Source: Micromonospora olivasterospora
GTDB taxonomy: Bacteria > Actinomycetota > Actinomycetes > Mycobacteriales > Micromonosporaceae
Length of the DNA stretch: 64,000 nucleotides
Direction of reading: 5' to 3'
Assembly: GCF_007830265.1 (NCBI RefSeq)
Contig: NZ_VLKE01000001.1
Location: forward strand, 1,984,001 to 2,048,000
Under the pieces are notes generated by a model that did not search any database, was not told where the DNA came from, and saw only the letters and a list, made by a program, of their open reading frames with translations. The number at the start of each line of letters is the position of its first letter. The first letter of the stretch is position 1. Made by a program: the position numbers and the translations under genes. Below are positions 1-64,000 of the stretch, one piece after another.

Positions 1-148
1 GGCCGTACCGCAGGAGCCCGCCCGGGTTCCGGCTGGCCCGGCCGATCGCCACGGCGGCGGCCAGCGTGAGCGCTCTACCGAGTTTTTTCCGGCGGCCGAG
101 GAGATATCCGAGGCCCACCGCGAGTCCGAATCGAACCTCGCTCTTCAT
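1..148 (-). CDS. Small gas-vesicle-cluster-type protein (partial, 3' end outside the window)
   Basis: The start codon ATG is at 148-146, with the ribosome site AAGGAG five bases upstream. The visible 49 residues begin MKSEVRFGLAVGLGYLLGRR and continue with a lysine/arginine patch and an alanine-rich hydrophobic stretch, then run off the left edge. Glycine-rich starts of the form GLAVGLGYLLGR followed by basic residues are typical of a small protein encoded inside actinobacterial gas vesicle (gvp) clusters, sometimes misannotated as DNA primase or ABC substrate-binding protein. The rest of the gene is missing, so this is family resemblance only. No other gvp gene is visible. Confidence 0.5.
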   Translation of the reverse strand, partial: MKSEVRFGLAVGLGYLLGRRKKLGRALTLAAAVAIGRASRNPGGLLRYG

Positions 149-437
149 CGTTTCTCCTTAGCTCCCCGGCCCGGAGACACCCATTGGAGAAAGGCCGGAT
201 ACCAACTGCCGGGGATCAGCACTCAATGACCTCTACCTGGGCGTCCCGCTTCATCGGACCCGGCCGGCAGTACCCCGCGCCATATCTGCGAAACATCCGC
301 GCTCCCCGGGCGCGGCAAGCGGTGCACGAGATTCGGAAGCCGGCGAGACTACATCGCAGCCGGCCACAAAACAGGCACGGGCCCCAGACGGAATAGCGTG
401 GACCATAACGCCCACGAGAATTCGGGGAAGGTTTACG
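149..437. other. Intergenic region without a convincing gene
   Basis: This stretch separates the divergent leader of the partial gene on the left from the 3' end of the acetyltransferase gene. Short open frames occur on both strands, but none has a ribosome site, normal codon use or a recognisable domain. I see no strong terminator or repeat. Confidence 0.5.
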
Positions 438-947
438 CTAAAGAGCCGGCGGAATGGCGTCGAGGCAGATTTCCGCAAAAACCGCGTCGCCGTCCTCGCG
501 TAACTTGGCGCCACATCTCCGCAACGCCGAGACGGCCCCGGCGTTGTCGCGGGTGGTGCTCGCCACGACCGTGCGCATTCCGGCCGCCGCGGCGAGGTTC
601 AGCAGCTCGCGCAGGGCGGCGCCGCCGATCCCCTGCCCCCGGGCGGAGCGCCCCAGCCAGATGCCGGTCTCCACCGTCCCCGGCTCGGGGCAGCGGGTCA
701 TCCGGATCATCCCCAGCACCTCGCCGCCGACGAGGATCGCGTACATGCGGGTGCGGGTCGGGCCGTCGAAGCCCGCGAAGCCGCTGCGGTAGTAGTCCCG
801 GAACGCCTCCCGGCGCGCGAGCGACCAACCCGCCGGTGCCTCCACCGGAGGCATCACGTCGTCCGGCTCGGCCTCGGCGACGGCGACGGAGAGCAACGGC
901 TCCAGATTCCGCTCGTCCACCGGTTCCAGCCGTACCGCACCTGCCAC
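438..947 (-). CDS. GNAT family N-acetyltransferase
   Basis: A 169-residue protein with a GNAT fold. The acetyl-CoA binding segment is GRSARGQGIGGAALRELL at about residues 98-115, followed by the C-terminal GNAT block with NAGAVSALRRCGAKL. The family transfers an acetyl group from acetyl-CoA to an amine, which may be a protein N-terminus, an aminoglycoside or a small metabolite; the substrate cannot be read from the sequence. The GTG start is supported by a CAGACT box seven bases upstream, resembling the leaderless promoters seen elsewhere here. It is followed downstream on the same strand only by the partial gene at the left edge. Confidence 0.8.
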   Translation of the reverse strand: MAGAVRLEPVDERNLEPLLSVAVAEAEPDDVMPPVEAPAGWSLARREAFRDYYRSGFAGFDGPTRTRMYAILVGGEVLGMIRMTRCPEPGTVETGIWLGRSARGQGIGGAALRELLNLAAAAGMRTVVASTTRDNAGAVSALRRCGAKLREDGDAVFAEICLDAIPPAL

Positions 948-1105
948 GTGCCGCAGTCTGCCGTCCGCATCCGCCCGAGTCCACCCCTTTGCCCCCGCGC
1001 CACCGGTCCGGCGGCGGGTTTGGGCCGGTCGGACGGGGTCGGGTGGTCCGCCTCACCGGGTGCCGCCGCCGCCCGGCCGCACCGCCTCGCACCGCACGGC
1101 CGGGC

Positions 1106-1942
1106 TCACGCGGGCGCGAACTCGCAGAGCACGACCGACGCGTCGTCCGTGGCCTTCTGCCGGCGCAGCCGGTCGGGCCGGTCGCGTTCGGCGGCGCGGA
1201 CCAGGCCGATCAGCGCCTCCGGCCCCTCGGCGGTCACCAGGTCCAGCAGGCCGGCCCAGTCCAGGAGCCCGAACTGCTCCACCGCGCCGGAGGCGCCGTC
1301 GGTGAGCAGGGCAGCCCGGCGCAGTCCGGCCGGCCCGCGCAGCGACACCGTCCCGGTGACCGCGTGGTACGCGGCGTCCGGGTCCGCCGCGGCGACCCAG
1401 TAGCCGTGCGTGCGGTTCATCCGCTCCCGCTGCACCGCCACGGCCCGCCGGAAGCGGGTGGCGGGGTCGTCCGCGTCGCCGGCCGGCACGCTCGCCGCCA
1501 TCCGGCGCAGGTCAGCCATCGCGGTCGCCAGCCGGTCGTCGGAGATCACGTCCACCCGGCCGCCGACGTCGAGCACGAGCGGGCTGTCGCAGAGCACCAG
1601 CCAGTCCGCCTCCTCGCCGCTCTCCCGCAGCAGACAGACGGTGGCCGAGGGCGTACCGGGGTGGTCGAGGTCGCACCTGCTGCCGTGGTCGGCCCGGACC
1701 GCGAGGATCGCCGCCGCGAGGTTGCTCATCAGGGTGGCCGCGGGGCGGGCGGCCACGGCCAGCCCGATCCGGGCGGCGAGGTGCCGGACGTACCAGACTG
1801 GGCCGTGCACGCAGCCGGTGTCGAAGCCCTCCGGCACGGTCGCGCCGTCGAGCACGCCGACCAGCGGCCCGTACCGGAAGACCAGATCCTCGTTCACCGC
1901 GCGGCCGGTGGCCGGCGCGGACGCCGACCGGACCCGCATCAT
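1106..1942 (-). CDS. PP2C-like protein phosphatase domain protein
   Basis: About 278 residues carrying the spaced acidic signatures of a PP2C-type Ser/Thr phosphatase: an early NEDLVF, then VGVLDGAT, later LLTDGAS and the C-terminal TDDASVVLCEF. In PP2C enzymes such aspartates hold two Mg or Mn ions. The usual ADGMGG loop is shortened to LDGAT, so activity is probable but unproven. I placed the start at one of two tandem ATG codons (1942 or 1939), because the sequence upstream, which could extend to 1999, is low-complexity Ala/Gly. It lies just downstream of the DUF3263 gene on the same strand. No kinase partner is present in the window. Confidence 0.65.
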   Translation of the reverse strand: MMRVRSASAPATGRAVNEDLVFRYGPLVGVLDGATVPEGFDTGCVHGPVWYVRHLAARIGLAVAARPAATLMSNLAAAILAVRADHGSRCDLDHPGTPSATVCLLRESGEEADWLVLCDSPLVLDVGGRVDVISDDRLATAMADLRRMAASVPAGDADDPATRFRRAVAVQRERMNRTHGYWVAAADPDAAYHAVTGTVSLRGPAGLRRAALLTDGASGAVEQFGLLDWAGLLDLVTAEGPEALIGLVRAAERDRPDRLRRQKATDDASVVLCEFAPA

Positions 1943-2132
1943 CGGCCCCGCCGACCCGGCCCGGGTCCCGGGCGCGGCCGCGGCCTCCGCCGTCGCCACC
2001 GGCCCGCGCGCGGCCCCGCCCGGCCGGGCACCCCCGGCGGTACGCCCCCTGTGCTGCCGCCATGCTCCGCTCCCTCCGTCGCGGGCCGGCTACCCCGCCG
2101 CGCGGGGGACATGCCGGTACGGGACCGGCGGC

Positions 2133-2578
2133 TCAGCGGCGCCGGTTGCGCGCCCGCGAGGTACGCAGCCGGCGCAGCCGGGCGACCAGCACCGGCTCGG
2201 CGGCCAGCGCGGCCGGATTGTCCAGCAGCGCGTTGAGCAGCTGGTAGTAGCGCGTGGCGGAGAGCGCGAAGGTGTCCCGGATCGCCTGCTCCTTGGCGCC
2301 GGCGTGCCGCCACCACTGCCGTTCGAAGGCGAGGATCTTCCGCTCCCGCTCGGTCAGGCCGTCCGTACCGCCGGCCGGCGCGGCCGGCCCGTCCCCGGCG
2401 GCCGCCCCAGGCCCGGAAGCGGGCGCCGGGGTCGCCGCCTCGGGGGCGGAGCGGGGCGGGGGAACGGTGGGGCCGCGCCCTCGCGGGCGCCTGCGCCCGC
2501 ACGCCCGCCGGAGCCGGACGGCTCGGGCCGGTCGGTGGCGGCCGGGGAGACGTCGGCAGGCGGCATGGCGCTCCTCAC
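2133..2578 (-). CDS. DUF3263 domain protein, apparent -1 frameshift
   Basis: The C-terminal half reads DGLTERERKILAFERQWWRH and continues to a basic tail, RARNRRR, before TGA. This is the DUF3263 domain, a small actinobacterial family of unknown function with a helix-turn-helix look. Its frame has no usable start codon. The only good start (ATG 2578 preceded by GAGGAG) opens a different frame, MPPADVSPAATDRPEPSG, which must shift by one base near 2438-2480. That stretch is rich in G/C runs. The total length is one base short of a multiple of three, consistent with a single missing base through sequencing error or mutation. Confidence 0.7.
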
Positions 2579-2746
2579 GCGGGCGTGCGAAGGGCCGGCA
2601 GGACGCGCCGACCGGGGGGAATCCCAGCCTAACCAGGGTCGACCAGGACCGCATCGGACGCGCGGTCCGGCGGCGGACGCGCGGCGGCCCCGCTCCCCGG
2701 GCCCGGTCGGCGAAACCGGGCGGACGGGAGCGGGGCCGCTCGACCG

Positions 2747-3775
2747 TCAGGCGATGTCGCGCCGACGCATGGTCACCAGCGCCGCGCCGAGGGCCAGCAC
2801 CAGTCCCACGGTGAGCAGGATCGCGGAGTGCTGCCAGGTCAGCTCCAGGGTGTCCGGCTTGCACTCGCCGCCGTAGGAGATCGTGTTGCAGGACTGCCAG
2901 TTCTCCAGGGTCACCTTCTGGTCCATCCAGGCCAGCCCGTACGTCGGCAGCAGCCACGCCTCGACGAAAGGCGTCCCCGCCATCGACAGCACGATGCCGA
3001 GCCCGAACTGGCCGACCACGACGAGCCCGATCGCCCCGCCGAGGGCCATCGCGGTGTGCCGGCCGAGCGAGGCGAGCGCGAACCCGATCGTCGTGGCGAC
3101 GGCGATCAGCGCCAGCCCGCGCAGCCCGGTCAGCGCGAACGACTGCCACACCCCGGAGGTCGTTTTCGCGGTGGTGCCGCGCAGCGTCCCGATCAGCCAG
3201 AATCCGGCCGTCCAGAGCACCGCGGCGGGCAGGGTCACGGCGAGCAGGCCGCTCAGCAGCGCCGCGAGCTTGGTCAGCAGCACCCTGAGCCGCTGTGGCC
3301 GCCACAGCAGCAGGTTCATCATCCCGCCGGAGCTCCACTCGGCACCGACGTAGGAGGCGCCGACCACGAACCCGACCAGCGCCAGGATCGCGGTGAACGC
3401 GGTGATCGTGTCGCCGAAGCTGGCGCGGAAGTCGAACGTCGACGGCAGGAACCACCGCGCCTCGACGCTCTCCGGCGGCGGCGGGCTGATCATCTCGCAG
3501 TCCGGCGGGTACCGGCCGTCCTGCGCCTGCCCGGACGCCTTGGCCTGCTCGCAGGCCGTCCGCTCCTGCTGCGCCCAGCGCACCTGCTCCTGGTACTGCT
3601 GCTGGGCCTGGCGCTGCGCCTCGGCCTGCTCGGCCGGGCCGATCTTGTGGTTGGTGAGGAAGATCCCGACCAGCACCACCCCGAGCACCAGCAGGCCCAG
3701 CAGTGTCATCCAGCGGGCGAAGCGCCGCTTGCCGAGCCGGCGCAGCTCCGTGCGATAGAGGCTCACACGCCCCAC
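2747..3775 (-). CDS. ABC-2 type transporter permease
   Basis: A 342-residue membrane protein. One membrane segment (about residues 22-42, MTLLGLLVLGVVLVGIFL) is followed by a long extracytoplasmic loop rich in Gln, Glu and Pro (about 45-118), then a bundle of five or so helices containing GFVVGASYVGAEWSSGGM, a segment characteristic of ABC-2 exporter permeases. The 5' end overlaps the last 13 bases of the ATPase gene upstream, so the two are cotranscribed and probably translationally coupled. Together they form a two-component exporter of the type used for antibiotics, peptides or lipids. The substrate is unknown. Confidence 0.85.
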   Translation of the reverse strand: MGRVSLYRTELRRLGKRRFARWMTLLGLLVLGVVLVGIFLTNHKIGPAEQAEAQRQAQQQYQEQVRWAQQERTACEQAKASGQAQDGRYPPDCEMISPPPPESVEARWFLPSTFDFRASFGDTITAFTAILALVGFVVGASYVGAEWSSGGMMNLLLWRPQRLRVLLTKLAALLSGLLAVTLPAAVLWTAGFWLIGTLRGTTAKTTSGVWQSFALTGLRGLALIAVATTIGFALASLGRHTAMALGGAIGLVVVGQFGLGIVLSMAGTPFVEAWLLPTYGLAWMDQKVTLENWQSCNTISYGGECKPDTLELTWQHSAILLTVGLVLALGAALVTMRRRDIA

Positions 3776-4773
3776 CCTCCTCCGGCGACGCTGGGCTGGC
3801 CCCCGTCGCCCACCTTCGTGGACTCGTCGACCTGGCGGTGCTGCCCGGGGACCGGGGCGGTTGCGGTCAGCTCCAGGAAGACGCTCTCCAGGTCGACCGT
3901 GACCGGCACCAGTTCGCTGACGTACAGGCCGTTCTCGGCGAGGAGCCGGGTCACGGCGGCCGGCTTGTCGACGCCGGCGAGCACCAGGTGGTCGGGCTGG
4001 GCGGTCACCTGGACGCCGGCCCGGGTCAGCGCGTCGGCCGCGGCGGCCAGGTCGGCGACCGCCTCCAGGCGGACCCGTACGGAGCCCTGAGAGTGCGCGG
4101 CGAGCACCTGCTCGACCGGGCCGAAGGCGACCCGCCGGCCGAGCGAGATGATCGTGACCGAGTCGCAGATGAGCTGGATCTCGCCGAGGATGTGGCTGGA
4201 GAGCACCACCGTCATCCCGGACGCGGCCAGGTCCCGCATCAGGGTGCGCATCTCCCGGATGCCGCCCGGGTCCAGGCCGTTGGCGGGCTCGTCGAGGATG
4301 AGCAGCTTCGGGTCCTTGAGCAGGGCCGAGGCGACGGCGAGCCGCTGCTTCATGCCCAGCGAGTACGTCTTGACCCGCTCCTTGGCCCGGTCCCGCAGGC
4401 CGACCAGTTCCAGCACCTCCTCGACGCGGGCCTGCGGCACCCCGCCCGCCCCGGCGAGCAGCGAGAGGGTGTCGCGGGCGGAGAAGTGCGGGAAGAACTG
4501 GGGGCTCTCCACGATGGCGCCCACCCGGCCGACCACGGCGGGCAGGGCGTCCGGCACCTCCTGCCCGAGGATCGCCATCCGGCCGGCGTTGGGCCGGATC
4601 AGGCCGAGCAGCGTACGCAGCGTGGTGGTCTTGCCGGAGCCGTTGGGCCCCAGGAAGCCGTGCACCTGCCCCTGCTCGACGAGCATGTCGAAGCCGTCGA
4701 GGGCGTGTCGTACGCCCCGGCGGCGGCTCCTGTACGTCTTACGTAGACCTTCTATCTCCAGGACAGCCGGCAA
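3763..4773 (-). CDS. ABC transporter ATP-binding protein
   Basis: 336 residues starting at TTG (4773-4771), chosen because GGGAGG lies seven bases upstream and homology begins at VLEIEGLRKTY. Walker A is GPNGSGKTTT (about residues 42-51), the ABC signature is YSLGMKQRL, and Walker B is LLILDEPANGLDPGG. The C-terminal extension of about 90 residues is typical of the BcrA/NodI-like drug-exporter class. It powers the overlapping downstream permease. Its promoter region holds two identical palindrome half-site pairs (4816-4850) that look like an operator. Confidence 0.88.
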   Translation of the reverse strand: MPAVLEIEGLRKTYRSRRRGVRHALDGFDMLVEQGQVHGFLGPNGSGKTTTLRTLLGLIRPNAGRMAILGQEVPDALPAVVGRVGAIVESPQFFPHFSARDTLSLLAGAGGVPQARVEEVLELVGLRDRAKERVKTYSLGMKQRLAVASALLKDPKLLILDEPANGLDPGGIREMRTLMRDLAASGMTVVLSSHILGEIQLICDSVTIISLGRRVAFGPVEQVLAAHSQGSVRVRLEAVADLAAAADALTRAGVQVTAQPDHLVLAGVDKPAAVTRLLAENGLYVSELVPVTVDLESVFLELTATAPVPGQHRQVDESTKVGDGGQPSVAGGGWGV

Positions 4774-4815
4774 GGCTGTACCTCCCCCCGATGAGTGTCG
4801 GTGACGAGGCACACC

Positions 4816-4850
4816 ATACGCGGTATACATCGGACCGCAATACCGGGTAT
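4816..4850. promoter_or_regulatory. Tandem palindromic operator, ATAC-N3-GTAT twice
   Basis: Two copies of ATAC-N3-GTAT lie at 4816-4826 and 4840-4850, 24 bp apart, each followed by ACA. On the minus strand TTGCGG and TATGGT with a 16-base spacer overlap them and could be the promoter of the ABC exporter operon. The 24-bp spacing puts both sites roughly on one helix face. No regulator gene of a matching family lies beside them; the DeoR gene is upstream on the same strand. Confidence 0.45.
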
Positions 4851-4868
4851 ACACGGCGGGCGTGTCGC

Positions 4869-5654
4869 TCAGGCGCAGATGACGTGGACGCCCGCCGCGC
4901 GGAAGGCGGCGACGACCTCCGGGGCGGCGCCGGCGTCGGTGACCAGGGTCTCCACCCGGTCGACGGGGCAGATCCGGGCGAAGGCGTGACCGCCCAGCTT
5001 GGACGAGTCCGCGATGACCACCACCCGCTTCGCCCGGGCCACCATGAGGCTGTTCATCGCCGCCTCGCCCTCGTGGTGCGCGGCGGCGCCGAGCTGCGGG
5101 TCGATCGCGTCCACGCCGAGCAGGGCCACGTCCAGGGTGACCTCGCGCAGCAGCGCCCCGCCCAGCGGGCCGACCAGCTCGAACGACTTGGGCCGGACGA
5201 CGCCGCCGGCCACCACCACCTTCATCCGGGACCGGACCAGCAGCTCGTTGGCGATGTTCAGCGCGTTGGTGACCACGGTGAGCTGGGCGCCCTCGGCGCT
5301 GGTGTTCAGGTCGGGCCGGACGGCCAGGGCCCGGGCCACCTCCGTGCTGGTGGTGCCGCCGTTGAGGCCGACCACGGTGCCCGGCGAGACCAGCGCCGCG
5401 GCGGCGGCGCCGATCCGCTGCTTCTCGGCCGAGTGCTTGGCCGTCTTGTAGCGCAGCGGCAGGTCGTACGACACGCCGTTGGCGACCGCCCCGCCCCTCG
5501 TACGGGTGATCATCTGCTGCTGGGCGAGCTGGTCGAAGTCGCGCCGGATGGTGGCCTGGGAGACGTCCAGCCGCTCCGCGGCCTCCTCGACGGTCACCCG
5601 TCCGCTGTCGGTCAGCATCTCCAGCAGCGCGTTCCATCGGGCGTACCGGTCCAC
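4869..5654 (-). CDS. DeoR family transcriptional regulator of the aminosugar operon
   Basis: 261 residues. The N-terminal DeoR winged helix (RYARWNALLEMLTDSGRVTV, then SQATIRRDFDQL, residues 3-57) is followed by the sugar-phosphate sensor domain with the hallmark GLNGGTTSTEVARAL and, later, GVDAIDPQLG. The GTG at 5654 is preferred because GGAGG lies eight bases upstream and the family starts here; longer in-frame extensions lack support. It diverges from the SIS/ROK/nagA operon across a region with repeated GCGCRAAA motifs and a perfect palindrome. It is therefore likely a repressor released by a phosphorylated amino sugar. Confidence 0.85.
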   Translation of the reverse strand: MDRYARWNALLEMLTDSGRVTVEEAAERLDVSQATIRRDFDQLAQQQMITRTRGGAVANGVSYDLPLRYKTAKHSAEKQRIGAAAAALVSPGTVVGLNGGTTSTEVARALAVRPDLNTSAEGAQLTVVTNALNIANELLVRSRMKVVVAGGVVRPKSFELVGPLGGALLREVTLDVALLGVDAIDPQLGAAAHHEGEAAMNSLMVARAKRVVVIADSSKLGGHAFARICPVDRVETLVTDAGAAPEVVAAFRAAGVHVICA

Positions 5655-5709
5655 CGCGGGGGCCTCCACTGACTCTGCACGAACGGTGATTGATTGCGTG
5701 CACAGTAGT

Positions 5710-5800
5710 GCGCGAAACTGCGAAGGCGCAAAACTCCGGCCTGCGCGATCCGGGAGCCTGTTGCCAGGGCCCCTCCGGTTCGCGCAGAATGACGCGCGAA
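5710..5800. promoter_or_regulatory. Probable DeoR operator region of the aminosugar operon
   Basis: Between the divergent regulator and operon, GCGCGAAAC (5710-5718) and GGCGCAAAAC (5725-5734) form spaced direct repeats. TTCGCGC-N8-GCGCGAA (5779-5785 and 5794-5800) is a perfect inverted repeat. DeoR-type proteins often bind repeated sites of this kind. No DasR-type site (the GntR operator used for this pathway in Streptomyces) is seen. Confidence 0.45.
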
Positions 5801-5853
5801 AGACGGCCCTAACGCGCCGTATCGCGCAGACCCTCCCCCGGCGAGGAGTTCTC

Positions 5854-6783
5854 ATGGCTTTCGTCCACGCGGAGATCGCGAGTCAACCCGACTGTTGGCG
5901 GGAGGCGGCGCTGCTGGCCCCCACGGTCGCCGAGCACCTGCCGCGCCCCGGAGAGCGGGTCGCCGTCGTCGGTTGCGGCACGTCGTGGTTCATGGCGACG
6001 GCGTACGCCGGGCTGCGCGAGGCCGCCGGCCAGGGCGAGACCGACGCCTTCCAGGCGTCCGAGTTCCCGGCCGGCCGCCGCTACGACCGGCTCGTCGCGA
6101 TCACCCGCTCCGGCACCACCACCGAGGTGCTGGACCTGCTCGCCGCGCTGCGCGGCCAGCTCCCCACCACCGTCGTCGTCGGCGATCCGGCCTCCCGCGC
6201 CGTGGCGCTGGCGTCCGCCGCGGTCACCATGCCGTTCGCCGACGAGCGCGCGGTCGTGCAGACCCGGTTCGCCACCACCGCGCTGGCCCTGCTCCGCGCC
6301 CACCTCGGCGACAACCTCGTCGCGCTCTCCGCCGACGCCGAGGTGGCCGTCCGGGCGCCGCTGCCGATCGACCCGGCCCGGATCGAGCAGGTCACCTTCC
6401 TCGGCCGGGGCTGGACCGTCGGGCTGGCCCAGGAGGCGGCGCTGAAGTGCCGCGAGGCGGCCACCTTCTGGGCCGAGGCGTACCCGGCGATGGACTACCG
6501 GCACGGCCCCATCTCCGTGGCCGCACCGGGCCGGCTGGTCTGGGCGTTCGGCGGGATCCCCGACGGGCTGCCCGAGGACGTCGCCGCCACCGGCGCCGCC
6601 TTCGTGCACAGCCGCACCCACGGCTGCCGCACGGTGCTGACGAGCTGGGCGGCCGGGCGTACGCCGCTGGACCCGATGGCCGACCTCATCCTCGCCCAGC
6701 GCTTCGCCGTCGAGCTGGCCACCAGCCGCGGCCTCGACCCGGACGCACCGCGACACCTGGCCCGCTCCGTGGTACTGGCGTGA
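5854..6783 (+). CDS. SIS domain sugar isomerase, probable glucosamine-6-phosphate deaminase (NagB-II type)
   Basis: 309 residues with two SIS (sugar isomerase) repeats. The first contains VVGCGTSWFMATAYAG (about 38-53) and ITRSGTTTEVLD, the phosphosugar-binding loop; the second has LGRGWTVGLAQEAALKCREA and the catalytic-region motif YRHGPIS. It lacks the glutaminase domain of GlmS, which fits isomerases and deaminases acting on GlcN6P or GalN6P. ATG 5854 follows GAGGAG. It is the first gene of a tightly packed operon with a ROK kinase (GTGA overlap) and nagA, so the expected role is the last step, GlcN6P to fructose-6-phosphate plus ammonia. An AgaS-like tagatose-6-phosphate route is the alternative. 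Confidence 0.8.
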   Translation: MAFVHAEIASQPDCWREAALLAPTVAEHLPRPGERVAVVGCGTSWFMATAYAGLREAAGQGETDAFQASEFPAGRRYDRLVAITRSGTTTEVLDLLAALRGQLPTTVVVGDPASRAVALASAAVTMPFADERAVVQTRFATTALALLRAHLGDNLVALSADAEVAVRAPLPIDPARIEQVTFLGRGWTVGLAQEAALKCREAATFWAEAYPAMDYRHGPISVAAPGRLVWAFGGIPDGLPEDVAATGAAFVHSRTHGCRTVLTSWAAGRTPLDPMADLILAQRFAVELATSRGLDPDAPRHLARSVVLA

Positions 6784-7715
6784 GCCGAGCGCACGTCGTC
6801 GTCGCGCTGGACGTCGGCGGCACGGGGATGAAGTGCGCCCTGGTCCGCCCGGACGGCAGCACCCTGCACACCGAACGGCACCCGACCGACGCGGGTCGCG
6901 GCCCGGACGCCGTGGTCGACACCATCCTGGAGGTCGCCGAGGGGCTGGCCGGCAAGGCGCGGGCCGACGGGCTCGACCCGGTCGCGCTGGGCATCGCGGT
7001 GCCGGGCGTCGTCGACTCCGCCCGCGGGGTGGCCGTCTGGTCGGCGAACGCGGGCTTCCGGGACGTACCGCTGCGGGACCTGGCGGTGGCGCGGCTCGGG
7101 CTGCCGACGGCGCTCGGCCACGACGTGCGCGTCGGTGGCCTGGCCGAGGCGCGGCTCGGCGCGGGCCGGGGCACCGGACACGTCCTCTTCGTCGCGATCG
7201 GCACCGGGATCGCCGCCGCACACGTCGTCGCCGGGTCGGCCGCCGTCGGCGCGCACGGCGCCGCCGGGGAGCTCGGCCACATCCTGGTACGCCCCGACGG
7301 GCCGCGCTGCGGCTGCGGGCGCCCCGGCTGCCTGGAGGCGGTGTCCTCAGCCGCCGCGATCGCCCGCCGGTACGCGGAGCTGGCCGGCGCGTCGGCCTCC
7401 GCCGCCGAGGTGGCCCAGCGGGCCGCCGACGGGGAGCCGACGGCCGACCGGGTGTGGCGGGAGGCGATCGAGGGGCTGGCGGACGGGCTGGCCAGCGCGC
7501 AGGCCCTCTTCGACGTCGAGCGCGTCGTGATCGGCGGCGGCCTGGCCCAGGCCGGCCCCCTCCTGTTCGAGCCGCTGCGGGCGGCGCTGCGCGAGCGGAT
7601 GACCTTCCACCGGGAGCCGGCCCTGGCCGCGGCGGCCCTCGGCGACGAGGCCGGCTGCCTCGGCGCCGCGCTGCTCGCCCTGGACGCGATCGACCTCGAC
7701 AACTGGAGACACTGA
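6780..7715 (+). CDS. ROK family sugar kinase, probable N-acetylglucosamine kinase
   Basis: 311 residues. The N-terminal phosphate loop is LDVGGTGMKCALV, and the ROK zinc motif is CGCGRPGCLEAVSS, with the DNA-binding extension of ROK repressors absent, so this is an enzyme. GELGHILV carries the family histidine, and VIGGGLAQAG the C-terminal adenosine loop. GTG at 6780 overlaps the preceding stop as GTGA. Position between an SIS isomerase and nagA predicts phosphorylation of GlcNAc (or ManNAc) to the 6-phosphate used by NagA. Confidence 0.83.
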   Translation: MSRAHVVVALDVGGTGMKCALVRPDGSTLHTERHPTDAGRGPDAVVDTILEVAEGLAGKARADGLDPVALGIAVPGVVDSARGVAVWSANAGFRDVPLRDLAVARLGLPTALGHDVRVGGLAEARLGAGRGTGHVLFVAIGTGIAAAHVVAGSAAVGAHGAAGELGHILVRPDGPRCGCGRPGCLEAVSSAAAIARRYAELAGASASAAEVAQRAADGEPTADRVWREAIEGLADGLASAQALFDVERVVIGGGLAQAGPLLFEPLRAALRERMTFHREPALAAAALGDEAGCLGAALLALDAIDLDNWRH

Positions 7716-8824
7716 TGACCCTGCGGGTGAGCGGCAAGGTGGTGACCCCGACCGGCGTCGTTCGGCAGGGCTGCGTGGAACTGGAGGACGACCGGATCAC
7801 CGCGGTCGCCGAGTACCCGGCGGCGCGCGACGGCCACTGGGTCGTCCCCGGCTTCGTGGACATGCACACCCACGGCGGCGGCGGGCACACCTTCACCACC
7901 GGCGACGCCGACTCGGCCCGCGCGGCTGCGGCGTTCCACCTCCGGCACGGCACCACCACGCTGCTGGCGAGCCTGGTCAGCTCCCCGTTCGAGCTGATGC
8001 GCGACGCCACGGCGGCGTTCCGGCCGCTGGTCGCCGAGGGAGTGCTGGCCGGCGTCCACTTCGAGGGGCCGTACCTGTCCGCCGCCCGCTGCGGGGCGCA
8101 GAACCCGGAGTTCCTGCGCGACCCGTCCACGGAGGAGCTGGCCGCCCTGGTCGAGCTGGGCGAGGGAGCCGTCCGCATGGTCACCCTGGCTCCCGAGCGG
8201 GACGGCGCACTGGAGGCGATCAGGCTGCTCACCGCCCACCGCGTGGTCGCCGCGGTCGGGCACACCGACGCCACGTACGACCAGACGCGCGCCGCCGTGG
8301 CGGCCGGCGCGAGCGTCGGCACCCACCTGTTCAACGGCATGCGCCCGGTACACCACCGCGAGCCCGGCCCCGTGGTGGCCCTGCTGGACGCCCCGAACGT
8401 CGTGTGCGAGCTGGTGGCCGACGGGGTGCACCTGCACGACGGGACGCTGACCTTCGTCACCTCGACCGCGGGACCGGAGCGGGCCGCCCTGATCACCGAC
8501 GCGATGGCCGCCGCCGGGATGCCCGACGGCGAGTACGAGCTGGGCGGCCAGGCCGTCACCGTGGCCGACGGGGTGGCCCGCCTCGCCCGCGACGGCGCGA
8601 TCGCCGGCAGCACCCTCACCATGGACGCCGCACTCCGGCACGCCGTGCATGCCGGCATCCCGATGGCCGACGCCTGCCTGATGGTCGCCACCACTCCCGC
8701 CCGCGCGATCGGCCTCGGCGACCGGCTCGGCGCGCTCCAGGTCGGGCTCCGCGCCGACCTGGTCGTCCTCGACGACGACCTCAACGTACTCCGGGTGATG
8801 CGCGGCGGCGCCTGGGTGGAGTGA
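7715..8824 (+). CDS. nagA: N-acetylglucosamine-6-phosphate deacetylase
   Basis: 369 residues of the amidohydrolase TIM-barrel family. The metal and catalytic residues are recognisable: HTH at 51-53, Glu117 in HFEGPYLS, His183 in VGHTDATY, His204 in THLFNGM and the catalytic Asp262 in LITDAMAAAG. The reaction is GlcNAc-6-phosphate to GlcN6P plus acetate. The ATG overlaps the previous stop (TGATG), so translation is coupled to the kinase. The three genes make a complete cytoplasmic GlcNAc utilisation pathway. The multi-sugar ATPase MsiK at 23 kb could energise uptake. Confidence 0.93.
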   Translation: MTLRVSGKVVTPTGVVRQGCVELEDDRITAVAEYPAARDGHWVVPGFVDMHTHGGGGHTFTTGDADSARAAAAFHLRHGTTTLLASLVSSPFELMRDATAAFRPLVAEGVLAGVHFEGPYLSAARCGAQNPEFLRDPSTEELAALVELGEGAVRMVTLAPERDGALEAIRLLTAHRVVAAVGHTDATYDQTRAAVAAGASVGTHLFNGMRPVHHREPGPVVALLDAPNVVCELVADGVHLHDGTLTFVTSTAGPERAALITDAMAAAGMPDGEYELGGQAVTVADGVARLARDGAIAGSTLTMDAALRHAVHAGIPMADACLMVATTPARAIGLGDRLGALQVGLRADLVVLDDDLNVLRVMRGGAWVE

Positions 8825-8859
8825 CACCAGCGACGTCGCCGCGTGGGCCGGCGGCGCCG

Positions 8860-10083
8860 TCAGTCGGCCGGGTGCACCTCGACGCCGAGGACGGCCTGCT
8901 CGTCCGGGCGGTGCACCAGCACGTCCGACAGGAACGACTGCACCGCGGGGCCCATGCCGACGTCCCGGCCGGCCTTCTCCGACAGCAGCCACTTGTGCTC
9001 GATGAGCTGGGTGAACAGCTCCTGCGGCTCCAGCTTGCGGCGCAGGTGCGCCGGCACCGCCCGGACCACCGGCTCGAAGACCTCGGTGAGCCAGCGGTGC
9101 GCCGCCTGCTGCTCGTCGGTCAGGTCGCTCTCGGCCCGGTAGGCGTCCAGGTCGTTGAGGAGCTTGCGGGCCTGGTTCTCCTCGGCGTCGAGGCCGGTGA
9201 GTCGGAGCAGCCGGCGGCTGTGGTAGCCGGCGTCGACCACCTTCGGCCGGACCAGGTAGCGGCCGTCGGAGACGGTCGACATGGCCACCTCGGCCACGTC
9301 GAAGCCCAGCTCGTTGAGGCGGCGGATCCGGCGCTCGATGTCGTGCCGGGCGTCCCGCTCGACCTGCTGCTCGTACGTGACCTCGTGCCAGAGCCGCTCG
9401 TAGCGCTGCACGACCTCCTCGCAGACCACCTCCGGGTCGATCGACTCGTGCAGCAGGCCCGCGGCCTGGAGGTCCAGCGCCTCACCGAAGATGTTGACCC
9501 GCGCGATCTCCACGTCCTCGCCCCGCTGGCCGTTGGAGAGGGAGGTGCGCAGGGCCCCGGTCTCGGCGTCGACGAGATACGCGGCGAACGCGCCGGCGTC
9601 CCGCCGAAACAGGGTGTTCGACAGCGAGCAGTCACCCCAGAAGAAGCCGGTCAGGTGCATCCGGACCAGCAGCACCGCCAGCGCGTCGAGCAGCCGGCCC
9701 ATCGTCTCCGGGCGCAGCGTCTGGGAGAACAGCGCCCGGTACGGCAGGGAGAACTGGAGGTGCCGGGTGATCAGCACCGGGTCGAGCGGCTCCCCGTCGT
9801 CGGTCTGCCGGTCGGCGACGATGGCCACCGCCTCCACCGCGGGGAAGTCGATCCGCTCCAGCGCGCGGAGCAGGTCGTACTCCCGTTCGGCGACCCGCTC
9901 GCCGGTCTCCTTCACCGCGTACACGTACCCGCCGAGGCGGACGAACCGGACGATGTGCCGGGAGATGCCCTGCGGCAGCGCCACCAGGTGCTCGGCAGGC
10001 CACTCCTCCAGCGGGGTCGACCAGGGCAGGTCGAGCAGCGCCGGGTCCACGAGGGCAGAGGTGATCCGCACGTCGACAAGCAT
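8860..10083 (-). CDS. DUF4032 protein with kinase-like fold
   Basis: 407 residues matching the actinobacterial DUF4032 family. The central part resembles Rio/Kdo-type kinases: YVYAVKET with the ATP-binding lysine and glutamate region, HLTGFFWGDCSLSNTLFR as a catalytic loop (D-x-x-x-x-N spacing) and VDAETGALR in place of the DFG-like metal site. The C-terminal half is the DUF4032 domain proper. Substrate and role are unknown. It converges with nagA, leaving only 35 bases between them. ATG 10083 is the first good start, and no operon partner is evident. Confidence 0.8.
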   Translation of the reverse strand: MLVDVRITSALVDPALLDLPWSTPLEEWPAEHLVALPQGISRHIVRFVRLGGYVYAVKETGERVAEREYDLLRALERIDFPAVEAVAIVADRQTDDGEPLDPVLITRHLQFSLPYRALFSQTLRPETMGRLLDALAVLLVRMHLTGFFWGDCSLSNTLFRRDAGAFAAYLVDAETGALRTSLSNGQRGEDVEIARVNIFGEALDLQAAGLLHESIDPEVVCEEVVQRYERLWHEVTYEQQVERDARHDIERRIRRLNELGFDVAEVAMSTVSDGRYLVRPKVVDAGYHSRRLLRLTGLDAEENQARKLLNDLDAYRAESDLTDEQQAAHRWLTEVFEPVVRAVPAHLRRKLEPQELFTQLIEHKWLLSEKAGRDVGMGPAVQSFLSDVLVHRPDEQAVLGVEVHPAD

Positions 10084-10161
10084 GACGGCTGGTTCCGCCG
10101 AGCGCCTCCCATCGTGGCTCGCCCCACAGCCCGCCGGTCGCGGGGCCGGTAGCGTGGTCGG

Positions 10162-10920
10162 GTGCAGAAGACCAGGACCGTACGGCTGCGGCCGGTGCGC
10201 CCGGCCGGCTGGTGGTTCGACGCGCTGCTGCTCGCCGGCTTCGCCGCGATCACCCTCGCCCTGGCCGAGGGAGCGCTGCTCGGCCTCGACCTAGCGGTGA
10301 GCCGGTGGGCCTTCGCCCACGACCCGGCGCCGCTCTACTGGGCCGCCCGGATGTTCAACCTGCTCGGGCAGGGCGGCTGGCTGCTCATGCCGGTGTCCGG
10401 GGCGCTGGCGGCGGCCGTCGCGTGGCGGCAGCACTCCGTCCGGCCGCTGCTGCCGCTGGCCGGGGCGTTCGTGCTGCTGTACCTGACCGTCGGACCGTTG
10501 AAGCTGTGGACCGACCGGGCCGCCCCGAGCGCCACCGTGAAGAAGCCGTTCCTGCCGCCCGCCCAGGCGGTACGGATCTTCAACGAGCAACTGCCCGCCG
10601 ACGCGTACTCGATGTCGTACCCGTCGGGGCACGTCGCGAACGCGATCGTCTGGTACGGGGTGATCGCCGTGCTGCTCGCCGCGCTGACCGCCGGACGGCT
10701 GCACCCGGCCGCGTACCGGCTGGTCCGGTTCGCACCGCCGGCGATCCTGCTGGTCACCACCACCTACCTGAACTTCCACTGGCTCACCGACGGGCTGGCC
10801 GCGCTGCTGCTCGGGCTGTTCCTCGACCGGCTGCTGCACCGGGTGCCCTGGGACGACCTGCCGCTGCCCCGCCGGCTGGGCGGCTGGGATCGTCCCGCGC
10901 TGTTCACCTCGACCCTCTAG
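10162..10920 (+). CDS. PAP2 superfamily membrane phosphatase
   Basis: 252 residues with about six membrane helices. The three PAP2 signature blocks are present: KLWTDRAAPS (K-x6-RP-like), YPSGHVANAI (PSGH) and a final NFHWLTDGLAALLLG replacing SR-x5-H-x3-D. The arginine and final histidine are partly degenerate, so activity on lipid pyrophosphates is likely but not certain. The GTG start at 10162 lies six bases after TAGCGT (10150-10155), the leaderless-promoter arrangement repeated in this window. The next gene starts 10 bases after its stop. Confidence 0.78.
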   Translation: MQKTRTVRLRPVRPAGWWFDALLLAGFAAITLALAEGALLGLDLAVSRWAFAHDPAPLYWAARMFNLLGQGGWLLMPVSGALAAAVAWRQHSVRPLLPLAGAFVLLYLTVGPLKLWTDRAAPSATVKKPFLPPAQAVRIFNEQLPADAYSMSYPSGHVANAIVWYGVIAVLLAALTAGRLHPAAYRLVRFAPPAILLVTTTYLNFHWLTDGLAALLLGLFLDRLLHRVPWDDLPLPRRLGGWDRPALFTSTL

Positions 10921-10930
10921 GGTCCGGTCT

Positions 10931-12175
10931 GTGGAAGGGTTGACGCGGCGGTTGGGCGTACCCGATGCGGTGGTCGTGGGTCTGGGGTCGATGCTCGGCG
11001 CGGGCGTCTTCGTGGTCTTCGCGCCGGCGACCGCGGCGGCCGGCGGGCCCGGACTGCTCGTCGCGCTCGCCGTCGCCGGCCTCGTCGCCTTCTGCAACGC
11101 GACCAGCTCGGCCCGGCTGGCGGTCCGCTACCCCGAGTCCGGCGGCACGTACGTCTACGGTCGCGAACGCCTCGGCCCGTTCGCCGGCTTCCTCGCCGGC
11201 TGGGGATTCGTGGTCGGCAAGACGGCGAGCTGCGCGGCGATGGCGCTGACCATCGGGGCGTACCTGTGGCCCGGGCGGGCCCGGCTCGTCGCGGTGGCCG
11301 CGGTGGTCGCGGTGACCGCCGTGAACCTGCGCGGCATCGGCAAGACCGCGACGGCCACGAAGGTCCTGGTCGGCGTGGTGCTGGCCGTGCTCGCCCTGGT
11401 CGCGACGACCGGCCTGGTCGGCGGCGGGTTCACCCCGGCCCGGCTCGGCGGCCCCGGCGATGTCGGGGCGCACGGCGTGCTCGCCGCCGCCGGGCTGCTG
11501 TTCTTCGCGTTCGCCGGGTACGCCCGGATCGCCACCCTCGGCGAGGAGGTACGCGACCCGGAGCGCACGATCCCCCGGGCGGTGCCGCTGGCGCTCGGCG
11601 TCGTGCTGGCGATCTACCTGGTGCTGGCGGTGGTCGCGCTCGGCGTGCTCGGGGCCGACCGGCTGGCCGGGTCGGCCGCGCCGCTGGCCGACGTGGTGAC
11701 CGCCGCCGGGCTGCCCGGCCTGGCCTGGGTGGTCCGCGCCGGGGCGACCGTCGCGGTGACCGGCGTGCTGCTCTCGCTGCTCGCCGGGGTCGGCCGGACG
11801 GCGCTGGCGATGGCCCGCCGCCGGGACCTGCCGCACGCGCTGGCCGCCGTCGACGCCGTGCACCGGGTGCCGCGCCGGGCGGAGCTGGCGGTGGCCGCGG
11901 TGGTGGCGCTGGTGGTCGCGGCCGGCGACGTACGCGGGGCGATCGGCTTCTCCAGCTGCACCGTGCTGGTCTACTACGCGATCACCAACGCGGCGGCGCT
12001 CACCCTGGGCCGGGACCCGGCACGGCGGCTGCCCGTGCGGCTGCTCGCCGCGCTGGGGCTGGTCGGCTGCGTGACGCTCGCGGTGAGCCTGCCGGCGGCC
12101 AGCGTCCTCGCCGGCGCCGGCGTGCTCGCCCTCGGCGCCGCCTGGTACGCGCTGCGCCGCCGCCTCGGCCGCTGA
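10931..12175 (+). CDS. APC family amino acid/amine permease
   Basis: 414 residues with about 12 hydrophobic segments. The first helix, VVVGLGSMLGAGVFVVF, carries the G-S-x-x-G-A-G substrate loop of the amino acid-polyamine-organocation family, followed by YPESGGTYVYGRE. The transported substrate cannot be inferred. The GTG start is seven bases after TAGGGT (10918-10923), and the first three bases of that box are the TAG stop codon of the PAP2 gene. Thus the stop codon doubles as part of a promoter, and the gene may be transcribed independently as a leaderless message. Confidence 0.85.
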   Translation: MEGLTRRLGVPDAVVVGLGSMLGAGVFVVFAPATAAAGGPGLLVALAVAGLVAFCNATSSARLAVRYPESGGTYVYGRERLGPFAGFLAGWGFVVGKTASCAAMALTIGAYLWPGRARLVAVAAVVAVTAVNLRGIGKTATATKVLVGVVLAVLALVATTGLVGGGFTPARLGGPGDVGAHGVLAAAGLLFFAFAGYARIATLGEEVRDPERTIPRAVPLALGVVLAIYLVLAVVALGVLGADRLAGSAAPLADVVTAAGLPGLAWVVRAGATVAVTGVLLSLLAGVGRTALAMARRRDLPHALAAVDAVHRVPRRAELAVAAVVALVVAAGDVRGAIGFSSCTVLVYYAITNAAALTLGRDPARRLPVRLLAALGLVGCVTLAVSLPAASVLAGAGVLALGAAWYALRRRLGR

Positions 12176-12185
12176 CCGGGTGACG

Positions 12186-12199
12186 CCGCCCCGGGGCGG
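12186..12199. terminator. Possible bidirectional terminator hairpin
   Basis: CCGCCCCGGGGCGG is a perfect 14-bp palindrome between the convergent APC permease and RCK-domain genes. It has no U tract, and its loop would require opening of the central pairs. It is the only structure in the 46-base gap. Confidence 0.3.
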
Positions 12200-12221
12200 T
12201 CGGCGCCGGCCGAGCCTCCGC

Positions 12222-14018
12222 TCACTGCTCGCCGGCCCTCGGCAGGGGCGCGCCACCCGGGGCGTCGGGCAGGTGGGCAGGCGGGGACGGGGCGGTCTCG
12301 CGGAGCAGCGCGGTCAGCCCGGCCCGGCGGGCCACCACGGTCAGCCGGTCCCCCGCCGTGATCACCAGGCGGGGGTCGCCGAACCAGTCCGCCTTCTGCC
12401 CGGCGCGGGCGTGCGCGAGCAGGCGTACCGCGCCGGGGCGGGCCACGGCGGCGAGCGGGCGCCCGTCCAGCGGCGACCCGGCGGCCACCGACACCTCCGT
12501 GACCAGCAGCGCGTGCCGGCGCACCGGGATGGTGGCGATCACCGCCCGGTCGAGCAGCGCGGCGGCGAACGACGGCGCGGCCAGGTACGACACGCTGCGC
12601 GAGATGCCGATGCCGAACGCCCTCTGGACGCGCTCGGCGAAGTCGCCGTCGAACAGGCGCAGCACCACCCGCAGGTCCGGGTTGAACCCCCGGGCGTTCA
12701 GCGCCGCGCGGAGGTTGGCCCCGTCGTCGGTGGAGACCACGACCAGGGCCTGGCAGGTCTCCACGGAGGCGGACCGCAGGGTCGCCTCCAGCGCCGCGTC
12801 GCCGACCACCAGCGGCACGCCGATCCGGTGCGCCAGCGCGGCGCCGCGCGCCTCCGGGTTCTTGTCGATGGCCACCACCTCGACGCCGAAGTCGTGCAGC
12901 TGGGCCATCACCCGGGTGCCGATGTTGCCGAGGCCGACCACCACGATGTGCCCGGACCGGTGCGGCTGGAGCCGGCCGGTGTGCAGGGCCAGCCGGGCGT
13001 TGACGATGCCGTCGACCACCACGGCGGTGATCAGCGGGATCAGCGCGAGCCCGGCCAGGTTCAGCACCACCTGCATGATCTGCGCGGCGACCGGCTTGTC
13101 GAGGTTCGGGTCCTCGCCGGTGAGCGTGGTGACCAGGGTGAGGTAGAGCGCGTCGGCCCAGCCGACGTGCGCGGCCCGGGCGTTGAGCCAGCCCAGCACG
13201 GTGATGACGGCGAGCAGCACCAGCACCGCGACGCCGACCTTGCGGGTGGCGAAGCTGCGGACCGCCCGCAGCAGCACCGCGACCGGCCGGCGGCGCCGCC
13301 TGGCCCGGGCCAGGCGGCGGGCGGCCCGCCTGGTGCCGGGCGACTGGCCGGTCGGCTCGGCGAGCACCAGGTCGGCGGTGGACTCGTCGGCGGGCAGCAG
13401 GTGGACGCGCGCCGGATCGCTGGTGTCGGCGACCCCGCAGACCACGTCCTGCGGGCGCACGTCGGCGCGGCGGGCGACGTAGAGGGTCCGCCCGGCGTGC
13501 CGGAAGTGGGTCAGGTCGACCTCGCCGAGCGCGGCGGCCACGAACGCGGGGGCCGCCATCGACGCGTCGGAGAGCACCGCCGAGTCGGGGAAGAGCTGCC
13601 GCAGGCCGTTGGCCAGGCTGGTGTTGAACATCCGCACGACCAGGCGCAGCCGGGGCTCGACCTCCTGGGCGCAGAGCGCGGCGTGCATGTTGCCCACGTC
13701 GTCCTGGTGCAGCAGGGCCAGCCCGTCGGCGCCGGCCAGCCCGGCCCGCCGGAACGTCGCCTCGTCGAGCCGGTCCGCCCGGACCACCTGGACGCCGTCG
13801 AGATCCCGGCCGTCCGGGCCGTCCGAGCGGCGGCGCTCCGGCACCACCAGCGTGATCCGTACGGGGCCGGACTCCAGCTCGGTGGCGAGCAGCGCCTTCA
13901 CCACCCAGTACGCCAGCGGGTCGGACCCGCAGACGACGTAGTGGGGACGGTGTTCCCCGTTCATCCGTAGCCGCCAGCCCGTCGCGCGGCGTGCCCGGTC
14001 GCGCAGCGGCTCCCCCAT
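12222..14018 (-). CDS. Two-RCK-domain membrane protein, K+ channel-like but without a canonical selectivity filter
   Basis: 598 residues. The first NAD-binding RCK/TrkA-N domain has YVVCGSDPLAYWVVKALL. A basic linker is followed by a membrane segment (VGVAVLVLLAVITVLGWL), a pore-like loop and a second helix, then the second RCK domain with HIVVVGLGNIGTRVMAQL and TrkA-C-like ends. Where K+ channels have TVGYG, this protein reads LVTTLTGEDPNLDK, so K+ conduction is doubtful. I chose ATG 14018 because TACCAT stands seven bases upstream. Function may be ligand-gated ion flux or sensing. Related actinobacterial proteins are annotated as NAD-binding or potassium transporter TrkA. Confidence 0.8.
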   Translation of the reverse strand: MGEPLRDRARRATGWRLRMNGEHRPHYVVCGSDPLAYWVVKALLATELESGPVRITLVVPERRRSDGPDGRDLDGVQVVRADRLDEATFRRAGLAGADGLALLHQDDVGNMHAALCAQEVEPRLRLVVRMFNTSLANGLRQLFPDSAVLSDASMAAPAFVAAALGEVDLTHFRHAGRTLYVARRADVRPQDVVCGVADTSDPARVHLLPADESTADLVLAEPTGQSPGTRRAARRLARARRRRRPVAVLLRAVRSFATRKVGVAVLVLLAVITVLGWLNARAAHVGWADALYLTLVTTLTGEDPNLDKPVAAQIMQVVLNLAGLALIPLITAVVVDGIVNARLALHTGRLQPHRSGHIVVVGLGNIGTRVMAQLHDFGVEVVAIDKNPEARGAALAHRIGVPLVVGDAALEATLRSASVETCQALVVVSTDDGANLRAALNARGFNPDLRVVLRLFDGDFAERVQRAFGIGISRSVSYLAAPSFAAALLDRAVIATIPVRRHALLVTEVSVAAGSPLDGRPLAAVARPGAVRLLAHARAGQKADWFGDPRLVITAGDRLTVVARRAGLTALLRETAPSPPAHLPDAPGGAPLPRAGEQ

Positions 14019-14103
14019 GCGCCGAATGGTAGTCAAGGGCCGAAAGCCGGCGCAGCCCCACGATCAGGAACCTACCGGGTACGGCGGCGGGTAGAACGGT
14101 GGC

Positions 14104-14583
14104 ATGCAGACGTTCCTGCCGTACCCGGACTTCCTGGCCAGCGCCCGGAGCCTGGACCAGAAGCGGCTCGGCAAGCAGCGGGTGGAGGCCATCCAGGTGC
14201 TGCGGGGGCTGACGTGGCCGACGTACGGCTGGCGCAACCACCCGGCGGTCAGGATGTGGGCCGGGTACGAGGAGGCACTGGTCCGGTACGGGCTGGACGT
14301 CTGCGCGGTCTGGTGCGAGCCCGGCCGGGCCGACACCTGCGCGACGACCCTGACCACCGACCTCGCCGCCGCCTGCGGCGTCGCCACGGTACGCACCCAG
14401 CCGGAGCTGGCCGAGGCCGGCGAGCTGCCGCCCTGGCTGGGCCGCGAGGACCTGCACCGCAGCCACCGCTCCTCCCTGCTGCGCAAGGATCCCGAGCACT
14501 ACGGGCGGCTGTTCGGCGACGTACCGCCCGACCTGGAGTACGTCTGGCCCGCCTCGGACCGCCCCCGCCGCTGCCCGGCGTGA
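14104..14583 (+). CDS. Pyrimidine dimer DNA glycosylase-like protein (MSMEG_6728 family)
   Basis: 159 residues. The start MQTFLPYPDFLASARSLDQK with RLGKQRVEAIQVL and the downstream WRNHPAVRMWAGYE block match the actinobacterial MSMEG_6728 family, which is related to T4 endonuclease V-type pyrimidine dimer glycosylases. A late HRSHRSSLLRKDPEHY segment is also typical. The probable role is base excision of UV-damaged DNA, but this is by family only. It diverges from the RCK-domain gene and is followed four bases after its stop by the CrtU-like desaturase gene. Confidence 0.75.
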   Translation: MQTFLPYPDFLASARSLDQKRLGKQRVEAIQVLRGLTWPTYGWRNHPAVRMWAGYEEALVRYGLDVCAVWCEPGRADTCATTLTTDLAAACGVATVRTQPELAEAGELPPWLGREDLHRSHRSSLLRKDPEHYGRLFGDVPPDLEYVWPASDRPRRCPA

Positions 14584-14587
14584 CCGG

Positions 14588-16117
14588 ATGGACGTGTCGC
14601 GGATCGTCGGCCGCCTCGTCGGCGTACGACAGCACGTGGTGGACCCGGGCGGCGGTGGTGCGCCCCGCGTGCCGGAACCGGTCGCGGCCCTGGTGGTCGG
14701 CGGCGGGATCGCCGGCATGTCGGCGGCCGTGGTGCTCGCCGAGCGCGGGGTGAGCGTGACGGTGCTGGAGGCGGCCGCGACGCTCGGCGGCCGGCTGGGC
14801 GCGTGGCCGGAGACACTGGCCGACGGCACGCCGCAGGCGGTCGAGCACGGCTTCCACGCGTTCTTCCGGCAGTACTACAACTGGCGCTCGATCCTGCGCC
14901 GGGGGGACCCCCGGCTGGGCTTCCTGCGGCCGGTCCCCGGCTACCCGGTCGTGTCGGCGCGGTGGCCGGAGGAGGAGTTCGGCCGGCTGCCGCCTGCCCC
15001 GCCGGCGAACCTGCTCGCCCTGCTGCTGCGCAGCCCCAGCGTGCGCCCGCGCGACCTGCGCGCGATGGACCGGGACGCCGCGCTGCCGCTGCTCGCCTAC
15101 CACCCCGTGCGCACGTACGCGGAGCTGGACGGCGTCACCGCGGAGGAACTGCTCGACTCGTTGCGGCTGCCGGACCGGGCCCGGGCGATGCTCTTCGAGG
15201 TCTTCGCGCACTCGTTCTTCAACCACGAGGCGGAGATGTCGGCCGCCGAACTGGTCGCCCAGTTCCACTTCTACCTGCTGGGCAACCCGGAGGGGCTGGC
15301 CTTCGACTGCCCGGACGAGGACCACGCCACCGCGATCTGGCGGCCGCTGGCCCGGTACGTGGAGGGGCGCGGCGGGCGGGTGCTCACCGGGGCCGCCGCC
15401 GGCCGGGTGGAGCGGGGCCCGGACGGCTGGCGGGTGACCACGGCCGACGGCGCCTCGTACGCGGCCCGGCACCTGGTGCTCGCCGTCGACCCGCCCGCGC
15501 TGGCCGCGCTCGTTGCGGGCTCCCCCGGGCTGGCCGGTGCCGCGCCGCGACTGGTGGCGCGGATGCCCGCGTTCGGCGTGCCCGGCCCGCCGTACGCGGT
15601 GGCGCGGTACTGGTGCGACGGGGACGTCGACGCCGGCCGGGCGGTGTTCAGCGGGGTGTCCCGGCAGCCGACCCTGGACTCGGTGACCCTGTACCACCGG
15701 CTGGAGCGCGAGGCCCGCCGCTGGGCGGAGCGCGCCGGCGGTGCGGTGGTCGAGCTGCACGCGTACGCCTGCGAGCCGGACGTGCCGGCCGACGAGTTGG
15801 CCCGGCGGATGTGGGGCGAGCTGGCCGTGCTCTGGCCGGAGGCGGCCCGGCTGCGGATCCGGGAGCTGCGGGCCCGGGTGGCGGCCCAGGCCCCGGCGTT
15901 CGGCCCGGGCAGCCACGCGGGGCGGCCGGGGGTACGCACCGAGGCCGCAGGGCTCTACCTGGCCGGCGACGGAATCCGGACGGATTTCCCGAGCGCGCTG
16001 ATGGAGCGGGCGGCGGCGACCGGGATCGTCGCCGCGAACCACATCCTGCGGGCCGCGGGCGCGGCGGCGGAGCCCGTCCGCTCGGTCCGCCCCCGCGGCC
16101 TGCTCGCCCGACGATGA
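14588..16117 (+). CDS. FAD-dependent carotenoid desaturase, CrtU (isorenieratene synthase)-like
   Basis: 509 residues. The dinucleotide motif VVGGGIAGMSAAVVLAERG is followed by LGGRLGAWP and VEHGFHAFFRQYYNWRSI, a block characteristic of the desaturase part of CrtU-type enzymes. FEVFAHSFFNHEAEMSAAEL is the second family block, and GLYLAGDGIRTDFPSALMER the C-terminal FAD site. CrtU converts beta-carotene end rings to aromatic phi rings. No crtE, crtB, crtI or crtY gene is nearby, so the substrate could differ. Start ATG 14588 follows the glycosylase stop by four bases. A long palindromic repeat lies just past the gene. Confidence 0.75.
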   Translation: MDVSRIVGRLVGVRQHVVDPGGGGAPRVPEPVAALVVGGGIAGMSAAVVLAERGVSVTVLEAAATLGGRLGAWPETLADGTPQAVEHGFHAFFRQYYNWRSILRRGDPRLGFLRPVPGYPVVSARWPEEEFGRLPPAPPANLLALLLRSPSVRPRDLRAMDRDAALPLLAYHPVRTYAELDGVTAEELLDSLRLPDRARAMLFEVFAHSFFNHEAEMSAAELVAQFHFYLLGNPEGLAFDCPDEDHATAIWRPLARYVEGRGGRVLTGAAAGRVERGPDGWRVTTADGASYAARHLVLAVDPPALAALVAGSPGLAGAAPRLVARMPAFGVPGPPYAVARYWCDGDVDAGRAVFSGVSRQPTLDSVTLYHRLEREARRWAERAGGAVVELHAYACEPDVPADELARRMWGELAVLWPEAARLRIRELRARVAAQAPAFGPGSHAGRPGVRTEAAGLYLAGDGIRTDFPSALMERAAATGIVAANHILRAAGAAAEPVRSVRPRGLLARR

Positions 16118-16135
16118 CCCGGCGGGCGTCACTTA

Positions 16136-16213
16136 CCCGCGATCTTGCACTTGCTGCCCCGATAAAAGGCAGCAAATCACTCATATCGGGGGCCGGAAGT
16201 GCAAGATCGCGGG
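16136..16213. repeat. REP-like palindromic element with nested alternative hairpins
   Basis: Perfect 17-bp inverted arms, CCCGCGATCTTGCACTT (16136-16152) and its complement (16197-16213), enclose 44 bases. The interior contains two overlapping pairings: GCTGCC (16153-16158) with GGCAGC (16168-16173), or CCCCGATA (16157-16164) with TATCGGGG (16184-16191). Elements with the GCGATCTTGCACTT core recur between genes in Micromonosporaceae as far as I recall; only one copy is in this window. Confidence 0.75.
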
Positions 16214-16246
16214 GACCGTGGGCGGGCTGCGGCGGATCGAAATGCG

Positions 16247-16276
16247 TTGCCCGCCTCGCGCTCGCCGACCTACCGT
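16247..16276 (+). promoter_or_regulatory. Predicted promoter of the HNH endonuclease transcript
   Basis: TTGCCC (16247-16252) and TACCGT (16271-16276) are separated by 18 bases, a good sigma-70-like arrangement for an actinomycete. Transcription would start near 16283, giving a leader of about 220 bases before the HNH start codon. Confidence 0.5.
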
Positions 16277-16313
16277 GATCGCGCAAGGTCAACCAGTACG
16301 CCGGGAGCAGGCC

Positions 16314-16403
16314 ATGCCGTTGTCGCACGTCACGAGCGTGCCGTCGATGCTGCCCGTCGACGGTTGCCGATCCGAAGGTCCCCGGGGCGGGTGGCCCGAC
16401 TGA
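16314..16403 (+). CDS. Possible upstream leader peptide (29 residues)
   Basis: An ATG preceded by GGGAG opens 29 codons and ends with TGA at 16401-16403, about 97 bases before the HNH gene. The peptide contains MPLSHVTSVPSMLPVDG and has no known domain. It lies inside the predicted 5' leader and directly ahead of two hairpins, which would suit translation-coupled control. Chance cannot be excluded. Confidence 0.3.
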   Translation: MPLSHVTSVPSMLPVDGCRSEGPRGGWPD

Positions 16404-16420
16404 CGCGTGCCCGCACGCGT

Positions 16421-16455
16421 CGAGCCGCCCGTCCACCGTCGGACCGGGCGGCTCG
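16421..16455 (+). promoter_or_regulatory. Leader hairpin ahead of the HNH gene
   Basis: CGAGCCGCCCG (16421-16431) pairs perfectly with CGGGCGGCTCG (16445-16455) around a 13-base loop. A smaller GCGTG/CACGC hairpin stands just before it. Together with the leader reading frame this looks like an attenuator or a translational control element. Confidence 0.35.
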
Positions 16456-16500
16456 TCGCTGTCCGGCCCGTGCCACCGTCGAGCTTGGAGGGAGAACCCG

Positions 16501-16944
16501 GTGGAAGCCGTACTCGTCGTCAACGCCGACCTCGGCCCGCTGCACCGGGTCACGGTCCAGCACGCGATCCGGATGCTCTGCCGCCGGGTCGCCGAGATCC
16601 ACGAGGCCGAGCCGGACCAGGTGATCGGGGTCTTCCCGATGCCCCGGGTGGTCCGCCTCGTCCGGTACGTGGTGACCCGCTGGCGGTTCGGCGCCGGCCC
16701 GGCCTGGTCCCGGGCGGGGGTGTTGCGCCGCGACGGCGGGTGCTGCGCGTACTGCGGCGGGCCGGCCAGCACGATCGACCACATCCTGCCCCGTTCCCGC
16801 GGCGGCCGGAACACCTGGCGGAACACCACCGCCGCCTGCTACGGCTGCAACCAGCGCAAGGGCGACCTGACGCCGGCCGAGGCGGGCATGCCGCTGCGGA
16901 GCGAGCCGGTCATACCGGGCTGGGCGTCGCTGGCCGGGCGGTGA
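16501..16944 (+). CDS. HNH endonuclease
   Basis: 147 residues. The C-terminal HNH domain has the zinc pairs CAYCGG and CYGCNQRKGD around the catalytic TIDHILPRSRGG (H-x-x-P-x-S-x-GG). The N-terminal half, VNADLGPLHRVTVQHAIRML, is conserved in a widespread actinobacterial HNH family of unknown role. A free-standing housekeeping-like nuclease is more likely than a homing enzyme, since no intron or intein is nearby. The GTG start follows a GGAGGGA ribosome site. A long structured leader precedes it. Confidence 0.88.
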   Translation: MEAVLVVNADLGPLHRVTVQHAIRMLCRRVAEIHEAEPDQVIGVFPMPRVVRLVRYVVTRWRFGAGPAWSRAGVLRRDGGCCAYCGGPASTIDHILPRSRGGRNTWRNTTAACYGCNQRKGDLTPAEAGMPLRSEPVIPGWASLAGR

Positions 16945-16950
16945 CGGGCC

Positions 16951-17009
16951 GGCCGGCGGGCATCGGGGGACCGCGTCGGGAGTACGTCCCGACGCGGCGC
17001 CCGCCGGCC
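16951..17009. terminator. Nested bidirectional terminator
   Basis: An outer stem, GGCCGGCGGGC (16951-16961) with its complement (16999-17009), encloses a perfect 11-bp inner stem, CCGCGTCGGGA (16971-16981) with TCCCGACGCGG (16987-16997), around a five-base loop. It lies between the convergent HNH and crotonase genes. There is no U tract, as is usual for actinomycete terminators. Confidence 0.65.
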
Positions 17010-17041
17010 CCAGCCGTCTCGTCCGCCAGCGACGACGGCGA

Positions 17042-17090
17042 CCAGGCCAGGGCCAGGCCAGGCCAGGCCAGGCCAGGCCAGGTCAGGCCA
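17042..17090. repeat. CCAGG pentanucleotide repeat
   Basis: About nine near-perfect tandem copies of CCAGG, the last changed to TCAGG, end four bases before the 3' end of the crotonase gene. They are non-coding. Five-base repeats of this kind are prone to slippage. Confidence 0.8.
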
Positions 17091-17093
17091 CCG

Positions 17094-17864
17094 TCAGCCG
17101 GCGGGCGGGGTCCAGCGGAACACGGGCGGCCGGCGCTCGTTGGCCGCCGCCACCCCCTCGCGGGACTCGCCGCTGTCCCGCGCCCTGCGGTGCCACCAGG
17201 CGACCCGGGCCGGCCCGGCCCGGTCGTCGATGATTTCCTTCGCTGCGGCGATGCTGAGCCGCGAGCGCCCCGCGATCGTGGCGGTGAGCGCGTCCACCCG
17301 GGCGGCGAGCCCGTCGGGCGGCAGCACCTCGTCGACCAGGCCGATCCGCAGCGCCCGCTCGGCGTCGACCAGCTCGGCGGTGAAGAGCAGGTGCTTCGCG
17401 GCGGACGGGCCGACCAGCCGGGCCAGCCGCCGGGTGGCCGGCGCGGGGTACACCAGGCCCAGCCGGGCCGGCGGTACGCCGAACCGGGCGTCGGCGGCGG
17501 CGATCCGCAGGTCGCAGGCCACCGCGAGCTGGCAGCCGCCCCCGACGCAGGCGCCCTCGATCGCGGCCAGGGTCGGCCGGTTGCACGCGGCGAGCCGCTC
17601 CTCGGCCGCGACGGCGATGCTGGCGTCCCCGGCGGCCAGCAGCTCGTCGAGGTCCCCGAGGTCGGCGCCGGCGCAGAAGGTGCCGCCGGCGCCGGTGAGC
17701 ACCAGCGCGCGGACACGCTCGTCCGCCTCCAGCCGGTCCAGCAGCACCGGCAGCTGCCGCCACATCGCCGGGGTCATGGCATTGCGCCGGCCCGGGTGGG
17801 AGATCACGATCCTGGCCACCGGCCCGGCCGTCTCCACGGTCAGCTCCGCGTCCGACACCGTCAC
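17094..17864 (-). CDS. Enoyl-CoA hydratase/isomerase (crotonase) family protein, atypical active site
   Basis: 256 residues with the crotonase fold: the first oxyanion block GGTFCAGADLGDLDEL and the second EGACVGGGCQLAVACDLRIA. The positions that carry the two catalytic glutamates in true hydratases are not conserved; the segment reads RFGVPPARLGLVYPAPATRR instead of FG-x-PE...PG. It may therefore be a different crotonase-superfamily enzyme such as a thioesterase or isomerase, or a protein that has lost hydratase activity. GTG 17864 was chosen for the nearby AAGGGG. No fatty-acid genes adjoin it. Confidence 0.8.
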   Translation of the reverse strand: MTVSDAELTVETAGPVARIVISHPGRRNAMTPAMWRQLPVLLDRLEADERVRALVLTGAGGTFCAGADLGDLDELLAAGDASIAVAAEERLAACNRPTLAAIEGACVGGGCQLAVACDLRIAAADARFGVPPARLGLVYPAPATRRLARLVGPSAAKHLLFTAELVDAERALRIGLVDEVLPPDGLAARVDALTATIAGRSRLSIAAAKEIIDDRAGPARVAWWHRRARDSGESREGVAAANERRPPVFRWTPPAG

Positions 17865-17993
17865 CGCCCCTTCGCCTCGCCCGCCCCTCGGCCCGGCGCG
17901 GGAGCGCGCCGGCCGGTGCGGCGACCATAGCGGCGCGGGCCCGGCGACCACCCGCGTGGGGTGGCCGCCGGGCCCGCCGGCGGTACGGCTACG

Positions 17994-20387
17994 TCAGGAG
18001 ACGTCGACCGCCGTGTCATCGACGACGAAGGAGGTCTGCAGCGAGGCGTCCTCCGTGCCGGTGAACTTCAGGGTGACGGTCTGGCCCGCGTACGCGGCCA
18101 GGGAGAACGACTTCTGGCTGTACCCGGCGGCCTTGTTCAGGTTCGAGTACGTGGCCAGGGTCGCCAGCACCGTCCCGGACGAGTTGAGCACCTGCACCCG
18201 CAGCGTGTCGTACGCCACGGTCGTGGTGGTCTCGGCCGAGTCGATGTGCAGCCAGAAGCTGAAGTTGTACGAGGAGCAGCCGGCCGGCAGGCTCACGGAC
18301 TGGGAGACCGTGTCGGTGTGGCTGACGCCGTAGCCGTCCATCCAGGCGTTCCAGGTGCCGGTGCGCGGCGGCTGACCACCGCTGCCGTTCTGGCCGATGA
18401 CGCCGGAGCTGGCCGTCCAGACCGTGTTGCCGGACTCGAAGCCGGGGTTGCCGAGCTTCTGGCCCGGGCTGGTGCAGCCGCCGGTGCCGTTGACGGTCAG
18501 CGAGTAGGTCGCCGTGCGGTTGCCCGAGGTGGCCGCGCCGGTGACCGTGACGGTGTAGGTGCCCGGCGCGGTGCTGGCCGAGGTGCTGATGGTCAGGGTG
18601 GACGAGCCGCCCGAGGTCACCGAGGCCGGGCTGAACGACGCGGACGCGCCGGCCGGCAGGCCCGACGCGGAGAACGTCACGGTCTGCGCGGAGCCGCTGG
18701 TGGTCGCGGTCGACACGGTGGTGGAGACGGCGCTGCCCGGATTCACCGAACCGGAGGTCGGCGACAGCGTCACGGAGAAGTCGTTGCCGGTCGGCGAGCA
18801 GGGCGCGTCGTTGCCGGCCACGTTCACCGCGGTCCACGCCGCCTGGACGGCCTTGTACTCGACCGAGCAGCTGCCGTACAGGTCGGTCGCCGCGCGCAGA
18901 ATGTACGCCCGGGCGGTGTTGGCCGGGTTGGTGGTGTTGACGTACGACGTGCTGGAGGTGAAGTACACGTCGAGCGCGCGGTACCAGATCTTCTCCGCCT
19001 TGGCCCGACCGATGCCGGTCACCGCGGGGGCGGAGCCGCAGAGCGGCGAGGTGCCGTACGCGGTGGAGCCGGTGCCCTCGGCGAGGTTGAAGAAGAAGTG
19101 GTTGCCCGGGCCGGAGGAGTAGTGCACGTCGACGTTCTTGGTGCTGGTCGACCAGCAGGTGTGCGACGCGCCGTCCAGGCCGGGGTTGTACATGTAGCGC
19201 AGCGGCGTGCCGTTGCCGTTGATGTTGATCTTCTCACCGATCTGGTAGTCGCCCGGGTCGGCGCTGGTGTTGGCGTAGAACTCGACCGCGGTGCCGAAGA
19301 TGTCGCTGGTGGCCTCGTTGAGACCGCCGGACTCGCCGGAGTAGGCCAGGCCGGAAAGGGCCTCGGTGACGCCGTGTCCCATCTCGTGGCCGGCCACGTC
19401 CAGGGCGACCAGCGGGCGGGAGTTGCTCGCGCCGTCACCGTACGTCATCTGGGAGTCGTCCCAGAAGGCGTTGACGTAGTTGTTGCCGTAGTGCACCCGG
19501 CTCGGCACGCCGGCGCCGTTGCCGAAGATGCCGTTGCGGCCGTGCACGAGCTTGAAGTAGTCGAACGTCTTGGCGGCGCCGAAGTGGGCGTCGACGGCGG
19601 CGGACTGCCGGTTGGAGTTGGCGCCGGTGCCCCAGACGTTGTCGGCGTCGGTGAACGTGGTGCAGGTCGACGTGCCGTTGTTCATGTCGCAGGTGCGGCC
19701 GTTGCCGTGCGACGGGTCGACCATCTGGTACGTGCTGCCGGAGAGCGTCGTGTCGACGCTGACCGTGCCGGAGTAGATGCTGTTGCCGGTGCCGGCGACC
19801 GACTCGATCTCGTCGTAGGAGCCGATGACCCTGCCGGTGACCGCGTCGGTGACGACGTGCAGGCGCGAGGGCGTCTGCTTGTCGGCCTGCCAGCCGGAGG
19901 CGACGGTCTCCCAGGCCAGCCGGCCCTTGCCGGTGCTGGCGTCGACGAAGAGCTCCGGGGCACCCACCTCGGTGAGCGAGCCGGAGAACTCCTGGCGGGC
20001 GGCCTCCTTGGCCTTCGCGGCGGAGACCTTCGGGGTGGTGCTGAGGGCCAGTGGTGCCGCGAGACCCACCGAGGAGCCGGCGTAGGCGCCGTCCGCCGCG
20101 GTGTGGATGACGAAGTCACCACCGTAGACGCGCAGCCCGTGGTAGGTCCGGGTGTACTTGGTGTGGGACGCGCCGTTGGCGTCCACCTTCGTGCGGACGG
20201 CCTGGTACGCCTCTCCGCTGGCGCCCTGTACGGCGCCGGGGTTGCTGCGGAGGATCGACTCGGCGCGGGCCGCGGGCGAGGAGTCCGGGGCTGCGGCGGT
20301 GGGCGCTACCGCCTGCGCCGTTGTGGCGCCGGTCAGCAGGCCGCCGGTCAGCAGTGCTGCACCGGCAGCGGCGAGGGTTCTCTTCAC
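17994..20387 (-). CDS. Secreted M4 (thermolysin-like) metallopeptidase with C-terminal accessory domains
   Basis: 797 residues. GTG 20387 follows AGGAGG and opens a signal peptide (KRTLAAAGAALLTGGLLTG...TAQA). An FTP/PepSY-type propeptide follows, then the M4 domain with HEMGH at 334-338 and the third zinc ligand Glu358 in GGLNEATSD, exactly 19 residues on, as in thermolysin. The active-site region also has HYSSGPGNHFFFNL. C-terminal to this are an Ig-like Ser/Thr-rich domain (about 530-620) and a beta-sandwich module starting GNPGFESGNTVWTASSG, probably for polymer binding. It diverges from a lipoprotein gene with an emfourin-like inhibitor domain. Confidence 0.93.
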   Translation of the reverse strand: MKRTLAAAGAALLTGGLLTGATTAQAVAPTAAAPDSSPAARAESILRSNPGAVQGASGEAYQAVRTKVDANGASHTKYTRTYHGLRVYGGDFVIHTAADGAYAGSSVGLAAPLALSTTPKVSAAKAKEAARQEFSGSLTEVGAPELFVDASTGKGRLAWETVASGWQADKQTPSRLHVVTDAVTGRVIGSYDEIESVAGTGNSIYSGTVSVDTTLSGSTYQMVDPSHGNGRTCDMNNGTSTCTTFTDADNVWGTGANSNRQSAAVDAHFGAAKTFDYFKLVHGRNGIFGNGAGVPSRVHYGNNYVNAFWDDSQMTYGDGASNSRPLVALDVAGHEMGHGVTEALSGLAYSGESGGLNEATSDIFGTAVEFYANTSADPGDYQIGEKININGNGTPLRYMYNPGLDGASHTCWSTSTKNVDVHYSSGPGNHFFFNLAEGTGSTAYGTSPLCGSAPAVTGIGRAKAEKIWYRALDVYFTSSTSYVNTTNPANTARAYILRAATDLYGSCSVEYKAVQAAWTAVNVAGNDAPCSPTGNDFSVTLSPTSGSVNPGSAVSTTVSTATTSGSAQTVTFSASGLPAGASASFSPASVTSGGSSTLTISTSASTAPGTYTVTVTGAATSGNRTATYSLTVNGTGGCTSPGQKLGNPGFESGNTVWTASSGVIGQNGSGGQPPRTGTWNAWMDGYGVSHTDTVSQSVSLPAGCSSYNFSFWLHIDSAETTTTVAYDTLRVQVLNSSGTVLATLATYSNLNKAAGYSQKSFSLAAYAGQTVTLKFTGTEDASLQTSFVVDDTAVDVS

Positions 20388-20405
20388 GTGCCCTCCTGAC
20401 AAGGA

Positions 20406-20430
20406 ATGTGTGACGGGGGTAATCACACAT
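20406..20430. promoter_or_regulatory. Palindrome in the M4 peptidase promoter region
   Basis: ATGTGTGA (20406-20413) and TCACACAT (20423-20430) form a perfect inverted repeat with a nine-base spacer, next to an unusually A/T-rich stretch (20423-20442) that can supply -10 boxes. The half-sites resemble CRP/FNR-type sites, but the spacing is three bases longer than the CRP consensus. Confidence 0.5.
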
Positions 20431-20553
20431 ATAGATATAGGCATGCATCCAGGAAAAGAGAAGGGGGAAGACGGTTCCCGATATCAACACTGGCCGTTCG
20501 GTGGAGGAGCCGCAGGTGAGGAACCGGGCGGAGTCCGGACACGTCCGACGGGC

Positions 20554-21120
20554 ATGAGCCCCATCCGCGCGCACCTGGCCCCGATCGCCGCGCTGATCAT
20601 GGCGCTGAGCGGGTGCTCGGCGGCCCAGCCCGGCCCGCCCACGCCACCACCCTCGACACCCGTGGCGTCACCCCGCGTCACCACCACCGGCAGCCCCGCC
20701 ACGCCCAGCGCCGGGGCGCCCACCACGCCCGCCCCCGGTACACCATCGGCGAGCACGCCCGCGGACAGCCCCTCGACCGCCGCCGTCCGGGTGGTCCTCC
20801 GCCGCTCCGGCGGCATCGCCGGACAGCACCGGACGGTCACCGTGGAGCGGGACGGCCGGTGGACGGCCGTGGACCACACCGGTGCCCGGCGCAGCGGCCG
20901 GCTGGACGCGGCCGACCTCGACCGGCTACGGCGACTCGCCGCCGATCCCGGGCTGAGGAACGTTGCCAGCCCGAAGCCGGACGGCCACTGCGCCGACGCC
21001 TTCGCCTACCGGCTCACCGTCGGCGCGACCGTGGTGAACTGGCTCGACTGCCCGACCGCGGGCGCGCCGCCCCGGGCCGCGTCGGCGCTTGCCGGCCTCA
21101 TCGAGGAGACCACCGGCTGA
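20554..21120 (+). CDS. Lipoprotein with emfourin-like (M4 peptidase inhibitor) domain
   Basis: 188 residues. The signal sequence ends in the lipobox LSGC (Cys21 or so), followed by a Pro/Thr/Ser-rich tether of about 50 residues. The globular part begins VRVVLRRSGGIAGQHRTVTV. The RSGGxAG block, followed by DAADLDRLRRL and a late DAFAYRLTVGATVVNW, matches the pattern of emfourin, the protein inhibitor of protealysin-type M4 peptidases. It is transcribed away from the M4 peptidase gene, 166 bases apart. The natural reading is a surface-anchored inhibitor protecting the producer from its own protease. The assignment rests on motif pattern and context. Confidence 0.7.
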   Translation: MSPIRAHLAPIAALIMALSGCSAAQPGPPTPPPSTPVASPRVTTTGSPATPSAGAPTTPAPGTPSASTPADSPSTAAVRVVLRRSGGIAGQHRTVTVERDGRWTAVDHTGARRSGRLDAADLDRLRRLAADPGLRNVASPKPDGHCADAFAYRLTVGATVVNWLDCPTAGAPPRAASALAGLIEETTG

Positions 21121-21222
21121 CCCGCCACCGCCCCGGCCGGGACGGGCGCCGCACGCGGGACCGGCCGCCGATCGCACGAAGCGCACCGACGGCCGGAACG
21201 GAGGCGTGTCGCGTGCCCGGGG

Positions 21223-21651
21223 TCAGAGTCGCCGCACCAGCCGGAACCGCTCGGCGACCGCCAGCGTGTCGTCGTCCACCGTGAACTCCGGGTCGCCCAC
21301 GTAGCCGCGGTAGTCGGGGCCGTGCCAGTACTCCTCGTGGCCCGCCCGCCAGGCGGCGACCGAGTCGCACCCCTCGCCCTCGTCCCGCGCGTGGTCGAGG
21401 TCGACGACACCGAGCCGGAGCACGCGTACGTCGGTCACCTCGATCACCGCGACCGGGCGGTCGGCGGAGTCGACCACCACCGAGCGGTCGCCGACCGCCG
21501 GCAGCGGCTCGCCGTCCCGCGCATAGTCGTCGAGCAGGCCGGTGGTGGACGTCTTGTCCCCGGAGAGCACGGCCGCGACCAACTGGTCGCGCAGCGGCCC
21601 CGGGAAGGCGAAATAGCACGTCGGCAGGTCGGGGGTGGCCGGCGTCGTCAC
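21223..21651 (-). CDS. ASCH domain protein
   Basis: About 142 residues. CYFAFPGPLRDQLVAAVLSG followed by DKTSTTGLL is the ASCH nucleic-acid-binding signature (K-T-x-T), and VGDRSVVVDSADRPVAVIEV the strand core. ASCH domains are related to PUA and are thought to bind RNA; some hydrolyse N4-acetylcytidine. The start is uncertain: GTG 21651 opens where homology begins, while an in-frame ATG at 21708 would add 19 residues without family support. Confidence 0.75.
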   Translation of the reverse strand: MTTPATPDLPTCYFAFPGPLRDQLVAAVLSGDKTSTTGLLDDYARDGEPLPAVGDRSVVVDSADRPVAVIEVTDVRVLRLGVVDLDHARDEGEGCDSVAAWRAGHEEYWHGPDYRGYVGDPEFTVDDDTLAVAERFRLVRRL

Positions 21652-21771
21652 GAGCGCACCCCAGTCCGCGTCCACCCGCTCGCACACCCGATATTCGTCA
21701 CCTCGCACGGGTAGGGAGGCGCGATGGTGACCCGCGCCTCCCTGGACCCCTCGTTGCCGTGCCGCCGCCCG

Positions 21772-22191
21772 TCAGGCCCGCGAAAACATCTGGCCGATGC
21801 GGATCTTGTTGCCGAACGGGTCCCGGATGCCGAAGTCGATGCCGTACGGCCGCTCGGTCGGCTCGTCGTAGACGTCGACGCCCTTCGCCACCAGTTCCTC
21901 GTACGTCTTCTGGGCGTCGTCGGTGGTCATGAAGAGGTGGCCGCCCAGCGCGCCCTTCGTGAGCAGCTCGCGGACCTGCTCCGCGGTGGCCGGGTCGAGG
22001 GCCGGCGGGCCCGGCTTCTCCAGCAGGATCTCGCGCTCCGGGTCGCCGGGCAGGTTCACCGTGAGCCAGCGCATGAAGCCGAGGTCCGCGTCGGTGTTGA
22101 CTTCCATGCCGAGCTTGCCGACGTAGAAGTCGAGGGCCTCGTCCTGGTCGAGCACGTAGATCTGGGAGCGGGAGATCGCGTTCATCGTCAT
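21772..22191 (-). CDS. VOC family (glyoxalase/bleomycin-resistance-like) protein
   Basis: 139 residues with a pair of beta-alpha-beta-beta-beta modules: SQIYVLDQDEALDFYVGKLG at the start and GIDFGIRDPFGNKIRIGQ at the end, a classic VOC ending. VOC proteins are metal enzymes or binding proteins; the ligand is unknown. The start ATG 22191 lies seven bases from TAGCGT, so it may have its own leaderless transcript. The AraC gene just upstream on the same strand probably controls it. Confidence 0.83.
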   Translation of the reverse strand: MTMNAISRSQIYVLDQDEALDFYVGKLGMEVNTDADLGFMRWLTVNLPGDPEREILLEKPGPPALDPATAEQVRELLTKGALGGHLFMTTDDAQKTYEELVAKGVDVYDEPTERPYGIDFGIRDPFGNKIRIGQMFSRA

Positions 22192-22226
22192 GCCCTAAAC
22201 GCTAGGACACCGCCCTGACCTGCCGC

Positions 22227-22625
22227 TTATCCAAAACTGCTCGGTCGCATCCACGCCTTCACGAAGCACGACGGCACGTTCGCCGGGACCTTGCGCCGGC
22301 GGTACTCCGTCGGGGACTCCCCGACGATCTGGCGGAACGTCCGGCTGAAGGTGCCGAGGCTGCTGAAGCCCACCGCGAAGCAGATGTCGGTGATGTCCCG
22401 GTCGGTCTGCGTCAGCAGGTACATGGCCCGCTCGACCCGGCGCCGCTGGAGGTAGCGGTGCGGGGTCTCGCCGAAGGTGGCGCGGAAGGTGCGGATGAAG
22501 TGCGCCTCGGAGACATGCGCGATCCGGGCCAGCGCGGGGATGTCCAGGGGTTCGGCGTACGCCCGGTCCATGGCGTCCCGGGCGCGCAGCATCGCGCGGT
22601 TGGACTCCTCGACCGCCCGGCTCAT
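22227..22625 (-). CDS. AraC family transcriptional regulator (short)
   Basis: 132 residues, nearly all of it the double helix-turn-helix: IPALARIAHVSEAHFIRTFR for the first and ITDICFAVGFSSLGTFSRTF for the second, ending GESPTEYRRRK. There is no separate sensor domain, as in SoxS/MarA-type or other stand-alone AraC proteins. ATG 22625 follows GGGAG closely. It sits 35 bases upstream of the VOC gene in the same direction and is a likely activator of it. Confidence 0.85.
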   Translation of the reverse strand: MSRAVEESNRAMLRARDAMDRAYAEPLDIPALARIAHVSEAHFIRTFRATFGETPHRYLQRRRVERAMYLLTQTDRDITDICFAVGFSSLGTFSRTFRQIVGESPTEYRRRKVPANVPSCFVKAWMRPSSFG

Positions 22626-22886
22626 CCCGCTCCCGTCCGCCCCGCTTCTGCCCACACCACGCTACCGCCCGGCTCTCCGGCCACGGCGGCGCCTCACGAT
22701 CACCTACCATGTGGCCCCATGCGCCCGCCATGGAGCAGCGGCTGCGGTCGATGCCGAGCGTCAAGGGGGTGACCCTCGAAGGCCGCGGCCGGCGCGGCGG
22801 GCGACCGCCCCGAGCCCGGCTCCTGTCGGCGTCGCCGTCACCCCGTCGGCTCGCGGCGTCGCCCGTCGCGGGCCGCCTGATGGAGT

Positions 22887-22963
22887 TGGAGCCCCCGGCC
22901 GGGATCGAACCGGCGACATCTCGCTTACAAGGCGAGTGCTCTGGCCAGCTGAGCTACAGGGGC
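22887..22963 (-). tRNA. tRNA-Thr (anticodon UGU)
   Basis: On the minus strand the 5' acceptor GCCCCTG (from 22963) pairs with CGGGGGC (22897-22891). The anticodon stem CTCGC/GCGAG encloses CTTGTAA, giving UGU. The T arm contains GGTTCGATCC. Discriminator U and an encoded CCA follow (22889-22887). The cloverleaf is complete. Confidence 0.93.
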
Positions 22964-23162
22964 GCGTCGTTCGTGGCCAGCATAAGCGACGCAGGCCGGA
23001 AGATCCGCCTCGGCAGGCCCTCCGAGCACGGAAAACGCCGTTTTGCCTACCCCTTGCCGGCCATTCGTCGCCCGTCCGGCCGATCGGCGCGGAGATTGAT
23101 GCCCGGCTGTGCCTGACTGACCGGAATGCCCATGCCGTCCGTCCCACCCCATGCTCCCCGTC

Positions 23163-23191
23163 TTGGCAGGTCACGAAAAGCCGTTTACCGT
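23163..23191 (+). promoter_or_regulatory. Predicted msiK promoter within a 363-base intergenic region
   Basis: TTGGCA (23163-23168) and TACCGT (23186-23191) with an ideal 17-base spacer face the msiK gene and give a leader of about 130 bases. The rest of the region from 22964 to 23326 holds the tRNA promoter side and no convincing gene. GAAAACGCCGTTTTGCC (23028-23044) can form a small hairpin. Confidence 0.6.
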
Positions 23192-23326
23192 GCAGTGACA
23201 CGGACGACATCCGGCTGCCGTGAAGCTGCCCGGGCTGCCGTCCGATGACCGGCGTCACACGGCGCCGGTCGCTCCTTCACTCGGATCGTCCGGCACGTTC
23301 CTGCCGGTGAAAGGAAGCGCTCCAGC

Positions 23327-24418
<1,092 letters not shown>

Positions 24419-24428
24419 CGTACGCGCG

Positions 24429-24466
24429 GAAAGGGGCGGCCCGCCGGCCGGCGGGCCGCCCCTTTC
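24429..24466. terminator. Strong bidirectional terminator between msiK and rlmB
   Basis: A perfect 38-base palindrome, GAAAGGGGCGGCCCGCC followed by GGCC and the complementary arm, lies 10 bases after the msiK stop and 25 bases from the rlmB stop. It serves both convergent genes. Confidence 0.88.
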
Positions 24467-24491
24467 GCCGTTCCCGGGTGGCGCGGCCGGG

Positions 24492-25626
24492 TCACGCCTC
24501 CGCGGCGCGCCGGCGGGCCACCTCGGCGAGGGTGACGGCGGCGGCGACGCTGGCGTTGAGCGACTCCACGTCGGAGACCATCGGGATGCGCACGGTCAGG
24601 TCACAGGTCTCCCCGACCAGCCGGGACAGCCCGCGCCCCTCGGAGCCCACCACGACGACCAGCGGGCCCACCGCCGCCTCCAGGTCGTACAGGTCGGTGC
24701 CGCCGTCGGCGTCCAGCCCCACGACCGTGAAGCCGGCGTCCCGGCAGGCCTTCAGCGACCGGGTCAGGTTGGTGACCTGGGCGACGGGCACCCGCGCCGC
24801 CGCGCCGGCGCTGGTGCGCCAGGCGGTCGCCGTGATCCCGGCCGCCCGCCGCTCCGGTACGAAGACACCCTGCGCGCCGAAGGCGGCGGCGGACCGGATC
24901 ACCGCGCCGAGGTTCCGCGGGTCGGTCACGCCGTCCAGCGCGACCAGCAGCGGGCAGGGGTGCTCCAGCGCCGCCGCCGCCATGTCCTCGAACGGCTCGT
25001 ACGCGAACGGCGGCACCTGGAGGCCGATGCCCTGGTGCAGCACGCCGCCGGTCATTCGGTCCAGCTCGGCCCGGCTGACCTCCAGGATCGCGATGCCCCG
25101 GTCGGCCGCGGTGCGGACGATCTCGTTGACCCGGTCATCGATGCCGATACCCTGGGCGGTGTAGAGCGCGGTGGCCGGCACCTGGGCGCGCAGCGCCTCC
25201 AGCACCGGGTTGCGCCCGACCAGCAGCTCGGGGCTGTCCTTTGCCGGATTGGACCTGCGGCCAGGTGCGACGCGGGGACCCGTGCGGCCGGTCGGCTTGC
25301 CGCCCCGGCCAGCGGCGGCCCCACCCCGGCCAGCGGCGGGGCGCCCCGCCCGCCGCCCTTTCCCCAGGTGGTGTCCTTGCTGCCCGGCTGGCCGATCTTG
25401 GCCGCGCGCCCCTCCTCGGCCGCCGCCCGGCGCTCCTTTTCCTGCTTCCAGGCGGTGCGCTGGGGCAGCTTCTCGGTGCCCGAGTACGCCTTGTGCCAGG
25501 GCCGCTCGTCGGCCGGCAGCGTCTTGCCCCGGCCCGCGAGAGCGCCCCGGTTTTTGCCGCCGGAGCCCTTGGGGGCGCCCGCCTTCGGCGTCAGTCGCCG
25601 GCCACGGCGCTGCGAGTTGCCGGCCA

Positions 25627-25627
<1 letters not shown>
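24492..25627 (-). CDS. rlmB: 23S rRNA 2'-O-methyltransferase RlmB (TrmH family), apparent frameshift
   Basis: The C-terminal SpoU/TrmH domain is intact: [54 protein letters not shown] and [18 protein letters not shown], the three SAM-knot motifs. The actinobacterial N-terminal extension starts at ATG 25627 ([20 protein letters not shown]) in another frame, and the two join only with a one-base correction between about 25255 and 25375. That stretch also contains a 16-base direct repeat (25303-25318 and 25324-25339). The ATG overlaps the cysS stop (TGATG). It would methylate the ribose of a guanosine in 23S rRNA. Confidence 0.85.
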
Positions 25628-27042
<1,415 letters not shown>

Positions 27043-27162
27043 CGTACAAGGGTAGCCGCCCGCGCTTGCCCGGGTCGCCCGGAGCCGGGCCGTGCGCCGC
27101 CCCCGCGGCGCGCCCGGGCCGGGGCGGCCGGGAAGTCGGAGTCGGGCCGTACGCTGCCCCTC

Positions 27163-27828
27163 GTGGACGAGGCGGGACGGCCGGACGCGACGGCGCGCGC
27201 GGGCGAGACGGCCCAGACCCTGGACCGTGGGCTGCGACTGCTGCACCTGGTCGCCGACGCGCCGGGCGGGCTCACCGTGACCGAGGCGGCGCACCGGCTG
27301 GGCATCGGCCGGGCCGCCGTGTACCGGTTGGCCGGCGCGCTGAGCGGGCACGGCATGGTGCGGCGGGACGCCGACGGTCGGCTGCGCCTCGGCGCGGGCG
27401 TGCTGCACCTGGCCCGGCGGGCCCAACCGCTGCTCGCCGAGGGGGCGCTGCCGGCGCTGCGCCGGCTGGCCGAGCAGGCCGGGGCGACCGCGCACCTGAC
27501 CGTGGTGGAGGGCGGCGAGGGGGTCGCCCTGGCGGTGGTGGAGCCGAGCTGGACGTCGTTCCACGTCGCGTACCGGACGGGAACACGGCACCCGCTGGAG
27601 CGCGGGGCGGCCGGACGGGCGATCCTCGCCGGGCGGGCGGGCTCGGGCGGCCCGGTGAACACGACGGGCGAGCTGCAGCCTGGGGCGTACGGGGTGGCCG
27701 CGCCGGTGCTCGGCGTACCGGGACTGGAGGCGAGCGTCGGGGTGGTGGCGCTGGCGCCGCTGGACGTCGCCCAGGTAGGCGCCCTCGTGACCGCCGCCGC
27801 CACCGACATCGCCACCGCCCTCGCCTAG
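27163..27828 (+). CDS. IclR family transcriptional regulator
   Basis: 221 residues. The N-terminal IclR winged helix (TLDRGLRLLHLVADAPGGLT with VTEAAHRLGIGRAAVYRLAG, about 20-60) is followed by a shortened effector domain beginning LAEQAGATAHLTVVEGG. The domain is about 30 residues shorter than usual IclR sensors. The GTG start is seven bases after TACGCT (27150-27155). It diverges from cysS. The last 28 bases, including the stop, are partly duplicated downstream. IclR proteins often control aromatic-acid catabolism, and the homogentisate genes 23 kb away are possible targets. Confidence 0.83.
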   Translation: MDEAGRPDATARAGETAQTLDRGLRLLHLVADAPGGLTVTEAAHRLGIGRAAVYRLAGALSGHGMVRRDADGRLRLGAGVLHLARRAQPLLAEGALPALRRLAEQAGATAHLTVVEGGEGVALAVVEPSWTSFHVAYRTGTRHPLERGAAGRAILAGRAGSGGPVNTTGELQPGAYGVAAPVLGVPGLEASVGVVALAPLDVAQVGALVTAAATDIATALA

Positions 27829-27878
27829 CCGACGCTCGCCACCGCCCTCGCCCTCGCCCTCGCCTAGCCGACGCTCGC
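27812..27878. repeat. Tandem duplication of the iclR 3' end
   Basis: The segment CCACCGCCCTCGCC...TAGCCGACGCTCGC (27812-27839), which contains the iclR stop codon, recurs at 27839-27878 with two extra CTCGCC units. This looks like a recent slippage duplication. Confidence 0.7.
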
Positions 27879-27890
27879 AGCCGGCGCCGC

Positions 27891-27945
27891 ATGTCGGCGA
27901 CATCGCGGTATCCGGCCGCCCGGGTCAGCCCCACGTCGCCGACAT
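27891..27945. repeat. ATGTCGGCGACAT palindromic repeats (two copies)
   Basis: ATGTCGGCGACAT (27891-27903) is a perfect 13-bp palindrome. ACGTCGCCGACAT (27933-27945) is a near copy. Both are followed by CGCG. The same element forms a larger array at 29440-29790 and appears again near 56620. Confidence 0.75.
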
Positions 27946-28067
27946 CGCGTCGCCTCTACCACATCCGGCGCCGGTCGGGGTGGTTGTCCACAGGGAGGCG
28001 GCGAGGCGGTGCCGACGGTTGTCCACAGGGGTGTCGCGGTGGGTCGCGGGGCGGTGACGCTGTGGAC

Positions 28068-29387
28068 ATGCCCCCACAACCTCACCGACCCGGCGCGCTG
28101 GAGTGGCAGGTCTTCCGCGGCTCGGAGGCCGTCCGCTCCAGGCTGCTCACCCGGCACCAGCTCCGTGGCGCCTCCTGGCTGCGCGTGCGCCACGACGTGT
28201 ACGCCGACGTCCGCCTGCGCCGCGATCATGGGCTGGCCTGTCGCGCCGCCACGCTGCGGCTGCCGCCCGAGGCGGTGCTCGCCGGCCCCTCGGCGGCCTA
28301 CCTGCACGGCGTCGAGCACGCCGCGTCGTTCGCCGACGACGTGCACGTGCTCGTTTCGAGGTCGGCACGGGTCGACTCCCAGCCCGGCATCCGCGTCCAC
28401 ACGCTCGGCGCGGACCTCCCGATCCCGACGACCGCCGGCGCGGGCGCGGCAACCATCGCCGGCGCGGGCGCAGCAGCCGTCGTCGGCACGGGCGCAGCAG
28501 CCGTCGTCGGCGCGGGCGCGGCAACCGCCGGCACGGGCGCAGCAACCATCGCGGGCGCAGCAGCCGTCGTCGGCGCGGGCGCGGCAACCGCCGGCACGGG
28601 CGCAGCAACCATCGCGGGCGCGGGCGCAGCAGCCGTCGTCGGCGCGGGCGCGGCAACCGCCGGCACAGGCGCAGCAACCATCGCGGGCGCGGGCGCAGCA
28701 ACCATCGCGGGCGCGGGCGCAGCAGCCATCGTCGGCGCGGGCGCGGCAACCGCCGGCACAGGCAACCCGTCGGCGGGCGTCGGCGCGAGCCCGGGTGGCC
28801 TGCCGGCCGAGCCGGATCCGGCACCGGACTGCCCCTGCATGGTCGCCGACGACGCCGACGGGTTGCCGCGAAGTCAGCCGGCACAGGCCGCCTGGGAGAC
28901 GGCGGTGTGGCTGGAGCCCGTCCGGGCCGTGGCGATCGTCGACACCCTGCTCGGCAGGGGCCTGACGACCCGGGCCGCCCTGGCGGCGATCGCCGACCAC
29001 AACGCGGACCGGCCGGGCGGGCGGCGCGCCCAGTGGGTGTTCGGGCTCGCCGACGCTGGTGCCCAGTCACCGCCGGAGTCGTACCTTCGGGTCCGGCTCG
29101 TCCTGGCGGGTCTGCCCCGCCCGGTCACCCAGCACCCGGTGCGGCTGGCGTCCGGCCTGGTCCTGCACCCCGACCTGGCGTGGCCCGGCCTTCGGGTCGC
29201 GGTCGAGTACGACGGGCACTGGCACGCCGACGCCGAGCAACTGCACCGCGACCGGCAGCGACTCAACCACCTCGTCGCGGCGGGCTGGGTGGTGCTGCAC
29301 GTGACCAGCCGGCGGCTTCACCAGGATTTCCCGGCCGTGGTCCGCGAGGTGCGCGCCGCGCTGGTGGCCCGTGGCTGGCGGCGCTGA
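28068..29387 (+). CDS. AbiEi-like/DUF559 endonuclease-domain protein with expanded Gly-Ala repeat
   Basis: 439 residues. The N-terminal part (RSRLLTRHQLRGASWLRVRH, then SAAYLHGVEHAA) resembles the winged AbiEi antitoxin-like domain. The C-terminal part has the DUF559/Vsr-like nuclease core VLHPDLAWPGLRVAVEYDGH, with the D...E-x-D pattern of PD-(D/E)xK enzymes, then LVAAGWVVLHVTSRRL. Such proteins are common orphan genes in actinomycetes with unknown function. Between the halves lies a run of about 112 residues of Gly, Ala, Thr, Val and Ile (about 121-232) encoded by a minisatellite. No AbiEii toxin partner is present. Confidence 0.75.
   Translation: MPPQPHRPGALEWQVFRGSEAVRSRLLTRHQLRGASWLRVRHDVYADVRLRRDHGLACRAATLRLPPEAVLAGPSAAYLHGVEHAASFADDVHVLVSRSARVDSQPGIRVHTLGADLPIPTTAGAGAATIAGAGAAAVVGTGAAAVVGAGAATAGTGAATIAGAAAVVGAGAATAGTGAATIAGAGAAAVVGAGAATAGTGAATIAGAGAATIAGAGAAAIVGAGAATAGTGNPSAGVGASPGGLPAEPDPAPDCPCMVADDADGLPRSQPAQAAWETAVWLEPVRAVAIVDTLLGRGLTTRAALAAIADHNADRPGGRRAQWVFGLADAGAQSPPESYLRVRLVLAGLPRPVTQHPVRLASGLVLHPDLAWPGLRVAVEYDGHWHADAEQLHRDRQRLNHLVAAGWVVLHVTSRRLHQDFPAVVREVRAALVARGWRR
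28429..28763. repeat. In-frame coding minisatellite
   Basis: About 335 bases built from units such as GCGGGCGCAGCAACCATC and GCAGCCGTCGTCGGCGCG, grouped in a higher-order repeat of roughly 63-69 bases that recurs three to four times. All units keep the reading frame of the DUF559-type gene, giving repeats of AATAGTGAATIAGA and AAVVGAG. Near-identity of the units suggests recent expansion. Confidence 0.85.
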
Positions 29388-29439
29388 CCCGACGGAGGGG
29401 CACCTCGGCGCCGCCACCGCACGGCTCGGATCGCCGGCA

Positions 29440-29790
29440 CCCCGCCACATTCCCGACATGGCGCAGGCCGGGCCGCCCGGATACCGCCATGTCGCCGACA
29501 TGGCGCGGACCGACGCACCCGAACCCCGCCACGTCGCCGACATCGCGCGGACCGCGCACCCGAACCCCGCCACGTCGCCGACGCAGGCCGCCCGACATCG
29601 CGCAGGCCAACGCACCCGGATACCGCCATGTCGCCGACATGGCGCGGACCGACGCACCCGAACCCCGCCACCGCCGACGCAGGCCACCCGACATCGCGCA
29701 GGCCACCGCACCCCGATACCGCCATGCGCCGACATCGCGCGGACCGACGCACCCGAACCCCGCCACGTCGCCGACATCGCGCGCTCGCCT
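29440..29790. repeat. Array of CATGTCGCCGACATGGCG-type palindromic repeats
   Basis: About eight copies of a palindrome core (for example CGCCATGTCGCCGACATGGCG split as CGCCATGTCG-C-CGACATGGCG) are separated by CGGACCGACGCACCCGAACC or CAGGCC spacers, with a period of roughly 40-50 bases. Some copies lack one arm. The array ends exactly where the IS5 element begins, so the element inserted into it. No gene is credible here. Confidence 0.8.
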
Positions 29791-29792
29791 CA

Positions 29793-30816
29793 GAGACCGT
29801 CGGGTAACCAGCTCCGAGCGTTCTGTTACGGGGAGACACGTCGATGCCAGGTGCTCGACAAATAGATCATCCCCGCCATGATCGCGTTGTGTGCGCAACT
29901 GCAACTGTGGCGGGGATGACGCCCGTTCATGCTATCCGTCGAGCTTGACCGATGCGATGTGGGCGATCCTCGCGCCCTTGATGCCGGTACGCGACCTGCG
30001 TAAAGGCGGCCGGCCGCGCAAGTGGGGAGATCGGCTGATCCTGGATTCGATCTTCTATGTGCTGCGGTCGGGCTGTCCGTGGCGGATGATGCCGCGGGAT
30101 CTGGCGCCACCGGACGCGGCACATCGCTGGTTCACGACGTGGCGGAAGAACGGAACGTGGGACGCGATCCACGACGAGCTTCGCCGGCAGGTGCGGGTAG
30201 CGGCCGGTCGTGAGCCGGAGCCGACAGCGGCGGTGCTGGACGCCCAGTCCATCAAATCCAGTGAGGGCGGCGAATGCCGTGGGTTCGACATGGGCAAGAA
30301 GACCACCGGCCGCAAGCGGCACCTGGTCGTGGACACGATGGGGCTGATCCTGGTCGTGATGGTCACCTCCGCCTCGGTCAACGACCGTCCCGGTGGCCGG
30401 CGGATCCTGGCGCGGCTGGCCGAGGCGTTCACCACCATCGCCCTCGTGTGGGCCGACGGCGGCTACGCCAACAGCATCGACTCCACTCTGCTGACCTGGG
30501 CGAAAGAGCAGCTCGGCATCCTGGTGGAGATCGTCAAGCGCAACGACGACGTCAAGGGCTTCAAGGTCCTACCGCGCCGGTGGGTGGTAGAGAGGACGCT
30601 GGGTTGGCTGGTCCGTAACCGACGCCTGGCCCGGGACTACGAACGGCTGACCGTCAACTCAGAGGCCATGATCAAGGTAGCGATGATTCGACTCATGACG
30701 ATACGCCTGGCCGGTCAAACGATCCGCTGGGCCAACGCCACCGAGCGCGAAGCCGCCCAACGCATCAACGTCGAGCGACTTCTCGCCACGTAGTCACCCG
30801 GTTACCCGACGGTCTC
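29793..30816 (+). mobile_element. Complete IS5-family insertion sequence (1,024 bp)
   Basis: Perfect 17-bp terminal inverted repeats, GAGACCGTCGGGTAACC (29793-29809) and its complement (30800-30816), enclose a single transposase gene. TCA is duplicated at 29790-29792 and 30817-30819, a 3-bp target of the TNA type used by several IS5 subgroups. The element is flanked on the left by the palindrome array and on the right by a G-rich repeat. Confidence 0.9.
29891..30793 (+). CDS. IS5 family transposase
   Basis: About 290-300 residues and intact. YPSSLTDAMWAILAPLMPV and GGRPRKWGDRLILDSIFYVL form the N-terminal DUF4096-like domain. The DDE catalytic core shows LDAQSIKSS (first Asp), LVWADGGYANS (second Asp) and RRWVVERTLGWLVRNRRLARDYE, the Y-x2-R-x3-E-like signature of IS4/IS5. 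The start is uncertain: GTG 29891 is the earliest, but homology begins about 15 residues later. Its slightly lower G+C content than its neighbours fits horizontal entry. Confidence 0.9.
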   Translation: MRNCNCGGDDARSCYPSSLTDAMWAILAPLMPVRDLRKGGRPRKWGDRLILDSIFYVLRSGCPWRMMPRDLAPPDAAHRWFTTWRKNGTWDAIHDELRRQVRVAAGREPEPTAAVLDAQSIKSSEGGECRGFDMGKKTTGRKRHLVVDTMGLILVVMVTSASVNDRPGGRRILARLAEAFTTIALVWADGGYANSIDSTLLTWAKEQLGILVEIVKRNDDVKGFKVLPRRWVVERTLGWLVRNRRLARDYERLTVNSEAMIKVAMIRLMTIRLAGQTIRWANATEREAAQRINVERLLAT

Positions 30817-30820
30817 TCAG

Positions 30821-30983
30821 GCGGGGCGTGCGGGGCGGGCGGGGCGGGCGGGCGGGGCTGGCGGGGCGGGCGGGCGGGCGGGCGGCGCGGCGGCGCGCGG
30901 GCCGGGCGGGGCGGCGCGCGGGCGGGGCGGGCGGCGCGCGGGCGGGGCGGGCGGCGCGCTGGCGGGGCGGGGCGGGGCAGGGG
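30821..30983. repeat. G-rich low-complexity tandem repeat
   Basis: The plus strand is almost entirely GGGCGGGGC-type sequence, with a unit GGCGCGCGGGCGGGGCGG repeated three to four times. Multiple runs of three or four G could fold as G-quadruplexes. It fills the space between the IS right end and the DMT transporter 3' end and is non-coding. Confidence 0.8.
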
Positions 30984-30987
30984 ACCG

Positions 30988-31962
30988 TCAGCGGTCAGCG
31001 GCGAGCGCGGGCTCGGCTGGGCGCTCGGCGAGCCGGCCGGCGGTCCGCGCCGCGCGCAACTCGTCGAGGCGGACCACGGCGACCCCCGCGACGATCAGCG
31101 CCCCGCCGAGCAGTTGCACGACGGCCGGCAGCTCGCCCAGCACGAGCCAGGCGATCAGCACCGCGAACATCACCTCGGCCAGCCCGACGAACGACGACAG
31201 TCGGGCGCCGAGGATCCGGGCGCCGGCGATGCCCGTCAGGTACGCGACCACGGCGGCGACCAGCGCCAGGCCGGCGATGGGGACCAGCCAGCTGGTGCGC
31301 TGCCCGGCGAAGGTGACGTCGCCGAAGGCGGCCCGCAGCGGCAGCACCCCGACCAGGCCGAGCAGGAGCAGGACGGCCGCGCCGACGGCCATGCCGGCGC
31401 TGGCCATTGTCACCGAGGGTAGTCCGTCGTCGAGCCGGCCGGCGATCACGAAGTATCCGGCCAGGCCGACGGCGGCGCCCAGCCCCCAGAGCACTCCGAC
31501 CGGGTCGAGGCGGCCGGCGCCGGTCAGGTCCAGCACGAGGGCGAGCCCGGCGAGGGCCGCCGCCGAGCCGGCCACGGTGAGCCGGCGCGGTCGCTGGCCG
31601 TGGACCAGCCACGTCCAGCCGACCACCAGGACGATGCCCAGGTACTCCAGCAGCAGCGCCACCCCGACGGGAAGGTAGCGGACGGCGTTGAAGAAGCACG
31701 CCTGCGCCGCGGCGACGCCGAGCAGCCCGAAGACCCCGATCGGGAGGAGGTTGCGGCGCAGCACGCCCATCCGGCCGCGCACGGCGAGCACCGCCGGCAG
31801 CGCGAGCACCAGGGCGGCGATGCCGACGCGGGCGACGACGGCGGCCTCCGCCGACCAGCCCGCCTCGATCAGCGACCGGGCGAAGGTGCCCGAGGTGGCG
31901 AACGTGACGGCCGACAGCAACGCCAGGCCGAGACCTGCGCCGGCGGCGGGTCGTGGACGCAT
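30988..31962 (-). CDS. EamA/DMT family exporter
   Basis: 324 residues with ten predicted membrane helices in two EamA repeats (SAVTFATSGTFARSLIEAGW at the start; GGYFVIAGRLDD-like second half entry near residue 155). AEVMFAVLIAWLVLGELP is the conserved end of the second repeat. These proteins export amino acids, drugs or metabolites of unknown identity. ATG 31962 follows GAGGAG. It diverges from the CGNR-domain gene, which could regulate it. Confidence 0.87.
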   Translation of the reverse strand: MRPRPAAGAGLGLALLSAVTFATSGTFARSLIEAGWSAEAAVVARVGIAALVLALPAVLAVRGRMGVLRRNLLPIGVFGLLGVAAAQACFFNAVRYLPVGVALLLEYLGIVLVVGWTWLVHGQRPRRLTVAGSAAALAGLALVLDLTGAGRLDPVGVLWGLGAAVGLAGYFVIAGRLDDGLPSVTMASAGMAVGAAVLLLLGLVGVLPLRAAFGDVTFAGQRTSWLVPIAGLALVAAVVAYLTGIAGARILGARLSSFVGLAEVMFAVLIAWLVLGELPAVVQLLGGALIVAGVAVVRLDELRAARTAGRLAERPAEPALAADR

Positions 31963-32040
31963 CGGCTCTCCTCGGGGTACGTCACAAGCAAAGTATCCTT
32001 ATGCTGATGACGCTAGGCCGGCCGAGTGACAGGAGTCAAG

Positions 32041-32586
32041 TTGCTCTTCGCTCATGACACCGAGTGCGGGCTGATCGCGGCCGCCGCCCTCGTCAACACC
32101 GCGAGCGCCCAGGGAGACGGGCTGCCGGACGTGGCCGCCCTGGACGCGTTCGTCACCGCGCAGGGCTGGACCGGCCGGCACGAGCAGACCGAGGCGGAGC
32201 TGCGGTCCGTCCGGGAACTGCGGCCCCGGCTGCGCCGGGTCTGGTACGCCGACACCGACGAGATCGTGACCATCGTCAACGCCCTGCTCCACGAGGCCGG
32301 GGCGCTGCCGCAACTGATCCGGCACGACGACGAGCCGTACCATCTGCACGCCGTGCCGAGGGACGCGCCGCTGGCCACCCGGATGGCGGTCGAGGCCGCG
32401 ATGGCCCTGGCCGACCTCGTACGCAGCGGCGAGCTGAGCCGACTGCGCCGCTGCGCCCACCCGCACTGTGACAACGTGCTGGTCGACCTGTCGAAGAACC
32501 GGTCCCGGCGGTTCTGCGACACCGGCTGCGGCAACCGTGCCGCCGTCACCGCCTACCGCGCCCGCAAGGCCGCCGCGCGCTCCTGA
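32041..32586 (+). CDS. CGNR zinc finger / ABATE domain protein
   Basis: About 181 residues. The N-terminal ABATE (stress-induced ligand-binding) domain contains FAHDTECGLIAAAALVNTA, and the C-terminal CGNR zinc finger is CAHPHCDNVLVDLSKNR then RRFCDTGCGNR. Family members are putative DNA-binding regulators. The TTG at 32041 is favoured because AGGAG lies five bases upstream; an in-frame GTG at 32026 would add five residues. It diverges from the EamA exporter gene, sharing a 60-80 base A/T-richer promoter region, a common regulator-exporter arrangement. Confidence 0.83.
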   Translation: MLFAHDTECGLIAAAALVNTASAQGDGLPDVAALDAFVTAQGWTGRHEQTEAELRSVRELRPRLRRVWYADTDEIVTIVNALLHEAGALPQLIRHDDEPYHLHAVPRDAPLATRMAVEAAMALADLVRSGELSRLRRCAHPHCDNVLVDLSKNRSRRFCDTGCGNRAAVTAYRARKAAARS

Positions 32587-32611
32587 CCGGGCACCGGCGA
32601 CAACGCCCGCT

Positions 32612-33232
32612 CTACCGGCCCGGGTCGCCGGCCCTCCACTCCGCGCGCAGGAGCTCGTACTCGACCTCACCGTGCTCCGTGCCCGGGATCGGGTCGTCCC
32701 AGTCGAGATGGAACGTGCGCACATTCCGTAGGCCCGCCTTCTCCATCACCCGGCGGGACGCGGCGTTGGCCGCCATCGTCTCCGCCCAGACCCGCCGCAG
32801 GCCGAGGGTGGCGAACGCGTACCGGACCAGCGCCACCGAGCCCTCCGTGGCCAGGCCCCTGCCCCACGCCGCCCGGCGCAGCCGGTAGCCCAGCTCGGCC
32901 TGCGTACCGTCGCCGTCGGCCGGCGCGTCGAGGGCGAACCAGCCGACGAAGTCCCCGCCCGCCCGGTCGACGGCCGCCCAGCGGCCCAGCCCGGGGTGGC
33001 GGTCGTAGCCGCTCAGCAGCCGGGGCAGCACCTCGTCCCGGACCGCCTCGGCCGGGGTCGGCCGGCCGCCGGTCAGGAACCGCATGACCGCCGGGTCCGA
33101 GTCGAGCTCGACCAGGGCGTCGGCGTCCGTCGGGGCGAACCGGCGCAGCCGCAGCCGGTCGGTCTCCAGCAGCACGGTCGCACCGGCGCCGGGGCCGGCG
33201 GTGCCTACGATGTCAGCCACGGCGTGGATCAT
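32612..33232 (-). CDS. GNAT family N-acetyltransferase (RimJ/RimL type)
   Basis: 206 residues. LETDRLRLRRFAPTDADAL at the start, LGYRLRRAAWGRGLATEGSV as the acetyl-CoA loop and NAASRRVMEKAGLRNVRTF near the end are the typical RimJ/RimL-like blocks. The substrate is unknown. The gene ends 26 bases from the convergent CGNR gene. It has no relation to the other GNAT gene at 438 beyond the fold. Confidence 0.87.
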   Translation of the reverse strand: MIHAVADIVGTAGPGAGATVLLETDRLRLRRFAPTDADALVELDSDPAVMRFLTGGRPTPAEAVRDEVLPRLLSGYDRHPGLGRWAAVDRAGGDFVGWFALDAPADGDGTQAELGYRLRRAAWGRGLATEGSVALVRYAFATLGLRRVWAETMAANAASRRVMEKAGLRNVRTFHLDWDDPIPGTEHGEVEYELLRAEWRAGDPGR

Positions 33233-33345
33233 CCTGGCGCCCGGCCTGGCGGTCGAGCGGTTATCGGCACCGGCAGCGGCCGGCGGAGACGTTCCGGGCC
33301 CTACGCACGTCGGGCCAGGTGCCGGACACGCCCTCTCCGGCTCGG

Positions 33346-34746
33346 TCAGGGGTGGGTCATCCGGAGCAGGTCGAGCGCCTCGTCCAGCTGATCGGCGCTG
33401 AGCTTGCCGTTCGCGACGTGGCCCCGCTCGATCACCACGTCCCGGATCGCCGCCTCCCTGGCCAGCGCCTCCTTCGCGATCGAGGCGGCCTCGTCGTACC
33501 CGAGGTAACGGTTGAGGGGGGTGACGATCGACGGCGAGCCCTCGGCGTACGCCAGGCAGACGTCCGCGTTCGCGACCAGGCCGGCCACGCAGCGGTCGGC
33601 GAGCAGGCGGCTCGACGCGGCCAGCAGCTTGATCGACTCCAGCAGGTTGCGGGCCATCACCGGGAGCATGACGTTCAGCTCGAAGTCACCCTGCGACCCG
33701 GCGAAGCCGACCGCCGCGTCGTTGCCGACGACCTGGGCGCAGACCTGCCGGACGGCCTCGGCGACGACCGGGTTCACCTTGCCGGGCATGATCGACGAGC
33801 CGGGCTGGAGGTCGGGGATGCGCAGCTCGCGCAGGCCTGCCCGGGGGCCGGAGCCCATCCAGCGAATGTCGTTGGCGATCTTGTACAGGCCGACCGCGAT
33901 GGTGCGCAGCTGCCCGGAGGCCTCCACCAGCGCGTCCCGGGCGCCCTGCGCCTCGAAGTGGTTGCGCGCCTCGGTCAGCGGCAGCCCGGTGGACTCGCGC
34001 AGTCGGGCGATGACCGCCGCGGCGAAGCCGATCGGGGTGTTGATGCCGGTGCCCACGGCCGTCCCGCCCAACGGCAGCTCGGCCAGCCGGGGCAGGGTCG
34101 CCTCCAGCCGCTCGACGCCGTAGCGGACCTGGGCGGCGTACCCGCCGAACTCCTGGCCGAGGGTGACCGGCGTGGCGTCCATGAGGTGGGTACGTCCCGC
34201 CTTGACCACAGTCTCGAACTCGGCCGACTTTTCCTCCAGCGCCCCGGCCAGGTGCTTCAGGGAGGGGATCAGGTCCTCCACCACGAACTGCGTCGCGGCC
34301 AGGTGGATCGAGGACGGGAAGACGTCGTTGCTGGACTGCGAGGCGTTGACGTCGTCGTTCGGGTGCACGTCCCGGCCCAGCTCACGGCTGGCCAGCGTCG
34401 CGATCACCTCGTTGGCGTTCATGTTGGACGAGGTGCCCGAGCCGGTCTGGAAGACGTCGATCGGGAACTGGTCGTCGTAACCGCCGGCGGCCACGTGCGC
34501 GGCGGCGGCGGCGATCGCGGCGGCGACGTCCGCGTCGATCACGCCCAGCTCGCCGTTGACCAGCGCCGCCGCGCCCTTGATCTGGGCGAGGGCCTTGATC
34601 TGCGCCGGCTCGATCCCTCGACCCGAGATCGGGAAGTTCTGCACCGCGCGCTGGCTCTGCGCCCGCCACAGCGCCTCGGCGGGCACCTCCACCTCGCCCA
34701 TCGAGTCGCGTTCGATCCGGTAGCCCGTCGCCTCTGGAGTCGTCAC
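33346..34746 (-). CDS. fumC: Class II fumarate hydratase
   Basis: 466 residues of the fumarase/aspartase superfamily. [32 protein letters not shown] and the signature [16 protein letters not shown] are present, the last carrying the mobile active-site loop. It catalyses reversible hydration of fumarate to malate without an iron-sulfur cluster. GTG 34746 was chosen; an ATG nine bases further upstream (34755) is an alternative. It diverges from the broken DNRLRE-protein gene. A second, unrelated fumarase lies 1.5 kb away. Confidence 0.94.
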
Positions 34747-34874
34747 GCGTACCATCCTGCCCCGCCCGCGGCCGGCCCGCAGATGATCGCGGGACGCCGA
34801 AAAATCGACGAACGCAAAGGTCGAGAAAGTTAAGATCGCAGAACTCTTGACCACCGGACCGGAGGAATCAGAAC

Positions 34875-36159
34875 TTGACGTACACAAACGGGGGTAACCG
34901 CGGCCGGCGCACGCCCGCGCCACGCCGCGTCCTGGCCACGGGCCTCGCCGCCCTGCTGACCACCGCGGGGGCGCTCGCCGTCGCCGCGTCGCCCGCCGCG
35001 GCCGGTCCGGTGCGGTGGGTGCCGCCGAGCAGCGTGAGCTACGCGGATGCCAGGCAGCCAAACGTCGCCTTCCCCGCCGCCACGGACGTCCCGGTCGGGA
35101 CGTGGGAGGCGGACGGGGTGAAGACGACCCTCCGGGCCTACTTCACGTTCGACCTGACGCCCTACCGAGGCAGGCAGGTCATCAGCGCCGAGTTCTTGGC
35201 CGCCGAGGGCGCGGTCGCCGACTGCGACAAGCCGCGCGAGTTGGAGCTGTGGCGTACGGACCCGCCCGCCGCGACCCCGCCTGGAACAGTGCACCCGCGT
35301 TGCGCGAGAAGCTCGGGAACCTCGGGCCGGCGGCGCCCTGCTCGGCCGGACGCCTGGAGCTGGCGGTGACCGACGTCGTACGGCAGGCGGTCGCCGACGG
35401 GGCGGGACTCGCTCACCCTGATGGCCCGGATCGAGGGCGACCACGAGGAGAGCAAGCACTACGGGCGGCGGCTCTCGACGTTCGGCGTCTCGCTGCTGAC
35501 CAACGCCGCCCCCGACGTGCCTGCCAGCGTGAGCATCGAGAGCCGCCCGTGCACGGACGGGCAGGCGATCTCCACCGCCACGCCGACCCTCTCCACCTGG
35601 CTCACGGACCCGGACGCGGACCCGGCGTCGGCGGAACTGGTGGCGGCCACCTTCGCCTGGTGGCCCGTCGACCGGCCCACCGAACGGACCGAGTCGACGT
35701 CCTCGAAGGAGGCGGCTCCCACGGTCTTCTCGTACCGGTTCCCCGACGGCTCGCTGGTCGACGGCGACCGCCGGGTACGGCGAGCCGCGGACACTGACCT
35801 TCTCCCCTCGGATGGAGAACGTGGTCGAGTACACGTACCGGCTGAACGGCGGGCCGGAGCAGACCGTGGCGGCGGCGGCCGACGGCACGGCCACCGTCAC
35901 GGTCACCTCGACCCAGGTGCCCGCCGGCACGCCCGGCACGTTCGTCTTCGGGCCGGGGATGCCCGGGGTGACGGAGCACGTCTACTCGTTCGACGGCCGT
36001 CCCGCGCAGACGGTCGCGGCGGGCGCCGACGGCGCGGCGGCGGTGACCTACACGCCGACGACCGCGGGGCTGCACCGGGTCACCGTCTACTCGCGGACCG
36101 GCGACGGGACGGTGTCGGAGACCTTCAGCGGCACGTACCTCGCCGCCCGGGCCGCCTGA
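34875..36159 (+). pseudogene. Secreted DNRLRE-type surface protein gene with three frameshifts
   Basis: TTG 34875 follows GGAGGA and opens a twin-arginine-like or Sec signal ([20 protein letters not shown]...SPAAAG), then a DNRLRE-type beta domain ([40 protein letters not shown]). Continuity needs a one-base gain near 35258-35272, loss of one G in the GGGG run at 35399-35402, and loss of one base near 35760. After that the frame reads YGEPRTLTFSP and two Ig-like repeats (VEYTYRLNGGPEQTVAAAAD and VYSFDGRPAQTVAAGADG) to TGA at 36157. Either a decaying gene or an error-prone assembly region. Confidence 0.7.
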
Positions 36160-36185
36160 CAGGTCACCGGGACGCACGACTGAGC

Positions 36186-36223
36186 GGCGGGCCGGCCGGG
36201 GCCGCACCTCCGGCCGGCCCGCC
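36186..36223. terminator. Bidirectional terminator
   Basis: GGCGGGCCGGCCGG (36186-36199) pairs perfectly with CCGGCCGGCCCGCC (36210-36223) around a 10-base loop. It lies between the 3' ends of the DNRLRE pseudogene and the class I fumarase gene. Confidence 0.8.
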
Positions 36224-36231
36224 GTCGCGTC

Positions 36232-37899
<1,668 letters not shown>

Positions 37900-38004
37900 G
37901 AGCGGAAAGCCTAGGGCAGGCCGGTCGATCGTTGGCACCCACCGGGCGCGTCGTGGGACCACGCTCTCACCCCACCGCGCCCGCCACGCGTGCCGCACCG
38001 GGGC

Positions 38005-39456
38005 TCAGCCGTCCTTGCCCCGCTCCGGGCACAGCTCCCGCTTCGGCCCGCACGCGCCGCCGTCGTCGTCCGGGGCGCCGCCGGTGCTGCCCGGGCCGGG
38101 GCCACCAGGGGCGCCGGAGTCGCCGGCCGGCGGTTGCGCCGGCCCGGCCGCTCCCGCGCCGAAGCGGACGTACCCGATCTCGCGGCCCTCTCCGATGATC
38201 ATGCCCGCGGGGCCGACGGCCAGGGCGTTCGCCGAGGTCCGCAGCACCACCAGCTCCCTTCCGGTACGCGGGTCCAGCGCCACCAGCCGGTTCGGCTTCT
38301 CGTCGGTCAGCACCGCCGCGTACGGGGTGAGCGCCGCGCCGCTCTTCCCGCCGGCGGGGCGGGTCCACCGGGTCCGGTCGGCGCCGAGCTCCCGGGCCAG
38401 GATCGAGCGCCGGTCGGCGGACCGGACCAGCGCGTACCGGTCGTCGACCGCGATCAGCCGTTCGCCCTCGGCGTTGACCTGGAGCAGCCGGCCGTCGTAC
38501 CCGTCGAGCACCGCCTCCCGGCCGTTCGACCCGACGCCGACGAGCACGTTCCGCGCGCCCTGCGGGTCCTCCCGCTGTGCGCAGCCGGCGCTGTCGGCGG
38601 TGCGCAGGTTGATCCCGGTGCGCCGCCACACCTGCCTGCCGTTGGTCGGGTCGTGGGCAGTGAGGGTGAACTGGCACGCGCCGTCCTCGGACACCGCCCG
38701 GATGCGCAGCATCCGGCCGCCGACGACCGCCAGGCGCTCGTCCCGGCCCGGCTCGACGTCCTGGAGCACCCGGCCGGTCGCCGTGTCCACGACGTGCACC
38801 CGGCCGTCCACGGGGAAGCCGAGCAGCGGGGGCACCGACTCGGGGCCGGCCGCGCCGCCGTCGATCCGGGAGGCGGTGAGCCGGCGGGTGCCGAGCAGGC
38901 CCGGGTTGTCGGCGAAGAGGCCGGTGCTGACGCCGGGCAGGAACGCCGTCCACCGCGGCGACGTGCCGCGCGGATCCCAGGCGCGCAGGGTGCAGTCGGT
39001 CGCCGCGACGCAGCGGGCGTCGAGCAGCAGGTTCCGGTACGTCCAGACGCCCACCGCGTCGTCGTCGCGGCGGCGCACCGCCCCGGTGGCGGGGTCGAGC
39101 AGCTCGTACCCCTTGCTCAGGAGCTTGCCCACGGCGACGACCGGGTCGCCGTCGCCGCCGGCCACGGCGGACCAGTCGGCCTTGCGGTCCCAGAGCTGTA
39201 CGCCGGTGGCGAGGCTGCGCGCCTCCACCCGGGTGCGCTGCTCGACGATGACCGTGTTGCCGGCGATGGTGACGCTCTTCGGGGTGCCGCCGATCCGCTG
39301 CTGCCAGACCACGTCCGGCTCGGAGATGGGCGTGCTCCGGTTGACCCGGTCCCAGATGCCGGGCCACGGGTTCCACACTCCGGCGGCCGCGAGGACGATC
39401 ACCGTGACGAGGCCGAGCAGCAGCCAGCCACGCACGCCGAAGCCCCTCCGGTTCAC
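38005..39456 (-). CDS. Membrane-anchored PQQ-like beta-propeller protein
   Basis: About 483 residues. An N-terminal membrane anchor (GWLLLGLVTVIVLAAAGVW) precedes a WD/PQQ-like propeller with repeats such as VEARSLATGVQLWDRKADW, HVVDTATGRVLQDVEPG and LVALDPRTGRELVVLRTSA. The tail is Gly/Pro-rich and ends with a Cys pair (GGACGPKRELCPE). There are no alcohol-dehydrogenase active-site residues, so a scaffold or binding role is likelier. GTG 39456 is seven bases after TACCGT; in-frame starts up to 39480 are possible. A paralogue is at 46.6-47.8 kb. Confidence 0.75.
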   Translation of the reverse strand: MNRRGFGVRGWLLLGLVTVIVLAAAGVWNPWPGIWDRVNRSTPISEPDVVWQQRIGGTPKSVTIAGNTVIVEQRTRVEARSLATGVQLWDRKADWSAVAGGDGDPVVAVGKLLSKGYELLDPATGAVRRRDDDAVGVWTYRNLLLDARCVAATDCTLRAWDPRGTSPRWTAFLPGVSTGLFADNPGLLGTRRLTASRIDGGAAGPESVPPLLGFPVDGRVHVVDTATGRVLQDVEPGRDERLAVVGGRMLRIRAVSEDGACQFTLTAHDPTNGRQVWRRTGINLRTADSAGCAQREDPQGARNVLVGVGSNGREAVLDGYDGRLLQVNAEGERLIAVDDRYALVRSADRRSILARELGADRTRWTRPAGGKSGAALTPYAAVLTDEKPNRLVALDPRTGRELVVLRTSANALAVGPAGMIIGEGREIGYVRFGAGAAGPAQPPAGDSGAPGGPGPGSTGGAPDDDGGACGPKRELCPERGKDG

Positions 39457-39544
39457 ACGGGACACGGTAACGACGATCACCAGCGTCCCGGGCGCCCCGG
39501 CGGCCGTGTCGCGGCGCTTTCTCCGCGCGGCGTCGTGTTGATAG

Positions 39545-41416
<1,872 letters not shown>

Positions 41417-41427
41417 CACTGTCGGGC

Positions 41428-42123
41428 GTGACGCACCCTCCGACGTACCCGACGCCGCCGGCCGGTGGGCAGCCGCCCGCCGGCCCCACCCCCCTGCGGC
41501 ACGCCGTGCCCGCGCAGCACGCCCCCTCGCCGTACGCCGGGACGCCGGCCCACCCCTCGCCCCCGCCCGGGTACCCGCCGCACCCCGGGTGGGTCCCTCC
41601 GCCGCTCGCGCCGAACGGCCAGCCGCTGGCGAGCTTCGCCGACCGGTTGTTGGCGCTGCTCGTCGACGCCGCGATCATCGTGGCGGTCTCCATGGTCGTC
41701 GTTCTGCCGGCGGCGTTCGCCTTCACCCTGTGGATGATGAGCGGCCTGACCGCGAGCGCGGCGGACGGCAGATACATCACGCCGGACCTCTTCGGGGACT
41801 TCCTGCTCCCGTTGCTCGCGTTGGAGGCCGGGATCTTCCTGTTCACCCTCGGCGTCACCTACGTCTTCCACGTGGAGATGATGTTCAAGACCGGCCAGAC
41901 GGTGGGCAAGCGGATGATGAAGCTCCGCGTGGTGCCCCTCGACCCGGCCCTGCCGCTCGGGCGGAAGGCCGCCGCCAAGCGCTGGCTCGCCCACCAGGTC
42001 GGCGGATCGTTCATTCCCGGCTTCAGCTACGTCGACGGGCTCTGGCAACTGTGGGACAAGCCCTGGCAGCAGTGCCTCCACGACAAGTTCGCCCGCACCG
42101 TCGTCGTTAAGGTTGCTCCGTGA
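41428..42123 (+). CDS. RDD family membrane protein
   Basis: 231 residues. A Pro/Gly/Tyr-rich cytoplasmic tail (about 1-65) is followed by the RDD domain: LASFADRLLALLVDAAIIVA with the R...D..D pattern, a second helix pair, and the conserved end TGQTVGKRMMKLRVVPLD. Function of the family is unknown; transport or stress roles have been proposed. The GTG start is 12 bases after hpd. The stop overlaps the next RDD gene (GTGA), so the two are coupled. Confidence 0.83.
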   Translation: MTHPPTYPTPPAGGQPPAGPTPLRHAVPAQHAPSPYAGTPAHPSPPPGYPPHPGWVPPPLAPNGQPLASFADRLLALLVDAAIIVAVSMVVVLPAAFAFTLWMMSGLTASAADGRYITPDLFGDFLLPLLALEAGIFLFTLGVTYVFHVEMMFKTGQTVGKRMMKLRVVPLDPALPLGRKAAAKRWLAHQVGGSFIPGFSYVDGLWQLWDKPWQQCLHDKFARTVVVKVAP

Positions 42124-43102
42124 GTGTGCAGCCAGGCTGGTACGTCGACCCCGCCGACCCGGAGACCAGGCGGTACTGGGACGGTGAGGGCTGGATCGGC
42201 GCGCCGATCCCGGTCGACGCCACCCCGCCGGAGGGGCCACCCCCGGTCGAGCCTCCTCCACCCCCGGTGGTCAGCCCGGCCGCCCCGGCGGGGCAGCCCA
42301 CCGCCCCGCCCCGCCGGCCGGCCCGTTCCCCGGCCCGCAGCCGGGCCCTCCGCCCGGCCCCGGCGCGCACCCCGGCCCCGGGTACGGGCCGCCGGCCGGG
42401 TACGGGCAGCAGGGGCCGCCGCCCGGGTACGGCCACCCGCAGGGGCCGCCGCCCGGCTGGCCGTACCCCACCTGGCCGGTGCGCCCGCCGCAGCCGCGCC
42501 CGCACGGGCTGCCGCTGGCCGGCTACGGCGCCCGGCTGGTCGCCCGACTGATCGATCTCGGCGTCGTGTTCCTGCTCAACGTGGTGGTCAACGGCTGGTT
42601 CGTCTGGCGGTACGTGGAGGAGTTCACGCCGTACTTCCGCGAGGTGTTCCGCCGGGGGCTCGCCAACAACCCGTCCACCGAGGGGCTGCCCCAGCCCGGC
42701 GAGCAGGCCGGCGGCCTCCAGGTCGCCATCCTGCTCATCGCCACCGCGCTCTGGTTCGCGTACGAGGTGCCGGCGATGGCGGGCAACGGGCAGACCCTCG
42801 GCAAGCGGCTGATGGGCATCCGGGCCGTGCCGGTGGAGGCCGACCAGCCGCTCGGCTTCGGCCGGGCGCTACGCCGGTGGAGCACCCTGGGCCTGCCCAC
42901 CCTGCTCTGGTACTGCTGTGGCCTCGGCCTGCTGCTCCAGCTCGTGGACGCGGCGTCGCCGCTGTTCGACCAGCCGCTGCGCCAGGCGCTGCACGACAAG
43001 CGCGCGCAGACGGTCGTGGTGCGGCTCCCCCACGCTCCCGGTGCCGGCACCGGCACCGCCACCCCGCACGACCCCGCCAACCCTCCGGGAGACACCCCAT
43101 GA
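42120..43102 (+). CDS. DUF2510/RDD family membrane protein, apparent frameshift
   Basis: The N-terminus [20 protein letters not shown] is a DUF2510 domain. After the first proline-rich stretch the frame must change once near 42300-42330 (GC run) to continue as [20 protein letters not shown], a Pro/Gly/Tyr linker, and then the RDD domain [20 protein letters not shown] to [12 protein letters not shown] [18 protein letters not shown]. Total length is one base short of a multiple of three, fitting a single missing base. GTG 42120 overlaps the previous stop. The 3' end overlaps the aminotransferase start (ATGA). Confidence 0.8.
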
Positions 43103-44202
43103 CCGACACCGGACGCCACGAGCCGCCGCTGCGGCTGACCCGCGCCGACCTCGACGCCCTGCCGAACTACGTCCCCGGGCGCAGCCCGGCGGACCTGGCC
43201 CGCGAGCTGGGGCTGCCCGAGGCGATCAAGCTGGCCAGCAACGAGGTGCCGTACGGCCCGCTGCCCGGGGTGGTGGAGGCGGTCGCCGAGGCCGTCACCG
43301 CGTCGCACCGCTACCCCGACATGGGCGTGGTCGCGCTCCGGGAGGCGCTCGCCGAGCGGTACGGCGTCGACGCCGGCCGGATCGCCACGGGCTGCGGGTC
43401 CGTGGCGCTGGCCGAGCACCTGGTCCGGGCGACGTGCCTGCCCGGCGACGAGCTGCTCTACTCGTGGCGCTCCTTCGAGGCGTACCCGATCATCGCGGCG
43501 ACCAGTGGCGCGACCAGCGTGCGGGTGCCCAACGACGCCGGGCACGGGCACGACCTCGCGGCGATGGCCGCCGCCGTGACCGACCGGACCCGGATGATCC
43601 TGGTCTGCAACCCGAACAACCCGACCGGCACGGCGCTGCGCCGGGCGGAGCTGGACCGCTTCCTCGACACGGTGCCGGACGACGTCCTGGTGGTGATCGA
43701 CGAGGCGTACCGGGAGTTCGTCACCGACCCGGAGGTGCCGGACGGCCTGACCTACTCCGACCGGCCGAACGTCGCCGTGCTGCGCACCCTGTCCAAGGCG
43801 TGGGGGCTGGCGGGCCTGCGGATCGGCTGGCTGGTCGCCGCCCCCGAGGTGGCCGCCGCCGTGCGCAAGGTGGTCACCCCGTTCTCCACCAGCATGGCCG
43901 CCCAGGCCGGGGCGCTCGCCGCGCTGGCGCAGGCCGACGAGGTGCAGCGCCGCTGCGCGCTGGTGGTCGCCGAGCGGGACCGGGTCACGGACGCGCTGCG
44001 CAAGCTCGTCCCGGACGTGCCGTCCAGCCAGGCGAACTTCGTCTGGCTGCCGCTGGGCGAGCGGGCCGTCGAGTTCGGCCGGGCGTGCGAGGCGCGCGGC
44101 GTGATCGTGCGGCCGTTCCCCGGAGACGGCGTCCGGGTCACCATCGGCACGCCGGCCGAGAACGACGCCTTCCTCGCCGCCGCCGAGTCCGCCCTGGCAT
44201 GA
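43099..44202 (+). CDS. Histidinol-phosphate/aromatic aminotransferase (class I/II, PLP)
   Basis: 367 residues. [50 protein letters not shown] (PLP-binding Asn), [10 protein letters not shown] (Asp) and [16 protein letters not shown] (Schiff-base Lys) are the HisC-family blocks. Many actinomycetes have HisC paralogues that act as phenylalanine or aromatic aminotransferases. Cotranscription with hpd (through two RDD genes) suggests that this one converts tyrosine to 4-hydroxyphenylpyruvate. ATG overlaps the previous stop. Confidence 0.88.
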
Positions 44203-44254
44203 GAGGGGGGCCTCTTCCTGACGCCTGGCGTTGCGAAGGGGCCCCTCTCGACGG
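44201..44254. repeat. Imperfect AGGGGCCCCT-type inverted repeat
   Basis: GAGAGGGGGGCCTCTTCCTGACG and CGTTGCGAAGGGGCCCCTCTC form two arms around TGG, just after the aminotransferase stop. Repeats with this GGGGCCCCTT core and a GACGCCTGGCGTT centre recur between genes in Micromonosporaceae as far as I recall. It may also act as terminator between the convergent genes. Confidence 0.5.
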
Positions 44255-44257
44255 CCC

Positions 44258-45403
44258 TCACGCCGCCGGCATGGCGGCCCGGAGCCGGGTGCGCCGGCGG
44301 TACGCGTACGCGCCGAACAGGGCCAGCACCAGGCCGGACGCGACGAACCCCCCGGTGAGCGCCTGGGACGACGGGTCCGCCCCGCCGGCGACGACCGGCG
44401 CCCCGCCGAAGGTGACCGTGCCGGAGGTGCTGCGCTTCGTCCAGCCGCTGGCCAGGTCGAGCTTCGCCGCCCAGGGGCCGTCGGGCAGCCGGCGGTCCAG
44501 CGGCACCCGCACGGTGGTGGCGTCGCCCGGGGCGAGCGTGCTCGCCTCGGCCCGCACCGGCCCGACCGACAGCCCGCCGGGCCCGTCGGAGAGCCACAGC
44601 TCGCCGGCCAGGTCCAGGGCGCGCCGCCCGGTGTTGCGCACCTCGGCGCTGACCACCGGGGAGCCGTCGGCGTCCCGGCTGCCGCCGAGCGGCCCGATGT
44701 CGAAGCTCGACGGCGGCTCGCCGCCCGGCCCGACCGACAGGTAGACCCGGACGCCGGCGCGGCCGACCTGGCGCACGCTCTGCCCGTCGACGCCGGCCAT
44801 CTCCGCCCAGACGACCGCGTACCGCTCGCCCGCGGAGGCCCGCTCCGGCACGGCGATCGTCACCGGGAGCACCGCCTCCTCGTCCGGCGCCGGCTCCACC
44901 TCGGCGCGGTCGACGCGGATCCAGCTGCTCAGCTCGTTCTCCGTGCGCCCGGGGGGCAAAGGTGAAGCCGTCCCCGGTCACCTCGGCCGCCGCCGCGTAC
45001 ACGGCGATCCTCCGGCGGATCTCCGAGGCGTTCTTGACCACGATGCGCCGCTTGATCGTCGTACCCGGGTGGACGTGGTCGACGACGTACTTGTGCGCCC
45101 GGCTGTCGTCCCTGCGGTCCAGCGGGGCGTCGAGCAGCCGAACGCCGACCGTGGCGGCCGGGCCGCTCGGCTGGGCGCTCGGCGTCCCGCTCGGGGCGGG
45201 CGTGGGCCGCTTCCCGTCCCGGCGGATCTCTGTGACGTCGGACCGCGCGGGCAGGGCGAGGCCGGCCGCCGGTGCGGGGCCGGGAGCCACCGCGCCGAGA
45301 GCGGCCGGCGCGGGGCCGGCCGCCCGCGCGGGATCGGCAGGCGCCGGCACCCCGGCCGCGACCACCACGGTCGCGGCCAGGGCGCGGGCGAGGGCCCGGT
45401 CAC
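44258..45403 (-). CDS. DUF916-like cell-surface protein with C-terminal membrane anchor, frameshifted
   Basis: The N-terminal part has a secretion signal (ALARALAATVVVAAGVPAPA), then a DUF916-like beta domain (HKYVVDHVHPGTTIKRRIVV, NASEIRRRIAVYAAAAEVTG). At the run of six C (44951-44956, minus strand) the frame must lose one base to read FAPGRTENELSSWIRVDRAE onward through SAGERYAVVWAEM. A terminal helix, ALTGGFVASGLVLALFGAYA, and a basic tail anchor it. The start is doubtful: GTG 45403 overlaps the previous stop but needs a second small correction. It follows a WxL-like gene, as in Gram-positive WxL loci. Confidence 0.7.
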
Positions 45404-45939
45404 GCCACCGAATGGGTGATCACCCCCGTGTACGTGCCGCCGACCGCGCCGGCCGGGATCGTGACGATCAGGGTCGGGTTCCACGTCGCGGTGTTGTTGC
45501 CGCTGCCGGATGTCTTGGAGAAGGCGGTCCGGGGGACGTTGAGCGTCACGGCGCTGCCGGCGGTGGGCTGGCCCGGCACGAAGGTACCGGTGCCGGTGGT
45601 GGCGACGGCCGGGCCCGACCAGTACGACACCAGGTTCGGCAGGATCGTCTCGGGCCCCGTGCCGCCGCCGGTGGTGAACGACGTGCTGCTCACGGTGGTG
45701 ACCCAGGTGGCCGACAACGCCGCCCGGCTGTCGGTGACCGTGACGTTGCCGAGTTGACCGCTGTCCGTCGAGCCGGAGAAGTTGGCCCCGAGGTTGACCG
45801 ACGCGGGGACGCTGATGTCCAGGTTCGCGGTGGAGACGGTGAAGGTGACGACGGTGTCGCCGGAGGGCGCGGCGGCTGCGGGCGACGCCACGGCGAGCAC
45901 GGCGGCTCCGGCGACCAGGGCAAGAAGTGGCTTCCTCAT
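45400..45939 (-). CDS. Secreted WxL-like beta-sandwich protein
   Basis: 179 residues. ATG 45939 opens a clear signal peptide (MRKPLLALVAGAAVLAVASP, cleaved after AAA). The mature part is Ser/Thr/Gly-rich with VPASVNLGANFSG, ATWVTTVSSTSFTTGGG and the end WNPTLIVTIPAGAVGGTYTG ITHSVA. The TWVTTV and final WxP...TIPxGxxxGTYxGxITHSV blocks resemble cell-wall-binding WxL-type domains. A paralogue lies just upstream and a DUF916-type anchored protein directly downstream (4-base overlap). Confidence 0.75.
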   Translation of the reverse strand: MRKPLLALVAGAAVLAVASPAAAAPSGDTVVTFTVSTANLDISVPASVNLGANFSGSTDSGQLGNVTVTDSRAALSATWVTTVSSTSFTTGGGTGPETILPNLVSYWSGPAVATTGTGTFVPGQPTAGSAVTLNVPRTAFSKTSGSGNNTATWNPTLIVTIPAGAVGGTYTGVITHSVA

Positions 45940-45999
45940 GACCACGACCCTAGAAACACATTCCTCCCTCGAATCAGGCAAAAGGCCCAAATCATCCCT

Positions 46000-46532
46000 T
46001 TAGGCGACGGAGTGGGTGATGGTGCCCCGGTAGGTGCCCGCGACGATGCCGGACGGGACGGCGATCCGCAGGGTGGGAGCCCAGCTCACGGTGTTGTTCC
46101 CGTTCCCCGCGGTCTTGCTGAACGCCACCCGGGCGGCGTCGAGGGGGACCGCCTGCGCCGAGGTGGGCTGCCCCGGCACGAGGGTGCCGCCTCCCGTGCT
46201 CCGCACCGCCTGCCCGGACCAGTACGACACCTGACCGTTCGCGATGGTGCGACCCGCACCCCCCGCGCCGGTGACGAAGGCGGTCGCGGTGACGGTGGTG
46301 ACCCAGGTGTTGGGATTGACCGGCCCGCGGAAGTCCTCCACCGTGACCGTGCCGAGACTCCCGTTGAGGACACCCCCGGTGAAGGCGGAGCCGAGGCTGA
46401 CGGACGCCGGCACGGTGATGTTCACCCCCTCGGTCCGGGCCAGCACCGTGGCCGGACGGCCGGCCACCCCGTCCAGCGGGGCGCGCCACCGAGGAGCAGC
46501 AGAGGACCGAGCACGGCCGGAAGCACACGCAC
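46000..46532 (-). CDS. Secreted WxL-like protein, second copy, frameshifted in the signal peptide
   Basis: GTG 46532 lies seven bases after TATAGT and starts a signal peptide, RVLPAVLGPLLLLGGAP. The frame then breaks in the run GCGCCCCGC near 46480-46490; one extra C restores LDGVAGRPATVLARTEGVNI and the mature domain (NTWVTTVTATAFVTGAGG, VSWAPTLRIAVPSGIVAGTY, ending ITHSVA). The mature part is clearly paralogous to the next gene downstream. Probably a functional three-gene surface locus if the indel is a sequencing error. Confidence 0.7.
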
Positions 46533-46581
46533 GGGTGAGACTATAGGGGCCAATGTCCGTTTTGTCGAAAGTGTGCGCGGC

Positions 46582-47835
46582 TCAGGTGGCCGCCAGCACC
46601 ACCGGTTCGGACATGAGGAAGTAGCGCTGGTCGTCCGCGTCCGGGTCGACCGGCTCGCGGAGCCGCTCCACCGCCACGTAGCCGTCCGCCGCGTACGCGA
46701 GGCCGGGCGCCCAGCCCAGCCCGTCCCGGCCCACCGTGAGCGGGAAGCGGGAGCGCTGCGCACCGGTCGCCGGGTCGAGGGTGACCAGGTCGTTCCCGTC
46801 GGTGAGCAGGTGCACCCGGCCGGGCTGGGCGGCCAGGATCCGGACCGGCCCGAGATCGCCCCTGCGCCACAGCTCCTCGCCGGTCCGGACGGACCGCGCG
46901 GTCAGCACCCCTTCGGTCACCCCGACGACCCGCTCGCCGGCCAGCTCGGACCCGGCCCCGTCGAGGCCCGGCGCGGCGACGGGCGGGCCCGCGCCGACGA
47001 GCCAACCCCGGGCCGGCGCGTCGGCCGGGCCGGCGGCGCGCAGGCCCCGGCACCGGGAGCGGTGGCTCACGCAGCCGACCAGGGTGGCGGACAGCTCCGC
47101 GGTGCCGCCCGGGGGCTGCCAGCGGGCCGTCGGCGTGCCGGTCGACACGTCGCGGTACTCGACGGCGGGCTGGCCGGCGCAGCGGTCGACCGCCACGAAC
47201 TGCCCGGCCGCCGTGGTGCCCACGTCGGCGCGGCACCGGTCGTCCACACCGGCCGACCAGAGCTGCCGGCCGTCCGCCAACGCGAAGCCACGCACCCCGC
47301 GCCGCCCGGAGACCACCAGCACCGCCCGGCCGTCGGCGGACCGGGCGAGGAAGAGCCCCGGCGGGTCCCAGACGGTCCCGGCCCCGGTGCGCCGGGCGGC
47401 CGGGTGGTCGACGGGCGCCGGGCCGTCGGCCCGCCAGGCGACCCGTCCGGTACGCGCGTCCAGCGCCACCAGCTTCCCGTCCGACCAGTGGCTGACGACG
47501 GTGGTGCCCTCGGCCACCACCCCGCTCAACCGGGCCGGCCAGCGCCGGTACGACCAGTACGGGCTGGTGCGGTAGCGGCCGTCGGCGGGCTGGTCGGCGT
47601 ACACCTGGCGGGCGGCCGTGTAGACGCGGAGCCGGCCGTCCACGATCAGCGGGGCCACCGGCAGCCGGCCCACCACCCCGCCGGCCGGGTTGACCGCCGA
47701 CGGATAGCCGGCCCGGGCGACCGTCTCGACCTCGGCGGGAGCCAGCACCCGGTGCACGACGACCGCGACCGCCCCGACGCCGAGCAGCGCCGCGACCACC
47801 GCCGCGACCCCGCGCCGCCCCTTCGGGAACCCCAT
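46582..47835 (-). CDS. Membrane-anchored PQQ-like beta-propeller protein (second copy)
   Basis: 417 residues. An N-terminal anchor (GVAAVVAALLGVGAVAVVVH) precedes propeller repeats such as LVALDARTGRVAWRADGPAP, GVRGFALADGRQLWSAGVD and DLVTLDPATGAQRSRFPL. Two cysteine-containing loops (VDDRCRADVG, VGCVSHRSRCRG) could form disulfides, which fits an extracellular location. ATG 47835 follows GGAGG. The role is unknown; its paralogue is at 38.0-39.5 kb. Confidence 0.72.
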   Translation of the reverse strand: MGFPKGRRGVAAVVAALLGVGAVAVVVHRVLAPAEVETVARAGYPSAVNPAGGVVGRLPVAPLIVDGRLRVYTAARQVYADQPADGRYRTSPYWSYRRWPARLSGVVAEGTTVVSHWSDGKLVALDARTGRVAWRADGPAPVDHPAARRTGAGTVWDPPGLFLARSADGRAVLVVSGRRGVRGFALADGRQLWSAGVDDRCRADVGTTAAGQFVAVDRCAGQPAVEYRDVSTGTPTARWQPPGGTAELSATLVGCVSHRSRCRGLRAAGPADAPARGWLVGAGPPVAAPGLDGAGSELAGERVVGVTEGVLTARSVRTGEELWRRGDLGPVRILAAQPGRVHLLTDGNDLVTLDPATGAQRSRFPLTVGRDGLGWAPGLAYAADGYVAVERLREPVDPDADDQRYFLMSEPVVLAAT

Positions 47836-47910
47836 GCCGCACCTCCGTCCGGCACCCTACCGAGACAGACCCCGGTGGCCCCTGTCAGGTCGCGCGCCCG
47901 GCCCGGTGGC

Positions 47911-48393
47911 TCAGGCCGCCGCCGCGGCAGCCGGGGGCCGGACGGCGCGGGCGAGGTCGGCGAGGTCGCGGCGGAACGCGCCCTCGACCGCGCGGGCGGC
48001 CAGGCCGCCGAAGAGCAGGGCGAGGACCCGGCCGTAGGGGGCGGTGGGCAGCGCCTCCTGCCGCACGGTCACGGCGGTGCACGCCCGACCGCGCCGTCGC
48101 ACCGGGCGCAGGGTCCAGGTCGTCCGGTAGTCCACGCCGACGCCGGGCGAGCTGAGCACCAGCCGCCGGGCCGGGACGGCCTCCACCACGACGAACTCCT
48201 CCGCGTGGGCGGCCCCGTCGGGCCGGATGCGGGTCTCCCGCCACGCGGTGCCGGGGGCGAGCCGGCCCGCCGCGAGCAGCTCGACCCCGCGGACCGTGGA
48301 GAGCCAGTCGACGCGGACCGGCAGGTCGACCAGCAGCCGCCAGAGCTCGACGGCCGGCGCCTCGATGATCTGGGTGACCGCGACCGTCGCCAT
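47911..48393 (-). CDS. SRPBCC family protein (polyketide cyclase/START-like)
   Basis: 160 residues. VAVTQIIEAPAVELWRLLVD, DWLSTVRGVELLAAGRLAPG and the C-terminal helix FGGLAARAVEGAFRRDLADL are the hallmarks of the START/Bet v 1-like hydrophobic-cavity fold. Ligand unknown. ATG 48393 is preferred over an ATG six bases earlier because GGGAGG is then five bases away. No polyketide genes adjoin; the type III PKS is 9 kb away. Confidence 0.8.
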   Translation of the reverse strand: MATVAVTQIIEAPAVELWRLLVDLPVRVDWLSTVRGVELLAAGRLAPGTAWRETRIRPDGAAHAEEFVVVEAVPARRLVLSSPGVGVDYRTTWTLRPVRRRGRACTAVTVRQEALPTAPYGRVLALLFGGLAARAVEGAFRRDLADLARAVRPPAAAAAA

Positions 48394-48475
48394 GAGCACC
48401 TCCCGTGTCCCTCACGGTACGGAAGGTGAGGGCGCTGCGGGACCCCATTTTTCGCCGGCGGCGGGCCGGCCCGGG

Positions 48476-48673
48476 TCAGGCCCGGAACCCCCCGACCCGG
48501 ACCGCCTCGACGAAGGCCGTCCAGCCCGCGGGGCGCACGGCCAGCGCCGGGCCGGACGGGTCCTTGGAGTCGCGTACGTTCCCCAGGGCGACCCGCGGCG
48601 CCGCGGCGTCGCCGGCGGACGCCCGCCGCGCGCGGTGCGGCGACGGGACCCGGGACGGTCGACGCGGCTGCAC
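48476..48673 (-). CDS. DUF397 domain protein, degenerate or truncated N-terminus
   Basis: The last 40 residues, NVRDSKDPSGPALAVRPAGW and TAFVEAVRVGGF, are a standard DUF397 domain, but the expected upstream W(R/K)KSSRS...CVEVA part is absent, replaced by Arg/Ala-rich sequence. DUF397 genes normally sit next to an XRE-type regulator, and none is here. It may be a remnant. The start at 48673 is only the first available codon. Confidence 0.5.
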   Translation of the reverse strand: MQPRRPSRVPSPHRARRASAGDAAAPRVALGNVRDSKDPSGPALAVRPAGWTAFVEAVRVGGFRA

Positions 48674-48735
48674 CCGACCCCGGTCGCACAGCGGGTGCGA
48701 CCGCGGTCCGGGTTGCGGGGAGGCTCCGGCCGAGG

Positions 48736-49934
48736 TCAGCGGGCCGGACGGATGGTGCCGGTGACCTCGCCCAGGGCGATGGTGGTGCCGTCCGGTCCGG
48801 GCGCGGTGGCGGTGATGGTGACGGTGTCGCCGTCCTCCAGGAACGTGCGGGTCTCGCCGCCGCCGACCTTGACCGGCTCGGCGCCGCCCCAGGTCAGCTC
48901 CAGGAACGAGCCGACCTGGCCACGCTCGGGGCCGGAGACGGTGCCGGAGGCGTACAGGTCGCCGGTGCGCAGGGACGCGCCGTTGACGGTGAGGTGGGCC
49001 AACTGCTGGGCAGGTGTCCAGTACATGGTGGCGAACGGCGGCTCGCTGACCCGCTCACCGTTCCACTCCACGGCCAGCCGCAGGTCCAGCCCCAGGTGCG
49101 GCACGTCGTGCAGGTACTCCGCGACCGGCGGGTCCTGGTGGGGCGCGGGCACGAACGCGTCGGCGAGGGCGTCCAGGGGCGTCACCCAGGCCGACACCGA
49201 GGTGGCGAACGACTTGCCGAGGAACGGGCCGAGCGGCTGGTACTCCCAGGCCTGGATGTCCCGGGCGGACCAGTCGTTGACCAGCACCACCCCGAAGACA
49301 TGGTCGGCGAAGTCGGCCACCGGGACCCGGCCGCCCAGCGCGCTCGGCACTCCGACGACGAAGCCGACCTCGGCCTCGATGTCGAGGCGTACGGACGGGC
49401 CGCAGACCGGCCCCTGCGGGGTGGCCCGCTGCCCGATGGGGCGGACGACCGGCGTGCCGGAGACCACCACCGTGCCGGCGCGGCCGTGGTAGCCGATCGG
49501 CAGGTGCTTCCAGTTCGGCAGCAGGGGCGGCTGGCCGGGGCGGAAGATCTGCCCGACGTTCGTCGCGTGGTGCTCGGAGGAGTAGAAGTCGACGTAGTCG
49601 GCGACCTCGAACGGCAGCAGCAGCGCGGCGTCGGTCAGCGGCACCAGCAGCGGCTCCACCGCGGGCCGGTGCGCCTCGTCGGTGAGTAGCTCGGTGACCC
49701 GCCGCCGGACGGCGGTCCACTGCGGGCGGCCCAGCGCCATGAACGCGTTGAGGGTGGGCCGGCGCAGCGCGCCCCGGCCAGCACCAGCTCCGCCGCCTCG
49801 GCGCCGGCCAGGTCCAGCACGAACTCGCCGATCCGCACCCCGATCCGGGGTTCGCCGCCGCCGGACCGGAACACCCCGTACGGCAGGTTGCGCACCCCGT
49901 ACGCCGACCCGTCGGCACCCGTCACCCAGGTCAT
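48736..49934 (-). CDS. fahA: Fumarylacetoacetase, apparent frameshift
   Basis: The N-terminal SH3-like part begins MTWVTGADGSAYGVRNLPYG at ATG 49934. It must gain one base near 49765-49780 to continue as LRRPTLNAFMALGRPQWTAV and the catalytic FAH domain: VDFYSSEHHATNVGQIFRPG, PNWKHLPIGYHGRAGTVVVS, DIEAEVGFVVG and VLVNDWSARDIQAWEYQPLG, which carry the metal and catalytic residues. It cleaves fumarylacetoacetate to fumarate and acetoacetate, the last step of tyrosine catabolism. It overlaps the upstream unknown gene by four bases (ATGA). Confidence 0.88.
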
Positions 49935-50782
49935 TCCTCGCCCCCGTTCACCAGCCCAAGCCGGATCAGATCGGTCAGTGGTTCCACGATGCTGCACGAG
50001 CCGAACCCGACCCAGAGTGGGCGGACGGCGTCCCGGGCCGCCCGCGCCCGCTCGACCAGCCGCGCCGGGTCGGTCGCGGCGAGCATGGTCGCCACCTCGT
50101 CCACCTCGGCGCCGTCGACGGCGGTGAGCGTGGCGACGAGCACGTTGCCGAAGCCGTGGTGGGTGAAGCCGGTCTCCGGCTCCAGGTGCCGGACGGCGTG
50201 GTGCAGCCCGGCGGTCAGCTTGAACGGCAGCTCCCGGTCCCGGCAGGCGCTGATCACGGCGGCCAGCTCGACCGGGGTCGGGAACAGCTCGGCGGCCAGC
50301 CCCCCGGTGCGGAACTTGGCGGCGATCGGCACGCCGGCGGCGCGGGCGGCGGCGAGCGCGTCCAGCGCCCCCATCAGCCCGAACGCGAGCGGCACCTCGG
50401 CGTACGCCCGCAGGCCGGTGGAGCGGGCGAAGGCGACCAGCGCGGCCAGGCCGGGCTGCGGATCCTCGCCGCGCTTGGCCACGGCCACCTCGACCTGCCG
50501 AATGTCGATCCGGGGGTCGGCCCCGGCGCGCACCTCGTAGAGCCGGTCCAGCGGGATGTCGGCGACCACCCCGACGGCGATCCGCTCGTCGGCGCCGAGC
50601 AGTCCGGCGAGGGCGGGCAGCGCCGAGGCGGGGACGAGCAGCGGCCCGACCAGGTCGGCGTACCAGGAGCCGCGGTGCCGGCGGTGCGCGGCGACCGCGT
50701 CGGGCAGCGTCGCGCTGCCGGGCGGGAAGACGGCGGCGTCGTCGACGAGGCCGGCGAGGAGGCGGGGCACCTGCGTTGACAC
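49931..50782 (-). CDS. Uncharacterised protein of the homogentisate cluster
   Basis: 283 residues with no domain I can name. It is alternately hydrophobic and helical with strand-ending motifs AAKFRTGGLAAELFP, PFKLTAGLHHAVRH and HHGFGNVLVATLTA, suggesting a TIM-barrel-like enzyme with conserved Lys, Arg and His. It lies between hmgA and fah, diverges from hmgA and is translationally coupled to fah. The pathway needs a maleylacetoacetate isomerase at exactly this point, and no glutathione- or mycothiol-dependent isomerase is visible, so it is a candidate for that or an accessory role. This is inference from position. Confidence 0.65.
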   Translation of the reverse strand: MSTQVPRLLAGLVDDAAVFPPGSATLPDAVAAHRRHRGSWYADLVGPLLVPASALPALAGLLGADERIAVGVVADIPLDRLYEVRAGADPRIDIRQVEVAVAKRGEDPQPGLAALVAFARSTGLRAYAEVPLAFGLMGALDALAAARAAGVPIAAKFRTGGLAAELFPTPVELAAVISACRDRELPFKLTAGLHHAVRHLEPETGFTHHGFGNVLVATLTAVDGAEVDEVATMLAATDPARLVERARAARDAVRPLWVGFGSCSIVEPLTDLIRLGLVNGGEE

Positions 50783-50823
50783 GGAACAAGAACTTACGGG
50801 ACGCTACAAGGAACGGACAACAT

Positions 50824-50840
50824 CGTCCGATTATCGGACG
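50824..50840. promoter_or_regulatory. Perfect 17-bp palindrome, probable homogentisate operator
   Basis: CGTCCGAT-T-ATCGGACG lies between the divergent hmgA gene and the unknown gene/fah operon, 37 bases before the hmgA start. A single site in this position could control both directions. The window has an IclR and an Lrp regulator, either of which might recognise it. Confidence 0.6.
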
Positions 50841-50876
50841 CGGATGGCCGGTGAACGGGACGAATCGGGAGGCGAC

Positions 50877-52073
50877 ATGCCGTACTACCGCAGCGTCGGC
50901 GAGGTGCCCCGGAAGCGGCACACGCAGTTCCGCCAGCCCGACGGCACCCTGTACGCCGAGGAGCTGATGGGCCAGGAGGGCTTCTCCTCCGACTCGTCCC
51001 TGCTCTACCACCGCCACGCCCCGACCGCGATCGTCGCCGCCGAGGAGTACCGCCCGCCGGCGTTCACCCGGGCGCCGAACCTGCCGCTCAAGCCCCGCCA
51101 CCTGCACACGCACAAGCTCGACGGCGGTACCGCCGACCCGATCCTCGGCCGGCGGTACCTGCTCGCCAACGACGACGTCCGGATCGCGTACGTGCTGGCC
51201 GACCAGCCGTCCCCGCTGTTCCGCGACGCCACCGGCGACCACTGCCTCTACGTGGAGTCGGGCACGATGCGGGTGGAGTCGCCGTTCGGCGTCCTCGACG
51301 CGGTGGCCGGCGACTACGTCATCATCCCCACCTCGGCCATCCACCGGCTCGTGCCGACCGGCGACGAGCCGGTCCGGCTGCTGGCCATCGAGGCGGCCGG
51401 GCACGTCGGCCCGCCCAAGCGCTACCTGTCGGTCCGGGGTCAGTTCCTGGAGCACTCGCCGTACTGCGAGCGGGACGTCCGGGGACCGGACGCGCCGCTG
51501 CTGGTCGACGGCGAGGACGTCGAGGTGCTGGTCCGCCACCGGTCCCGGGCTGGAAGCCCGGGTGGCAGCGGCACAGCTTGGACGCGTCACATCTACGCCA
51601 ACCACCCGTTCGACGTGGTCGGCTGGGACGGGCACCTCTACCCGTGGGCGTTCTCCATCCACGACTTCGAGCCGATCACCGGCCGGATCCACCAGCCACC
51701 GCCGGTGCACCAGACGTTCCAGGGCCCGAACTTCGTCGTCTGCTCGTTCGTGCCGCGCAAGGTGGACTACCACCCGGACGCCATCCCGGTGCCGTACAAC
51801 CACCACAACGTCGACTCCGACGAGATGCTGTTCTACACGGGCGGCAACTACGAGGCCCGGCGCGGCTCCGGCATCGAGCAGGGCTCCATCTCGCTGCACC
51901 CGTCCGGGTTCACGCACGGCCCCCAGCCGGGCGCGGCCGAGCGGGCGATCGGCGCCGAGTTCTTCGACGAGCTGGCGGTCATGGTCGACACGTTCCGGCC
52001 GCTGGACCTCTGCGACGCCGCGGGCGAGTGCGAGGACCCGGGGTACGCCTGGACCTGGGCGCGCCGGACCTAG
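50877..52073 (+). CDS. hmgA: Homogentisate 1,2-dioxygenase
   Basis: 398 residues. MPYYRSVGEVPRKRHTQFRQ and LYAEELMGQEGFSSDSSLLY at the N-terminus, VESGTMRVESPFGVLDAVAGDY in the cupin core, and the iron-ligand region QGPNFVVCSFVPRK, PYNHHNVDSDEMLFYTGGNY and ISLHPSGFTHGPQPG identify the enzyme. It opens the ring of homogentisate to maleylacetoacetate. The protein is of the short actinobacterial type. ATG 50877 follows GGGAGG. It diverges from the fah operon across a palindromic site. Confidence 0.95.
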   Translation: MPYYRSVGEVPRKRHTQFRQPDGTLYAEELMGQEGFSSDSSLLYHRHAPTAIVAAEEYRPPAFTRAPNLPLKPRHLHTHKLDGGTADPILGRRYLLANDDVRIAYVLADQPSPLFRDATGDHCLYVESGTMRVESPFGVLDAVAGDYVIIPTSAIHRLVPTGDEPVRLLAIEAAGHVGPPKRYLSVRGQFLEHSPYCERDVRGPDAPLLVDGEDVEVLVRHRSRAGSPGGSGTAWTRHIYANHPFDVVGWDGHLYPWAFSIHDFEPITGRIHQPPPVHQTFQGPNFVVCSFVPRKVDYHPDAIPVPYNHHNVDSDEMLFYTGGNYEARRGSGIEQGSISLHPSGFTHGPQPGAAERAIGAEFFDELAVMVDTFRPLDLCDAAGECEDPGYAWTWARRT

Positions 52074-52138
52074 CCGACCGGTGCCCGGCGGGTCGAATTC
52101 GGTGGACCGGACCGACCGGTGTCGGCCATCGTGACCGG

Positions 52139-52664
52139 ATGAGCCGGGACGGTATGTCGGACGCCGAGCGGCGGGTCTGGGCGGCGCTGCCGAGCAGCGT
52201 ACGCGAGGCACTGGACGCCCTGCCGGCCTCGGACCTGACCACGCTCCTGCTCTCCCTGGCCCGCACGCGGGCCGCGCGGGCGCGACCGGCGAAGGTGCTG
52301 CGCCGCTGGCGGGACGACCGTTTCGTACGCCTGGCCGACGGCGACCCGCGCGCGGCGGCGACCGTGCAGGCGCGGCTGTGGGACCTGCTGCCCCCCGGGG
52401 TGGAGGGTGTGGAACTCTCCCCGGTCGTGCCGTTGGGCACCTGCGCGGCGGTCACCCCGGCCGGCCAGAACCGGATCGTCACCGGGATGCGCCCGGTGGA
52501 GGTCGTCAGCGACCCCACCAACGCGGATTCTCGCGCGGCTGGTGCCGTCCGCCGCGCCACGGCTGCGGTTCACCGTCCTCGACTCCCCCGTGGTGCGGGA
52601 ACGCATCGCCGACACGGTCCTGCCCGCCCTCGCCGCCGACGCGACCGACGCCCGTCCCGGCTGA
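52139..52664 (+). pseudogene. Conserved hypothetical protein, frameshifted and probably internally shortened
   Basis: ATG 52139 opens SDAERRVWAALPSSVREALD, then LTTLLLSLARTRAARARPAKVLRRWRDD, VELSPVVPLGTCAAVTPAGQ and NRIVTGMRPVEVVSDPTNA, an actinobacterial family of unknown function. One base must be removed near 52523-52527 (GCGGATT) to continue as ILARLVPSAAPRLRFTVLDS to the TGA at 52664. Family members I recall continue well beyond the DPTN block, so about half of the protein seems missing between it and this tail. A broken gene is likely. Confidence 0.5.
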
Positions 52665-52674
52665 GGCCCCGGCC

Positions 52675-53688
52675 TCAGCGCACGGTACGGGAGAACACCG
52701 CCAGCTCCGCCACGGCGGTGACGACGATCGCCAGGACCAGCGGCCACGGCGTACCCACGGCCGCGTACAGCAGCAGGAGGACAGGCGCGGCGGCCACCGC
52801 GTACACGGCGAGCGCCAGCGACCGGTCCGAACGGAACAGCTCCGGCAGGACGGTACGGGTCAACCCCGGCACCCGGGCCGCCAGCAGCCAGCCCACCACC
52901 GCCCCGCTGAGCGCCACCAGCACCGCGAGGAACCGGGACGGCCCGGACGCCCCGGCTGCCGCGACCGCCACCAGGACGGTGCCGACCAGCGACCAGCCCG
53001 CGCCGTACAGCACGAGCCGGCGCACGTCGTCGGAGACGCTCCGGCGCGGGTCGGGGACCGGCACGGGGACGACCGGGACGGTCTCCGACAGCTCCGCCAA
53101 CGCCTCGGCGTACCGGCGCCGTTCCAGCCGGACGACGCCCGGCTCGTCGGCCGCGCCGGTCAGCTCCGGGTCGAGCCGCAGCGCCTCCCGGTACGCCCGC
53201 TCGGCCAGGTCGTACAGGCGCAGGCGGGCGGCGACGAGGCCGAGGACCAGGTGCGCCTGCGGCTCCTCCGGGGCCAGCTCCACGCCCCGCCAGGCGGCGT
53301 TGAGGGCGGGCTGCCCGTTGCGCGCGCCGGAGAGGATCGCCGCCGCGCTGCGCTGGGCGTACGGGTCGTCGGGGCCGGTGGCCAGCAACCGCTCGGCGGT
53401 GCGGGCGGACTCGGCGTACTCGCCCAGGTCGGCCAGCGCGAGCCCGCGCACGACGAGCGGGCCGGCCGTGTCCGGGGCGACGGTCAGCGCCGCCTCGGCG
53501 GCGGCCCGGGCCTCGTCGGGCCGGCCGGCGGCGAGGTGTACCCGGGCGAGCGTGGTCAGCGCGGTCGGGTTCGCCGGTTCCAGGGCGAGCGCGAAACCCA
53601 CCTCGCCGGCGGCCTCGTCGTACCGGCCCAGGTCGGCCAGGAGCTGGGCCCGCTGGAGGTGGCCCTCGGCGGTGGCGTCGCTCGACAT
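52675..53688 (-). CDS. Tetratricopeptide repeat membrane protein
   Basis: 337 residues. About five TPR units fill the N-terminal 190 residues (LADLGRYDEAAGEVGFALAL, VHLAAGRPDEARAAAEAAL, LRLYDLAERAYREALRLDPE), followed by a linker and four membrane helices (VLYGAGWSLVGTVLVAVAAA to TPWPLVLAIVVTAVAELAVF). Such proteins usually scaffold membrane complexes. ATG 53688 follows GGAGGGG. It lies just downstream of ispF in the same direction (17-base gap). Confidence 0.82.
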   Translation of the reverse strand: MSSDATAEGHLQRAQLLADLGRYDEAAGEVGFALALEPANPTALTTLARVHLAAGRPDEARAAAEAALTVAPDTAGPLVVRGLALADLGEYAESARTAERLLATGPDDPYAQRSAAAILSGARNGQPALNAAWRGVELAPEEPQAHLVLGLVAARLRLYDLAERAYREALRLDPELTGAADEPGVVRLERRRYAEALAELSETVPVVPVPVPDPRRSVSDDVRRLVLYGAGWSLVGTVLVAVAAAGASGPSRFLAVLVALSGAVVGWLLAARVPGLTRTVLPELFRSDRSLALAVYAVAAAPVLLLLYAAVGTPWPLVLAIVVTAVAELAVFSRTVR

Positions 53689-53705
53689 GCCGCGCACCCC
53701 TCCAG

Positions 53706-54185
53706 CTAGGCGGGGACCGGGTAGACCAGTGCGACCGCGATTCCGGCCAGCCCTTCCCCTCGGCCGGTGAAGCCCAGGCCGTCGGTGGTGGCCGCGGAGA
53801 CACTGACCGGGGCACCGACCGCCTCCGACAGCACCGCCTCGGCCTCGGCCCGGCGCGGCCCGATCTTCGGCCGCTTGCCGACCACCTGCACCGACACGTT
53901 GCCGATCTGGAAGCCGGCCGCGCGGACCCGGCGGGCGGTCTCGGTGAGCAGCGCGACGCCGGGGGCGCCCGCCCACTCCGGCTCGGCCACCCCGAAGTTC
54001 GACCCGAGGTCGCCGAGACCCGCGGCGGAGAGCAGGGCGTTGCAGGCCGCGTGGGCGGCCACGTCCGCGTCCGAGTGGCCGGCCAGGCCGTCCTGGTCGG
54101 GCCAGTGCAGGCCGGCCACCCAGCAGGGCCGGCCGGGCGCGAAGGCGTGCACGTCCGTGGCGACGGCCACCCGAGGAACGATCAT
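53706..54185 (-). CDS. ispF: 2-C-methyl-D-erythritol 2,4-cyclodiphosphate synthase
   Basis: 159 residues. The metal site Asp11-x-His13 (ATDVHAF), [20 protein letters not shown] and [19 protein letters not shown] are diagnostic, with [19 protein letters not shown] at the C-terminus. It forms the cyclic diphosphate in the non-mevalonate isoprenoid pathway. ATG 54185 is six bases after TACCCT, so ispF may have its own leaderless promoter, separate from ispD, about 106 bases upstream. Confidence 0.95.
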
Positions 54186-54291
54186 GACCCGAGGGTACGC
54201 CCGGATCAGTGGCGACCTGAAGGGGCTGACGATCGACATCGCGGAGGCGGCGCTGCCCCGGCTGCGGCGTTGTGCGAGGGGCGGCGCGGCG

Positions 54292-54996
54292 CTACTCCGG
54301 CTGCGGCGCCGAGCGGAGCAGGTGCTCGGCCAGCGCCAGGTCGAAGGGCCGGGTGACCTTGAGGGCGTACTCCGACCCGGGGACGCAGACCACCGGCACG
54401 CCCTGCTTCTCCACGAGGCCGGCGTCGTCGGTGAGCGCGTCGGCGGCCGCGGCGTGGGCGGCGGCCAGCACTGGGCGGCGGAAGCCCTGCGGGGTCTGCA
54501 CGGCCCGCAGGGCGGACCGGTCGACGGTGCCGAGGACCAGCTCGCCCGCGCCGACCTCCTTGATCGTGTCGACCACCGGCAGCACGGGGATCACGGCGTC
54601 GTGCCCGGAGCGGACCGCCGCGGCGACCGCCTCGACCAGGTCGGGCGGGGTCAGCGCGCGGGCCGCGTCGTGGACCAGGACGATCTCCGGGCCGGCGGGC
54701 ACGGCCGCGAGCGCGGCCGCCACGGACGCCTGCCGTTCCGCGCCGCCGGGGACGACCAGCGCCGGGGCGACCGGGGCGAGCAGTCGGCGGACCGCCTCGA
54801 CCTCGGCCGCCGGGGCGGCCACCACGATCGTGTGCACGGACGGGGCGGCGGCGATCCGGCGTACGGCGTGCACCAGCAACGGCTCACCGGCGAGCACGCG
54901 CAGGGCCTTGGGTGCGCCCGGGCCGAGGCGTACCCCCGCGCCGGCCGCAGGGACGAGGACCGCGACGTCACCGCGCGGATTGAGCTGCGCGGTCAC
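54292..54996 (-). CDS. ispD: 2-C-methyl-D-erythritol 4-phosphate cytidylyltransferase
   Basis: 234 residues. The CTP-binding loop [16 protein letters not shown], the [13 protein letters not shown] aspartate region, [13 protein letters not shown] and [17 protein letters not shown] are the IspD signatures. The loop has VRLG in place of the usual SRMG. It couples MEP with CTP in isoprenoid precursor synthesis. GTG 54996 was chosen; carD lies 54 bases upstream in the same direction. The UbiA and CrtU-like enzymes in the window would depend on this pathway. Confidence 0.94.
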
Positions 54997-55050
54997 GTCG
55001 CGGTCCTCGGGTTTCTTTGCTTTGGGGCGGGTACGAGAGTGCTGTGGGAA

Positions 55051-55536
55051 CTAGGCCTCGGTCAGCACCTTGTCGAGCAGCGTCTCCGCCTCGTCCTTGG
55101 TGCTCTTCTCGGCCAGCGCGACCTCGCCGACGAGAATGTCGCGGGCCTTGGCGAGCATGCGCTTCTCGCCAGCGGACAGCCCCCGCTCCCGCTCCCGGCG
55201 CCACAGGTCGCGGACGACCTCGGCCACCTTCAGCGGGTTGCCGGAGGCCAGCTTCTCCAGATTCGCCTTGTAACGCCGCGACCAGTTGGTCGGCTCCTCG
55301 GTGTGCGGAGCCCGGAGGACGTCGAAGACCTTACCCAGGCCCTCCTCGCCGACCACCTCGCGCACACCCACGATCTCGGCGTTCTCAGCGGGCACCCGGA
55401 CCGTCAGGTCACCCTGCGCAACCCTCAGGACGAGGTACTGCTTGGGCTCGCCCTTGATGACCCGAGTCTCGATTGCCTCGATGAGTGCGGCCCCGTGGTG
55501 GGGGTAAACAACGGTCTCGCCGACACTGAAAACCAT
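55051..55536 (-). CDS. carD: CarD family RNA polymerase-binding regulator
   Basis: 161 residues. The N-terminal RNA-polymerase interaction domain starts [20 protein letters not shown]. The basic DNA-binding C-terminal domain includes [40 protein letters not shown] and the tryptophan that wedges the upstream edge of the -10 element. CarD stabilises open complexes at many actinobacterial promoters, notably rRNA. It heads the carD-ispD-ispF group. The ribosome site AAAGGGG is weak to moderate. Confidence 0.96.
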
Positions 55537-55864
55537 AGGTTCGAAACCCCTTTCGCTGTGTCTAGGGTAACACGCTCAGGCACCGATGTCCCACCGCTGT
55601 CCTGACCGTTGGCGCAGCTCAGGGGCCCTGTGAGAGGTATTTCTTCCGCTTGACAGGCGGCCAAGCCGATGGTTCGAACACGCTCCGTGATGGCCGTATG
55701 ACAACCCGGCACGGGTGATCGGGGCGTGGATTTCTCGGGCGATGCGCTCGTCCCATGGTATCCCGCTCGGGCCGACCGCGCCCAGGTGTAGCGGGAGGAG
55801 CCGACGGTGCGGGACGCTAAAGGCGAACCGCTGTCCGCGCGCCGAGACGGTTCGAGGGGGTCCG
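55537..55864. promoter_or_regulatory. Divergent intergenic region of carD and a membrane protein gene
   Basis: On the minus strand TACCCT near 55563-55568 could be the -10 box of carD, giving a leader of about 25 bases. On the plus strand TTGACA occurs at 55650-55655, but no good -10 box follows at 16-18 bases. No gene or repeat is seen in the remainder. Confidence 0.4.
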
Positions 55865-56596
55865 ATGGGCATGCCTGACGCAGACGGCTCCGGCCCCACC
55901 GACGGCCTCCCCGGCCTGCCGCCGGAGTGGGGCCGGGTGGTCGTGCCGGACGACGCGTCCGCGCTGGCCGAGGAGGCCGAGCAGGTCCGGCGCGAGCTGC
56001 GCCGACGGGCCGGCCGGACCCGGTGGCGTGGCCGGCTCGGCCTGGCGCCCCGCCCGGACGGGCGGCTCCCGCTCGGCCTGCCGCTGCTCGTCGTCCTGGT
56101 GGCGGTGCTCGCCACCGTCGCCGGGCTGTTCGCCGTCACCTGGCCCCGCCCGCCGCGCACCCCCGACCGGCCGACCGTCGAGCCGTACCCGACGCCGACC
56201 GACCTGACCGGCCGGCCGCTGCCCGCACTGGAGCTGATCGACGCCGAGAACGCGGCCGTCTCGCTGCGCGCGTCGCTCCCCGCGATGATCATCCTGGTGG
56301 ACGCGTGCGCCTGCCCGCAGCGCGTGGCCGAGGCCGCCGCGCTCGCGCCGCCGGGGGTGACCGTGGTCACCGTGACCGGCGGCCGTACGGTCGATCCCAC
56401 CACCGCCTCCGTCCCGCCGCCCGTCCGCGCGCTCGCCGACCCGGCCGGCGGCCTGCGGGCGTTCCTGCGCCTGCCGCCGCGGCCCGACACGGCGCCCGCC
56501 CTCCTGGTCGACCGCGGCGGGGCCGTGCTGCGCGTGGTGCCGGAGCTGCGCTCCGCCGAGGACTACCGCGCCGATCTGTCCCGTCTCGCCGCCTGA
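55865..56596 (+). CDS. Membrane-anchored hypothetical protein with thioredoxin-like C-terminus
   Basis: 243 residues. An acidic, helical cytoplasmic part (ASALAEEAEQVRRELRRRAG) precedes one membrane helix (LPLLVVLVAVLATVAGLFAV). The extracytoplasmic domain is LPALELIDAENAAVSLRASL, then MIILVDACACPQRVAEAAAL, then PALLVDRGGAVLRVVPEL, resembling a redoxin fold with a C-x-C instead of C-x-x-C. A redox or copper-handling role is possible but speculative. ATG 55865 follows GAGGGGG. It diverges from carD. Confidence 0.65.
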   Translation: MGMPDADGSGPTDGLPGLPPEWGRVVVPDDASALAEEAEQVRRELRRRAGRTRWRGRLGLAPRPDGRLPLGLPLLVVLVAVLATVAGLFAVTWPRPPRTPDRPTVEPYPTPTDLTGRPLPALELIDAENAAVSLRASLPAMIILVDACACPQRVAEAAALAPPGVTVVTVTGGRTVDPTTASVPPPVRALADPAGGLRAFLRLPPRPDTAPALLVDRGGAVLRVVPELRSAEDYRADLSRLAA

Positions 56597-56896
56597 TATC
56601 GCACGGGCGGGCGGCACCATGTCGGCGACGTGGGGGTGTCCGAACGTCACGGATGCCGCCAGGTCGGCGACACGGAGTGGATCATCCGGCTTAGGGAAAC
56701 ACGGTGGAGCAGGTGCGGGCCGCCGCGGGCGGCCACGACCCGGCGCTGCGCAGGCAGGCCGGGCGACAGCGTCAGCCGGGCCCGCCAGACCGTCCGGCTG
56801 AACTGCCCCGCGCCGCCGTGCGGGTCCCGCCGCCGGTCCCGCAGTACGGCGCGACAGGGCAGCAGGGCCCGCCGCGGTGGCCACGGCCCGCCGTCC
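56597..56896. other. 300-base intergenic region with palindrome remnants
   Basis: CATGTCGGCGACGTGG near 56620 and CAGGTCGGCGACACGG near 56665 are degenerate copies of the palindrome found in arrays at 27.9 and 29.4-29.8 kb. No gene with normal features is present, though open frames cross the region. Confidence 0.5.
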
Positions 56897-57946
56897 TCAG
56901 CCCTGGCGGTCCAGCAGTGCCGCGTACAGGGTCAGGCCGGGGCCGAACGCGAGCATCATGACCCGCCCCGGTGGCCGCGCCGCGCGCAGCAGCCGGTCGA
57001 GGATCAGCAGCACCGTCGGCGAGGAGCAGTTGCCGTGCTCGTCCAGCGTCGCCCGGGACGCGGCCAGCCCTTCCGCCGGCAGGGCCAGCTCGCGTTCCAC
57101 CACGTTGAGGATGCGCGGGCCGCCCGGGTGCACCGCCCAGCCGTCCACGTCGGCGGGGACCGCGCCGTGCCGGGCCAGCAGGTCGTCCACCAGGCCACGG
57201 ACGTGCGCGGAGAGCACCTGCGGCACCTTCGGCGACAGCCCCATCCGGAAGCCGGTGTCGGTGACGTCCCAGGTCATGTGGTCGGCGGTCGACGTGTCGG
57301 TGACCGAGGTGACCTCGCGCAGCGCGTACCCCCGGCCGTCGGGGACGACGACGGCGGCGACGGCGGCGTCGGAGAAGAGCGCGTGGGAGACGATCTGCTG
57401 GGTGTCCACCCGCGCCGTGGCGGGCTGGATGTGCAGGCTGGTCAGCTCCGCGCAGAGCAGCAGCGCGGGACGCCCCCGGGCGGTGACGAAGTCGCCCGCC
57501 GCCCCGAGCCCCGGCAGGGCGGCATAGCAGCCCATGTGCCCGACGAACATGCGCTGGGTGTCCGGGGCCATGCCCAGGTCGCGGGCGAGCAGGATGTCCA
57601 GCCCAGGCGTGGCGTACCCGGTGCACGAGCAGACCACGAACAGCCCGACGTCTCCGGCGGCCAGGCCGGCGGCCGTCAACGCCCGGCCGACCGCCTCCTT
57701 GCCCAGCGGCAGCGCCTCGACCTGGTAGCGCCGCATCCGGCGCTCGGTCGGCCAGTCCGAGACGTCCTCCAGCAGGGGATTGACCGCCGCCTGGCGCCGG
57801 CTCACGCCCGAGTTGGCGAAGATCCGCTGGGCCAGCGCCCGGGTGGCGCCGGCGAAGTGCCGGGAAAAGAAGCTCTCCCAGAGCTCGTCCTGCGCCGCAG
57901 CCGGCGGCTGCGCCACGCCCAGGCCCGCGATCACCGGTACGGCCAC
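56897..57946 (-). CDS. Type III polyketide synthase (chalcone/stilbene synthase family)
   Basis: 349 residues. The catalytic triad is present: Cys140 (GHMGCYAALPG), His273 (WAVHPGGPRI) and Asn306 (DEHGNCSSPTV). The C-terminal GPGLTLYAALL loop is family-typical. Such enzymes extend an acyl-CoA starter with malonyl-CoA and cyclise it to pyrones, resorcinols or naphthols. GTG 57946 was chosen for GAGGTGGGGGAC just upstream. It is followed, in order of position, by an acyl-CoA dehydrogenase fold enzyme, a methyltransferase and a UbiA prenyltransferase, together a compact biosynthetic cluster. The product cannot be predicted; an alkylresorcinol or quinone-like lipid is plausible. Confidence 0.9.
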   Translation of the reverse strand: MAVPVIAGLGVAQPPAAAQDELWESFFSRHFAGATRALAQRIFANSGVSRRQAAVNPLLEDVSDWPTERRMRRYQVEALPLGKEAVGRALTAAGLAAGDVGLFVVCSCTGYATPGLDILLARDLGMAPDTQRMFVGHMGCYAALPGLGAAGDFVTARGRPALLLCAELTSLHIQPATARVDTQQIVSHALFSDAAVAAVVVPDGRGYALREVTSVTDTSTADHMTWDVTDTGFRMGLSPKVPQVLSAHVRGLVDDLLARHGAVPADVDGWAVHPGGPRILNVVERELALPAEGLAASRATLDEHGNCSSPTVLLILDRLLRAARPPGRVMMLAFGPGLTLYAALLDRQG

Positions 57947-58034
57947 GTCCCCCACCTCTCGTCCGCCAGCCCTCTTCACCACGTCGCATTCCGTTCGCGC
58001 TGCGGGACGGGCAACCGCGGCCCGTTCCTCGCAC

Positions 58035-59201
58035 TCACCAACGAGGGGCGGTGCCGTCGCGGTCCGGGTCCCCGCCCAACGCGGCGACGCCCAGCCAGTC
58101 CGCGCACACGTCCGAGGTGGCCGGGTGCAGCGAGCCGCACCGGGCGTCCCGGTAGAGCCGCTCCAGCGGGTGGCCCCGGCGGGTCGCCGAGGTGCCCGCG
58201 GCCTCCAGCATGGACGCTGCCACCTCCGCCGCGGTGGTGCCGGCGAGCAGCTTGGCGCGCCACACCCAGCGGTTGGTCTCCGCGTCCCCGGGCGCCTCGT
58301 CGACCCGGCGGGCGGCCTCGGCGACCGCCAGTCCGGACGCCGCCACCGCCGCGTCGGCGCGGCCCAGGCGGGCCCGGACCGCCGGCAGGCCGGCGAGGTT
58401 GCGGACGTTCGCGTGCTCCGCCGCCGCGTCGACGGCGGCCCGGGCCACCCCGACGTAGACCGCCGCGTAGCTGGCCACCAGCCAGTGCGGCATGAGCTGG
58501 GCGACCACCAGGGCCAACCCTTCCACGCCGCCGAGCAGCCGGTCCGCTGGCACGGTCACGTCCAGGTGCAGGTCGTGCGAGGAGGTGGCGCGCATGCCGA
58601 GCGAGTCCCAGGTCGGCTCGACCGTCAGCCCGTCGCCGGCCGGCACCAGGAACTGGGAGACCAGCGACGGGTCGGCGGCGCTGCGGGCGGCCACCAGGTA
58701 GCCGTCGGCGTGCCCGGCGCCGGAGCAGAACGTCTTGCTGCCCTTGAGCCGGAAGCCGCCGTCCACCGGCTCGTACACCGTGCTGAGCTGGGAGAGCCGG
58801 GCGCCCGCGCCGCGCTCGCTCATCGCCACCGCGTACCAGGCGCCGTCGGCCGCCGCGCGCAGCAGCCGGTCCCGGGCGGCCAGCGCCTCGTCCGGCACGC
58901 CGAGGGCCCCGGCCAGCTCCTCCGTGACCGCGCCGAGCGCGCCGGTGACCGAGGCGTGCATGTTGAACACGAGCGCGGTCGCGCCGTTGCCCCTGGCCAG
59001 CTCGGTGGCCACGGCGGCGTACCCGGCGAAGGTCGCCCCCGAGCCCCCCAGCTCCGGCGGCACCATCAGCCCGAACAGCCCGGCGTCGCGCAGGTCCCGG
59101 AAGTCCTCGACCGGGAACGTGCCGTCCCGGTCGTGCTCCGCCGCCCGGGCGGCGAAACGCGGCGCCAACCGGCGGGCCGCCTCCAGCGCGTGCACAGTCA
59201 T
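58035..59201 (-). CDS. Acyl-CoA dehydrogenase family flavoprotein
   Basis: 388 residues. The three ACAD parts are visible: helical N-terminus (FRDLRDAGLFGLMVPPELGG), FAD-binding beta domain (AVAMSERGAGARLSQLSTVY, FRLKGSKTFCSGAGHADGYL) and helical C-terminus (GHPLERLYRDARCGSLHPAT). The usual catalytic glutamate region is not obvious, so it may be a fatty acyl dehydrogenase or, like DszC/HsaA-type flavin monooxygenases of the same fold, a hydroxylase. Placed between a type III PKS and a methyltransferase on one strand, ring hydroxylation of the polyketide is an attractive inference. Confidence 0.82.
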   Translation of the reverse strand: MTVHALEAARRLAPRFAARAAEHDRDGTFPVEDFRDLRDAGLFGLMVPPELGGSGATFAGYAAVATELARGNGATALVFNMHASVTGALGAVTEELAGALGVPDEALAARDRLLRAAADGAWYAVAMSERGAGARLSQLSTVYEPVDGGFRLKGSKTFCSGAGHADGYLVAARSAADPSLVSQFLVPAGDGLTVEPTWDSLGMRATSSHDLHLDVTVPADRLLGGVEGLALVVAQLMPHWLVASYAAVYVGVARAAVDAAAEHANVRNLAGLPAVRARLGRADAAVAASGLAVAEAARRVDEAPGDAETNRWVWRAKLLAGTTAAEVAASMLEAAGTSATRRGHPLERLYRDARCGSLHPATSDVCADWLGVAALGGDPDRDGTAPRW

Positions 59202-59245
59202 ACCGTCCCCTCTCGGCGTCCCCTGACGTTCCCGCCCCGGCCCGG

Positions 59246-60022
59246 CTACCCGCGCCGGACGCCGCGCCCCTGGTAGAGCACCGCGGTGGACCAGGTGGGC
59301 TTGATCTCCGGCGCCGGCCCGGCCGGCGTCGACTGTGGACCTCGGCGGCCGGCGGCGCGCGCCCGGCGGACGAGCCAGCGCAGCGTGCCGCGTAGCCCCG
59401 GGCGCACGCCCCGGACCCGCAGGTCCACGCCGTGCCGGGCGCACTCGGCGATCAACTGCCGGTGGTCCACGAACAACCGTGGGTCGTGGATGCCCCGGGG
59501 CACGGTCGGCAGCCGCTCGCCGATCTCGACTGCCAGGAGCCGGCAGAGGACGGTGTCGTTGAGGGTGTCCAGCACCAGCAGGCCCCCCGGCCGCAGCAGC
59601 CGGCACGCCTCGGCGACCGCCCGCCGCCAGTCGGGGACGTGCTCCAGCACCTCCCCGGCGGCCACCACGTCGGCGCAGCCGTCGGCCAGCGGCACGGCGG
59701 TGGCGTCGGCGTTGACCACGGTCACCCCGTGCTCGGCGGCCTGGGCCAGCGCGGAGCGGGTGAGGTCCACCCCGACGTGCCGGTAGCCCTTCCCGGTCAG
59801 GTGGGGAGCGAGCAGCCCGGCGCCGCAGCCCAGGTCGACCAGCAGCGCGCCGGGACGCGGGGCCGGCGGCACCAGCGCCGCCCGGGCCCGGGCGAGCCAG
59901 TGCAGCATGGCGAAGACCCCGTCCGGGCGCCACCACTCGTCGGCCAGGTCGTCGTACTGCCGCGGATCGTTCGGCGGCAGCACGCGGCCACCGGCGGACA
60001 CCGGGGACGAACCCTCTCCCAT
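59246..60022 (-). CDS. Class I SAM methyltransferase, UbiG-like
   Basis: 258 residues. NDPRQYDDLADEWWRPDGVF resembles the UbiG N-terminus. The SAM-binding motif is LVDLGCGAGLLAPHLTGKGY, with ADATAVPLADGCADVV and EVLEHVPDWRRAVAEACRLL as motifs II and III. UbiG enzymes O-methylate hydroxylated aromatic quinone precursors, which suits a cluster with a polyketide synthase, a possible hydroxylase and a prenyltransferase. ATG 60022. It diverges from the UbiA gene, only 45 bases away. Confidence 0.85.
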   Translation of the reverse strand: MGEGSSPVSAGGRVLPPNDPRQYDDLADEWWRPDGVFAMLHWLARARAALVPPAPRPGALLVDLGCGAGLLAPHLTGKGYRHVGVDLTRSALAQAAEHGVTVVNADATAVPLADGCADVVAAGEVLEHVPDWRRAVAEACRLLRPGGLLVLDTLNDTVLCRLLAVEIGERLPTVPRGIHDPRLFVDHRQLIAECARHGVDLRVRGVRPGLRGTLRWLVRRARAAGRRGPQSTPAGPAPEIKPTWSTAVLYQGRGVRRG

Positions 60023-60067
60023 TGCACGAGCGTGGCACGACTGGGCGGTAACGGCCAGACTTCCCTT

Positions 60068-60910
60068 ATGTCGACGATGGTGTTAGGGCTGGTCAGGGCG
60101 AGCCACCCGGAGCCCGCCGCGGCCGTCACCGCGGTCGCCGGGCTGCTCGCCTGGGGCGTGGGGCACCGCCCGGCCGGGGTCGCCGCGGTGACCCTCACCG
60201 TGCTGGCCAGCCAGCTCGCGGTCGGCTGGTCCAACGACCACCAGGACGCCGACCGCGACGCCGCGGTGGGGCGTACCGACAAGCCGGTGGCCGCGGGCAC
60301 GGTGAGCCGGCGGGCGGTCGGCCTGGCCACGCGGGCCGCCACCCTGGTCACGGTCGTGCTCGCGGCGGCGGCCACCAACCGCGCGGCAGCGCTCTGCGCG
60401 GCCGCCGGTCTGGTCTCCGCGCTGTTCTACAACTGGCCGCTGAAGTCGACACCGGCCTCCGTGCTGCCGTACGCGGTGTCGTTCGGCAGCCTGCCCGCCT
60501 TCGTGGTGCTGGCCCTGCCCGGCGCGCCCGTCCCGCCCGCCTGGCTGGTGGCCGCCGCCGCCCTGCTCGGCGCCGGCGCGCACTTCGCCAACGTGCTGCC
60601 GGACCTGGCCGACGACGCCCGGACCGGGGTGCGCGGGCTGCCGCACCGGCTCGGCGCGACCGGCAGCCGGCTGGCCGCCGCCGCGCTGCTGCTGGCGGCG
60701 ACCGGCACGCTGGTCGTCGGGCCGCCCGGGCCGCCGTCGTGGGCCGGCCTGTCGGCCCTCGCGGCGGCCGCCGTGGTGCCGCCCCTGACCTGGTACGTCA
60801 CCAGCCGCGTGGGTGGGGCCGGCGTACGGGGGGTGGCGGCGTTCCGGGCGGTGCTGCTGGTGGCCCTGATCGACGTGGTGCTGCTGGTGGCGAGCGGCCG
60901 GGTCGTCTGA
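60068..60910 (+). CDS. UbiA family prenyltransferase
   Basis: 280 residues with about eight or nine membrane helices. The first aspartate motif is NDHQDADRDAAVGRTDKP (from Asn56) and the second is LPDLADDARTGVRGLP (Asp179 onward), which bind Mg-prenyl diphosphate. It attaches an isoprenoid chain to an aromatic or other acceptor in the membrane. Adjacency to a type III PKS and UbiG-like methyltransferase suggests a prenylated polyketide. ATG 60068; it shares a very short divergent promoter region with the methyltransferase. Confidence 0.9.
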   Translation: MSTMVLGLVRASHPEPAAAVTAVAGLLAWGVGHRPAGVAAVTLTVLASQLAVGWSNDHQDADRDAAVGRTDKPVAAGTVSRRAVGLATRAATLVTVVLAAAATNRAAALCAAAGLVSALFYNWPLKSTPASVLPYAVSFGSLPAFVVLALPGAPVPPAWLVAAAALLGAGAHFANVLPDLADDARTGVRGLPHRLGATGSRLAAAALLLAATGTLVVGPPGPPSWAGLSALAAAAVVPPLTWYVTSRVGGAGVRGVAAFRAVLLVALIDVVLLVASGRVV

Positions 60911-61048
60911 CGCCGCCCCGGGCAGGTGGTGGTGCCGGGTCGCCGTCCGGGCCTCGATCAGCCCCAACTACCCTGGATCCCGGTCTGCGCGGGTATGGCC
61001 ACCGCGCCCGGGAACAGCCGGGTGGGGATCGTGACGAGGAGGACCGAC

Positions 61049-61846
61049 GTGACGCGCTCGATCAGGGGACCCCGGCGGGCGGCCCTGCTGCTGGCCGGCA
61101 CGGCCGCGGCGACCGGCCTGCTGCTCTCCGGCTGCGGGTCCGGGCAGATTGCCGAGACCGCCGTCAAGCAACCGTCGGTGCAGGGCGTCAACGTCCAGAC
61201 CCCGGACAACGAGCTCAAGGTGCGCGGCCTGTACGTCGAGTACCCGGGCCCGACCGGCTACCAGGCCGGGGCGAACGCCGCGCTCAACGCCGTCATCTAC
61301 AACGACTCGACGGAGGCGGTGACGCTGACGGTCACCACGGACAGCGCCCGCGAGGTCGTCGTCTCCAGCGGCTCGGCCAGCCCGTCGGCCCCGGCCGGCG
61401 CGTCGCCGTCCGAGCACGCGTCGCCGTCGGAGCACGCCTCGCCGTCGGAGCACGCCTCGCCGTCCGCGTCGGCCAGCCCGTCCGAGAGCGCGGCGCCGTC
61501 CGAGTCGGCCAGCCCGTCCGAGAGCGGCTCGCCGTCGCCGGCGCCCTCGGAGAGCCCGGCCGCGCCGGCCGGCGAGCCGGCCCGGATCGAGATCCCGGCC
61601 AACAGCTACGTCCAGCTCAACGTCCAGGGCGGCCGGTTCCTCCAGCTCGTCGGGCTGAACGAGCGGCGGCTCGTCGGCGAGTCGGTCAACCTGGTCTTCG
61701 ACTTCGGCAACGGCAGGACGATCAGCGCGGCCGCGGCGATCGGCGTCCCCCTGACCCCGGGCGCGCCGGCCTCCCCGATCATCGAGCGCGAGGGCGGGCA
61801 CGGCGCGGAGGGCGGCACCGAGGCCGGCTCCGGCGGGCACGGCTGA
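61049..61846 (+). CDS. LpqE-like lipoprotein
   Basis: 265 residues. GTG 61049 follows GAGGAGG and opens a lipoprotein signal with lipobox LLSGC. The domain (NNELK-type DNELKVRGLYVEYPGPTG, ANAALNAVIYNDSTEAVTLT) is followed by a Ser/Pro/Glu repeat insert (SPSEHASPSEHASPSEHAS and SPSESAAPSESASPSES) and then NSYVQLNVQGGRFLQLVGL. The fold resembles PCu(A)C/DUF461 copper-chaperone-like proteins, but no Met/His copper motif is clear. In M. tuberculosis the lipoprotein LpqE lies between carD and radA, the same context as here. Confidence 0.75.
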   Translation: MTRSIRGPRRAALLLAGTAAATGLLLSGCGSGQIAETAVKQPSVQGVNVQTPDNELKVRGLYVEYPGPTGYQAGANAALNAVIYNDSTEAVTLTVTTDSAREVVVSSGSASPSAPAGASPSEHASPSEHASPSEHASPSASASPSESAAPSESASPSESGSPSPAPSESPAAPAGEPARIEIPANSYVQLNVQGGRFLQLVGLNERRLVGESVNLVFDFGNGRTISAAAAIGVPLTPGAPASPIIEREGGHGAEGGTEAGSGGHG

Positions 61847-61869
61847 CCCGCACCCCCGACCGTCGACCG

Positions 61870-61903
61870 AACCGCCGGCGTGGCACCCGCCACGCCGGCG
61901 GTT
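61870..61903 (+). terminator. Rho-independent-type terminator after the lipoprotein gene
   Basis: AACCGCCGGCGTGGC (61870-61884) and GCCACGCCGGCGGTT (61889-61903) form a perfect 15-bp stem with a four-base loop, followed by CTTCGTC. It separates the lipoprotein gene from radA. Confidence 0.88.
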
Positions 61904-61934
61904 CTTCGTCGTACGGGAACGCTAGCGTCCTGGT

Positions 61935-63383
61935 GTGACGACGTCCCGATCGACCTCCTCCCGGGCCACCCCGCGCGGCGCGGGCCGGGCCGCGCGCGAG
62001 CCCCGCCCGGCCTACGAGTGCGACGCCTGCGGTCACCAGCCCCCGAAGTGGGTGGGGCGCTGCCCCGAGTGCGGCGAGTGGGGCTCGGTGGTCGAGTGCA
62101 CGGTGACCGGCCCGACGGTCTCCGGGCGGGTGGTCAGCTCCCGGATGCCGGCCGAGCCGGCCCGCCCGATCGCCACCATCAGCGCCGCCCCGGCGCGGGC
62201 CCGGCCCACCGGCGTCAGCGAGCTCGACCGGGTGCTCGGCGGCGGGTTGGTGCCCGGCGCGGTGGTGCTGCTGGCCGGCGAGCCGGGGGTCGGCAAGTCC
62301 ACGCTGCTGCTCGACGTGGCCCAGCAGTGGGCGGCCAACGCCGGCAGCCCGTCGCTGGTGGTCAGCGGGGAGGAGTCGGTCAGCCAGGTGCGGCTGCGCG
62401 CCGAGCGGATGGGCGCCCTGCACGACCAGCTCTGGCTGGCCGCCGAGAGCGACCTGGGCGCCGTCCTCGGCCACCTCGACGCGGTCAAGCCGGGGCTGCT
62501 GGTGCTCGACTCGGTGCAGACCATCTCCATGGTCGGCACGGAGGGGGTGCCCGGCGGGGTGACCCAGGTGCGGGCGGTCACCGCCGCACTGGTGGCGGTG
62601 GCCAAGGAGCGCGGCATCGCCACGGTGCTGGTGGGGCACGTGACGAAGGACGGCCAGGTGGCCGGCCCCCGGGTGCTGGAGCACCTGGTCGACGTGGTGC
62701 TGCACTTCGAGGGCGACAAGCACTCCTCGCTGCGGATGGTGCGCGGCGTGAAGAACCGGTTCGGGGCCGCCGACGAGGTCGGCTGCTTCGAGATGCACGA
62801 GGGGGGCATCAGCAGCCTCGCCGACCCGTCCGGCCTGTTCCTCACCCGCTACTCCGAGCCGGTGCCCGGCACCTGCGTGACGGTGGCGATGGAGGGGCGG
62901 CGCGCCCTGGTCACCGAGGTCCAGGCGCTGATCGGGGCGACGGTCGCCGGCTCGCCCCGGCGTACGGTCTCGGGGCTGGACGGCGCGCGGCTCGCGATGG
63001 TGCTGGCGGTCCTCCAGCGGCGCACCGAGCGGCTGACCCTGCACGACCGGGAGGTCTTCGCGGCCACCGTCGGCGGCATCCGGGTGGTGGAGCCGGCGGC
63101 GGACCTGGCCGTCGCCCTCGCGGTGGCGTCCGGCGGCCTCAACCTGGCCCTCGACCCGCACCTCGTCGCGATCGGCGAGGTGGGGCTGACCGGCGAGGTG
63201 CGGCGGGTCGGCGCGGTGCCGCGTCGGCTGGCCGAGGCGGCCCGACTGGGCTTCCGGGTGGCCCTGGTCCCGCCCGGGTGCGGCCCCGCGAAAGCGGGCG
63301 CCGGCCCGGAGAACATGCGGGTGATGGAGGTCACGGATTTGCGTACGGCCCTGCAGTGTGCCGCCCGCGCTTCGGTGGAGTGA
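61935..63383 (+). CDS. radA: DNA repair protein RadA
   Basis: 482 residues. The N-terminal zinc finger uses Cys29, Cys32, Cys43 and Cys46 (ECDACGHQPPKWVGRCPECG). Walker A is GEPGVGKST at 115-123. The RadA-specific KNRFG is at 273-277, and the C-terminal Lon-like domain has the LTGEVRRVGAVPRRLAEAA block. RadA drives branch migration in recombination. The GTG start is six bases after TAGCGT (61923-61928), a leaderless pattern. disA follows, as in most actinobacteria. Confidence 0.96.
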   Translation: MTTSRSTSSRATPRGAGRAAREPRPAYECDACGHQPPKWVGRCPECGEWGSVVECTVTGPTVSGRVVSSRMPAEPARPIATISAAPARARPTGVSELDRVLGGGLVPGAVVLLAGEPGVGKSTLLLDVAQQWAANAGSPSLVVSGEESVSQVRLRAERMGALHDQLWLAAESDLGAVLGHLDAVKPGLLVLDSVQTISMVGTEGVPGGVTQVRAVTAALVAVAKERGIATVLVGHVTKDGQVAGPRVLEHLVDVVLHFEGDKHSSLRMVRGVKNRFGAADEVGCFEMHEGGISSLADPSGLFLTRYSEPVPGTCVTVAMEGRRALVTEVQALIGATVAGSPRRTVSGLDGARLAMVLAVLQRRTERLTLHDREVFAATVGGIRVVEPAADLAVALAVASGGLNLALDPHLVAIGEVGLTGEVRRVGAVPRRLAEAARLGFRVALVPPGCGPAKAGAGPENMRVMEVTDLRTALQCAARASVE

Positions 63384-63526
63384 CCGATGGTGGTCGTCGA
63401 GCGGGATCGCCCATACCATACCGGACAAGGCCGGCGGACCCGCCCGGCCCGATCATCGGGTCGCATCGTGACACATCACAGTAACCGCGACAGCACCCAC
63501 CGCACGGCAGTCCGTAGACTGTGCCC

Positions 63527-64000
63527 GTGCCGATCGACCGCGATGCCAGCAGAACCGCAGGCGCGACACCCCATGCCCGCACCGGCGCCGTGGGCTCGCC
63601 CGCCCGTCCGATCAGCGTCAGCGTGACCGGGAGCATCGGCGGCGCGGGCGGCGACCCGCTGCGGGCCAACCTCGCGCTGATGGCGCCGGGCACGGCGCTC
63701 CGCGACGGCCTGGAGCGGATCCTGCGCGGGCGGACGGGGGCGCTGATCGTCCTCGGCTACGACAAGGTCGTCGAGCAGATCTGCACCGGCGGCTTCCCGC
63801 TCGACGTCGAGTTCTCCGCGACCCGCGTGCGCGAGCTGTGCAAGATGGACGGCGCGGTCGTGCTGTCCAGCGACGGCACCCGGATCGTCCGGGCGGCCGT
63901 GCACCTGATGCCGGACCCGTCCATCCCCACCGAGGAGTCCGGCACCCGGCACCGCACCGCCGAGCGGGTGGCCCGGCAGACGGGCTACCCCGTCATCTCG
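63527..64000 (+). CDS. disA: DNA integrity scanning diadenylate cyclase (partial, 3' end outside)
   Basis: The visible 158 residues cover the N-terminal extension and most of the DAC domain. The active-site DGA motif is at 108-110 ([13 protein letters not shown]) and RHR at 141-143 (GTRHRTAER). [19 protein letters not shown] is the domain entry. It makes the second messenger c-di-AMP from two ATP. GTG 63527 lies six bases after TAGACT (63515-63520). The frame stays open to the edge of the window. Confidence 0.95.

Follow-up and report, generated by a model that had tools for sequence, protein, structure and literature searches.

The four-gene set between carD and radA

The window analyzed here is a stretch of 64,000 nucleotides from Micromonospora olivasterospora (positions 1,984,001-2,048,000 of contig 1; genome 7.07 Mb). 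It contains an intact set of four genes (Table 1). Three of them, for a type III polyketide synthase (PKS), an enzyme of the acyl-CoA-dehydrogenase (ACAD) fold and a class I methyltransferase (MT), share one strand, and the fourth, for a UbiA prenyltransferase, is divergent. The intergenic gaps in this order are 52, 44 and 45 bases, the last of which separates the MT start from the UbiA start on the opposite strand. All four proteins score above the curated Pfam cut-offs (Chal_sti_synt_N/C; Acyl-CoA_dh N/M/C; Methyltransf_11; UbiA), and open frames together with these matches confirm the genes where the original prediction had placed them. The wider gene order is DisA (its start only, at the window edge), RadA, an unnamed gene at 61004-61846, the four genes, one called gene, CarD, IspD, IspF and a TPR protein. 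Family models back this order except for the two unnamed genes, and they bear out the earlier naming of carD, ispD and ispF as neighbors.

Table 1 Coordinates of the four-gene set and its flanking genes in the window
Feature	Position	Strand	Family match
Type III polyketide synthase, LosA orthologue, AgqA type, alkylresorcinol synthase	56897..57982	-	Pfam PF00195/PF02797
Acyl-CoA-dehydrogenase-fold enzyme, putative flavin-dependent ring hydroxylase	58035..59201	-	Pfam PF02770/02771/08028/00441
Class I SAM methyltransferase, predicted O-methylation	59246..60022	-	Pfam PF08241, 81.2 bits
UbiA-family membrane prenyltransferase, predicted O-prenylation	60068..60910	+	Pfam PF01040, 92 bits
Conserved neighbor between carD and PKS; explanation works without it	55715..56596	+	No Pfam/NCBIfam match
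carD, left housekeeping boundary	55051..55536	-	Pfam CarD_C and CarD_TRCF_RID
radA, right housekeeping boundary, past the 61004-61846 gene	61935..63383	+	TIGR00416, 480 bits

The conserved neighbor between carD and the PKS gene is matched in 75 of 80 named loci with 46-77% identity; by eye, its product resembles a membrane-anchored thioredoxin-like protein. The 61004-61846 gene, formerly described as LpqE-like, has no Pfam match, and its only NCBIfam match, to ClfA, is weak, at 23.6 bits where the cut-off is 1150. This putative lipoprotein gene carries an 18/36-base tandem repeat (61399-61536) that encodes Ser/Pro-rich repeats. Promoter and terminator scans of positions 56500-61100 found none, with shuffle means of 0.0 and 0.3. 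Elsewhere in the window, three clusters of tandem repeats lie at 28433-28752, 29439-29783 and 30820-30982, the last of them in a 2-kb stretch with a strong AT skew (0.212). An msiK RNA (RF01747, 51.5 bits), which is a cis-regulatory element, is found at 23264-23322 close to a tRNA-Thr(TGT) at 22887-22963.

The PKS probably starts at a GTG at 57946, behind GAGAGGTGGGGG. Counted from this codon, the catalytic triad is C140-H273-N306, exactly as numbered in the original prediction, which corresponds to C152-H285-N318 in the longest frame. The Cys-His-Asn triad is invariant in 39/39 rows, namely the window and 38 of the 39 loci read in wide context (L130 was omitted, as the matched piece is short). 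Two other identities for the PKS were rejected: a tetrahydroxynaphthalene-type enzyme, as PF08392 (FAE1/RppA) scores 34 bits versus 64 and 73 for the two chalcone/stilbene models, and DpgA, with 148 bits versus a cut-off of 425. The MT had been called UbiG-like, which is fair as a likeness; it is not UbiG by TIGR01983, whose cut-off of 102.95 bits lies above its score of 93.6. The UbiA protein matches PF01040 and contains the two Asp-rich motifs of the prenyltransferases, N56xxxD60xxxD64 and N175xxxD179xxxD183, both kept in 29/29 rows; these comprise the window and those 28 of the 39 loci in which the match was of sufficient length. Solved UbiA relatives gave no sequence match to it at E 0.001.

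Relation to the agq and los clusters and the proposed pathway

The losA (loseolamycin) locus of Micromonospora endolithica (BGC0002362) is given in Table 1 of PMC7587189, in the accessible part of that paper, as DisA, RadA, a hypothetical, UbiA, methyltransferase, acyl-CoA dehydrogenase, losA, two hypotheticals, CarD, IspD, IspF and a TPR protein. The order from disA to the TPR gene matches that of the window, except between losA and carD, where the published table lists two hypotheticals and a single gene was called in the window. The M. endolithica locus in our comparison (L022) has the same gene order, with identities of 92, 91, 83 and 74% for the PKS, ACAD-fold, MT and UbiA proteins. Gene content, order, motifs and orthology with the losA locus are the basis of the assignment: the PKS triad is intact, the ACAD-fold, MT and UbiA genes are adjacent, and both orthology and locus are shared with the losA region. 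We take the MT of the window to be of the AgqB type, the ACAD-fold enzyme of the AgqC type and the UbiA protein of the AgqD type. In Awakawa et al. 2011 (ChemBioChem 12:439), agqB-D reportedly encode a methyltransferase, an ACAD homologue and a UbiA prenyltransferase, and the steps of AgqB, AgqC and AgqD are said to be assigned.

The agqABCD cluster of Actinoplanes missouriensis, likened here to the window set through the accessible published descriptions, likewise comprises a type III PKS gene and the three further genes agqB-D. Its products are 6-alkyl-4-O-dihydrogeranyl-2-methoxyhydroquinones, according to the available text of PMC3569393, and that of PMC7692728 equates agqA plus orthologues of agqB-D with this product. 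As excerpted in PMC4044012, the prenyltransferase of Awakawa 2011 O-prenylates a small polyketide in vitro. The product, the agqA-D orthologue rule, a Micromonospora agq-type cluster and the in vitro O-prenylation are thus covered by the accessible parts of PMC3569393, PMC7692728, PMC9967187, PMC10896814 and PMC4044012. No named A. missouriensis locus is among the best 80 of 263 named loci; in the g27 genomes of the family, the PKS is 72-74% identical. The srsABC set of Streptomyces griseus, to our knowledge, has no UbiA gene and an oxygenase of another class than the window set. Alkylresorcinols from its type III PKS are oxidized to alkylquinones, as described in the available part of PMC10896814.

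All this indicates that the window set very probably represents the known agq/los phenolic-lipid cluster in its Micromonospora form, including its proposed pathway. The original prediction recognized no characterized product for the combination; it equals the published agqABCD and loseolamycin loci. A claim of discovery does not stand, as the cluster type, the product class and the presence in all 70 surveyed Micromonospora genomes are already known.

The ring formation, flavin-dependent hydroxylation, O-methylation and membrane prenylation that had been proposed from the window fit the published agq pathway. The type III PKS would condense a long-chain acyl-CoA with three malonyl-CoA to yield a 5-alkylresorcinol, one hydroxyl of which would be O-methylated by the MT. 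The ACAD-fold flavoenzyme would then hydroxylate the ring para to the free hydroxyl to give a methoxyhydroquinone, and UbiA would transfer a C10 chain onto the original resorcinol oxygen to produce a 6-alkyl-4-O-(dihydro)geranyl-2-methoxyhydroquinone. The likely product is best described as a methylated, hydroxylated, O-prenylated alkylresorcinol. The order of the steps and the C10 donor are what we infer for M. olivasterospora, and the product class, the alkylresorcinol formation by LosA and the in vitro O-prenylation by the enzyme of Awakawa 2011 come from the literature. No reductase-like gene for the dihydro step is found in the four-gene cluster. Two genes of the GGR superfamily elsewhere in the genome score over the cut-off and are mere candidates for a dihydrogeranyl reductase; eight genome stretches over the cut-off for polyprenyl synthase are likewise no more than candidates.

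Alternative readings of the gene set and the ACAD-fold enzyme

Among the best 80 of 263 named loci, 69 hold all four genes and 58 the complete order from radA to carD. The remaining 22 comprise 16 truncated at contig ends, 5 without the ACAD gene and 1 without a detectable match to the 55715-56596 gene. In near-full-length matches among the named loci, the PKS is 82-93% identical across 80 loci and the ACAD-fold enzyme 87-93% identical across 73, far beyond chance. The set also occurs beyond the family. A class-wide sample queried with the ACAD-fold protein gave matches at 1e-60 in 28/393 genomes. Four of these genomes, counting that of the window itself, belong to its genus, and the remaining 24 are spread over seven other families. 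The context was read for 22 of these 24 loci: the PKS and MT genes adjoin the ACAD-fold gene in all 22, and UbiA was detected in 14; of the eight loci where it was not, two lie on contigs of 4-5 kb. These counts bear on the reading that the end product is a plain loseolamycin-type alkylresorcinol, with the other three genes devoted to a different purpose. It draws on the activation of losA in S. albus, which yielded loseolamycins A1/A2, alkylresorcinols undecorated on the ring (PMC7587189, accessible part). The same text states that the strong promoter was placed on losA only, and the association of the four genes within the family and of three of them outside it makes this reading highly improbable. 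The position of UbiA on the other strand might suggest that the four genes act in separate, unrelated pathways and adjoin by accident. Cluster comparison across genomes, which the original prediction had proposed as a check, contradicts this, as all four genes recur with other flanks in those 14 loci of other actinomycete families; the chance of such an accident appears negligible.

The C-terminal segment of the ACAD-fold protein is YRDARCGSLHPATSDV. Pro360 occupies the column of the catalytic Glu of IxEGT-type dehydrogenases, so this segment lacks the Glu of a classical acyl-CoA dehydrogenase, and the Pro is invariant in 39/39 rows (the window and 38 loci). For comparison within the genome, stop-to-stop frames around 20 ACAD-domain matches were aligned; L210 repeats L207 and L211 repeats L209, L214 is unclear, and L195, L196, L200, L202, L205, L208, L212 and L213 were excluded as misaligned or in the wrong frame. 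The catalytic Glu is present in six different frames (L197, L198, L199, L206, L207 and L209). L201, L203 and L204, which align cleanly, are also without Glu in that column, so its absence alone is no proof of a monooxygenase. Isovaleryl-type acyl-CoA dehydrogenases use an alternative base, and the Glu comparison covers the IxEGT segment. A rival reading is that the enzyme is a genuine acyl-CoA dehydrogenase and introduces a double bond into the starter of the PKS. Acyl-CoA dehydrogenases predominate among its PDB matches, with the top two both annotated as "acyl-CoA dehydrogenase type 2 domain protein", and the best NCBIfam model is the acyl-CoA dehydrogenase Rv1679 (FadE16), with 157 bits far under its cut-off of 600. 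Nitrososynthases (3mxl, DnmZ) and DszC monooxygenases are, however, within the first 15 PDB rows. Together with the Pro for Glu, which counts against a dehydrogenase in spite of L201, L203 and L204, these matches favor ring hydroxylation without proving it. The agq product, in the accessible descriptions, also carries the hydroxyl. We regard the dehydrogenase as unlikely; a flavin-dependent ring hydroxylase is the most likely function of the ACAD-fold enzyme.

Distribution, absence of the ACAD gene and the question of inheritance

Within the family, the PKS query gave a match at E 0.001, weak matches included, in 298 of 300 sampled genomes. The match is strong (1e-90 or better, counted by eye) in 277; in 21 the best match ranges from 2.1e-43 to 1.9e-4, and two genomes have none. 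All rows of the same genus match at 8.9e-125 or better, and genus g15 (11 genomes) has weak matches only, which indicates that the cluster is common in the family, not universal. The loseolamycin cluster is recorded in 70/70 Micromonospora genomes of the antiSMASH database in the available part of PMC11960110, which cautions that antiSMASH compound names may not equal the real products and allows that the loseolamycin match may be real. An agq-like cluster is present in all analyzed Salinispora arenicola strains (PMC9181873, excerpt). As for the compounds, wild-type M. endolithica yielded no detectable loseolamycins (PMC7587189), and a search for agq products in four Phytohabitans type strains carrying the orthologues was negative (PMC7692728), as stated in the accessible parts of both papers.

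At least three lineages lack the ACAD gene and retain PKS, MT and UbiA; two of them were placed on a tree, and g42 is known from one locus and genome searches. L009 (M. rubida), L026 (sp. MW-13), L047 (M. haikouensis) and L053 (sp. ATCC 39149) have full context and no ACAD gene, and their MT and PKS matches are spaced just 83-204 bases apart. Searches of these four genomes for an ACAD gene elsewhere (E 1e-20) gave matches of at most 36% identity, against 91-92% in the controls L010, L021 and L022. In a quick tree of RadA+PKS+MT (65 rows), the four group together (96), and the closest relative of their clade is the window, which retains the ACAD gene. L025 (M. mirobrigensis), with ACAD matches only to residues 1-18 and 354-388, is a separate change on this tree. 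For genus g42, the single locus examined (L140) has UbiA-MT-PKS and no ACAD, and the seven g42 genomes searched contain nothing above 41% identity. The prenylated oxygen would, from the product name, be the original resorcinol one, and UbiA and MT could therefore still act without the hydroxylase.

The neighborhood of the cluster was compared in other families as well. carD and/or radA lie in the same 9-13 kb stretch in 5 of the 22 outside loci, one in f9, one in f12 and three in f13 (L128-L130, L145 and L147). This occurrence in other families, partly at the same place, hints at an old, mostly inherited pathway. Of 12 f18 genomes searched, 11 have carD and radA at most about 3 kb apart, and the cluster has another location. 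As the carD-radA neighborhood exists without the cluster, the earlier suggestion that nearby ispD/ispF supply isoprenoid precursors is weak, and the neighborhood is no sign of a dedicated supply. Quick trees of PKS+ACAD+MT and of RadA, each with 36 rows (4 of 40 were dropped for a missing or short gene), concur on the family core, f18 and f13 as groups. They conflict for the family member G010, whose cluster groups with f5 (98) and whose RadA falls inside the family (99). They also conflict within f18, where G518 is outermost for the cluster (100) but joins G413, G383 and G582 for RadA (100). In G010 (L138) the cluster is located away from carD/radA, with UbiA and MT rearranged. Transfer is the probable origin of that copy on its tree placement, and the two conflicts indicate that transfer occurs at least sometimes; ancient inheritance is not settled.

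The Pro in place of Glu, the lineages without the ACAD gene and the copies in other families were not met in the accessible portions of the literature examined, and they refine a known system. Among the literature matches listed, no title concerned inheritance of the agq/los cluster in Micromonosporaceae; loss of the ACAD gene lay outside that search. The lineages without the hydroxylase gene are ready-made knock-outs for the order of the steps. We tentatively suggest, as a possibility somewhat short of even, that agq/los is not a roaming secondary-metabolite cluster but an old pathway for membrane lipids, passed on largely vertically and anchored between carD and radA, and that its ring-hydroxylase step was dropped repeatedly. 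If so, species without the hydroxylase gene would have a second, non-hydroxylated lipid class, the O-prenyl O-methyl alkylresorcinols. The cellular role of agq-type lipids is called enigmatic in the accessible text of PMC10896814, and a cluster so widespread and positionally fixed raises the question of what that role is.
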